DNA from: Bacillota bacterium
Lineage (GTDB): Bacteria; Bacillota; Desulfitobacteriia; Desulfitobacteriales; JAJXUE01
Reading direction: 5' to 3'
DNA length: 32,669 nucleotides
NCBI GenBank assembly: GCA_021811155.1
Contig: JAJZPO010000030.1
Coordinates: 1-32,669, forward strand
Part shown: positions 1 through 32,669 of the stretch, in pieces
Layout: the number at the start of each line of letters is the position of its first letter
Position numbering within the stretch: the first letter of the stretch is position 1
Program-made: the position numbers and the translations under genes
Notes under the pieces: generated by a model
Told to the model about the DNA's origin: nothing
What the model saw: only the letters and a program-made list of their open reading frames with translations
The model's database searches: none

Positions 1-90
1 CGCACTCAGGTCTTTTTCCTGCAGAATTCAGACTCCCATGCCGCTTCGCGGCACCACTTATGAAGGAAACAGGCCGGTAAGCTCAAGGGT

Positions 91-159
91 GAATTTTCTT
101 TCTGCGCAGAGAAGCATGCTAGGCGACGTAGTCTGCTGAACGGAGCAGAAAGAAAATTC
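91..159. repeat. 15-bp perfect inverted repeat, non-coding left end
   Basis: The arms GAATTTTCTTTCTGC (91-105) and GCAGAAAGAAAATTC (145-159) are perfect reverse complements separated by 39 bases. No convincing reading frame covers 1-254. The repeat could be a hairpin in a transcript leaving the window or the core of a small dispersed element. No transposase or target duplication is visible. Confidence 0.6.
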
Positions 160-232
160 GACCCGGGCAGACCCAAAAAGGCTTGTTTCAGAGTAGAAGT
201 CAGAATGAGAAACTCCCAGTCATCTCAAAGTA

Positions 233-253
233 TTCTGAATTCTGAATTCTCGG
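233..253. repeat. Degenerate heptamer array (TTCTGAA type)
   Basis: Two exact TTCTGAA units (233-239, 240-246) and a decayed third unit (247-253) directly abut the stop codon (255-257) of the minus-strand gene. The same heptamer family recurs at 7138-7165, 22229-22249 and 22271-22312. Confidence 0.6.
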
Positions 254-254
254 G

Positions 255-734
255 TCAATATAAGCTAATTCCGTACTCCACCAAGGCTTGCCTTCTAAAC
301 CTCTCCCTGCAGTCACAGTTCCCGGCGCAGTCGCAGACATTGCCGACCTCAAGCATGCCCGTCAAATGGTGCCGTACCACCCCGAAGTTAACCATGGCTT
401 TTTGGGAGATATCCGTGGCCGCCCTAACTTTGGCGAAAAGGCCGAGATCAAGCGCCAAAAGCATGGGGTAGAGCCAAACCGCCCCGAACCGCCCAGTCTG
501 CATTCCGAGCGCCAGCCGGGCCAGACCCGCCGCGCACCCCAGCAGAAACAACGCTTTCCAGCCAAGCTCCCACCGTTTTGCTCTTACCAGCATGCTGTGG
601 CGGAGAACCAGTTCCTGAAAAACGGCTGTCATCCTCCGGTCAAACTTTAGGTCTTCCACCCTGCCGGTCCTGCCAAATTTCCTTAACGAAGTCGCAAGCG
701 CCAACTCTACGCACCTCAAAAACCCCGCGAACAT
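255..734 (-). CDS. Hypothetical small membrane protein with a C-terminal C-x-C cluster
   Basis: I do not recognise the family. The 159-residue product has a basic N-terminal third, then two likely membrane segments at about residues 59-77 and 84-101, and a C-terminal tail carrying the cluster CDCAGNCDC (spacing C-x-C-x3-C-x-C) followed by a basic stretch. Four closely spaced cysteines suggest a metal site or a disulphide patch, but this is inference. The ATG at 734 has no good ribosome binding site. A TTG at 704 preceded by GAGGTG is an alternative start, giving about 149 residues. It is the last minus-strand gene after the TPR/Hsp70-like pair, separated from it by about 190 bases containing a strong hairpin, so it is probably a separate transcript. 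Confidence 0.55.
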   Translation of the reverse strand: MFAGFLRCVELALATSLRKFGRTGRVEDLKFDRRMTAVFQELVLRHSMLVRAKRWELGWKALFLLGCAAGLARLALGMQTGRFGAVWLYPMLLALDLGLFAKVRAATDISQKAMVNFGVVRHHLTGMLEVGNVCDCAGNCDCRERFRRQALVEYGISLY

Positions 735-892
735 TCAATTTCTAAAGAAGAACGCTGCTTGGTCACCCGACTGCCCCAACCGACCCAAAATCAGCGTTTT
801 TCATTCCAATGAGTGACCCAAAAGGCCATGGTTGTTTCGTAGGGGCACCGATTCCCGAACAGCGCCCGTCAAGTATAGTCTATGTCCCAAAG

Positions 893-923
893 TCAAGCCC
901 CATGCGCCAGGCATGGGGCTTGA
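893..923 (-). terminator. Hairpin after the Hsp70-like gene
   Basis: TCAAGCCCCATGC and GCATGGGGCTTGA form a perfect 13-bp stem with a 5-base loop, two bases beyond the stop at 926. Only a short CTTT follows on the minus strand, so it is a weak classical terminator but a strong 3' hairpin. Confidence 0.55.
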
Positions 924-925
924 GC

Positions 926-2146
926 CTAAAACCTCATCTCCAGCGGGCTGCTGACCATATCGTGATAAATGGAGGCCCCGCGCACCGACGCAAGTTCTGG
1001 ATTGGCAAATTCCCTGGGGACTTTGCCAAAGGTATGTTTGATCACCTGGCCCAGAACATGGACCCTCGCGGTCCCTCCCACCAGGAGGATTTCATCAATA
1101 TCACCCAGTCTGAGTTCAGCCGAATTTATAGCTCCCGAGACAGCCTCGAATATGCACGGAGTCCCTGCCTGAATGGAGGCGATGCAGCCGAATACCGCCG
1201 TATCATATTCTTGTTTTGAGACATCCTGTTCCAGAATCTTTTTGCCCGAGGGCCCAAAGATTCGCACCGGCACTGACAAATCACTCATTTTCCCAGGGGG
1301 TAGATGAGTGCTGATTACTTGGGCATCCATTTTTTCCACCAGGTCCCGTTTGACCTTTTCCGCCTCAAGCTGGATTTGCCGCTGCAGTTCCGCACTCAAC
1401 TCCGCCTCACTCAGCGTGCCTTTCAACACGGCCTGGTCAATCAGGTACTCGGCAAACCTGATATCAAAGTCCCTGCCGCCAACCCGGACACTGCAGGGCT
1501 TCGCCAGGTAGCGCGCCTCCAGTTCCTGAGCTTTCTCCACTACTTCCAATACGCTGGCCGTGGTGAAATTTTCTCCTGCATCAAGAACCAGTAACTTTTT
1601 GGGGGAAGTGAAGTCAAACTTGTGGTAGCCCAGATTGTAACGGGCTTGGTGTAACTGCATATCAAACAGTACCGAAAAACTGGCAGGCAAAAAATGCCTG
1701 TCTTCAAGTTCCGGAATCTCGACCCGCACAGCTCCCTTCAACAGGGCCAATTGCTCCGAAGTCAAATAATCCGGGTATGCGACGGAACAGCGGGAAAAGT
1801 CACCAAACAGGCCGGCCTGTTCCCGCAATTCCGCGACCAGCCTGGTAATTAATTGCTCCACCGGCAGTTCTTCTTTCCCTACCGTCACCTGTTCCTGTCC
1901 TTCAGCCAGGAGCTTAAGGGGGGAACAAACCTGTTCGGACATTTTAACCCATTTTACTCTTACGCCCCGGCCAATTTCAGCCATATCCTGATTGAAATGG
2001 ATCAACGCGGGCATTTGCTGGTGGCTGCCCCCTCCGTCACTCAGGCGAATCACTTCAGCGCTGGCAAATTGACCAATCACCCGGAAGGAAGCCAAGGCAA
2101 AATTGCCGCTGCCGATTTGCATTCCAACTTTGCGTTCTTCTCCCAT
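926..2146 (-). CDS. Hsp70/DnaK-like actin-fold ATPase-domain protein
   Basis: The 406 residues span only the nucleotide-binding domain of the Hsp70/actin superfamily and lack a DnaK-type substrate-binding domain. Recognisable elements are a phosphate-1-like loop near the N-terminus (MQIGSGNF, lacking the usual Asp), a phosphate-2-like segment (VLDAGENFTTASVL), a GGRDFD motif like the DnaK GGEDFD, the adenosine-site segment EILLVGGTARVHVLG, and a C-terminal A-S-V-R-G-A-S-I helix. Both phosphate loops are degenerate, so ATP hydrolysis is uncertain. The ATG at 2146 has GGGGGAG five bases upstream. That site overlaps the stop of the TPR gene, so translation is probably coupled. A client-binding or scaffold role with the TPR partner is inference. 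Confidence 0.85.
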   Translation of the reverse strand: MGEERKVGMQIGSGNFALASFRVIGQFASAEVIRLSDGGGSHQQMPALIHFNQDMAEIGRGVRVKWVKMSEQVCSPLKLLAEGQEQVTVGKEELPVEQLITRLVAELREQAGLFGDFSRCSVAYPDYLTSEQLALLKGAVRVEIPELEDRHFLPASFSVLFDMQLHQARYNLGYHKFDFTSPKKLLVLDAGENFTTASVLEVVEKAQELEARYLAKPCSVRVGGRDFDIRFAEYLIDQAVLKGTLSEAELSAELQRQIQLEAEKVKRDLVEKMDAQVISTHLPPGKMSDLSVPVRIFGPSGKKILEQDVSKQEYDTAVFGCIASIQAGTPCIFEAVSGAINSAELRLGDIDEILLVGGTARVHVLGQVIKHTFGKVPREFANPELASVRGASIYHDMVSSPLEMRF

Positions 2147-2157
2147 GACTACTCCCC

Positions 2158-4686
2158 CTAACCTAACCGAACCCGGCGATAATTGTGGGGCCGCAGGATA
2201 TTGAGGTGATCCGTGGACACCTGAATCTCGGTTTCCTCCATTGAATCCTGAGCCAATGCTGCCGCCAAAGCATACTGACCTGTTTCCTGGTACAAGACCC
2301 CGAGGGCCCTGCGAATTTCCACATTTCCAGGCATATTGGTATGAGCATCCTCCAACAGCTTCCTGGACTCAGCCAGGTTCCCGGCCAGATACTCTCTGGT
2401 TGCAGCTTTTAGATAGAGTTCCTTAACCTTGTCCCATACTTCAGGCGCCTTCCTGGCGATTGATTCGTAGACCTTGAGCGCCTCACTGTCATTGCCAACA
2501 GACTCATAGAGAGCAGCTTCTTTCAAACCAAGATCTAACACATTCAAGCCCATTGCCCGTCCCTGCTCCAGTTCCTCCAATGCCCTGGCGGCTTGATTTT
2601 CGGCAATCAAACCGTCAACCCGTTCCGACAATATCTTCATGGCCATGCCCAGCATGTCGGGAGTGGGACGGTTTCCCAGTTCCTGCCGGCAGATTTCCCA
2701 TGCCTTGTCCAGTTCGCCCTGTTCCACCCGGAAACGGATTTGTTCCCATACCAGGGACTGCAGCCCCGCCCGGAATTCCTCGCTTTCCTGACTGTAAAGG
2801 TTCTCCAGGTGGCGTTTTGCTTCTTCAAACATCCCCTTGGACCGGTAATAATTAAACAGTTGTTCCCTGTTTTCACGCTCCAAAAGACCTTGGTCGGCCA
2901 AAGACTCGAACAGTTCAGCAGCTTGATCCAGTTCACCCAACTTCTGCAGGGCCGCAGCCAGGTTGGCGGTAACCCTGGTATCTGCCGGGTCAGCATCATA
3001 CAGCGTTTGCAGTAGGTACCGGGCTTTTCCGTCATTCCCGGTTTGCAGGTAACTCTCACTCAATCTTTGTGCAAGTTCCCGCTCGAATCCTCCAACTTCC
3101 AGCGCCGTTTCCAGGTATTCCTGAACTTTGCTCTCGTCTGATTGGTCGGCCAATCGACGCAAAACCCTGATTACCCAGTCCTTGGCATCTTCTTCGCCGT
3201 GCTCCATAGAAGCATAAAACTTATCCAGGGCTGATTCCAGTTCATCCCGTTCGAACAGGCTCTTGCCGAACATGAATTCAAGTCTGGCCATGCGCTGCCT
3301 GTAACGGGTGTCCGAATATCCCTTGAAACTGGACGCAGCTACTTCCTCTGCCTCCTGGAATGAGCCGGTCTCCAGGTAGAGGTCAAACAAACTGGCTGCT
3401 GTATCCGGGTCCGCTTTTAATTCCAGGGCCAGCCGATAATGCCGGATCGCCTCGGCTGAGTTGCCCATCCGCTGGTAGATCTGGCCCAGTTCAGCTTGAA
3501 TCTCATCTTCATTTAAGCCCAGTCTCGTGGCTCGGCCGAAGAAGTCCAAGGCTGCTGCCAATTGATCCTGAGCCAGACACAACCGGGCCAGCTTGACGCT
3601 GCCCAGTTTCGTCCCGGGGGCCAGAGCGGCAACCCGGTCAAAATCAACTCCAGCGTCCATTTCGGCGAGCATGCCTAATAATTCGATCCCTTCCTCCGAA
3701 TCAGGGAATTCCGCCAAGGAGTGCAGCACACTGGCTGCGGCCGCAGGCAGTTTGCCCAAGCCGGTTTCGACCTTGGCCCGAGCCAGCAAAACGTCCGGAT
3801 GAGGTTCCAGAATATAGGCTGTCTCCAAAAGTTTTTCCGCCTTCTCAAGTTCCCCTTTGACCTGTTCTTCCCCTGCAAGCTGTACCAGCCAGACAGCATT
3901 ATCGTTTTGCATGGGAGTTTTTTCCCGTACCACTGAAGCCCAGGCTGGCACTGGGTCAGAGTCCAATGCGGGCGCTTCCTCCTTGCGGGTATTTTCCTGC
4001 CGCATGCTCCCCATCTCAATTTCGCCTTCCTGCGGCGGGGAAACTAGATTCTGGGGTGTTGGGTCCGCATTTTTGCCTGGGTCCGCAGCCTCTTTCCGCA
4101 GCTCAGACAGTGTCAGGTCCACAACCTGCAATGCAGCCCGGGGGAAATCGTCACCCTGAGCTTCGCCGGCGGGCACTGCCCCAGGGCCGCCCGATGCATC
4201 AGAGCCTTCCGTCTCACCGCCGGGTGTTAAGCTTATCTGCTGGGTCTGAATCTGTTCCAGGTCAATCTCCCATGGGAGTTTTTCCGGCTCACTATGAGTC
4301 GAATCCAAAAGTATTCCTTGGTCCGTATCTCCGGCTTGGCCAACAGGAACGGGCTCCGTCAGAGGCGGTGCAATCTTGTTCAGCAGTTCTTCCCATGTCG
4401 GCTCTTTCCTCTGACCCGCATCAGGCTGAACCTCGCGGTTTTGCCGCGCTGCTGCATCAGGCGCTTTTCTTTCCCGTAACAAAACATCCGGTTCGCCTCC
4501 CACTCCGGCAGAAAGGCTTGTCCCAAAATCAGGCGCTACGGAATCCCTGTCAGGATACACAGCGCTTTTTACTGCAGCGGCGTCTTGGTCTGGCACGGTT
4601 CCACTCTTGCGGTTTGCAGGTTCGGGCTCATCCATGCCAAATAACCTGCGAAACAGCCCCACCTTTTGTTCCTTTTGATTCGCCAC
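2158..4686 (-). CDS. Large tetratricopeptide-repeat protein
   Basis: The 842-residue product has two parts. The first ~240 residues are acidic, Pro/Glu/Gln-rich and low-complexity, probably disordered, after a basic start (LFRRLFG). From about residue 250 to the end it is a continuous run of TPR-like helix pairs with A-x-x-x-Y/F-x-x-A-L-x-L-x-P spacing (for example AEAIRHYRLALELKADPD and LGVLYQETGQYALAAALA). There is no signal peptide or membrane segment, so it is likely cytoplasmic. I chose the GTG at 4686 because GGGAGG sits seven bases upstream; a longer ATG frame from 4716 has no such site. The Hsp70-like gene follows after 11 bases. TPR proteins commonly dock chaperones, so the pair probably works together, but the specific function is unknown. 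Confidence 0.85.
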   Translation of the reverse strand: MANQKEQKVGLFRRLFGMDEPEPANRKSGTVPDQDAAAVKSAVYPDRDSVAPDFGTSLSAGVGGEPDVLLRERKAPDAAARQNREVQPDAGQRKEPTWEELLNKIAPPLTEPVPVGQAGDTDQGILLDSTHSEPEKLPWEIDLEQIQTQQISLTPGGETEGSDASGGPGAVPAGEAQGDDFPRAALQVVDLTLSELRKEAADPGKNADPTPQNLVSPPQEGEIEMGSMRQENTRKEEAPALDSDPVPAWASVVREKTPMQNDNAVWLVQLAGEEQVKGELEKAEKLLETAYILEPHPDVLLARAKVETGLGKLPAAAASVLHSLAEFPDSEEGIELLGMLAEMDAGVDFDRVAALAPGTKLGSVKLARLCLAQDQLAAALDFFGRATRLGLNEDEIQAELGQIYQRMGNSAEAIRHYRLALELKADPDTAASLFDLYLETGSFQEAEEVAASSFKGYSDTRYRQRMARLEFMFGKSLFERDELESALDKFYASMEHGEEDAKDWVIRVLRRLADQSDESKVQEYLETALEVGGFERELAQRLSESYLQTGNDGKARYLLQTLYDADPADTRVTANLAAALQKLGELDQAAELFESLADQGLLERENREQLFNYYRSKGMFEEAKRHLENLYSQESEEFRAGLQSLVWEQIRFRVEQGELDKAWEICRQELGNRPTPDMLGMAMKILSERVDGLIAENQAARALEELEQGRAMGLNVLDLGLKEAALYESVGNDSEALKVYESIARKAPEVWDKVKELYLKAATREYLAGNLAESRKLLEDAHTNMPGNVEIRRALGVLYQETGQYALAAALAQDSMEETEIQVSTDHLNILRPHNYRRVRLG

Positions 4687-4701
4687 TGGGCAACCTCCCA
4701 A

Positions 4702-4722
4702 AATTAGGTGCAACACCTAATT
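4702..4722. promoter_or_regulatory. Palindrome immediately upstream of the TPR gene ribosome binding site
   Basis: AATTAGGTG and CACCTAATT form a perfect 9-bp inverted repeat with a 3-base spacer, ending about three bases before the ribosome binding site (4694-4699). It could be an operator or a leader hairpin that modulates translation. Which one cannot be told from sequence. Confidence 0.4.
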
Positions 4723-4857
4723 CAAAATCCAAAAGCAAAGAGCCTTTCGACAGAAGGATATAATTCTCCTGCAGCATGAGAAAGAATTAACAAACAGTTT
4801 ATTCGCTCGACGCTTGTAAATTGGCTGGGGTCATAACGTTTTCCGGTAAAACTCTGA

Positions 4858-5505
4858 CTAGTGTACGCTCGGGGTTTTATTTCTCGGCTCCGCCGGCGGC
4901 AGCAATTCTACTTTACCCTCTCTTGGCTTTGCCAGAGGGAGACGTTTCACACCCAGTTCATTTTTTTTCGCAGGCGGCAGGGGAAATCCGTCATCAGCAT
5001 TGTATTCCTGCATGAATGTGCGGAATTCATCGGTGAGCAGCAAACCAGAAAATACCTTTACTTCGTTCTTTACGTTCAGCAAAATCAGGGAACGCTTGAG
5101 ATTTATCAAAATGCTCTGCGTGCTGAAGGTAACCGGCTTGTTATCTACCATCAACTCTACATCTACATTTTTGCTGTAGGAAAACTCCAGACTGAAAGGT
5201 TTGTTGTTCTGCCATGCGCCTTCTTGTCCCGGTTCAGGGTGCAAGGATGTGTCCACTGCAGACCGCATTACACGCATGAGGGAAGTTATATCGCTTCTGG
5301 TCAGCGCAGTTTCGGCCAGGGTTTTACCGGCCGTGTCCCTGGTGAGAATAACCTTGGCAGGAGTTGGCAGCAGCACATCAGGGTACTTGTACAGCTGCAC
5401 AGCCATGTCTGTTTGCCGGGTGCCGCATCCTAAACCACTCAATCCACTCACAACCAAGAGCAGAATGAACAGCCATAATAACCCTTTACCTTTCAACCAT
5501 ACCAC
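4858..5505 (-). CDS. Lipoprotein of unknown function
   Basis: The 215-residue product starts with a basic residue cluster, a hydrophobic core (LLWLFILLLVVSG) and a lipobox ending LSGLGC, so it should be exported and lipid-anchored on the outer face of the membrane. The mature part has no motif I recognise. It looks like an alpha/beta domain of about 130 residues followed by a Pro/Lys-rich tail. GAGGAG lies four bases before the ATG at 5505. The next gene (TPR protein) starts 171 bases downstream, so cotranscription is possible but not shown. Upstream is the structured region with a terminator at 5611-5631. Confidence 0.75.
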   Translation of the reverse strand: MVWLKGKGLLWLFILLLVVSGLSGLGCGTRQTDMAVQLYKYPDVLLPTPAKVILTRDTAGKTLAETALTRSDITSLMRVMRSAVDTSLHPEPGQEGAWQNNKPFSLEFSYSKNVDVELMVDNKPVTFSTQSILINLKRSLILLNVKNEVKVFSGLLLTDEFRTFMQEYNADDGFPLPPAKKNELGVKRLPLAKPREGKVELLPPAEPRNKTPSVH

Positions 5506-5599
5506 TCCTCAACCATTCGGCCAATTTTCACTAAGAATATAATCCGCTTAACCCAGTCACTTTTCCTGCCAATTAGCATAATTTAGAAAAGAATTTTTT

Positions 5600-5631
5600 A
5601 AAAGAAAAGAGTCCCGGGTATACCCCGGGAC
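5600..5631 (-). terminator. Rho-independent terminator, minus strand
   Basis: GTCCCGGG and CCCGGGAC form a perfect 8-bp GC stem with a 5-base loop. On the minus strand it is followed by a T-rich run (plus-strand bases 5600-5610 are A-rich). It ends a minus-strand transcript that comes from 5640-6300, or acts as an attenuator ahead of the lipoprotein gene at 5505. Confidence 0.75.
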
Positions 5632-6333
5632 AAGGTACTGTCGCCGCAAAGTCTTTCCTGCCAGCCCATTAATTTAACCCAGCCTCCGGTGGCCGGAATA
5701 CCAGGGAAAAGCCCCCATACCTGTTTGGGCTTGGCCTTCCGGTTAACAGCCTGTTCAATAAAATCATCTCACCGCTGAGGGTTTTTTGTTCGTCACTAGA
5801 GAAACATTCTGGTACGCCGCCCTTTTCCGCTTGCAGGTTTTCCGCTCAGGGATATACGGAATTCAGTCCGCCTTGTCCCCTGCCTGCAACCGGTTTTCGG
5901 CTGTAGCCTACCTCGACCAGGACTTGCCAAGCAGAATCGCCGGTTATCTGTCACCGGCCAATAAACGATTCTGTGCCCCCGCTGGCTGCCTCCGGGACAG
6001 AATGTCGCCGGCCATGGTTTGTCCACGGTATTCGCCGTGTCCGGTTGGAAGGGACAGGCGGGATTCCCCATGGGGCTGCAGCAAGAGCCGGTATACTTGC
6101 CAACTTGTGGGCCGGGCTGCTCCCGGTTCCTCCCCCTCCTCCTTTCGCCGTAAACTAGGATTGAACACCGGTCTTTTCTCCACCGGGCCTTCGCCCGTGA
6201 ACTGGGCTTTACCTGCCCCTTCTTCTGGTTTGCCCGTGCCAATCCAGTACACTCCGTGCACTATTAACTTCAATGCAAATTTGTAAATTCCTTCCATTTT
6301 ATCTCGCGGGTGGTAAGATTTTCGCCTCCGGCC
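5632..6333 (-). other. Gene-poor region rich in nested complementary helices
   Basis: No recognisable protein is encoded here. Complementary arms include CAGAATCG/CGATTCTG (5932-5939, 5966-5973) enclosing CCGGT/ACCGG (5940-5944, 5953-5957). A three-step nested stem has arms at 5831-5837/5883-5889, 5847-5851/5878-5882 and 5857-5860/5867-5870. CACGG/CCGTG pair at 6024-6028/6035-6039. On the minus strand this ends at the terminator 5600-5631. A structured RNA is possible, as is a decayed gene. I looked for known riboswitch cores (cyclic-di-GMP-I, cobalamin, Moco, guanidine-I) and did not find a match. Confidence 0.35.
5944..6297 (-). CDS. Doubtful hypothetical reading frame
   Basis: A 117-residue frame opens with a plausible N-terminus (MEGIYKFALKLIVHGVYW) and continues as a basic, Gly/Pro/Arg-rich sequence without recognisable features. 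No clear ribosome binding site precedes the ATG at 6297. It overlaps the helix-rich region, which is a better explanation for constraint here. It could be the start of a decayed gene. Confidence 0.2.
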   Translation of the reverse strand: MEGIYKFALKLIVHGVYWIGTGKPEEGAGKAQFTGEGPVEKRPVFNPSLRRKEEGEEPGAARPTSWQVYRLLLQPHGESRLSLPTGHGEYRGQTMAGDILSRRQPAGAQNRLLAGDR

Positions 6334-6603
6334 TTAGTCCAACTGCAAAGAGATAATGAAAATTGCAAAGAGGATGAAAGGCAGGTAATTTGAACTTGCT
6401 CCCCTCACCAGTTCTTTGCCCTCAAGTTCTCCGGGGTTCTCCAGGTACCAGTCAACTTTGCCGCAATCCAGGCAAACCCTGCCCCTAAAAGGCTTGGTCT
6501 TCACCACAATGCCCGACAGGTAGTTCACCCCAAACTTGTTGACAGGAACGTCTTGTTTTAAGTTCTCAGATCCGCAGCAGGAACATTTTACATCCTCGGA
6601 CAT
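6334..6603 (-). CDS. Small zinc-ribbon membrane protein
   Basis: The 89-residue product has two CxxC pairs, CSCCGSEN near residues 7-10 and CLDCGK near residues 45-48, forming a zinc-ribbon-like domain. A single C-terminal hydrophobic segment (about residues 73-87, LPFILFAIFIISLQL) would anchor it in the membrane. I chose the ATG at 6603 because GGGAGGAGG lies seven bases upstream; the longer frame to 6621 would need a TTG lying before that site. Function unknown. It is monocistronic as far as can be seen, with no clear terminator. Confidence 0.75.
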   Translation of the reverse strand: MSEDVKCSCCGSENLKQDVPVNKFGVNYLSGIVVKTKPFRGRVCLDCGKVDWYLENPGELEGKELVRGASSNYLPFILFAIFIISLQLD

Positions 6604-6817
6604 AGGTTTTCCTCCTCCCAAAGGTGCACTTCTTGCTCCTACATCCTATGTGACTGGCAGCAAATCTGGTACCCTTTCCCAGTAGATCCACAAATAGGCG
6701 GAAGGTTAAGTTTGCAGACGTTCGGCCAGGAGCTGGACAGTATGCTTGGCTTTAACTTTAACTCCCTGTCTGTCCAAGCCTGAAAATTTCAACTTTTTTT
6801 CCATTATATAATAACAG
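6604..6817. other. Intergenic spacer between divergent genes
   Basis: About 210 bases between the divergent zinc-ribbon and 49-aa genes with no reading frame or RNA that I can support. The far end merges into the AT-rich promoter of the 49-aa gene. Confidence 0.5.
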
Positions 6818-6846
6818 TTGTATAATTGGGCATACTGTTATATAAT
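6818..6846 (+). promoter_or_regulatory. Sigma-A-type promoter of the 49-aa gene, inside an imperfect palindrome
   Basis: TTGTAT (6818-6823) and a perfect TATAAT (6841-6846) are 17 bases apart, about 70 bases upstream of the start at 6916. The promoter lies between inverted AT-rich arms ending in AACAG (to 6817) and starting CTGTTATA (from 6835), which could bind a repressor. Confidence 0.6.
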
Positions 6847-6915
6847 TAGCCTAAGGGCTGGATTATCGTGCTTTGGGAACAACTCTTGTTGAGAAAAAGT
6901 CTGGGAGGTATGACT

Positions 6916-7065
6916 ATGGAGATTTTACATGTTTCACGCCACAGTGACCAAGGTGAACGCTTAATGGTTGCCCTGGAAGATGCCCAGGCCGATGGAATCA
7001 GCGCTGCGGAAATCATCTTCAGCCTTGGTACGAGCGACTATCACCGCAGCTTGTCCTGGCTGTAA
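6916..7065 (+). CDS. 49-residue protein of unknown function
   Basis: The predicted product begins MEILHVSRHSDQGERL and ends in DYHRSLSWL. It is soluble, slightly acidic, without cysteines or membrane segments, and matches no family I know. The ATG at 6916 is preceded by GGGAGG with a seven-base gap. An in-frame ATG two codons earlier would sit only one base from that site. The gene has its own promoter (6818-6846) and terminator (7086-7122), so it is a compact independent transcription unit. This supports a real gene despite its size. Confidence 0.7.
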   Translation: MEILHVSRHSDQGERLMVALEDAQADGISAAEIIFSLGTSDYHRSLSWL

Positions 7066-7085
7066 CCTACGGGAGATACAAAACG

Positions 7086-7122
7086 AAAGACCGCATTCCG
7101 GGCATCCGGATGCGGTCTTTCT
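7086..7122. terminator. Bidirectional intrinsic terminator
   Basis: AAAGACCGCAT pairs with ATGCGGTCTTT around an inner CCGG/CCGG stem, followed by CTTAT on the plus strand and A-rich sequence on the other side. It ends the 49-aa gene and may also serve the convergent racemase gene. Confidence 0.8.
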
Positions 7123-7137
7123 TATCTCCTGAGGAGA

Positions 7138-7165
7138 CAGTAGCCAGTAGTCAGGAGTCAGCAGC
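7138..7165. repeat. Heptamer array, four units
   Basis: CAGTAGC, CAGTAGT, CAGGAGT and CAGCAGC occur in tandem. Read on the minus strand these are related to the TTCTGAC/TCCTGAT units at 22271-22312. The array ends two bases from the stop (7168-7170) of the minus-strand gene. Confidence 0.55.
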
Positions 7166-7167
7166 TG

Positions 7168-8328
7168 CTAGACGATTCCCCGTTCCTGCCAGTCCTCCAG
7201 TTGGTCTGGCGAGGCTCCCAGCCAGGTGGCGAGAATCTCCCGGCTATACCGGCCCAAACCAGGCGCTTCCCCGGACTCGGCTCCGGCTCCTTCCGGCTTC
7301 ATACCCCCTGCCGCGGTAAAAATCTGGCGCAGAGGTTCGCCGTCCCTTGTCCTTGTTTCCACAGCAAGCCTCCTGGCTTCTACATAAGGAGAACGCGTCA
7401 TCTCCCCCGTTTCCAGCACCGGGGCCATACAGCAGTCCACCTCACTGGAGAATTTTGTCCACTCCGCCAGAGTTTTGCTCTTGAACAAGGAACTCAGCGC
7501 AACAAAGATAGGATTCGCAGCATCAGCCGGGCTGTTGTGAGCGGGAATCCATTCCTCCCGGCCCACGGCGCGGCAGAAATTCTCCCAGAATTTCTTTTCC
7601 AAAGCTCCCAGACTGACATACCTTCCCTCTGCCGTTTCATAGATGCGGTACGAAACTGTGCTCCCCGTCAATTCCGCCACTCCCTGCCCGGTTCCCGTCA
7701 CATTGTAGATCAAGGCGTGCACCGTCATCATTCCGATCAGCGTATCAGTCATGGCAAAATCCACATAAGCTCCTGCGCCTGTGATAGACCTTTGCACCAG
7801 AGCTGCCAAGATCCCCTCGACGGCGGCAATGCCTCCGATCATGTCCGCAAACTGAAAGCTGGGCTGGACCGGCCTGCCGCTGGGATCTTTGAGCTGTGCC
7901 AATACACCGCTCAAAGCCAGGTAGTTCAGATCATGGCTTCCCAAACTGCTCAAAGGGCCGGACTGGCCAAATCCCGTCAGGGAACAATAAACCAGTCCCG
8001 GGTTTTCCTGCTTTAATGCCGCATAACCAATCCCCAGGGCGCCGGCTATCCCGGGGCGAAAGCTCTCAATCAGCACATCAGCCCTGCTGGCGAGTCTAAT
8101 AGCCAACTGTTGCCCTTCAGGCTCTTTCAGGTTCAGGGTTACGCTCTTTTTGTTGCGATTGGTGGCCCGAAAGAGCAGACCACCGTACTCCCCCAAGGAA
8201 CGGGCCGGATCGCCGCTCCCCGGCGATTCGATTTTTACTACTTCAGCTCCCATGTCTGCCAGCCGCTGACCGGCAAAAGGCCCCGGCAGATAGCGCGAAA
8301 AATCAAGAACTTTTATGCCCTTAAGCAC
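7168..8328 (-). CDS. CoA-transferase family III protein, alpha-methylacyl-CoA racemase-like
   Basis: The 386-residue length is typical of the CaiB/BaiF family. N-terminal motifs (GIKVLDFSRYLPGPF, GAEVVKIE) mark the family. Three residues match the racemase active site of the mycobacterial enzyme MCR (His126, Asp156, Glu241): His132 in SHDLNY, Asp162 in ADMIGG with the same 30-residue spacing, and Glu244 in GALEKKFW. This favours epimerisation of 2-methyl-branched acyl-CoA over CoA transfer. I chose the GTG at 8328 because AAAGGTGG lies eight bases upstream; the longer frame to 8412 adds 28 non-homologous residues. It stands alone, facing the 49-aa gene across the terminator at 7086-7122. The substrate is unknown. 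Confidence 0.85.
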   Translation of the reverse strand: MLKGIKVLDFSRYLPGPFAGQRLADMGAEVVKIESPGSGDPARSLGEYGGLLFRATNRNKKSVTLNLKEPEGQQLAIRLASRADVLIESFRPGIAGALGIGYAALKQENPGLVYCSLTGFGQSGPLSSLGSHDLNYLALSGVLAQLKDPSGRPVQPSFQFADMIGGIAAVEGILAALVQRSITGAGAYVDFAMTDTLIGMMTVHALIYNVTGTGQGVAELTGSTVSYRIYETAEGRYVSLGALEKKFWENFCRAVGREEWIPAHNSPADAANPIFVALSSLFKSKTLAEWTKFSSEVDCCMAPVLETGEMTRSPYVEARRLAVETRTRDGEPLRQIFTAAGGMKPEGAGAESGEAPGLGRYSREILATWLGASPDQLEDWQERGIV

Positions 8329-8501
8329 ATACTCTACCACCTTTCTTGAGACTGATACGGCAGGGCGCAAGGTCCAACCGCAAACAAGTGAGTTCTTAGT
8401 CCATTCTACCATCCCTCAACGGGAAACACTATCCCCGCCTGGATTCCCATCTGTCCCCCGGAGCCTGTCTTCGCCGAGTTGTCAGAACACTTGAAACAGG
8501 C

Positions 8502-8531
8502 TTGTTAAGCTGCCCCAAACAAGGCTAAAAT
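8502..8531 (+). promoter_or_regulatory. Candidate promoter of the HD-domain gene
   Basis: TTGTTA (8502-8507) and TAAAAT (8526-8531) are 18 bases apart, about 30 bases upstream of the ATG at 8562. Confidence 0.5.
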
Positions 8532-8561
8532 AGGATAGAACAATAAAGAGGGGGATTTCCC

Positions 8562-9818
8562 ATGCTGGTCCGTGACCCTGTCCACGGTGACATAGAGCTT
8601 GACAGAGAGGAAAGCGAAATCCTGGATTGCCCTGAAATGCAGCGGCTGAGAGCCATCAAGCAGCTGGGGACCGCCTACCTTGTTTACCCCGGCTGTACCC
8701 ATTCCCGCTTCGAACATTCTCTCGGCACCATGGCCGTGGCCAAACGGATAATTTCCGCACTTGAACGTTGCGGCAGGTCCGTATCCGCTGACATCAGAAA
8801 AGTGATCAGCATCACCGCGCTGCTGCATGATGTTACCCATATTCCATTTGGCCATACTTTTGAAGATGAACGGAAAATCTTTGCCCGCCATGACAAGGGC
8901 AGCCGCATAAAATATTTTTTGCGCAGGGACGGCGCCCTGGGGCAAGTTCTCAATCACACGGGACTGCTGCCCGAAGTCGAAGGGATGTTGAGCGGCCGGG
9001 TCAACGACTGGCGGTCGCAGATCGTCTCCTCCGCTCTTGACGCCGACCTGCTCGATTACCTGCGCCGCGATGCTTACATGGCTGGACTGGCCCAGACCTA
9101 TGATGAGCGGGTCTTCCAACATTTCCGGGTTGTAGATAACGGTCTGGTACTTGTTCTGGTTAAGCACAATATGGACAGGCCTGATGTCAAGTCGGAAATT
9201 ATCCACCTTTTGCGCCTGCGTTATTACCTGACCGAAAGGGTTTACTTTCACCACGCCAAGGTGATTTCCGGGGCCATGATTTCCAAGGCCCTTGAACTGG
9301 CTTTGCAGCACGGCCTGGAGGAACACGACCTGTTGACCCTGGGCGATCATACCCTGTTCGAACACCTTAAGCGCCTGGGCGATGAGCATAATCCCCGGAT
9401 TACCGACCTGACCACCGCAGTGGAAACGCGCCGCTTGTTCAAGCGGGCCTACGTTCTCACAGGAGAAAGCCTTACCCAGGCTGAGCGCGCCGACCTGATC
9501 CACAAGTACCATAGCGACCGGACTTCCCGGGCCGCTCTGGAAGCTGAGATTGCTGCCGCAGCCCAGTTGGACCCTGCACAAATCATCGTTTACTGTCCGG
9601 AAGACCGGACTTTCCGGGAAGCAGCTATTCCTGTCCTGACCAAGGACGGGGTGCGCAAACTGAATGCCCCCTTCCCGCCGCCGCCGGAAGACATTGCCCA
9701 GCTGGAACGGCAGTACCAGCGGTTGTGGCGCTTTTATGTCTTCGCTCCGGAGGAGCATAAAGAAAAAGTCAAATTGGTTTGCCGGGAGATATTCTCCATT
9801 CCCAGTGAACACTGTTAA
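8562..9818 (+). CDS. HD-superfamily metal-dependent phosphohydrolase (dGTPase/SAMHD1-like)
   Basis: The 418-residue protein begins with the RDPVHGDIELD segment characteristic of this branch, followed by HSRFEHSLGTM (His48/His52), the HD doublet (ALLHD, His89-Asp90), HIPFGHTFE and a downstream Asp in SSALDADLLDY. Together these form the H...HD...D metal site. Family members hydrolyse nucleotide triphosphates or related phosphate esters; the exact substrate here is not predictable. GAGGGGG precedes the ATG. A long frame on the opposite strand over the whole gene is a shadow. An intrinsic terminator follows at once (9819-9851). Confidence 0.9.
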   Translation: MLVRDPVHGDIELDREESEILDCPEMQRLRAIKQLGTAYLVYPGCTHSRFEHSLGTMAVAKRIISALERCGRSVSADIRKVISITALLHDVTHIPFGHTFEDERKIFARHDKGSRIKYFLRRDGALGQVLNHTGLLPEVEGMLSGRVNDWRSQIVSSALDADLLDYLRRDAYMAGLAQTYDERVFQHFRVVDNGLVLVLVKHNMDRPDVKSEIIHLLRLRYYLTERVYFHHAKVISGAMISKALELALQHGLEEHDLLTLGDHTLFEHLKRLGDEHNPRITDLTTAVETRRLFKRAYVLTGESLTQAERADLIHKYHSDRTSRAALEAEIAAAAQLDPAQIIVYCPEDRTFREAAIPVLTKDGVRKLNAPFPPPPEDIAQLERQYQRLWRFYVFAPEEHKEKVKLVCREIFSIPSEHC

Positions 9819-9851
9819 AGGCAGCCGCTCTTATGCGGCCGCCTTGTTTTT
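9819..9851 (+). terminator. Intrinsic terminator of the HD-domain gene
   Basis: GGCAGCCGC pairs with GCGGCCGCC (one mismatch) around a six-base loop, followed by TTGTTTTT, starting immediately after the stop. Confidence 0.85.
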
Positions 9852-9864
9852 ACCTCAGAAAAGT

Positions 9865-10042
9865 ATATACTCGGCAACTTTAGCCGAGTATATTGATCAC
9901 GAGGTGCTGCGACGGATCGCGCAAACCCAAAAGAAGGGCCGGGGCTAGCGCGGTCCTAGTCCTAGAGAGGCTGAGACTAACATACATGTCTCAGCCTCGG
10001 CAGGGAAATGCGCGCGCTGAGGAAAAACGAAGCGCGCATTTC
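9865..10042. repeat. Three successive perfect 11-bp hairpins in non-coding DNA
   Basis: Perfect stems are ATATACTCGGC/GCCGAGTATAT (9865-9893, 7-base loop), GAGGCTGAGAC/GTCTCAGCCTC (9967-9998, 10-base loop) and GAAATGCGCGC/GCGCGCATTTC (10005-10042, 16-base loop). The 295 bases between 9819 and 10113 hold no supportable gene. The hairpins may belong to a small RNA or a leader of the downstream gene, or be dispersed palindromes. Confidence 0.6.
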
Positions 10043-10113
10043 TTGTTGCGGCAAGTTTTCACCACCTGCCGCATAGTTATAAACGAGTCCTTGTCACAGG
10101 CGGAGGTGATTCT

Positions 10114-10884
10114 TTGCCGCGCCCCCAAGTCCCCCGGGAAGTGCTTTACGTGCAAAAACTTCACTACCTGACCTTCCTCTGCTCCGGTGCACTCCTCATT
10201 GCCATTGCAGCAGGTGTGATTTACGGTCTTCGTTCAAGTCTGATCACCGCCCTAACCGCGCTGTCACTCGCCTACCTGGCTACTATGAAAAAGAAGACGT
10301 TCATCGCCCCTAACACCGCGACCGTCATCCAGCGTATTTCCCGGAGCTTTTCCAACCGTAATCTGCCATCCCACACTGTGGCTGTTGCTGCCACCCAACT
10401 CTACTATCTGCTGGGAGACCACACCCGCGCCGAGTCTCTGTTGAAATCTTACCTTGCCGCAGACGAACCCCTGGTATACACAACCCTGGCAGATATTTAC
10501 CTGCATCAAGGACGGGTCACGGATGCCTTAGCTTGCCTCGAGCCGGTGCGTAAAATGGAACACCCCCTGGTCCAATGGACTTACGGCAGAGTTCTGCTGC
10601 GTCAGAAGGACTACCGGACCGCCCTCAAGCACTTGGAAAAAGCAAAGAAGTATGCTGGATCCGCCGGTTTGCCGCGGGCCGGCACAGGCTTCCTGAACGA
10701 AATTTTCATGAAGTGGAGCGTAAAATCCTCCCTGCTTCACAGTATGGCCCTGTGCTATCACAAACTGGGCGAACAACGGCAGGCAAGTAAATGCCTTCGC
10801 CGCGGCAACTTGTATTTGCTTGATCTCAGTTTGTGGCGGATTAGGTTGGTTGAAGAGCCGCATTTCGCCCGACAAGCAAAATAA
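10114..10884 (+). CDS. Membrane-anchored TPR protein
   Basis: The 256-residue product has two adjacent hydrophobic segments at about residues 18-36 and 40-56 forming an N-terminal membrane hairpin. A cytoplasmic domain follows with at least three TPR-like units (about residues 85-190, for example YTTLADIYLHQGRVTDALACL and WTYGRVLLRQKDYRTALKHL). The start is TTG at 10114, supported by GGAGGTG five bases upstream. Such proteins usually act as scaffolds, but no partner is encoded beside it. It is flanked by the hairpin cluster upstream and a 150-base AT-rich gap downstream. Confidence 0.8.
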   Translation: MPRPQVPREVLYVQKLHYLTFLCSGALLIAIAAGVIYGLRSSLITALTALSLAYLATMKKKTFIAPNTATVIQRISRSFSNRNLPSHTVAVAATQLYYLLGDHTRAESLLKSYLAADEPLVYTTLADIYLHQGRVTDALACLEPVRKMEHPLVQWTYGRVLLRQKDYRTALKHLEKAKKYAGSAGLPRAGTGFLNEIFMKWSVKSSLLHSMALCYHKLGEQRQASKCLRRGNLYLLDLSLWRIRLVEEPHFARQAK

Positions 10885-11033
10885 ACTATAATTCTACAAA
10901 AATTTTCCTATGAATCCACTGGATTACAACATATTTTGCAACAGGTTTCAAGTAAAATTACGATTGATAAGTACCAAATATTAGATTTTACGTTGGCAAC
11001 TGGCATTTTCCCTTGGAGAAAGGAAGATTTCTT

Positions 11034-11243
11034 GTGACCAGCGCTAAGCAGGAAGCCTTAGAATTCTTGCGGGAATTTGAGAATTCCACACGCAGCTATT
11101 TTTTGCGCAAAGGCCTGGCGGACAGTGAAGTTCCGGCAGCAGTGCTGGAAGCCCAGTGGCAGTTGCTGCGCAATATCCTGCGCTCCAAAACCCTGCCGAG
11201 GCAAAAAAATTGCCGGCGCCAACAGCGGAGCCTGGTAAAATAA
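11034..11243 (+). CDS. Small hypothetical protein (69 residues)
   Basis: I do not recognise this protein. It is helical, with an acidic N-terminal half (EALEFLREFENSTRSYFL) and a strongly basic C-terminal end. I chose the GTG at 11034, seven bases after GGAAG; a frame from 11013 would include that site. A perfect terminator starts two bases after the stop. Having its own ribosome binding site and terminator supports a real gene. Confidence 0.6.
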   Translation: MTSAKQEALEFLREFENSTRSYFLRKGLADSEVPAAVLEAQWQLLRNILRSKTLPRQKNCRRQQRSLVK

Positions 11244-11244
11244 C

Positions 11245-11273
11245 ACAAACTCCCGGTCTAGCCGGGAGTTTGT
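11245..11273. terminator. Bidirectional terminator between convergent genes
   Basis: ACAAACTCCCGG and CCGGGAGTTTGT form a perfect 12-bp stem with a five-base loop, followed by TCAATTTT on the plus strand. It starts two bases after one stop and ends one base before the opposing stop (11274). Confidence 0.9.
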
Positions 11274-12404
11274 TCAATTTTGCCCCTTTTCGCCAACTGT
11301 TTGCCCGCTTGCGGTTTGGGGGCTGACCGTTTGACCTGAAGTCGGGAGTTCTATCCGTTCAATCTTGTTTTGCCCCACATAGTACTGACCATGGCACATG
11401 TTGCAGTAAATGGGGTTGCCTTTGGTGGGTTGCCCTTCCTTGGGAGGGTCCAGATCGTGGCAGACAACGCAATAAGGGATCTCCCCCTTCACCACGTGGG
11501 ATGAATGGTCATGTGCCCAGGCATAAGTATGATCGGGGGGTCTGGTTTTTATATGGCAGTTGTAACAGAAACTGTTTGACCTGATATAATCAGCAACTTT
11601 TCGTTTGTCGAAGCTGTCGCTTAACCCATGTTCATAGTGGCATTCACTGCATTGGTTGACATCCTGCCATGCCGCCTGGCCGTGCATGGTAAGCCAGGTT
11701 CCCGGTTGATGGGAAGGGGGCGTCGGTATCTTTTTATGGCACTTTTCACATTGAGTCGTGACTTTCCACTTACGATGACATGTCAAACACTGCAGCATGC
11801 GAGGAGCGGTATTGCCGCGCTGCATTTGCATCCTGCCGGTAGACAATGTCCAATCCTGCGGCGGTATCCTGGTAATTTGGTCGCTTTCTACGATCCGGCC
11901 GTGAACTACACCGTTATGGCAGGTTATACACTGGACCCCGGCTGCATCGTGCGTGGTGTGGCTTATGATCAGGTCGCCGGGAATGGTTGGTATCCGGTTT
12001 TGGCTGTGGCACTGCAGGCAAACATCGTTACCGATGGGCTGCCTGGTAGCCAGCGGGAGTTGGTAATTGTTTGCGAAATGTTCCACAACCATTCTGATAC
12101 CTTGAGCATACCGGACAGCGCGCTGCTGCGGGTCGCCCGGCATGTGGCAATCCGTACACTTAATCTGGCTGTGGGATGAGGCCAGCCAGGTGTAATATTC
12201 CGGACGCATTTCGTGACATTTTACACAAAGGTCCGAATTATTAACTACTTGATTAACACCATAGGCCCCCGCGGCCAGAAATACGACAACCGGTATAAAT
12301 ATTGCCAGGAACAGCCATATTCCTCGCAACCGTCCCTTTGTTTTGCCACTTACCACTGCCCCATCTGCGCTCAAACTCCTGTCAAGGCTCTGCTCGGAGT
12401 TCAC
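11274..12404 (-). CDS. Membrane-anchored decahaem cytochrome c with NapC/NirT-type N-terminus
   Basis: The 376-residue product has a single N-terminal membrane anchor (about residues 29-50) and ten CxxCH haem-binding motifs, with first cysteines at residues 60, 83, 129, 159, 206, 219, 252, 280, 312 and 334. The first (CVKCHEM, with a nearby Met) and its surroundings resemble the NapC/NirT/NrfH quinol-dehydrogenase fold. Typical members have four to five haems, so the C-terminal part is an added multihaem module. The protein should face outside and could move electrons from menaquinol to an extracytoplasmic acceptor. No reductase or cytochrome maturation gene is nearby. The start is GTG at 12404, six bases after GAGGGGG. 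Confidence 0.9.
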   Translation of the reverse strand: MNSEQSLDRSLSADGAVVSGKTKGRLRGIWLFLAIFIPVVVFLAAGAYGVNQVVNNSDLCVKCHEMRPEYYTWLASSHSQIKCTDCHMPGDPQQRAVRYAQGIRMVVEHFANNYQLPLATRQPIGNDVCLQCHSQNRIPTIPGDLIISHTTHDAAGVQCITCHNGVVHGRIVESDQITRIPPQDWTLSTGRMQMQRGNTAPRMLQCLTCHRKWKVTTQCEKCHKKIPTPPSHQPGTWLTMHGQAAWQDVNQCSECHYEHGLSDSFDKRKVADYIRSNSFCYNCHIKTRPPDHTYAWAHDHSSHVVKGEIPYCVVCHDLDPPKEGQPTKGNPIYCNMCHGQYYVGQNKIERIELPTSGQTVSPQTASGQTVGEKGQN

Positions 12405-12521
12405 AAATTGCCCCCTCTTCCAACAAGAAACAACTGGAAATTACTAATTTTCCGCCAAAATTACACTGAATTTCGACACCAGGCAGTTAAGTTCCTGCCG
12501 CATCCAGCATAATTTGCAGAG

Positions 12522-12546
12522 CGCTGGCCCGGACATCGGACCAGCG
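12522..12546 (-). terminator. Possible terminator of the acetyltransferase gene
   Basis: CGCTGG and CCAGCG flank an inner CCG/CGG pairing just past the stop at 12556. There is no T-run, so support is weak. Confidence 0.35.
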
Positions 12547-12555
12547 TCAGGCGGA

Positions 12556-13014
12556 CTATGTTCCCAGGTTCAGAATAACAGCGCTTTCATCACAATTTGG
12601 GAATTTCGGGCAATTGATGCATTCCTTCCAAACCTTGTGCGGGAGCAAATCCTTTGACACCATGCTAAAGCCGCATTTGGTGAAAAAACCTGGCTGGTAG
12701 GTAAGGGCAAAAACCTGACGGCAGCCCAAGCCTTTTGCCTCCTGCACAAGTCTCTCCACTATGCCTCTACCCAAGCCCTGCTTGAGGTACTCATCCTTAA
12801 CCGCCAATGCCCTCACTTCCGCCAGGTCCTCCCACAGGATGTGCAGCGCTCCGGCGGCGATTACTGTTCCCGCTTCCTCCACCAAAACAAAATCCCTGAT
12901 GCTTTCGTAAAGCATGTTGCGCGACCTCGGCAGCATCAAGCCGTCCTCGGCGCACTTGTTGATGATTTGATGAATCTCCTCCACATCGCCGAGAACGGCC
13001 TTGCGGTACTTCAT
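12556..13014 (-). CDS. argA: GNAT N-acetyltransferase, probably amino-acid N-acetyltransferase (ArgA-like)
   Basis: The 152-residue protein is a single GNAT domain. The acetyl-CoA-binding region is EVRALAVKDEYLKQGLGRGIVERL, with the Q/R-x-x-G-x-G/A loop. The C-terminal stretch LLPHKVWKECINCPKFPNCDE, with three cysteines, is typical of short clostridial N-acetylglutamate synthase-like proteins. Such enzymes acetylate glutamate in the first step of arginine synthesis. AAGGTG lies about ten bases before the ATG. A 14-bp palindrome resembling an ARG box lies 30 bases upstream (13044-13057), consistent with ArgR control. No other arginine gene is in the window, so the substrate assignment rests on sequence and operator likeness. 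Confidence 0.75.
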   Translation of the reverse strand: MKYRKAVLGDVEEIHQIINKCAEDGLMLPRSRNMLYESIRDFVLVEEAGTVIAAGALHILWEDLAEVRALAVKDEYLKQGLGRGIVERLVQEAKGLGCRQVFALTYQPGFFTKCGFSMVSKDLLPHKVWKECINCPKFPNCDESAVILNLGT

Positions 13015-13043
13015 GGTTTCCAGTCACCTTCTATAAGTCATAA

Positions 13044-13057
13044 TGTATAATTATACA
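13044..13057. promoter_or_regulatory. ARG-box-like operator upstream of the ArgA-like gene
   Basis: TGTATAATTATACA is a perfect 14-bp palindrome with the form TGNAT-WWWW-ATNCA, close to the ArgR operator TGAAT-WWWW-ATTCA. It lies 30 bases upstream of the start codon, overlapping the expected promoter region. Confidence 0.45.
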
Positions 13058-13118
13058 ACGACTGCTGCATCCCGTCCACAGGTGAATACTGGCGTACCAT
13101 CCCGAGTTAAGGGCTGAC

Positions 13119-13517
13119 CTAATCCCGGGTCTTGTTTTCTACCCTGGCCAGGAATTTGTCAGACTGAATAATATACCGTTCATGTATTCCCCGGCCCACC
13201 AGTTCTTTCTCATCCCTCGCCTCAACAGAAAATACCAGTTTCTTTCCTTCGACCTGCTTCAGTTCCGCCACCGCCTTGACTTTCATCCCCAGCGGCGTGG
13301 CTGCCAGGTGCTCGATGTCCACCCTGGTGCCCACGCTGGAGTACCCCTCGGGCAGCTGTGCCTGAACCAGCTCAAAAGCCGCCCCTTCCATCAGGGCAAT
13401 CATGGCGGGAGTGGCGAGTACCTCTACACCCCCGCTGCCATACTTGGCAGCTGTGACCTCAAAGCTTACCGTTATCTCCTTTTCCCCCCGCAAACCCGGT
13501 ACCAGACTTGCCTCCAT
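13119..13517 (-). CDS. Hotdog-fold thioesterase, fluoroacetyl-CoA thioesterase (FlK)-like
   Basis: The 132-residue length fits the FlK branch of hotdog thioesterases. The FlK catalytic residues Thr42, Glu50 and His76 have equivalents at Thr36 (in ATPAMIALMEGAA), Glu44 and His70 (in VDIEHLAATPLG), with identical spacing. Most chromosomal relatives act on ordinary acyl-CoAs; use of fluoroacetyl-CoA is not implied. I chose the ATG at 13517, seven bases after GGGGG; a frame from 13559 adds 14 unrelated residues. It lies 58 bases downstream of a truncated thpR remnant and may be cotranscribed with psd. Confidence 0.85.
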   Translation of the reverse strand: MEASLVPGLRGEKEITVSFEVTAAKYGSGGVEVLATPAMIALMEGAAFELVQAQLPEGYSSVGTRVDIEHLAATPLGMKVKAVAELKQVEGKKLVFSVEARDEKELVGRGIHERYIIQSDKFLARVENKTRD

Positions 13518-13574
13518 GTCCAAACCCCCAAATACATGTTTTTTTGTTAATTCACCCAATCAGGCGAAAATCCT

Positions 13575-13655
13575 TCAAACCAAAATCTGCTGCTTCCAGG
13601 GCAGCGGCACATCAATGCCCACAAACAGCCTTGCAATCCGTTCCCCTTTCTCCAT
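13575..13655 (-). pseudogene. thpR: Truncated remnant of RNA 2',3'-cyclic phosphodiesterase (thpR/LigT)
   Basis: A 26-residue frame starts at the ATG at 13655, ten bases after the psd stop. It contains ARLFVGIDVPLPWKQQI, matching the conserved N-terminal strand of ThpR/LigT proteins (RLFVAIDLP type). It stops at 13575. Full proteins have about 180 residues and two HxTx motifs, neither present. Only 58 bases separate it from the thioesterase start, so a single frameshift cannot restore it. A deletion that joined psd-thpR to the thioesterase gene is the simplest explanation. The identification rests on a short match. Confidence 0.4.
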
Positions 13656-13665
13656 CCAATAGCGA

Positions 13666-14511
13666 TCACTTCCGGGCGTCTGCGGGCCAGCGCCCCACAG
13701 CTTGTCCCATCAGAACGCGGTCGCCGGGTTGAACCTCCAGTTCAACGGGAATTTCAAACAACATAATCACAGTAGACCCGAATTCAAAGCGGCCCAGTTC
13801 ATCACCCTTGGCCAGAACCGGACCTTGCGCGTAGAGTGCTCGCTCCAATTTTCTCCGCCGCCCGCCCGCAGTGATACCGGCGTAGTTGACGTTGACACTG
13901 CCGACAATGATAGCTCCCACCTTTACCAGGGCCAGGAGCCCGGCAGGAGTGTCCAGGTAAGTGACCAGCCGCTCGTTCCGGGCAAAAAGGCCCTTCACCG
14001 CCCGCACTCCGAAGGGGTTCACCGGGAAAAGTGTTCCCGGCACAAAGGTGGACCCAACCACCCGGCCCTCGATTGGAGCATGAATGCGGTGATAATCCCG
14101 CGGGCTTAAGTAAATTGTCAGGTAAGTCCCGCTCTGGAACCGTTCAGCCATTTCCTCATCCTGGCCCAGCAGTTCCAGCACGCTGTAATTTATTCCTTTA
14201 GCCTGGATCAACAGGCCGTCCCGGATACTCCCGGCCTGGGAGACAACCCCGTCCACCGGACTCACAAATACATCTTCGCCTGGAGCAACAGGGCGCAAGC
14301 CTGGCCGGAGTTTGCGCACAAAAAAAGCCGTCAGGCTGGGGTATGCCCTGATGTCCAGCTCTGCCTGGCCCAGGTCAATCCCATAGCGTCTGGCAAAGCC
14401 TGGAACCAGCGGTTTGCTTAATGGACTCTTCGCAAACCCTCCGATCAGCCGGGAAACAGTCTTCTTGGGTAGAAGCCTGAAGAGCATAAGCTGAAAATCG
14501 TCACGCAACAT
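13666..14511 (-). CDS. psd: Phosphatidylserine decarboxylase proenzyme
   Basis: The 281-residue protein converts phosphatidylserine to phosphatidylethanolamine at the membrane. Conserved parts are LTAFFVRKLRPGLRPV (61-76), SPVDGVV with the triad Asp87, YHRIHAPIEGRV with the triad His (140-151), SVNVNYAGI and the self-cleavage site FGST (244-247). Cleavage before Ser246 creates the pyruvoyl group. Start ATG at 14511, with GAGGA a few bases upstream; the longer frame to 14610 runs through the preceding gene. It begins seven bases after the ThiF-family stop and its ribosome binding site overlaps that stop, so the two are cotranscribed and probably coupled. Confidence 0.95.
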   Translation of the reverse strand: MLRDDFQLMLFRLLPKKTVSRLIGGFAKSPLSKPLVPGFARRYGIDLGQAELDIRAYPSLTAFFVRKLRPGLRPVAPGEDVFVSPVDGVVSQAGSIRDGLLIQAKGINYSVLELLGQDEEMAERFQSGTYLTIYLSPRDYHRIHAPIEGRVVGSTFVPGTLFPVNPFGVRAVKGLFARNERLVTYLDTPAGLLALVKVGAIIVGSVNVNYAGITAGGRRRKLERALYAQGPVLAKGDELGRFEFGSTVIMLFEIPVELEVQPGDRVLMGQAVGRWPADARK

Positions 14512-14518
14512 AAGTTCC

Positions 14519-15541
14519 TCACAATCCAAAATAGCGGGCGTAGAGGGATTTGGCCACTCCCTCGTTGTTAGTGCCTTTGATAATGGCCCGGCCCTCTTTA
14601 AACAGAACAAGCTCGTAGTTCTCCACGCTGAAGCGCAGCAGAAAAGAATTCACCTGAACCTTTCCCGCCGTTTGCAGACGCTGGCCGATGCCCGCCAGGT
14701 CGAGCCTGAGACCGCTATCAGAAGGAACCACCTGGACCGCGTCCCGGCCGCAGAGATACGCAGTCATGGCGCCCCCTGTGCTGTTTAGAAACTCATACTC
14801 GCCTTTGCCGCAGCATGGGCAATCGCTCAGTTTAGCCCCCTTCAGGTCAAAGCTGTCAAAACGGTTCTCCCACAGGTCAAAAGAAATCAAGCCGGAGTTA
14901 ACCTTGTCCCTGGCGCCGACCAGGATTTTAAGCGCTTCCGCGCTTTGCAGGCCCGCAACCAAGCCGCTGGCAGGGTTGATTATTCCCGCTGTTTCACAAG
15001 TCGGCGCCAATCCGGGCGCAGGAGGGGAATCAAACAAACAGCGCAGGCAGCCGGTCTCACCGGGGATAAAAGCCGCCACCATCCCGGAGGCGCTGACGGC
15101 GCCGCCGTAAACCCAGGGGATGCCAAGCTTCCAGCACGCATCATTGACGATAAACCGGGTTTCAAAGTTATCGGTCCCGTCTACCACCAGGTCCATCCCG
15201 GTAAAATGGGATATAACATTGCGGGCGTTCAAATCACCGATTACAGCCTCACATTGCACATCGCTGTTAATCCGGGCCAGTTTTTCCACGGCCGCAGCCG
15301 CTTTAGGCAATGTGCTGCCGGCATCAGCCTCATCAAACAGGCTTTGCCGCTGCAAATTGCTCAACTCGACAAAATCCCTGTCAATAATCTTAATATACCC
15401 CACTCCGGCCCGGGCCAGATTATTGGCTGAAACCGTGCCCAGGGCTCCCGCTCCTATAATAACCACCCGGGCCTGGCGGAGTTTTTCCTGCCCGGCGGGC
15501 CCGATACCTTCAAACAGAATCTGCCGGGAATAACGATTCAT
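14519..15541 (-). CDS. ThiF/MoeB/HesA-family adenylyltransferase
   Basis: The 340-residue E1-like enzyme would adenylate the C-terminus of a ubiquitin-like sulphur carrier (ThiS or MoaD type). Visible motifs are the nucleotide-binding GAGALG (30-35), the SNLQRQ segment with the catalytic Arg, DGTDNFETR (about 119-127), and two zinc-binding CxxC pairs (CLRCLF and CPCCGKG). About 80 C-terminal residues form an extra domain seen in some clostridial members. GGAGGT precedes the ATG at 15541. No carrier-protein or thiamine/molybdopterin gene lies nearby, so the pathway cannot be fixed from context. It is the first gene of a unit with psd. Confidence 0.85.
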   Translation of the reverse strand: MNRYSRQILFEGIGPAGQEKLRQARVVIIGAGALGTVSANNLARAGVGYIKIIDRDFVELSNLQRQSLFDEADAGSTLPKAAAAVEKLARINSDVQCEAVIGDLNARNVISHFTGMDLVVDGTDNFETRFIVNDACWKLGIPWVYGGAVSASGMVAAFIPGETGCLRCLFDSPPAPGLAPTCETAGIINPASGLVAGLQSAEALKILVGARDKVNSGLISFDLWENRFDSFDLKGAKLSDCPCCGKGEYEFLNSTGGAMTAYLCGRDAVQVVPSDSGLRLDLAGIGQRLQTAGKVQVNSFLLRFSVENYELVLFKEGRAIIKGTNNEGVAKSLYARYFGL

Positions 15542-15748
15542 GCTTTACCTCCATGCTGTTGCTGGTTCAATTTTACGTGTTTCTTGTCCTGTCTTCAAGT
15601 CCTTGTCCGGCAAGGCAAGCTGCCGCAAAAAAAGTCTACTCTTGTGCTTTATTTTGACAAAATTTTCAAGGCCAAGATGTTAGAATTACACTCGTGAGGA
15701 AATATCAGTCCGGACAGTTACAGCGCCCGGAGCGGAGTGAATTGTCAG

Positions 15749-17134
15749 ATGGTTGCCATTGTCAAAAAGTATAATTACCTCATCATTGCCCTGTCCTTCA
15801 CCTTTTCTCTCAGCCTGGATTATTTGCAGCAGGGAAAGCAATCCGGGGTATATGTTCTGCCCGTCCTGATCGCAGCCATAACCCTGCCGCTTATCCCCTC
15901 TCTGGCGCTGGCTGTTTTGATCGGATTGTTCAGTTTGGTTTTACTGCCCCAGGCGCCAAACACATCATTGTTCGTCATGGTCTTCTTCCGTATCGTGTTT
16001 TTCCTGCTGACAGATGTCCTCGCCTATCTGCTCGTAAAACGGCAAACCTCCAACAAAGACGACCTCATCCGCGAGCTTACGGCCAACCTGGATATCAACA
16101 AGACCCTGCACAACCTGATATTGAATGACTCAAAAACTGCCCTGGAAGTCATCGACAGGGATGAAAGGATTGTCAACTGGAACACCAAAGCAGGCGAAAT
16201 GACAGGTTGTGACGCAGCGGTCGGCAAGTGTCACACAGAACTCTTCCCTTACCCTATGGAAACCGGCCAAAACAAGATCCTGGAGACCCTGCACTCCGGC
16301 AAGGAATATCTGGACCAGGAAATAACCCTTTATTTTCAGGGCAAGGAACAGCTTACAGCCCTGGTGAACACTTATGCCCTTAAGGACGACTCAGGCGCTA
16401 TCGTCGGAGCCCTGGCCCTTTACCGTGACATCACCGAACGCAAAATTTTGGAACGGCAGATTCAACAGGCGGAAAAATTCGCCGCCCTGGGTCAAATGGC
16501 TGCCGGACTGGCCCACGAAATCCGCAACCCCCTTACCACAGTCAAAGGGTTCCTGCAGCTCATGTCCCCCGCTAACCCCATATACTCGGAATACCAGTCC
16601 CTGATGCTGGACGAAGTTGAGAGGACCAATAAACTTATCAGCGATTTTATCCTTCTGGCCAACCCATCCGCTCCCCGGTTCAAAGCTGCAAGTCCCCATC
16701 TATTGATCCACGCCGTGCTCGATTCGCTTCAGGACAGGGCCGGAAAACAGCAAATCAGTCTGGAGTATCATGTTCCACACCTGCCGCCGGTCCTCCTGGA
16801 TGAGGAGCAATTTAAACATTTGCTGGGCTGCCTGACTGACAACGCCATCGAGGCCATGCCTAAGGGCGGAGTTCTGGGAATAAGCGCAAGACTCGACCTT
16901 GATACGCTGCAGGTACAGGTTTGGGATACGGGGCAAGGCATCCCGTCCAACATCATAGACAAGATATTCGACCCGTTTTTTACAACCAAGGAGACAGGAT
17001 CGGGCTTGGGCCTGGCCATCAGTTACCACATCGTCAAGAATCACAGGGGTAGTATCAAAGTTCGCTCCCATCCCAATTCCGGCTCGACCTTTACGATTGC
17101 GATTCCGGTCTCAATTCACCCGGGAGAGCATTGA
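15749..17134 (+). CDS. PAS-domain sensor histidine kinase, sporulation-kinase-like
   Basis: The 461-residue membrane kinase has several N-terminal hydrophobic segments (about residues 9-95), a PAS domain (about 120-232), the phosphoacceptor box LAHEIRNPLTTVKG (His256), an N box (TDNAIEAMPKGG, Asn364), DTGQGIP (393-399) and the ETGSGLGLAIS ATP lid. The architecture resembles Bacillus sporulation kinases that feed Spo0F/Spo0A. No response regulator is adjacent, so it is an orphan kinase. I chose the ATG at 15749, eight bases after GGAGTGA; a GTG at 15737 overlaps that site. It is transcribed divergently from the ThiF-family gene. Confidence 0.9.
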   Translation: MVAIVKKYNYLIIALSFTFSLSLDYLQQGKQSGVYVLPVLIAAITLPLIPSLALAVLIGLFSLVLLPQAPNTSLFVMVFFRIVFFLLTDVLAYLLVKRQTSNKDDLIRELTANLDINKTLHNLILNDSKTALEVIDRDERIVNWNTKAGEMTGCDAAVGKCHTELFPYPMETGQNKILETLHSGKEYLDQEITLYFQGKEQLTALVNTYALKDDSGAIVGALALYRDITERKILERQIQQAEKFAALGQMAAGLAHEIRNPLTTVKGFLQLMSPANPIYSEYQSLMLDEVERTNKLISDFILLANPSAPRFKAASPHLLIHAVLDSLQDRAGKQQISLEYHVPHLPPVLLDEEQFKHLLGCLTDNAIEAMPKGGVLGISARLDLDTLQVQVWDTGQGIPSNIIDKIFDPFFTTKETGSGLGLAISYHIVKNHRGSIKVRSHPNSGSTFTIAIPVSIHPGEH

Positions 17135-17155
17135 TAATTCCCAGCCGCTCAGGCT

Positions 17156-18316
17156 TCACTGCACCCCATGTGAAAAACCCCACCAAGCCAGGCCGCCCAG
17201 AACGGCAATAGCGCTCAGCTTAGTGTACCAGGCCCCATCATCATCCGGGAGACCAACGGCTGCCGAAGCCAAAAAGCCGCCGCTCAGGCCCCCAAAATGG
17301 GCCCAGTTATCCACCGATGGGTTAATCAATCCAAACGCCACATTGAACACCAGCAGTATCAGCATTTCCCTGCCAAGCCGCCTGCCAACCTTGGGTCTTC
17401 GCAGCCAGAAATAAAGGTAAGCCCCTATCAGACCAAACAGCGCGCCGGAAGCGCCTACAGACATGCCCGGAGTAAAAGCGTAGCTGGCTATGCTGCCTAA
17501 AAGACCCGCAGCCAGATAGATTGTCAGGTAGCGCCAGTGCCCGTACAGGGCTTCCATACCCGGCCCCAGGTTATACAAGAAAAGCATGTTGAAAGCCAGA
17601 TGCAGAAAACCAAAATGCAGGAAAACCGAAGTCAGGAGACGCCAGTACTCCCCTGCGGTTATCAAACTGTTTACTTTGGCCCCGAACCTAATCATTACCT
17701 GGTCGTCGGTGGAAAAGCCTGTAAGGACTGCCAAGCCTACACATATGCCTATCAACCCATAGGTAACCCAGGGCCGGCCGGCCTGTAAGCGCACTTCTTC
17801 CCGGCTGACGGGGTGGTATAGCCTGTCTTCTGCCGCAAGGTTCCCAATATCACTAAAGGGGGAGTCCCCGCCCAGCAGGCCGAAATTGCTGCGGGGAAGG
17901 CCGTGGTGAACAAAAGTCTCCTTGGCTGCCAGGTCCACTACCCAAGGCAGCAGGTAGCAGCGGGAAACAGCCGAAACCTGTTTTGCCTTGGTCAGAAGCT
18001 TGACTGTTTCTTCTTTCAAAGGTCCTGGAAAGACAAAAACCGTAAGCTGGTAGGCAAACTGCAACCCCCGGTCAGCTCTGAGAGCCGCCAGGCTGCGGAA
18101 TTCGCCGTCTAAGCCAGCCAATATTTCCCGTTCAGCCCGGTTGCCGGCATCAACCAGCTTTACCAGCACCAGCGATCTGCCCTGCAGTGAATAGTGATAT
18201 TCACCTGGCAATACCGGTTCATCACCCGGCTCCAGGCTGTTTCCCGGCAGCCGGTTGTATCCCCTGGCGCTGCTCAGCCAGTTGCTGACTTTATTGATAT
18301 AGTCTGCTCCATCCAT
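17156..18316 (-). CDS. Rhomboid-family intramembrane serine protease (GluP-like)
   Basis: The 386-residue protein has a soluble N-terminal domain of about 180 residues and a C-terminal rhomboid domain of six to seven membrane segments. The catalytic dyad is Ser290 in VGASGALFG and His340 in NWAHFGG. The conserved HLAFNM (239-244) lies in the second membrane segment. A soluble N-terminal domain of this kind occurs in Bacillus GluP/YqgP, but the C-terminal TPR part of GluP is missing here. Substrates are unknown. I chose the ATG at 18316, preceded by AGAGGTGGAGTT; a frame from 18349 lacks a site. It is convergent with the histidine kinase, 21 bases apart. Confidence 0.9.
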   Translation of the reverse strand: MDGADYINKVSNWLSSARGYNRLPGNSLEPGDEPVLPGEYHYSLQGRSLVLVKLVDAGNRAEREILAGLDGEFRSLAALRADRGLQFAYQLTVFVFPGPLKEETVKLLTKAKQVSAVSRCYLLPWVVDLAAKETFVHHGLPRSNFGLLGGDSPFSDIGNLAAEDRLYHPVSREEVRLQAGRPWVTYGLIGICVGLAVLTGFSTDDQVMIRFGAKVNSLITAGEYWRLLTSVFLHFGFLHLAFNMLFLYNLGPGMEALYGHWRYLTIYLAAGLLGSIASYAFTPGMSVGASGALFGLIGAYLYFWLRRPKVGRRLGREMLILLVFNVAFGLINPSVDNWAHFGGLSGGFLASAAVGLPDDDGAWYTKLSAIAVLGGLAWWGFSHGVQ

Positions 18317-18387
18317 AACTCCACCTCTGGTTAACACGCTTAATACCATACTACCTAAGATTATACTCCATTGTCGTTACAAGTTCT

Positions 18388-18405
18388 GCCCTGCAGGGCT
18401 TTTTT
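18388..18405 (+). terminator. Short GC palindrome followed by T-run (plus strand)
   Basis: GCCCTGCAGGGC followed by six T bases lies in the gap between two minus-strand genes. It reads as a terminator only on the plus strand, where it would stop antisense transcription; the stem is only four bases around TGCA. Confidence 0.35.
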
Positions 18406-19616
18406 CATTCCAGGAATTTAAAAGCGCAGGCGCCGTTCTCCTGCCAGCCATCTTTTAGCGCCAGTGCTTTTACCCTGTGCTGCGGCTCGATGAGAGACCT
18501 CAATACCTCAACTTCCGGATGCATCCGGTTCTGGGGGCATATCAGCCAGGCTTGCGCTTCCGCCAGGAATTCGCCCCCGAAGTAGGCCTGCCTGATCTCT
18601 GAGAACTGCGTTCTTGCCCAGGTCAGCTGCTCCAGGCAGTGTACCAGACCAAGCAGATCTCTCTGCGGGTGGATGCTCCCTACCACCAAGGTTCCGTCAG
18701 AAGTCCGGCCTGCCAAATCAACGCAAAGAGAAGTTTCCCCCTTGCATCCCACATCCAGTTGGAAATAGGCCCGTTCCTCCAGGCTGAAACCCGGCAAGTT
18801 CTTTCTGATGACGTTTTCCAGGCGTTGCTTTTCCGGGCACACCCGCGCAAACAGATCATGGTCTGTGCGCAACTGCTCCAATCTATGTTCACATGCCCTG
18901 ACGAATTCTGCATTGAGCTCACCCTGAGCATTGAACCAGCCTTCTCTTTCCTCCCTGACCCCAACACAGCCTGGGATTTCGCGGGGATAGCGTGTAATCA
19001 GCGCGATTCTAAGTCGGCTTTCTTTCTTGCTAATCCGCACTATTTCCTGGCCGCGGAATTTAATACTTACCCAATTCTCCAAAATACACACCGTGATTTC
19101 CCTGTCCCGGAAAGTGCGAAAATAATTCAAGGCTGACAGAAACCAGCCTTTCTCCACCGGATTAAGCTTGCGCTCCCAGAAGGATTGTTCTCGCGGCAGA
19201 GGGACGGTATATCGAGGAGCAGACAATTTGGTTTCCCTGGCGGCCACCACCAAGGGGGTTTCCAGCTTGGGAGTAAAATACACCAGGCGGATTTCAATCT
19301 GAGGTCCGAACATTTGCACCAGGTGGCCGAAACGGGAGTCAAACCCTTTTCCAACTAAGTACAGAACGGTTTTTTGCCCGTTGGAAACCTTATTGGCCCA
19401 CATCAGCCCGGCCAGCAGGAGCTGGTCATGCCCCACTGTTTTTTGCAGCGGGCAGACTACCGCCACCCGGTGATAGGTTGACCCGCCATGGAAATAAGCG
19501 AGCTTTGCCGGAAGCTTTAAAGCCTTGGTTTTCGTCAAGTCAAGCCTTGCCAGTTGTTTAGAAGCGAAAATCGTCGAGTTGCCGGTTATGGCATCCAGGG
19601 CTGCATCGATCTGCAA
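18405..19616 (-). CDS. Conserved-looking hypothetical protein, 403 residues
   Basis: I do not recognise this protein. It appears soluble, with no signal or membrane segments. The first ~130 residues look like an alpha/beta domain (VAVVCPLQKTVGHDQLLLAG, TVLYLVGKGF). The C-terminal part has a strand-helix pattern (SLCVDLAGRTSDGTLVVGSI, then AQAWLICPQ) that loosely recalls PD-(D/E)xK-type folds, though I cannot name catalytic residues with confidence. The start is TTG at 19616 with GAGGGGTGA upstream. It lies between the rhomboid gene and a possible transposon remnant. Codon use looks like its neighbours. Confidence 0.7.
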   Translation of the reverse strand: MQIDAALDAITGNSTIFASKQLARLDLTKTKALKLPAKLAYFHGGSTYHRVAVVCPLQKTVGHDQLLLAGLMWANKVSNGQKTVLYLVGKGFDSRFGHLVQMFGPQIEIRLVYFTPKLETPLVVAARETKLSAPRYTVPLPREQSFWERKLNPVEKGWFLSALNYFRTFRDREITVCILENWVSIKFRGQEIVRISKKESRLRIALITRYPREIPGCVGVREEREGWFNAQGELNAEFVRACEHRLEQLRTDHDLFARVCPEKQRLENVIRKNLPGFSLEERAYFQLDVGCKGETSLCVDLAGRTSDGTLVVGSIHPQRDLLGLVHCLEQLTWARTQFSEIRQAYFGGEFLAEAQAWLICPQNRMHPEVEVLRSLIEPQHRVKALALKDGWQENGACAFKFLE

Positions 19617-19744
19617 GGATAATCACCCCTCTTTTACCATATAATCCGGCTGGGACAGAAAAATGCCAGGATTTAAGCGCGCTGGCACAAAAATCTGCCG
19701 GTACGCGCTCGTTTAAGTGTGGTCCCTAACCTCTGTTTTGATCC

Positions 19745-19830
19745 AACCGTGAGACTCCCACTTCTATAAGCGGGAGTGGTTCCCCGTGCTCTGCTTCGTT
19801 GGGGGCAGACTCCCCCACCGAAGTCTCGAG
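19745..19830 (+). mobile_element. Possible IS200/IS605-type right-end remnant
   Basis: The segment carries ACTCCC-ACTT-CTAT-AAGC-GGGAGT (19754-19777), a hairpin followed by GGTTC, as found at the right ends of IS200/IS605 elements downstream of tnpB. A second hairpin (GGGGG...CCCCC, 19801-19816) and flanking GAGACT/AGTCTC arms follow. No tnpA or tnpB coding remains are present, so it would be a solo end or a palindrome-associated remnant. The assignment rests on structural likeness only. Confidence 0.35.
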
Positions 19831-19832
19831 GT

Positions 19833-20129
19833 TCAACTTTGGTTGAACGAGTTCACTTGCCACAGCTTACGGCCCTGGACCATTTTAGTCAATTCACCCT
19901 TAGCTGCCAGATCCTCCAAGGCGGAACTTACCACAGTCAACGGGTGATTGAATGCACCGCAATTATATCCATTTTGCCTGACCCATTCCAAAGTCACAGC
20001 CTGAAAATACTCCGGGTACTCGGCCGAGAACTCAGCCAGGACCTGCTCAGTACTGCGCACAATTCCGTCGGCCAGTATTTCCAGCAGCGCTGCGTCAATT
20101 AACGGTTTATCTATGCTGACTACCTCCAA
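19833..20129 (-). CDS. Hypothetical protein, winged-helix-like
   Basis: The product of about 98 residues is soluble and helical, with a C-terminal pattern (HPLTVVSSALEDLAAKGELTKMVQGRKLWQV) resembling a winged-helix recognition helix and wing. DNA binding is possible but not established. The only standard start, TTG at 20129, overlaps the sequence GGAGGT, which would serve better as a ribosome binding site for the in-frame ATA seven bases further on (codon at 20112-20114). The stop codon lies inside the perfect palindrome GTTCAAC-TTTG-GTTGAAC (19831-19848). Confidence 0.55.
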   Translation of the reverse strand: MEVVSIDKPLIDAALLEILADGIVRSTEQVLAEFSAEYPEYFQAVTLEWVRQNGYNCGAFNHPLTVVSSALEDLAAKGELTKMVQGRKLWQVNSFNQS

Positions 20130-20303
20130 TGTCTTGTTCTGCCTCTTCCTGCCAGACTAAAACCCGATACTGGGCAGGGTCCTTTTTGTTTATAAAAGAT
20201 TTAGAAACTGATGACACTTACTTGATTAATAAACTTTAAATTATATGATAGAGACTGTGTTCGAAGCCAGCGACGAGAGGGGTGACAACTTTCAACAAAG
20301 TCC
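20130..20303. other. Spacer upstream of the lipoprotein promoter
   Basis: AT-rich non-coding sequence between divergent genes. An ACCC/GGGT pairing followed by CCTTTTTG at about 20161-20190 is the only local structure I see. Confidence 0.4.
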
Positions 20304-20332
20304 TTTACAGGCAAACTTGACAGGATTATACT
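20304..20332 (+). promoter_or_regulatory. Sigma-A promoter of the lipoprotein/coiled-coil pair
   Basis: TTTACA (20304-20309) and TATACT (20327-20332) have 17-base spacing, about 30 bases before the start at 20361. Confidence 0.6.
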
Positions 20333-20360
20333 AGAGGCAAATTTTTTAAAGGAGGAAACC

Positions 20361-20663
20361 ATGAAGCGCATTCTGGTAGTGCTAACTGTGCTTGTGGTCT
20401 TGGGTACATATGGCTGCGGCAGAAACCTGGCAAACGGAAAGAGTAACGTCGTTCCGGCCCAACCGGCCCCCGCGTCCCAGTCAACCGGGTTGAATCAGTC
20501 CTCCCAGTCGTCCCCTCAAGACAATTATACTGCCCAGGACTTAAAAAAACTATCTTCGACCGACCTGGAAGCCCAGGCGGACAAAGTTCAGAAAGAAATC
20601 GACCAACTGCTCAATGACCTGGACAAGGACAGCGACGGAGCTAATTTGGCCCAGGAACAATAA
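20361..20663 (+). CDS. Small lipoprotein of unknown function
   Basis: The 100-residue precursor has a short basic start, a hydrophobic core (ILVVLTVLVV) and the lipobox LGTYGC, so Cys19 should be lipidated. The mature part has a Ser/Gln/Pro-rich linker and then an amphipathic helix (LSSTDLEAQADKVQKEIDQL) likely to form a coiled coil. AAAGGAGG precedes the ATG. It lies 30 bases upstream of the secreted coiled-coil gene and shares its promoter, so the two products probably act together outside the membrane. Role unknown. Confidence 0.85.
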   Translation: MKRILVVLTVLVVLGTYGCGRNLANGKSNVVPAQPAPASQSTGLNQSSQSSPQDNYTAQDLKKLSSTDLEAQADKVQKEIDQLLNDLDKDSDGANLAQEQ

Positions 20664-20693
20664 AATATACCACCTTTGTTAGGAGGCATATCG

Positions 20694-21272
20694 ATGAAAA
20701 AGGCTATTGCGGTACTCCTCTCCCTGACCATGCTGCTGACCTTCAGTATGGTTGCCTTGGCCGATGATCAAGCCCAAAGCCAGACCCCCCGCCTTGACGA
20801 GCACATTCAAAAGCTGCAAGAACTTAAACAGCGGCAGAGCGATCTTCAGCCCATAAAGGACGAAATCGCCACCATCCGCAACCTGTACAAGCAAACAGTG
20901 AGCCTGAGACAACAAATCCGAAGCCAGGATGCAAACCAGCTGCGCCCTCTTCTGCAGCAGGCTCGCCAGGCGAAGAACTGGGATGCCATTATTCAGGCTC
21001 TGGTTGATTTGAAACAGGTTAAGGCCGATCTCAGCAGCATCAAGGCCCTGGATCAGCAAAACAACAATCTCTGGGCTCAAATGCGCGGTTTCCGGCAAAA
21101 TAAGGATTATGCGGGAGCTTTAAACACCCTGCAGCAAATCGAGAATAATCTTCGGGCCAAACTGGACACCTACAACAAAGCTCAGGCGGACTGGAAAAAA
21201 ACAATATCCGACCTCCAGACCAGCCAAGCGAAACAACCGTCTTCTACCCAACCAACGACAACTCCCCAGTAG
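20694..21272 (+). CDS. Secreted coiled-coil protein
   Basis: The 192-residue precursor has a Sec signal peptide (MKKAIAVLLSLTMLLTFSM, cleavage near VALA-DD). The mature part is almost wholly helical, Gln/Lys/Leu-rich with heptad spacing (about residues 38-175), ending in a Ser/Thr/Pro tail. This suggests an extracellular or wall-associated coiled coil. AGGAGG lies seven bases before the ATG at 20694. The stop codon TAG is inside a 22-bp perfect palindrome. No enzymatic motif is seen. Confidence 0.85.
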   Translation: MKKAIAVLLSLTMLLTFSMVALADDQAQSQTPRLDEHIQKLQELKQRQSDLQPIKDEIATIRNLYKQTVSLRQQIRSQDANQLRPLLQQARQAKNWDAIIQALVDLKQVKADLSSIKALDQQNNNLWAQMRGFRQNKDYAGALNTLQQIENNLRAKLDTYNKAQADWKKTISDLQTSQAKQPSSTQPTTTPQ

Positions 21273-21316
21273 CAGTCTGAGGCCGTACCCTCTCGGGTAC
21301 GGCCTCAGACTGCTAC
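21269..21316. terminator. 22-bp perfect palindrome over the stop codon
   Basis: Bases 21269-21290 are the exact reverse complement of 21295-21316, with loop TCTC. It includes the TAG of the coiled-coil gene. No T-run follows on either strand, so it is a very strong hairpin but not a classical terminator. Confidence 0.6.
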
Positions 21317-21350
21317 GAGGTTCGAAGTAGTTCATACCTTCGAACCTCGT
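21315..21350. repeat. Second perfect hairpin, 13-bp stem
   Basis: ACGAGGTTCGAAG (21315-21327) pairs with CTTCGAACCTCGT (21338-21350) around a 10-base loop. It directly follows the 22-bp palindrome. A shorter CGAGTA-AGC-TACTCG palindrome (21369-21383) covers the opposing phoU stop. Confidence 0.65.
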
Positions 21351-21376
21351 GCCTCGCACATCGAACTTCGAGTAAG

Positions 21377-22036
21377 CTACTCGTTCAAATCTGATCTGCT
21401 GCCGGTGACCAGATAGACAATTTCTTCCGCGATATTGGTACAGTAGTCACCCATACGTTCAAAAAAGCGGGCGGTAAAGAGCAGATAAGTAGCCTGGGTG
21501 ATGGTTTTCGGGTCCTCCATCATGAACACCAGCAGTTCGCGGAAGATTTGGTTGTAAAGGTGGTCCACCTGGTCATCCATTTTGGACATTCTGCGGGCCA
21601 TGGCTTCATCCTCTTTGACGTAAGCCTCCAGGCCGTCAATAATCATATGCCTTACTGACTCGCTCATGCGCGGAATGTCTATCAAAGGTTTGATCAGCGG
21701 CGTTTTGCCGATGCGCATTGTAACCTTGGCCACATCCACCGCCAAATCACCCATGCGTTCGAGTCCGATTGAGATCTTGAATCCTGTGACAATTTTCCGC
21801 AAGTCTCTGGCAAAAGGCTGTTGGGTAGCAATCAGGTAAACACACTTTTCTTCAATCTCGGACTGCAAATCATTGAGCTCCAGGTCGCCAACCACAACCT
21901 CGTTTGCCAGGTCCGAGTCTTGGCGTACCAGTGAATCCAAGGCGCTGCCAATCCGTGCTTCAACCATATTGCCCAACTGTATGATTTTGGACCGTAATTC
22001 TTCCAACGCAGTATCAAACTCATGTCTTGTCGTCAT
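21377..22036 (-). CDS. phoU: Phosphate transport system regulatory protein PhoU
   Basis: The 219-residue protein has two PhoU helical-bundle repeats (about residues 15-100 and 118-210) with metal-binding-type E/D-x-x-x-D motifs, LERMGDLAVDVAK in the first and FFERMGDYCTNIAEEI in the second. PhoU normally couples the Pst transporter to the PhoR kinase and keeps the Pho regulon off when phosphate is plentiful. GGGGGG lies shortly before the ATG at 22036. It is 280 bases downstream of the response regulator gene, so it may have its own promoter. No pho kinase gene is adjacent. Confidence 0.95.
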   Translation of the reverse strand: MTTRHEFDTALEELRSKIIQLGNMVEARIGSALDSLVRQDSDLANEVVVGDLELNDLQSEIEEKCVYLIATQQPFARDLRKIVTGFKISIGLERMGDLAVDVAKVTMRIGKTPLIKPLIDIPRMSESVRHMIIDGLEAYVKEDEAMARRMSKMDDQVDHLYNQIFRELLVFMMEDPKTITQATYLLFTARFFERMGDYCTNIAEEIVYLVTGSRSDLNE

Positions 22037-22228
22037 CTGAAGCCCCCCGTTTTAATAGAAATCATAAAACTCCCTTGAAGCTCTATTTATGTTACCCCGT
22101 TAAGGCTAAAAAACTTCCAATTGATAGGTAATACCCAATATTATAGTCCATCCGTTCAAGAATTACCATAATCAATTATTGTTACCATTCATGTATTCAG
22201 AATACTTCCGGCAACATCAGTTTCCCAA

Positions 22229-22312
22229 TTCTGACTCCCGACTCCTGTGAATTAGACCTATCCCGATCCATTCTGAATTCTGAATTCTGAGTTCTGAGTT
22301 CTGACTCCTGAT
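22229..22312. repeat. Heptamer repeat arrays between phoU and the regulator
   Basis: Six tandem units occupy 22271-22312: TTCTGAA, TTCTGAA, TTCTGAG, TTCTGAG, TTCTGAC and TCCTGAT, ending three bases before the regulator stop. A second three-unit array (TTCTGAC, TCCCGAC, TCCTGTG) is at 22229-22249. Confidence 0.75.
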
Positions 22313-22315
22313 TAC

Positions 22316-23014
22316 TCATTTTCCCGCTCCCGCCGCGAAACGATAACCCACACCCCTGATGGTCTCAATGCTCCGTCCCATCTCCTGCAGCTTCTGCCTC
22401 AAATTGCTTACGTGCACATCCACTGTACGAGTATCACCTGTAGCATCATAATCCCACACCTTCTGCAGCAGATGCTCCCGGCTGAAAACCCGGTTGGGAT
22501 GAGTGACGAAGGTATGCAGCAGTTCAAACTCCTTGATTGTCAGGTTAAGTGGTTTGCCGGCCAAAGTTGCTATATAGTTGTCAGGCCATACCTCCAGGTC
22601 GCTGACATGGATGGGCTTTTGGGGGGTATCGCTGGAGATATTGCGGTTCTGTTCTCTCAGTCTCGCCTTGATCCGGGCCAACAATTCTTTTGGGCTGAAG
22701 GGCTTAATCATGTAGTCATCAGCGCCAAGTTCCAATCCTAACACTCTGTCTATGACTTCGTTCCGCGCACTCAAAATGATGATTGGAATCCGGGCCGTTG
22801 CCTTGTCCGCCCGCAAGGCTTTGCACACTTCATAGCCGTCAAGACCAGGCAGCATCAGATCCAGTAAAATCAAATCCGGCTTATCCCTGCGCGCCAATTC
22901 CAACCCCCGAATCCCTTCCTCAGCAGCCAAAACAGCATAGCCTTCTTTATTCAGGTTAAAGCGGATCAGCTCCTGAATAGCAGCCTCGTCTTCAATTACA
23001 AGGACCTTAACCAC
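22316..23014 (-). CDS. phoP: OmpR-family response regulator, PhoP/PhoB type
   Basis: The 232-residue protein has a receiver domain with acidic pocket (Glu8-Asp9), phosphoacceptor Asp52 (LLDLMLPGLDG), Ser82 and Lys104 (MIKPFSP), and an OmpR winged helix (about 130-228) with the typical HVSNLRQKLQ recognition helix and GVGYRF wing. Between pst and phoU it is most likely the phosphate-starvation activator. The start is GTG at 23014 after GGGGAA. Direct repeats with 11-bp spacing upstream (23082-23109) suggest autoregulation. The partner kinase PhoR is not beside it. Confidence 0.9.
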   Translation of the reverse strand: MVKVLVIEDEAAIQELIRFNLNKEGYAVLAAEEGIRGLELARRDKPDLILLDLMLPGLDGYEVCKALRADKATARIPIIILSARNEVIDRVLGLELGADDYMIKPFSPKELLARIKARLREQNRNISSDTPQKPIHVSDLEVWPDNYIATLAGKPLNLTIKEFELLHTFVTHPNRVFSREHLLQKVWDYDATGDTRTVDVHVSNLRQKLQEMGRSIETIRGVGYRFAAGAGK

Positions 23015-23081
23015 AGTAATTCCCCATTTCTTTGGGTCAAAACCTAAAAAACAAGCCTACAAATTTATATTACGCAAAATT

Positions 23082-23109
23082 TGTAAAGATGAAATTAACA
23101 GAAGGTTAA
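23082..23109 (-). promoter_or_regulatory. Candidate PHO box upstream of the regulator gene
   Basis: On the minus strand TTAACC, TTAATT and TTTACA start exactly 11 bases apart (plus-strand positions 23104-23109, 23093-23098, 23082-23087). This matches the TT(A/T/C)ACA direct repeats with 11-bp period bound by Gram-positive PhoP. A TAATAT/TATAAA -10-like element follows. Confidence 0.5.
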
Positions 23110-23114
23110 GCCAA

Positions 23115-23163
23115 TGTAAAAAACGAAAGGTGCGTTTCAAAAAAAGAGGTTGCACCTTTCGTT
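23115..23163 (-). terminator. Terminator of the pst operon
   Basis: AACGAAAGGTGC (23122-23133) and GCACCTTTCGTT (23152-23163) form a perfect 12-bp stem. On the minus strand it is followed by a T-run (A-run at plus 23118-23123). It separates pstB from the regulator gene. Confidence 0.85.
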
Positions 23164-23185
23164 CCGGCAGTTATGACGCCTGAAA

Positions 23186-23938
23186 TCAGCCAAAACGTCC
23201 TGTGATATAGTCTTCCGTCCGTTTCTCTTTGGGATTCATAAAAATCTCCGAAGTGGGTCCGTGTTCGATGAGCTCCCCGTTGAGGAAAAAGGCAGTAGAA
23301 TCCGCGATGCGAGCGGCTTGCTGCATATTGTGGGTGACGATGACGATGGTATAGTCCTTTTTCAGTTCCAGAATCAGTTCCTCAATGCGCAGAGTGGCAA
23401 TAGGATCCAGGGCCGAGGCAGGTTCATCCATCAACAATACTGAAGGCTCAACCGCCAGCGCTCTGGCGATGCACAAACGCTGCTGCTGACCGCCGGAGAG
23501 GCTCATGCCCGAATAATTCAGCCGCTCATTCACTTCGTCCCACAAAGCGGCCATGCGCAGACTTTTTTCGGCAGCTGCCCGCAGCTTCTGCTTATTGCGG
23601 AGTCCGTTCAACTTTAACCCAGCCACCACGTTATCGTAAATACTCATAGCCGGAAACGGGTTTGGTTTTTGAAACACCATGCCCACAGTTCGTCTTAGTT
23701 CAACCGGGTCCTTGGCATAAATATTTTCTCCGTCCAAAAGAATCTCCCCGGCGGCCCGGGCCCCCGGCACAGTGTCATGCATGCGGTTGATGCAGCGTAC
23801 GAATGTAGATTTGCCGCAACCCGACGGTCCTATTATAGCGGTAACCTGGTTTGCCGGAATTTCCATATTAATGCCCTTTAAGGTCTGGTTATCTCCATAC
23901 CAGGCATTGAGGTTGCGAATCGTCAAGCTTTGCCCCAT
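23186..23938 (-). CDS. pstB: Phosphate ABC transporter ATP-binding protein
   Basis: The 250-residue ATPase powers high-affinity phosphate import. Walker A is GPSGCGKST (37-45), the signature is LSGGQQQRL (about 147-155), Walker B is [13 protein letters not shown], and the switch His is in [16 protein letters not shown]. The aromatic A-loop is WYGDN (13-17). The strand motif [12 protein letters not shown] is typical of PstB. The gene starts 12 bases after pstA and is followed by the operon terminator. Confidence 0.97.
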
Positions 23939-23950
23939 TTTGCTTCCTCC

Positions 23951-24790
23951 CTAAAAGTTCTTACGGTTCCGAAAGGCCAGGCGGGCGACGAAACTTAAGA
24001 TTATGACCAGGAATATCAAGACCAGCGAACCCGCCCAGGCCTGACGGTGCCAATCCTTGTAAGGAGATGTAGCATACTGGTAAATCTGCAGCGGGAGTGC
24101 CGCAATAGGTTCGTTCAAAGAATGGGCCCAATATTGGTTGCCTAGAGCGGTAAATAACAAGGGAGCCGTTTCCCCTGCTGCCCGGGCTACGGCCAGCATT
24201 GCTCCGGTTAAAATCCCCTTGGCGGCAGTAGGCAATACAATCCTGAGAATTGTCCGCCAGCGCGGAATCCCCAAAGCATAACCTGCCTCCCTGATAGTCT
24301 GAGGCACCAGTTTGAGCATTTCTTCCGTTGAGCGAATCACCAATGGAACCATGATAATAGCTAAAGCCACACCGCCGGCAAAAGCGGAAAAATTCCCCGT
24401 TTTCATTACCAGCGTGGTGTACACGACAATCCCGATAATGATTGAAGGAATACCGGTCAGGACATCGGTGGTAAACCTCACCAGCGTACTCAGCCAGCTT
24501 ACCCGGTCATATTCCGTTAAGTAGATTGCAGCCAAAATTCCGGTGGGAATTCCCAAAACACCCGCTATGGCGATTAAGATCAGGGTTCCCACAATGGCGT
24601 TGGCCATGCCTCCGCCCGCAACACCCATCGGTTGCGGCAAGCTGGTAAAGAACTCCAGGTTAAGCGCCGAAATGCCGTTTTTAACCACATAACCCAAGAC
24701 ACCGAACAAGGGAATCAGGGCCAGCAGGGTACATAGGGTAAAAATACCTAACATCAGGGCATTACGGTATTTGCGCAGGCGTGAACTCAT
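23951..24790 (-). CDS. pstA: Phosphate ABC transporter permease PstA
   Basis: The 279-residue membrane protein has six predicted segments and the permease loop EAGYALGIPRWRTILRIVLP (EAA motif, contacts PstB). I chose the ATG at 24790, with AAAGGAGG nine bases upstream; it overlaps the pstC stop by four bases (ATGA), so translation is coupled. It forms the channel with PstC. Confidence 0.95.
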   Translation of the reverse strand: MSSRLRKYRNALMLGIFTLCTLLALIPLFGVLGYVVKNGISALNLEFFTSLPQPMGVAGGGMANAIVGTLILIAIAGVLGIPTGILAAIYLTEYDRVSWLSTLVRFTTDVLTGIPSIIIGIVVYTTLVMKTGNFSAFAGGVALAIIMVPLVIRSTEEMLKLVPQTIREAGYALGIPRWRTILRIVLPTAAKGILTGAMLAVARAAGETAPLLFTALGNQYWAHSLNEPIAALPLQIYQYATSPYKDWHRQAWAGSLVLIFLVIILSFVARLAFRNRKNF

Positions 24791-25722
24791 ACCAGGTGGC
24801 CTCCTTTGGGACCCCGGGCCACCGACCAAACCAGCAGCCTGGCGAAAGCATTAAGCACCAAGGTAATCCCAAACAAAATCAGCCCGATTTCGACCAGGGA
24901 ACTTAGATAAAGATTGTAGGTCGCTTCCGTGAATTCATTGGCAATAACGGCAGCCATAGAATAGGCAGGGGCAAAGAGCGAAGGCAGAATGTCCGGACGG
25001 TTGCCGATAACCATGGTAACTGCCATGGTTTCCCCTAAGGCACGGCCCAAACCCAACATGACCCCCCCAAGGATACCCGACTTGGCGTAAGCCAGGACCG
25101 CAACCCGGACCATTTCCCATTTGGTGGCGCCCAGAGCCAAAGCCGCTTCCCGTTGGGAATCCGGCACAGCCGCCATAACTTCCCGCGAAATGGCTGCAAT
25201 CGTGGGCAGAATCATGATGGCCAGAATCAGCCCGCCGGATAACATGCCCAGGCCCACCGCAGAGCCTTGAAACAACGGCAGGAAGCCAAACCACTTTTCC
25301 AGCCAAGGTTCTACGTAATCACGCAGCAGCGGCGCCAGAACGAAAATTCCCCACAAACCATATACCACGCTCGGGATAGCCGCCAACAATTCCACCAAAA
25401 ATGAGATTAGGCTGCGCACCTTCCCTGGCGCCATTTCGTTCAGAAAAATTGCCACTCCCAAGCCGATAGGCCCGGCTACAACCAGCGCTATCAGGGAAGT
25501 TACTATGGTACCATAAATGAAGGGCAGTGCTCCAAAATTCTGTTTGACAGGGTCCCAAACCCGATTGGTGACAAAAGACCAACCGAAGGCGTTGATGCTT
25601 TCCTTGGCCGAGCTGAACATTTCCCAGCCGACCCAGATAATCAGCCCCACAACACCGACTGCCATCAGAAATGTCAGAAGCCGCAAAATTGTGTCTCCCG
25701 CCGAGGCTCTGTTTTGTTTCAT
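24787..25722 (-). CDS. pstC: Phosphate ABC transporter permease PstC
   Basis: The 311-residue membrane protein has six or more hydrophobic segments and the EAA-type loop REAALALGATKWEMVRVAVL. The ATG at 25722 is supported by AAAGGA seven bases upstream; a longer frame to 25824 runs into the pstS-pstC spacer. It partners PstA in the membrane channel. Confidence 0.95.
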   Translation of the reverse strand: MKQNRASAGDTILRLLTFLMAVGVVGLIIWVGWEMFSSAKESINAFGWSFVTNRVWDPVKQNFGALPFIYGTIVTSLIALVVAGPIGLGVAIFLNEMAPGKVRSLISFLVELLAAIPSVVYGLWGIFVLAPLLRDYVEPWLEKWFGFLPLFQGSAVGLGMLSGGLILAIMILPTIAAISREVMAAVPDSQREAALALGATKWEMVRVAVLAYAKSGILGGVMLGLGRALGETMAVTMVIGNRPDILPSLFAPAYSMAAVIANEFTEATYNLYLSSLVEIGLILFGITLVLNAFARLLVWSVARGPKGGHLV

Positions 25723-25767
25723 CTTTTGTTCCTTTCGCCTTCTCAAACAAATAAGTTGGTTGACACT

Positions 25768-25802
25768 GGAAAGAGCCCAGCATCTGGGCTGAGCTTCTTT
25801 CC
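25768..25802 (-). terminator. Hairpin between pstS and pstC, possible attenuator
   Basis: AGCCCAG and CTGGGCT pair within outer GGAAAGA/TCTTTCC arms. On the minus strand the stem is followed by CTTTCC rather than a long T-run. Partial termination or mRNA stabilisation here would give more PstS than permease. Confidence 0.5.
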
Positions 25803-25859
25803 CGTCAATCCTGTGCTTCGGCACAGAGATTTTCCCTTTCTATTTATACTACACGGGGC

Positions 25860-26954
25860 CTATTTCAGCAAGGGTTGGCCCTGGTAGGTTACTGATTTCA
25901 GCATGGCCTCTTCCCTGCTCACCAGATTGGACGGCAGTGGCGCGTACTGCATCGACGGAGCAAGTTTCTGTCCGTCATGAATTGCCCAGTTCAGGAAATT
26001 AACCAGCGCTGTGCCCTTTGCCTTGTCGGATTGCTGCTGATAAATCAAGGCCCAGGAGAAACCAGCAATTGGGTAGGCAGTGGCGCCGGGAGCGTTGACA
26101 ATGTTTACCCGCATGTCATCGGGGACTTGGAAGGCTGCGGCTGCCGCTGAGGCGGAATCCAGAGAAGGCGCCACCCATTTGCCGTCTTTATTCTTGATCA
26201 GGGCATGGGGCAGGTTGTTTTGCAGGGCATAGGCCAATTCAACATATCCTATAGTTCCGGGGGTCTGCTGCACGATTCCGGCCACGCTGGCATTCCCTTT
26301 AGCTCCAATGCCCACAGGCCAGTTGACTGAGGTTCCTTTGCCGACTTTGCTGTCCCATTCCGGACTGATGGCGCTCAAAAAGTGGGTAAAGATGGAGGTG
26401 GTGCCGCTTCCATCGGAACGGTGAGCTACGGTGATTTTCAGGTTTGGCAGTGTCACCCCTGGGTTATCCGCTGCGATGCGGGAGTCGTTCCAATTGGTGA
26501 TTTTACCAAGGTAGATGTCAGCCAGAGTTGTGGGAGCAATTTTTAATTCGTTCGGTGCGTTGGGTATGTTGTAGCTGATGGCTTCAGCGCCTAAGGTCAT
26601 GGGTATTTGAAGAATCTTGCCGCCTTTTGCCGCTGCCAGTTGGTCATCGGTCATAAACGCATCGGTACCGCCAAAGTTAATCAGATTATCGGAAACCTGT
26701 TTGATGCCGGCGCCGCTGCCTACACCTTGATAGTTGACAGTAATATTAGGATGTTGTTTGCTGTAGTCGGCAATTTGCTGGGTCAATAGCGGCTGCATGA
26801 AAGTACTGCCTGCACCGGTTAAGGTGACTGCTTGGGCCGCTTCGTTAGCGGGAGTCTTTGGAGCGCCTGGAGTGGTGGTGCCACACCCGACAAGAGCTAG
26901 AACCAAAGCTCCTGCTATGACCCCAGTTAACACTTTGCCTTTTTTGTTGATCAC
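25860..26954 (-). CDS. pstS: Phosphate-binding lipoprotein PstS
   Basis: The 364-residue precursor has a signal peptide and lipobox (LALVGC), so it is anchored outside the membrane and captures phosphate for PstCAB. Ligand-site segments are GAGSTFMQPL (first binding loop), FGGTDAFM and AHRSDGSGTTSIFTHFLS (second loop with R-S-D-G-S-G-T). The start is GTG at 26954, eight bases after AAGGAGG. PHO-box-like repeats precede it. Confidence 0.97.
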   Translation of the reverse strand: MINKKGKVLTGVIAGALVLALVGCGTTTPGAPKTPANEAAQAVTLTGAGSTFMQPLLTQQIADYSKQHPNITVNYQGVGSGAGIKQVSDNLINFGGTDAFMTDDQLAAAKGGKILQIPMTLGAEAISYNIPNAPNELKIAPTTLADIYLGKITNWNDSRIAADNPGVTLPNLKITVAHRSDGSGTTSIFTHFLSAISPEWDSKVGKGTSVNWPVGIGAKGNASVAGIVQQTPGTIGYVELAYALQNNLPHALIKNKDGKWVAPSLDSASAAAAAFQVPDDMRVNIVNAPGATAYPIAGFSWALIYQQQSDKAKGTALVNFLNWAIHDGQKLAPSMQYAPLPSNLVSREEAMLKSVTYQGQPLLK

Positions 26955-27011
26955 TTATGTTTCCTCCTTAGTTGGGTTTTTGTTAAGTCCAAAGCTAATG
27001 TATCATGTCTT

Positions 27012-27051
27012 TGTAAAATGCAAATTAGGCTATCCTAAAGTTTGTGTAAAG
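27012..27051 (-). promoter_or_regulatory. Candidate PHO box and promoter of pstS
   Basis: On the minus strand CTTTACA-CAAA-CTTTAGG-ATAG (plus 27030-27051) is a direct repeat of 11-bp period. A further TTTACA (plus 27012-27017) lies 33 bases, three periods, from the first. TTTACA with TAATTT 17 bases downstream could also be the basal promoter. Confidence 0.45.
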
Positions 27052-27093
27052 TCAGGATTCGTATGAGCAGGAGTCAAATGGCAAGATTTTTTC

Positions 27094-27396
27094 CTAGTGA
27101 TTTGATGGCTGCTTGCTTTGCGAGCTGCCAAACTCTTTACCTCGCTCGGTAAGTATCCAGGAAGAATAAGAACCCGAGGCAGAAAACGAACACCCTTCAC
27201 AATTACCTGTGCCTAGGCCGGCGCTGCAACTTGAGCCACAAGACTTTCCCGGTAGTGTATGTCTGACATATCCCATATGCTCAAGCTGGTCTAAGGCAGC
27301 TTTGATTTCACGCATCGAATACCCGAGGCTCTGGGCCAATTGAGTTAGCGACAGTGATTCATTTCTTGCCAAAAGTTTAAGGACATCACTCAACAT
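27094..27396 (-). CDS. feoC: FeoC-like winged-helix protein with cysteine cluster
   Basis: The 100-residue product has an N-terminal winged-helix domain (LSLTQLAQSLGYSMREIKAALDQLEHMGY) and then four cysteines in CGSSCSAGLGTGNCEGC, as in FeoC proteins that bind an Fe-S cluster or metal. FeoC modulates FeoB levels or activity in other bacteria. I chose the ATG at 27396, nine bases after GGAGG. It lies 37 bases after feoB, at the end of the feo operon. Confidence 0.8.
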   Translation of the reverse strand: MLSDVLKLLARNESLSLTQLAQSLGYSMREIKAALDQLEHMGYVRHTLPGKSCGSSCSAGLGTGNCEGCSFSASGSYSSWILTERGKEFGSSQSKQPSNH

Positions 27397-27433
27397 CGAA
27401 AGCGCCCTCCGCAAAATCTTTTGTGTTGAAATT

Positions 27434-29524
27434 TTAGCGTAACCCCAGGGCCCGCCCCCCGTGATAAATAATTAAGCCAACAACAAAACTCAACAGCAGA
27501 TTATACACCACACCGACAGCGGTCCATTTTAAGCTTCCTGACTCTTTATGCATGGTTACTACAGTTGCCAGGCAGGGGATGTAGAGCATGTACACTGCCA
27601 GAAAAGTATATGCGCCAAGAGCCGTCATCGATCCCGTCATAGCCTGAGCGATAGATTGAGATGCATTGGCCGTCACTCCGTACAAAATTCCAAGCGTTGA
27701 GAGCGTAGTTTCCTTGGCGGTAAAGCCGAATACGATCGCTACCATAATCCGCCAGTCAAACCCTAATGGATGGCCAATGAACGAGAGCAGATCGCCCATT
27801 TTTCCGGCCCAGGTGTCAGCCATTGGTACTCCGTGTGGATAAGAACTCAACACCCATACTACGATTGAAGCTGCCAAAATGAATGTCCAAGCCCTTTTCA
27901 AAAATGAACGTGTCTTTACCCATGCCGGCCAAAAAACATTACGCAGGGTTGGCAGGTGATAGAGGGGAAGCTCCATGACAAAAGCAGAACGTCCCTTCTG
28001 CCTGACAATTCTTCTAAAAACGAGAGAAGACAGCATTAGCAGAACCAGGCTCACCAACAAAAGGCTTAACAGAACGGCGGCTCCCCAGTTCCCTGGGAAA
28101 AAAGCTGCAACAACGGCGCTCATAACCCCTAAACGGGGGACACAGGGAATGAGCGGATTTAAAAGCATGGTTACCAAACGGTCTTTTGAATCTTCAAGTG
28201 TGCGGGTAGCCATGATTCCCGGTACGTTACAACCGTAGCTGGAGACAAGAGAGAAAAAGGATTTTCCGTGCAGACCCATGAGCTGCATCAACCGGTCCCC
28301 CAGAAAGGCTCCCCGGGCCAAATAGCCGCTGTCTTGAAGAAAGGAAAAAAGCACAAAGAAAATCCCGATTTGCGGTACAAACGCCAACACCGCCCCAACC
28401 CCTGCAAATATGCCGTCCCGGAACAAACTTTGCAAAGGCTCCGGTGCGCTAACAGCCTGAAGTAGTTTTACCGCGGCATCTCCACCCCAAGCCATTACCT
28501 GAGATACTGCGTCCCCCAAAGGGGCACTGGCCACAAAAGACAGCCAAAAGACCAAAGCCAAGACACCTGTCAAAATTGGGTACCCCCAGACCGGAGATAA
28601 AACCCAGCGATCTATGCGCTCTGTCCAGGTGGGTTCTCCACTATCCGTGTACGTCATAAATTGGGGAAGCAACCGCGAAATATAGCGGTATTTTGCATCG
28701 GCAATGTTCATTTCGAATTGTTCCTTGCCCCATCCCTCAGCCTCAAAGGCCTGTAGCAGCGCTTCACCAGGAAGTTCGACGGAGCTCTGAATCTCATATT
28801 TTACAGCGTCTCCGGCATCGCAGCAGGAATCCATAGACGTTTTGCCCGAGTCTTCAACAATTTTCCATTCCTGCCCTATTTCACGATCCTGTTCCAAGCG
28901 CTTCAGTGCCAGCCAGCGCAGCGGATAGCGTTTGGCCCAAACGGTCTGGGCTAACAACTCCTCCATCATTGCTATCTTTTCTTCAAGCGCTTCAGGGTAC
29001 TCAACCATTGGCGATGTAGAGATACTTTCCAGTTGTCCAACACGTATGGCTTCTGTTATAAACTCCTCTACACCTTGTCCTTTTGTTGCGACAATTTCGA
29101 CCACCGGAACCTTAAGAGCTGAGGCCAGCTTCTTCACATCAATCGTAATGCCGACTGAGCGAGCCAAATCCATCATGTTTAGCCCAAGTACCACACGCGG
29201 GGTAAGTTCCAGAATTTGCAATATCAAATACAGGTTGCGTTCGATGTTTGAAGCATCAACCATAGCCATGACGACATCCGGTTTCTCACGCATGATAAAT
29301 TCGCGCGTAATAATTTCTTCTTGGGAATAAGCGGTTAAGCTGTAGGTTCCCGGCAGATCGACCAACTCAATCTGCAGGTCCCGCCTGAGAACTTTACCGG
29401 TTTTTCGCTCAACTGTTTTACCGGTCCAGTTCCCTACCTGCTGATTTGAACCGGTCAAGGTATTAAAGACCGTACTCTTTCCCACATTTGGGTTCCCTAC
29501 AAGGGCTATTTTCAATGTCTTCAC
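27434..29524 (-). CDS. feoB: Ferrous iron transporter FeoB
   Basis: The 696-residue protein imports Fe(II). The N-terminal G domain has G1 GNPNVGKST (9-17), G3 DLPGTYSL and G4 NMMD. A helical domain (about 170-290) follows, then a membrane domain of about ten segments with two Gate regions (around FVPQIGIFFVLFSFLQDSGY...SSYGCNVPG and FGFTAKETTLSTLG). The Cys in YGCNVPG is conserved in FeoB. A segment with a CC pair near residues 230-250 is less conserved. The start is GTG at 29524 (12 codons inside the longest frame), with AGG seven bases upstream; this puts the G domain at the N-terminus as usual. Confidence 0.96.
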   Translation of the reverse strand: MKTLKIALVGNPNVGKSTVFNTLTGSNQQVGNWTGKTVERKTGKVLRRDLQIELVDLPGTYSLTAYSQEEIITREFIMREKPDVVMAMVDASNIERNLYLILQILELTPRVVLGLNMMDLARSVGITIDVKKLASALKVPVVEIVATKGQGVEEFITEAIRVGQLESISTSPMVEYPEALEEKIAMMEELLAQTVWAKRYPLRWLALKRLEQDREIGQEWKIVEDSGKTSMDSCCDAGDAVKYEIQSSVELPGEALLQAFEAEGWGKEQFEMNIADAKYRYISRLLPQFMTYTDSGEPTWTERIDRWVLSPVWGYPILTGVLALVFWLSFVASAPLGDAVSQVMAWGGDAAVKLLQAVSAPEPLQSLFRDGIFAGVGAVLAFVPQIGIFFVLFSFLQDSGYLARGAFLGDRLMQLMGLHGKSFFSLVSSYGCNVPGIMATRTLEDSKDRLVTMLLNPLIPCVPRLGVMSAVVAAFFPGNWGAAVLLSLLLVSLVLLMLSSLVFRRIVRQKGRSAFVMELPLYHLPTLRNVFWPAWVKTRSFLKRAWTFILAASIVVWVLSSYPHGVPMADTWAGKMGDLLSFIGHPLGFDWRIMVAIVFGFTAKETTLSTLGILYGVTANASQSIAQAMTGSMTALGAYTFLAVYMLYIPCLATVVTMHKESGSLKWTAVGVVYNLLLSFVVGLIIYHGGRALGLR

Positions 29525-29582
29525 TAATCTGCCTGCCTCTCTCCCTGCCAGGAATAACACTTTCCATCGAGACTGCTAAGAC

Positions 29583-29846
29583 TCAACAAAATACTAATGA
29601 ACTCAAATCCGGCCGATTTGTCGTGTTCACTATAATTTTTGCACACTCACCCCGCCGCAGCGCCAAGTAATAACCTTTAAGCCGCAGCTGCAAAGGGCCT
29701 CCCCATGGAGCACGCCGAATCACTTCCAGCTCCACCCCAGGCACGATACCCATATCCATCATCCGGCGCCTGAGGGCCCCCCCGCCCTCAATTCGCTCAA
29801 CACAGGCCCTCTCCATCGGTTTTAAGTCAGTTAGCAAACACTGCAT
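29583..29846 (-). CDS. feoA: Ferrous iron transport accessory protein FeoA
   Basis: The 87-residue protein has the SH3-like FeoA fold: RIEGGGALRRRMMDMGIVPG, then VELEVIRRAPWGGPLQLRLKGYYLALRRGECAKI. FeoA associates with FeoB and is needed for iron transport. I chose the ATG at 29846 because GGAGGA lies just upstream; the frame extends to 29882 through a Fur-like operator. feoB starts 58 bases downstream. Confidence 0.93.
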   Translation of the reverse strand: MQCLLTDLKPMERACVERIEGGGALRRRMMDMGIVPGVELEVIRRAPWGGPLQLRLKGYYLALRRGECAKIIVNTTNRPDLSSLVFC

Positions 29847-29862
29847 AACAGCGTTCCTCCAG

Positions 29863-29881
29863 TCAATGATATTCATTCTCA
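29863..29881. promoter_or_regulatory. Fur-box-like operator next to the feoA start
   Basis: On the minus strand GAGAATGAATATCATTGAC matches 14 of 19 positions of the Fur consensus GATAATGATAATCATTATC, keeping the AATGA-3-TCATT core. It lies 16 bases upstream of the feoA start. Confidence 0.55.
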
Positions 29882-29897
29882 ATTAACCTGTTAAAAA

Positions 29898-29920
29898 TAA
29901 ATGAGAACTACTCTCATTTA
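29898..29920. promoter_or_regulatory. Perfect palindromic operator overlapping the feo transcription start
   Basis: TAAATGAGA and TCTCATTTA form a perfect 9-bp inverted repeat with a five-base centre, immediately downstream of the -10 element. Position and sequence suit an iron-responsive repressor of the Fur or DtxR type. Confidence 0.6.
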
Positions 29921-29922
29921 AG

Positions 29923-29951
29923 ATTTTACTCCTTTATCATTTTTTTGTCAA
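29923..29951 (-). promoter_or_regulatory. Sigma-A promoter of feoABC
   Basis: On the minus strand a perfect TTGACA (plus 29946-29951) and TAAAAT (plus 29923-29928) are separated by 17 bases. Confidence 0.75.
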
Positions 29952-30033
29952 TAACCATTCTCATCAGTATGCATCACAGCTTGGCCTACAATACCAAGCC
30001 AAAATACATCGCTATACAACCATAATGCGACAA

Positions 30034-30066
30034 GAAAAAGGCCGCAGTAAGAATACTCCTGCGGCT
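30034..30066 (-). terminator. Terminator of rnpB
   Basis: GCCGCAG (30041-30047) pairs with CTGCGGC (30059-30065). On the minus strand the stem is followed by CTTTTTC. It lies about 70 bases past the RNA 3' end. Confidence 0.8.
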
Positions 30067-30137
30067 AATCATTCTAGTGGGAATAGGCGAACCTCAAGCA
30101 CATAGCTTAAAGATACCCTAAAACCTATAATATATAA

Positions 30138-30578
30138 GCGAAGTCACCCTGTAAGCCGGGTTCTGTCACCCCTTGCGGGGGAGATGATCATCTATCTGGG
30201 ACGCCAGTTGCCTGACGCCTCTAGCGACCTTACCCGGGAACGGAACGGGCAGCTCCATTGTTCCCCTATTCAGTCTTGCTCCAGGTGGGGTTTACATAGC
30301 CAGCTAGTCGCCTAGCTGCTGGTGAGCTCTTACCTCGCCTTTCCACCCTTACCCAGCACTCAATCCTGTTTATCATTAAGAAAGCAAACAGGTGCTATAA
30401 AGAAGCAGTTTGATTACTCATAATAAATAGGTTTGAGTGCTGGGCGGTATCTCTCTGTTGCACTTTCCTTCAGGTCACCCTGACTGGGCGTTACCCAGCA
30501 CCCTGCCCTGTGGAGCCCGGACTTTCCTCAGGTACGACCTTTCGGTCCCTGTACCCGCGATCACCCAGATGACTTCGC
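30138..30578 (-). ncRNA. rnpB: RNase P RNA, bacterial type A
   Basis: The catalytic RNA that trims tRNA 5' leaders. On the minus strand it starts GCGAAGTCATC and ends TGACTTCGC, forming helix P1 (ends at 30578 and 30138). The universal signatures are present: GAGGAAAGTCCGGGCTCC (plus 30514-30531), AGAGAGATACC-type core sequence and AGAACCCGGCTTA near the 3' end (plus 30152-30164). At about 441 bases it is longer than usual. The excess is an AT-rich 69-base insertion (30364-30432) capping a 12-bp stem (30352-30363 with 30433-30444) at the P12 position. Confidence 0.95.
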
Positions 30579-30689
30579 CATTAATCTTTATTAACTTGAT
30601 TGTTTGACAGCTTAATCAATATAGCAAAAAGCCTCAGAAAACACAAGTAAAAGTTCCTGGAATCATGCCAAAAAAAATCCAAAACTTTT

Positions 30690-31808
30690 TTACATAAAAG
30701 CAAAGGGTTCAGTTTTTACATTTGAAAGCACAATTTCCACATCCCGTTTTTCCCGCTGCATTTGCTGCTGCAAATACGTTTGCAAATTTTCCATCATCAG
30801 CCACTCAGTGGCGTAATGGCCGGGGTCAATGATGGCCATACCAGCTTCCAAAGCATCCAGGGCATCGTGGTGCGAGATGTCTCCGGCAATGAAAACCCCT
30901 GCTCCTTTAAAAGCAGCCTTTTTTACCAGGGACCCCCCGCTGCCGCTGGATACGGCGGCTTTTTTTATTTTCTGTCGAAGGCTCCCGGCAACCCGGACAC
31001 TGCATCCCCCCAGCATTGACTTGACCTTCTCCACCAACTGGCCTAAGGTTTGTTCCTGGGGCAAATACCCTATCCTGCCGATGCCAAATTCACTGCCGGA
31101 ATTCAGCGTGGGTATAACGTCATAGGCCGGCACCTCGTAGGGATGTGCTTTGAGCATTGCCCGTACAACCCGGTCCAGGTTTTTTGCCGGCACAACACTT
31201 TCCAATCTGACCTCTGCCACCTCTTCCAGTTTGCCAACCTGGCCGATGAAAGGATTGGCCCGGTCCAGAGGGCGGAAAGTCCCTGTACCGGCGGTCTGGA
31301 AAAAGCATTCGTTATAATTGCCTATCCCTCCCGCGCCTGCCTTGCTCATCTCCAACCGTACCGCACTTGCATAAGCTTCGGGCACGAAAGTTGTTACTTT
31401 GTAAAGTTGCTCCTTGTAACCGGACGAAAGAAATTCCTGCTCACGCACTCCGAGGCTTTCAGCCATGAGGGCGCTGGCGCCTAGGCTGCTGCTGTCCAGG
31501 TTGGTATGGGCCGCGTAAAACATCATATTCTTTCCTATCAGTCTGGCTACCTGTTTCTGCCCCGGAAGGTCAAAGCGCACCTGTTTCAGCGGGCTGAAGA
31601 TCAACGGATGGTGGGCCAGGATAAGATCAGCCTTTTGCTCTAATGCTTCATCCACCACCGCGGGAGTACAGTCCAAGGTAACTAATACCTTGCTCACCTG
31701 ACCGGCTGAATCGCCAATCAGGAGGCCAACATTGTCCCAGTCCTCGGCTAACTGCTTTGGCGCGACTTTTTCCACAGTGGACATTAGCAATTGACAGGAA
31801 ACGCTCAT
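30690..31808 (-). CDS. Nif3-like dinuclear metal-centre protein (YqfO type)
   Basis: The 372 residues match the long YqfO form: Nif3 halves flanking an inserted PII-like domain (about residues 130-235). Metal ligands are in LAHHPLIF, AAHTNLDSS and, near the C-terminus, GDISHHD and DPGHYATE. The exact reaction is unsettled; GTP cyclohydrolase-like activity has been proposed for relatives. GAGGTG lies five bases before the ATG, which overlaps the trmK stop by four bases (ATGA). trmK-nif3 is a common Firmicutes pairing, usually downstream of rpoD. Confidence 0.93.
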   Translation of the reverse strand: MSVSCQLLMSTVEKVAPKQLAEDWDNVGLLIGDSAGQVSKVLVTLDCTPAVVDEALEQKADLILAHHPLIFSPLKQVRFDLPGQKQVARLIGKNMMFYAAHTNLDSSSLGASALMAESLGVREQEFLSSGYKEQLYKVTTFVPEAYASAVRLEMSKAGAGGIGNYNECFFQTAGTGTFRPLDRANPFIGQVGKLEEVAEVRLESVVPAKNLDRVVRAMLKAHPYEVPAYDVIPTLNSGSEFGIGRIGYLPQEQTLGQLVEKVKSMLGGCSVRVAGSLRQKIKKAAVSSGSGGSLVKKAAFKGAGVFIAGDISHHDALDALEAGMAIIDPGHYATEWLMMENLQTYLQQQMQREKRDVEIVLSNVKTEPFAFM

Positions 31809-32491
31809 GCTAACACCTCTTGCAGCAGCCGGATTTTGTTCCGGATTTCTGCCTGTTTGACCTCTAACCCAGGCCTGCGGGCCTTATCCAGTTCGGCAAG
31901 CACCGTCTTCAGGGCTTCCACTCTGCTGTCAACTAACCGGGGGAGCAGCGGGTCTTTTTTGGCGACAATGCACGGCCCCAGTTCCAGCATTATCTCGGAC
32001 GGAATCGGCTGGACGCCCCGCTCGGCCACACCGATTTCATAAATGCGTCCGTCTTCTTCCACCAGTTTTTCATCTCTGATAGCCCAGCCATGCTGCAGCA
32101 GCCATAGCCGCAGGGATGACCCTGCCACCATTGGCTGTAAAATCAACCTGTTTACCTGGGCCAGTACCCGCTCCCCCGCCTGGAGTATATCAACTATCGT
32201 GGTGCCTCCCATGCCGGCAACCACCACCACATCACCCTCTCCGGGTTCGACCGGTTGCAGGCCGTCACCCTGGCATACCCGGATTCTGTCCGGGAGGCCC
32301 TGTAACCTGACCTGCTCCACCGCCGACCTGTATGGCCCGGCGTGAATATCTACCCCTACGGCCCGGGGGCACCTGCCCCGTTGGACCAGGAAAATGGGCA
32401 AATAGGCATGGTCTGTCCCCACATCTATGACAGTGCTTCCCTGGGGAACATAGCCGGCAATCTCAGCCAGCCTGCCTTTAAGTTCAATCAA
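31805..32491 (-). CDS. trmK: tRNA (adenine(22)-N1)-methyltransferase TrmK
   Basis: The 228-residue SAM-dependent methyltransferase makes m1A22 in tRNA. The SAM site is STVIDVGTDHAYLPIFL, followed by VGVDIHAGP and VVVVAGMGGTTIVDIL with the family-specific AGMGG; the C-terminal part is a helical coil. Length agrees with the Bacillus enzyme. I chose TTG at 32491, five bases after AGGTGG; upstream extension to 32605 has no homology. It overlaps nif3 by four bases. Confidence 0.92.
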   Translation of the reverse strand: MIELKGRLAEIAGYVPQGSTVIDVGTDHAYLPIFLVQRGRCPRAVGVDIHAGPYRSAVEQVRLQGLPDRIRVCQGDGLQPVEPGEGDVVVVAGMGGTTIVDILQAGERVLAQVNRLILQPMVAGSSLRLWLLQHGWAIRDEKLVEEDGRIYEIGVAERGVQPIPSEIMLELGPCIVAKKDPLLPRLVDSRVEALKTVLAELDKARRPGLEVKQAEIRNKIRLLQEVLA

Positions 32492-32669
32492 ACAAACCAC
32501 CTGCCGCCAATGTTTACAACCATTATCTATTTTAACACTCCTGGCGAGGAAAAATAAGCCAGAATATCGAATGACCCCGGCTACTAACCCACATTCGGCA
32601 CCCATCCCGATATCCGGGCTGAATTAGCCAATGGTTAAAGGCATAGACAATGAATCTTCCGCCTTAAGT
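32492..32669. other. Right-end non-coding stretch
   Basis: I see no convincing gene between the trmK start and the window end. A small palindrome (CCCGATATCCGGG, about 32603-32615) is the only structure. By analogy the next minus-strand gene upstream would be rpoD, but it is not in view. Confidence 0.4.

Follow-up and report, generated by a model that had tools for sequence, protein, structure and literature searches.

The closest described counterparts of the system analysed here are bacterial Hsp70 proteins such as Escherichia coli DnaK, in which the transition state of hydrolysis is stabilised by K70, a residue in contact with the gamma-phosphate (PMC8215388). DnaK, HscA and HscC all retain D8, T12, R151, E171, G197, G198, T199 and D201, and YegD retains all of these residues but T12 and R151. 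In the open-access literature searched, a scope outside which most subscription papers fall, no NBD-only or pseudo-ATPase Hsp70 paired with a TPR protein was found. The window (the whole 32,669-nucleotide stretch of Bacillota DNA analysed) carries three genes that are kept together, one of which encodes an Hsp70-like protein with a conserved NBD fold and with hydrolysis residues swapped for others that are equally conserved. The features concerned are as follows.

255..734, minus strand: two-TM, Cys-rich membrane protein of about 150-159 aa; downstream neighbour, outside the module
926..2146, minus strand: Hsp70-NBD-like protein, 406 aa; degenerate active site, without linker or substrate-binding domain
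2147..2160, minus strand: TPR stop TAG, Shine-Dalgarno GGGGGAG and 11-base gap to the next ATG, read directly in the sequence
2158..4686, minus strand: TPR protein, 842 aa; acidic N-terminus, TPR array, conserved C-terminal tail
4858..5505, minus strand: predicted lipoprotein, 215 aa; third member of the conserved gene set
5611..5631, minus strand: intrinsic terminator with an 8-bp stem (7 G-C pairs), upstream of the lipoprotein gene

A predicted lipoprotein, a TPR and an Hsp70-like gene kept together

The coordinates, strand, protein lengths (406 and 842 aa) and 11-base gap given by the first-pass annotation were all correct on recheck. The TPR gene starts with GTG at 4686, and the Shine-Dalgarno sequence GGGGGAG lies directly 3' of its stop codon TAG (TAGGGGGAGTAGTCATG). 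The gap and the Shine-Dalgarno sequence are identical in a second genome of the same genus (G048), and an AAGGAG-type sequence precedes the ATG of the Hsp70-like gene in a further genome of the same family (G047). Translational coupling of the TPR and Hsp70-like genes is probable. The pair had been described as spanning 926-4686, which stands, but the module reaches further, to the omitted lipoprotein gene at 4858-5505. The spacer between the lipoprotein and TPR genes is 171 bases in the window and 46 in G047, and the lipoprotein gene likely belongs to the same operon as the pair. The terminator, also found upstream of the lipoprotein gene in G047, is likely the 5' limit of the trio transcript, unless it is an attenuator. 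Two hairpins, both near-perfect and lacking a T-run on the gene strand, lie at 895-925, past the Hsp70-like stop (TCAAGCCCCATGC...GCATGGGGCTTGA), and at 4695-4720, immediately ahead of the TPR start (AATTAGGTG...CACCTAATT); they are possible regulatory or stabilising elements.

To define the distribution of the module, 74 genomes of the window's order and 83 of its class were searched. As a result, the Hsp70-like and TPR proteins were found in only three genomes (the window's, G048 and G047), and the trio is absent from the 80 other genomes of the class. These three, all draft assemblies, are all the available genomes of the family, and the trio sits at the same locus in each, in the order lipoprotein, TPR, Hsp70-like and 150-aa membrane protein. 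The pairing on which the first-pass annotation had staked its proposal is conserved, as every genome with either gene has both, adjacent and in the same order (3/3). Other matches in the order are weak and fall on long Hsp70-family ORFs, the closest proteins in a phylum sample of 398 genomes are Hsp70s of 540-570 aa (about 1e-17 to 1e-23), and 63 genomes of a further class yielded nothing new. A scan of 85,000 species genomes, with exact-peptide seeds that reach close kin only, returned the same two relatives. In addition, no relatives of the TPR or Hsp70-like protein were found in viral contigs, and none of the three proteins matched the PADLOC anti-phage defence models.

Homologues of the 150-aa membrane protein (E about 1e-11) come from a different family of the order. 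In three of these genomes (L062-L064), the membrane gene lies near DEAD-type helicase and lactate-utilisation-type iron-sulfur genes (named by eye), with the same flanks as in G047 and no lipoprotein, TPR or Hsp70-like gene between them, indicating that the three genes entered or left a conserved site together. The membrane gene was considered as a fourth member of the module and rejected, because relatives that lack the trio have it at this locus too; it is ancestral to the locus and outside the module. Its product (255-734, minus strand) has a conserved CDCxxxCxC tail and a GVVRHHL motif, and in two families of the order its gene has stayed close to one for a DEAD-type helicase.

The predicted lipoprotein has a hydrophobic leader and an LSGLGC-type lipobox, in which L-G-C, with the Cys, is invariant in all three genomes (by eye), and it matches no Pfam family. 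Its presence in the gene set points to an envelope role. Just upstream of its gene lies a non-coding stretch of roughly 620-700 nt (5611-6320, minus strand) that ends in a strong terminator. It shares 78% identity with G048, a level close to that of the coding DNA, and its counterpart in G047, about 600 nt long and in the same place, is too diverged for blastn. It has no Rfam, tRNA or tmRNA match and is a candidate structured RNA or leader/attenuator. A 95-aa ORF at 6334-6621 (minus strand), which resembles a Cys-rich ribbon plus a transmembrane segment, lies beside the trio in all three genomes (93% identical in G048, 63% in G047). The window also contains a class A RNase P RNA at 30136-30576 (minus strand; Rfam RF00010, 322 bits).

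The Hsp70-like and TPR proteins

Profile search upheld the Hsp70 assignment of the 406-aa product, with a Pfam HSP70 match (E=1e-16, 57-61 bits against a cut-off of 20.6) that covers only profile positions 183-376 of 599; identity to DnaK is about 21%. NCBIfam names neither the Hsp70-like nor the TPR protein, the DnaK and TPR equivalog scores being far under the cut-offs. An AlphaFold model shows a complete Hsp70-NBD fold (pLDDT 87.3, pTM 0.88), based on a 26-row alignment of the three family sequences and 23 Hsp70 NBDs from other loci, homologues found by sequence that favour a DnaK-like model; the model from the three family rows alone reached pLDDT 44 and was discarded. The top PDB matches of the retained model in Foldseek are the DnaK and mortalin NBDs (E about 1e-23, TM <=0.81 by target length).

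The three family members were aligned with DnaK, HscA, HscC and YegD, and residues are numbered as in E. coli DnaK. All three members share the replacements D8 to Q, T11 to S, T12 to G, R151 to L and S274 to V, together with G197 to E, G198 to N, T199 to F and D201 to T in the phosphate-2 region. E171 is replaced by A, A and S across the three, and K70 is kept in two and is Q in the third. In the window protein, the phosphate-1 motif is IGSGN and the phosphate-2 motif is DxGENFTT, and the phosphate-1 Asp is absent as first reported, D8 aligning with Q10. The description of degenerate phosphate loops thus holds, and the degeneracy goes past it, since none of the three members retains T12, R151, E171, G197, G198, T199 or D201 either. 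G10, N13, P143, D194 and G196 are kept, as are the adenosine-side elements, namely the GGxD of GGRDFD (GGxDFD), K270, LVGG and R345, and E267, which is D in G047; the GGRDFD and LVGGTAR elements noted earlier are indeed present. The substrate-binding domain is likewise absent as described, the protein stopping where the DnaK interdomain linker would begin, with nothing aligned to D393. The residues that in Hsp70s place Mg/phosphate and catalyse hydrolysis have disappeared from all members, and an ATPase-driven client cycle is therefore probably absent.

A comparison of the window with G048 gives the Hsp70-like gene a dN/dS of 0.076, the lowest among four neighbouring genes (lipoprotein 0.15, TPR 0.25, small membrane gene 0.23), and residues 1-30, with the altered phosphate-1, are the stretch best conserved against G047 (80%). 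These data indicate that the gene is under strong purifying selection and that the changed motifs are a maintained state, not decay. A decaying pseudogene was ruled out by the dN/dS value and the invariant replacement motifs. Two ordinary full-length DnaKs are encoded elsewhere in the genome, so chaperoning is already covered.

The TPR assignment of the 842-aa product was confirmed by several Pfam models above curated thresholds, including TPR_19 (E=2e-21, 76 bits), TPR_14, TPR_2, TPR_12, TPR_7, TPR_1 and TPR_15. The NCBIfam equivalog cut-offs of the named TPR families were not reached (PrsT 63/312, LapB 54/363 and MamA 44/200 bits). The array spans about residues 264-815. The long N-terminus (1-262) is net acidic as proposed, with 48 D+E against 26 K+R, and is P/G/Q-rich; its conservation is low (30-64% in 50-aa stretches, even between members of the genus), and it is mostly absent in G047. 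Two short motifs within it, KxGxFxxLF and TW[ED][ED]L, are conserved. The C-terminal tail (STDHLNILRPHNYRRVRLG) is highly conserved and is the best conserved part of the protein, with residues 801-842 being 98% identical to G048. A membrane-targeting amphipathic helix at the N-terminus was considered and rejected, the hydrophobic moment of the amphipathic N-terminal motif being unexceptional; membrane attachment of the cytoplasmic TPR/Hsp70-like pair is for this reason speculative.

Possible roles of the gene set

The reading we favour, to which we give about an even chance, is that the gene set forms an envelope-linked scaffold, in which a nucleotide-locked or inactive Hsp70-fold subunit is held by a TPR superhelix, rather than an Hsp70 machine. 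With the adenosine side kept, the hydrolysis residues lost, no linker or client domain and a TPR array alongside, a structural or nucleotide-locked subunit fits better than a chaperone cycle, and the Hsp70 head gives the impression of an ATPase fold turned to structural use, not of a working chaperone. Nucleotide binding by the Hsp70-like protein, through the adenosine side that it has kept, would be weak, permanent or absent, with little or no hydrolysis. The protein may then be a two-lobed subunit, either rigid or switching slowly, that the TPR superhelix holds in place, a complex suggested by gene adjacency, and the conserved C-terminal repeats and tail of the TPR protein are its likely dock. 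The TPR protein could gather other cytoplasmic clients, and the lipoprotein could act at the same membrane from its outer side. The complex would then probably have a role in structure or assembly, much as a degenerate actin/Hsp70-fold scaffold does, and not be a chaperone machine. More tentatively, and with a chance that we put well short of even, the protein may represent a new pseudo-Hsp70 class, NBD-only and with hydrolysis lost, locked to nucleotide, bound to a TPR scaffold as its obligate partner and forming with the lipoprotein an undescribed envelope assembly complex.

The first-pass annotation had proposed an assembly or scaffolding module in which the TPR protein replaces the client-binding domain. 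The scaffold role fits the present data; replacement within a working Hsp70 is weakened by the loss of the catalytic residues and the linker. We consider it unlikely that the two proteins form a true split chaperone, in which the NBD-like protein would still bind and slowly hydrolyse ATP and drive client binding and release by a TPR stand-in for the substrate-binding domain. TPR arrays commonly bind peptides, the pair is conserved and probably translationally coupled, and the adenosine-pocket residues, D194, N13 and G10 are kept, but none of the three members retains D8, E171, T199 or D201, and the protein has no interdomain linker. K70, which stabilises the hydrolysis transition state in DnaK (PMC8215388), is lost in one member, and no J-domain or GrpE gene was recognised beside the pair.

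A nucleotide sensor, which would bind ATP or ADP without hydrolysis and report the energy or nucleotide state to a TPR partner regulating, for example, an envelope or regulatory complex, also seems improbable. Conserved adenosine-side motifs combined with lost catalytic residues, and the strong purifying selection, would suit such a sensor; however, no effector domain was found, and both phosphate-binding loops are heavily altered, making triphosphate discrimination doubtful. That the genes are functionally unlinked neighbours inherited in one small lineage is very unlikely, for although only three genomes of one family carry them and the surrounding locus is partly syntenic, so that adjacency alone is weak evidence, their order and tight spacing persist despite divergence to 56% (Hsp70-like) and about 38% (TPR, lipoprotein), saturated synonymous sites, differing coding GC and rearranged gene order elsewhere (G000 vs G047), and relatives lack all three genes together.

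If the pair forms a complex, a bacterial Hsp70 head would have been reused as a structural or sensing subunit, as pseudokinases reuse the kinase fold. Such a case, if true, would show how far the actin/Hsp70 active site can be eroded while the fold stays under strong selection. The scope is narrow, as the module is known from three genomes, and its function is putative.

Comparison with other Hsp70 systems

The best-scoring relatives outside the family are Hsp70-like proteins of 540-570 aa, encoded in other Bacillota beside HEAT-repeat and metallo-beta-lactamase-fold genes (L044-L048, L067, L068; A1 profile <=81 bits). An operon of these other Bacillota, which looks undescribed, encodes a 539-569-aa Hsp70-like protein together with HEAT-repeat and metallo-beta-lactamase-fold proteins, and that of L068 has RMMBL/beta-CASP matches and two BrxC/BrxD-type ATPases upstream. 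The HEAT-operon loci are as follows.

L067, 9618-17958: HEAT-operon locus
L068, 624-10509: HEAT-operon locus
L069, 6086-14377: HEAT-operon locus

Like the window protein, the HEAT-operon Hsp70s have an insertion of roughly 12-20 residues ending in DFSxPKK just before phosphate-2 (common motif DFSxPKKVLVFD), and a gene for a helical-repeat protein adjoins theirs, as in the trio. Unlike it, they have intact catalytic residues (except the R151 equivalent) and a substrate-binding region, and their partner is a HEAT rather than a TPR protein. In a tree built on the NBD columns with the insertion left out, DnaK, HscA and HscC form a supported clade (95/95); the Hsp70-like proteins of the trio lie outside it on a very long branch (4.5 changes per site) and group with the HEAT-operon Hsp70s without support (73/48). 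Kinship is therefore not claimed, although the insertion and the higher profile score speak for it.

YegD of E. coli is also a short bacterial Hsp70-family protein (450 aa), but it keeps D8, E171, GGGT and D201, is 18% identical to the window protein and has no adjoining TPR gene annotated in E. coli K-12. The E. coli HscC locus resembles the window in placing an atypical Hsp70 near solenoid-repeat proteins (Sel1-repeat YbeQ/YbeT), whereas in HscC both the active site and the client domain are intact, and its partners include J-proteins (DjlB/DjlC). With the DnaK NBD and the Hsp70 family (PF00012), the window protein shares the whole NBD fold in the model, GGxDFD, LVGG, E/D267, K270, R345 and D194; it differs from DnaK in its replaced phosphate-1, phosphate-2, E171 and proline-switch Arg, and is without the linker and substrate-binding domain that DnaK possesses.
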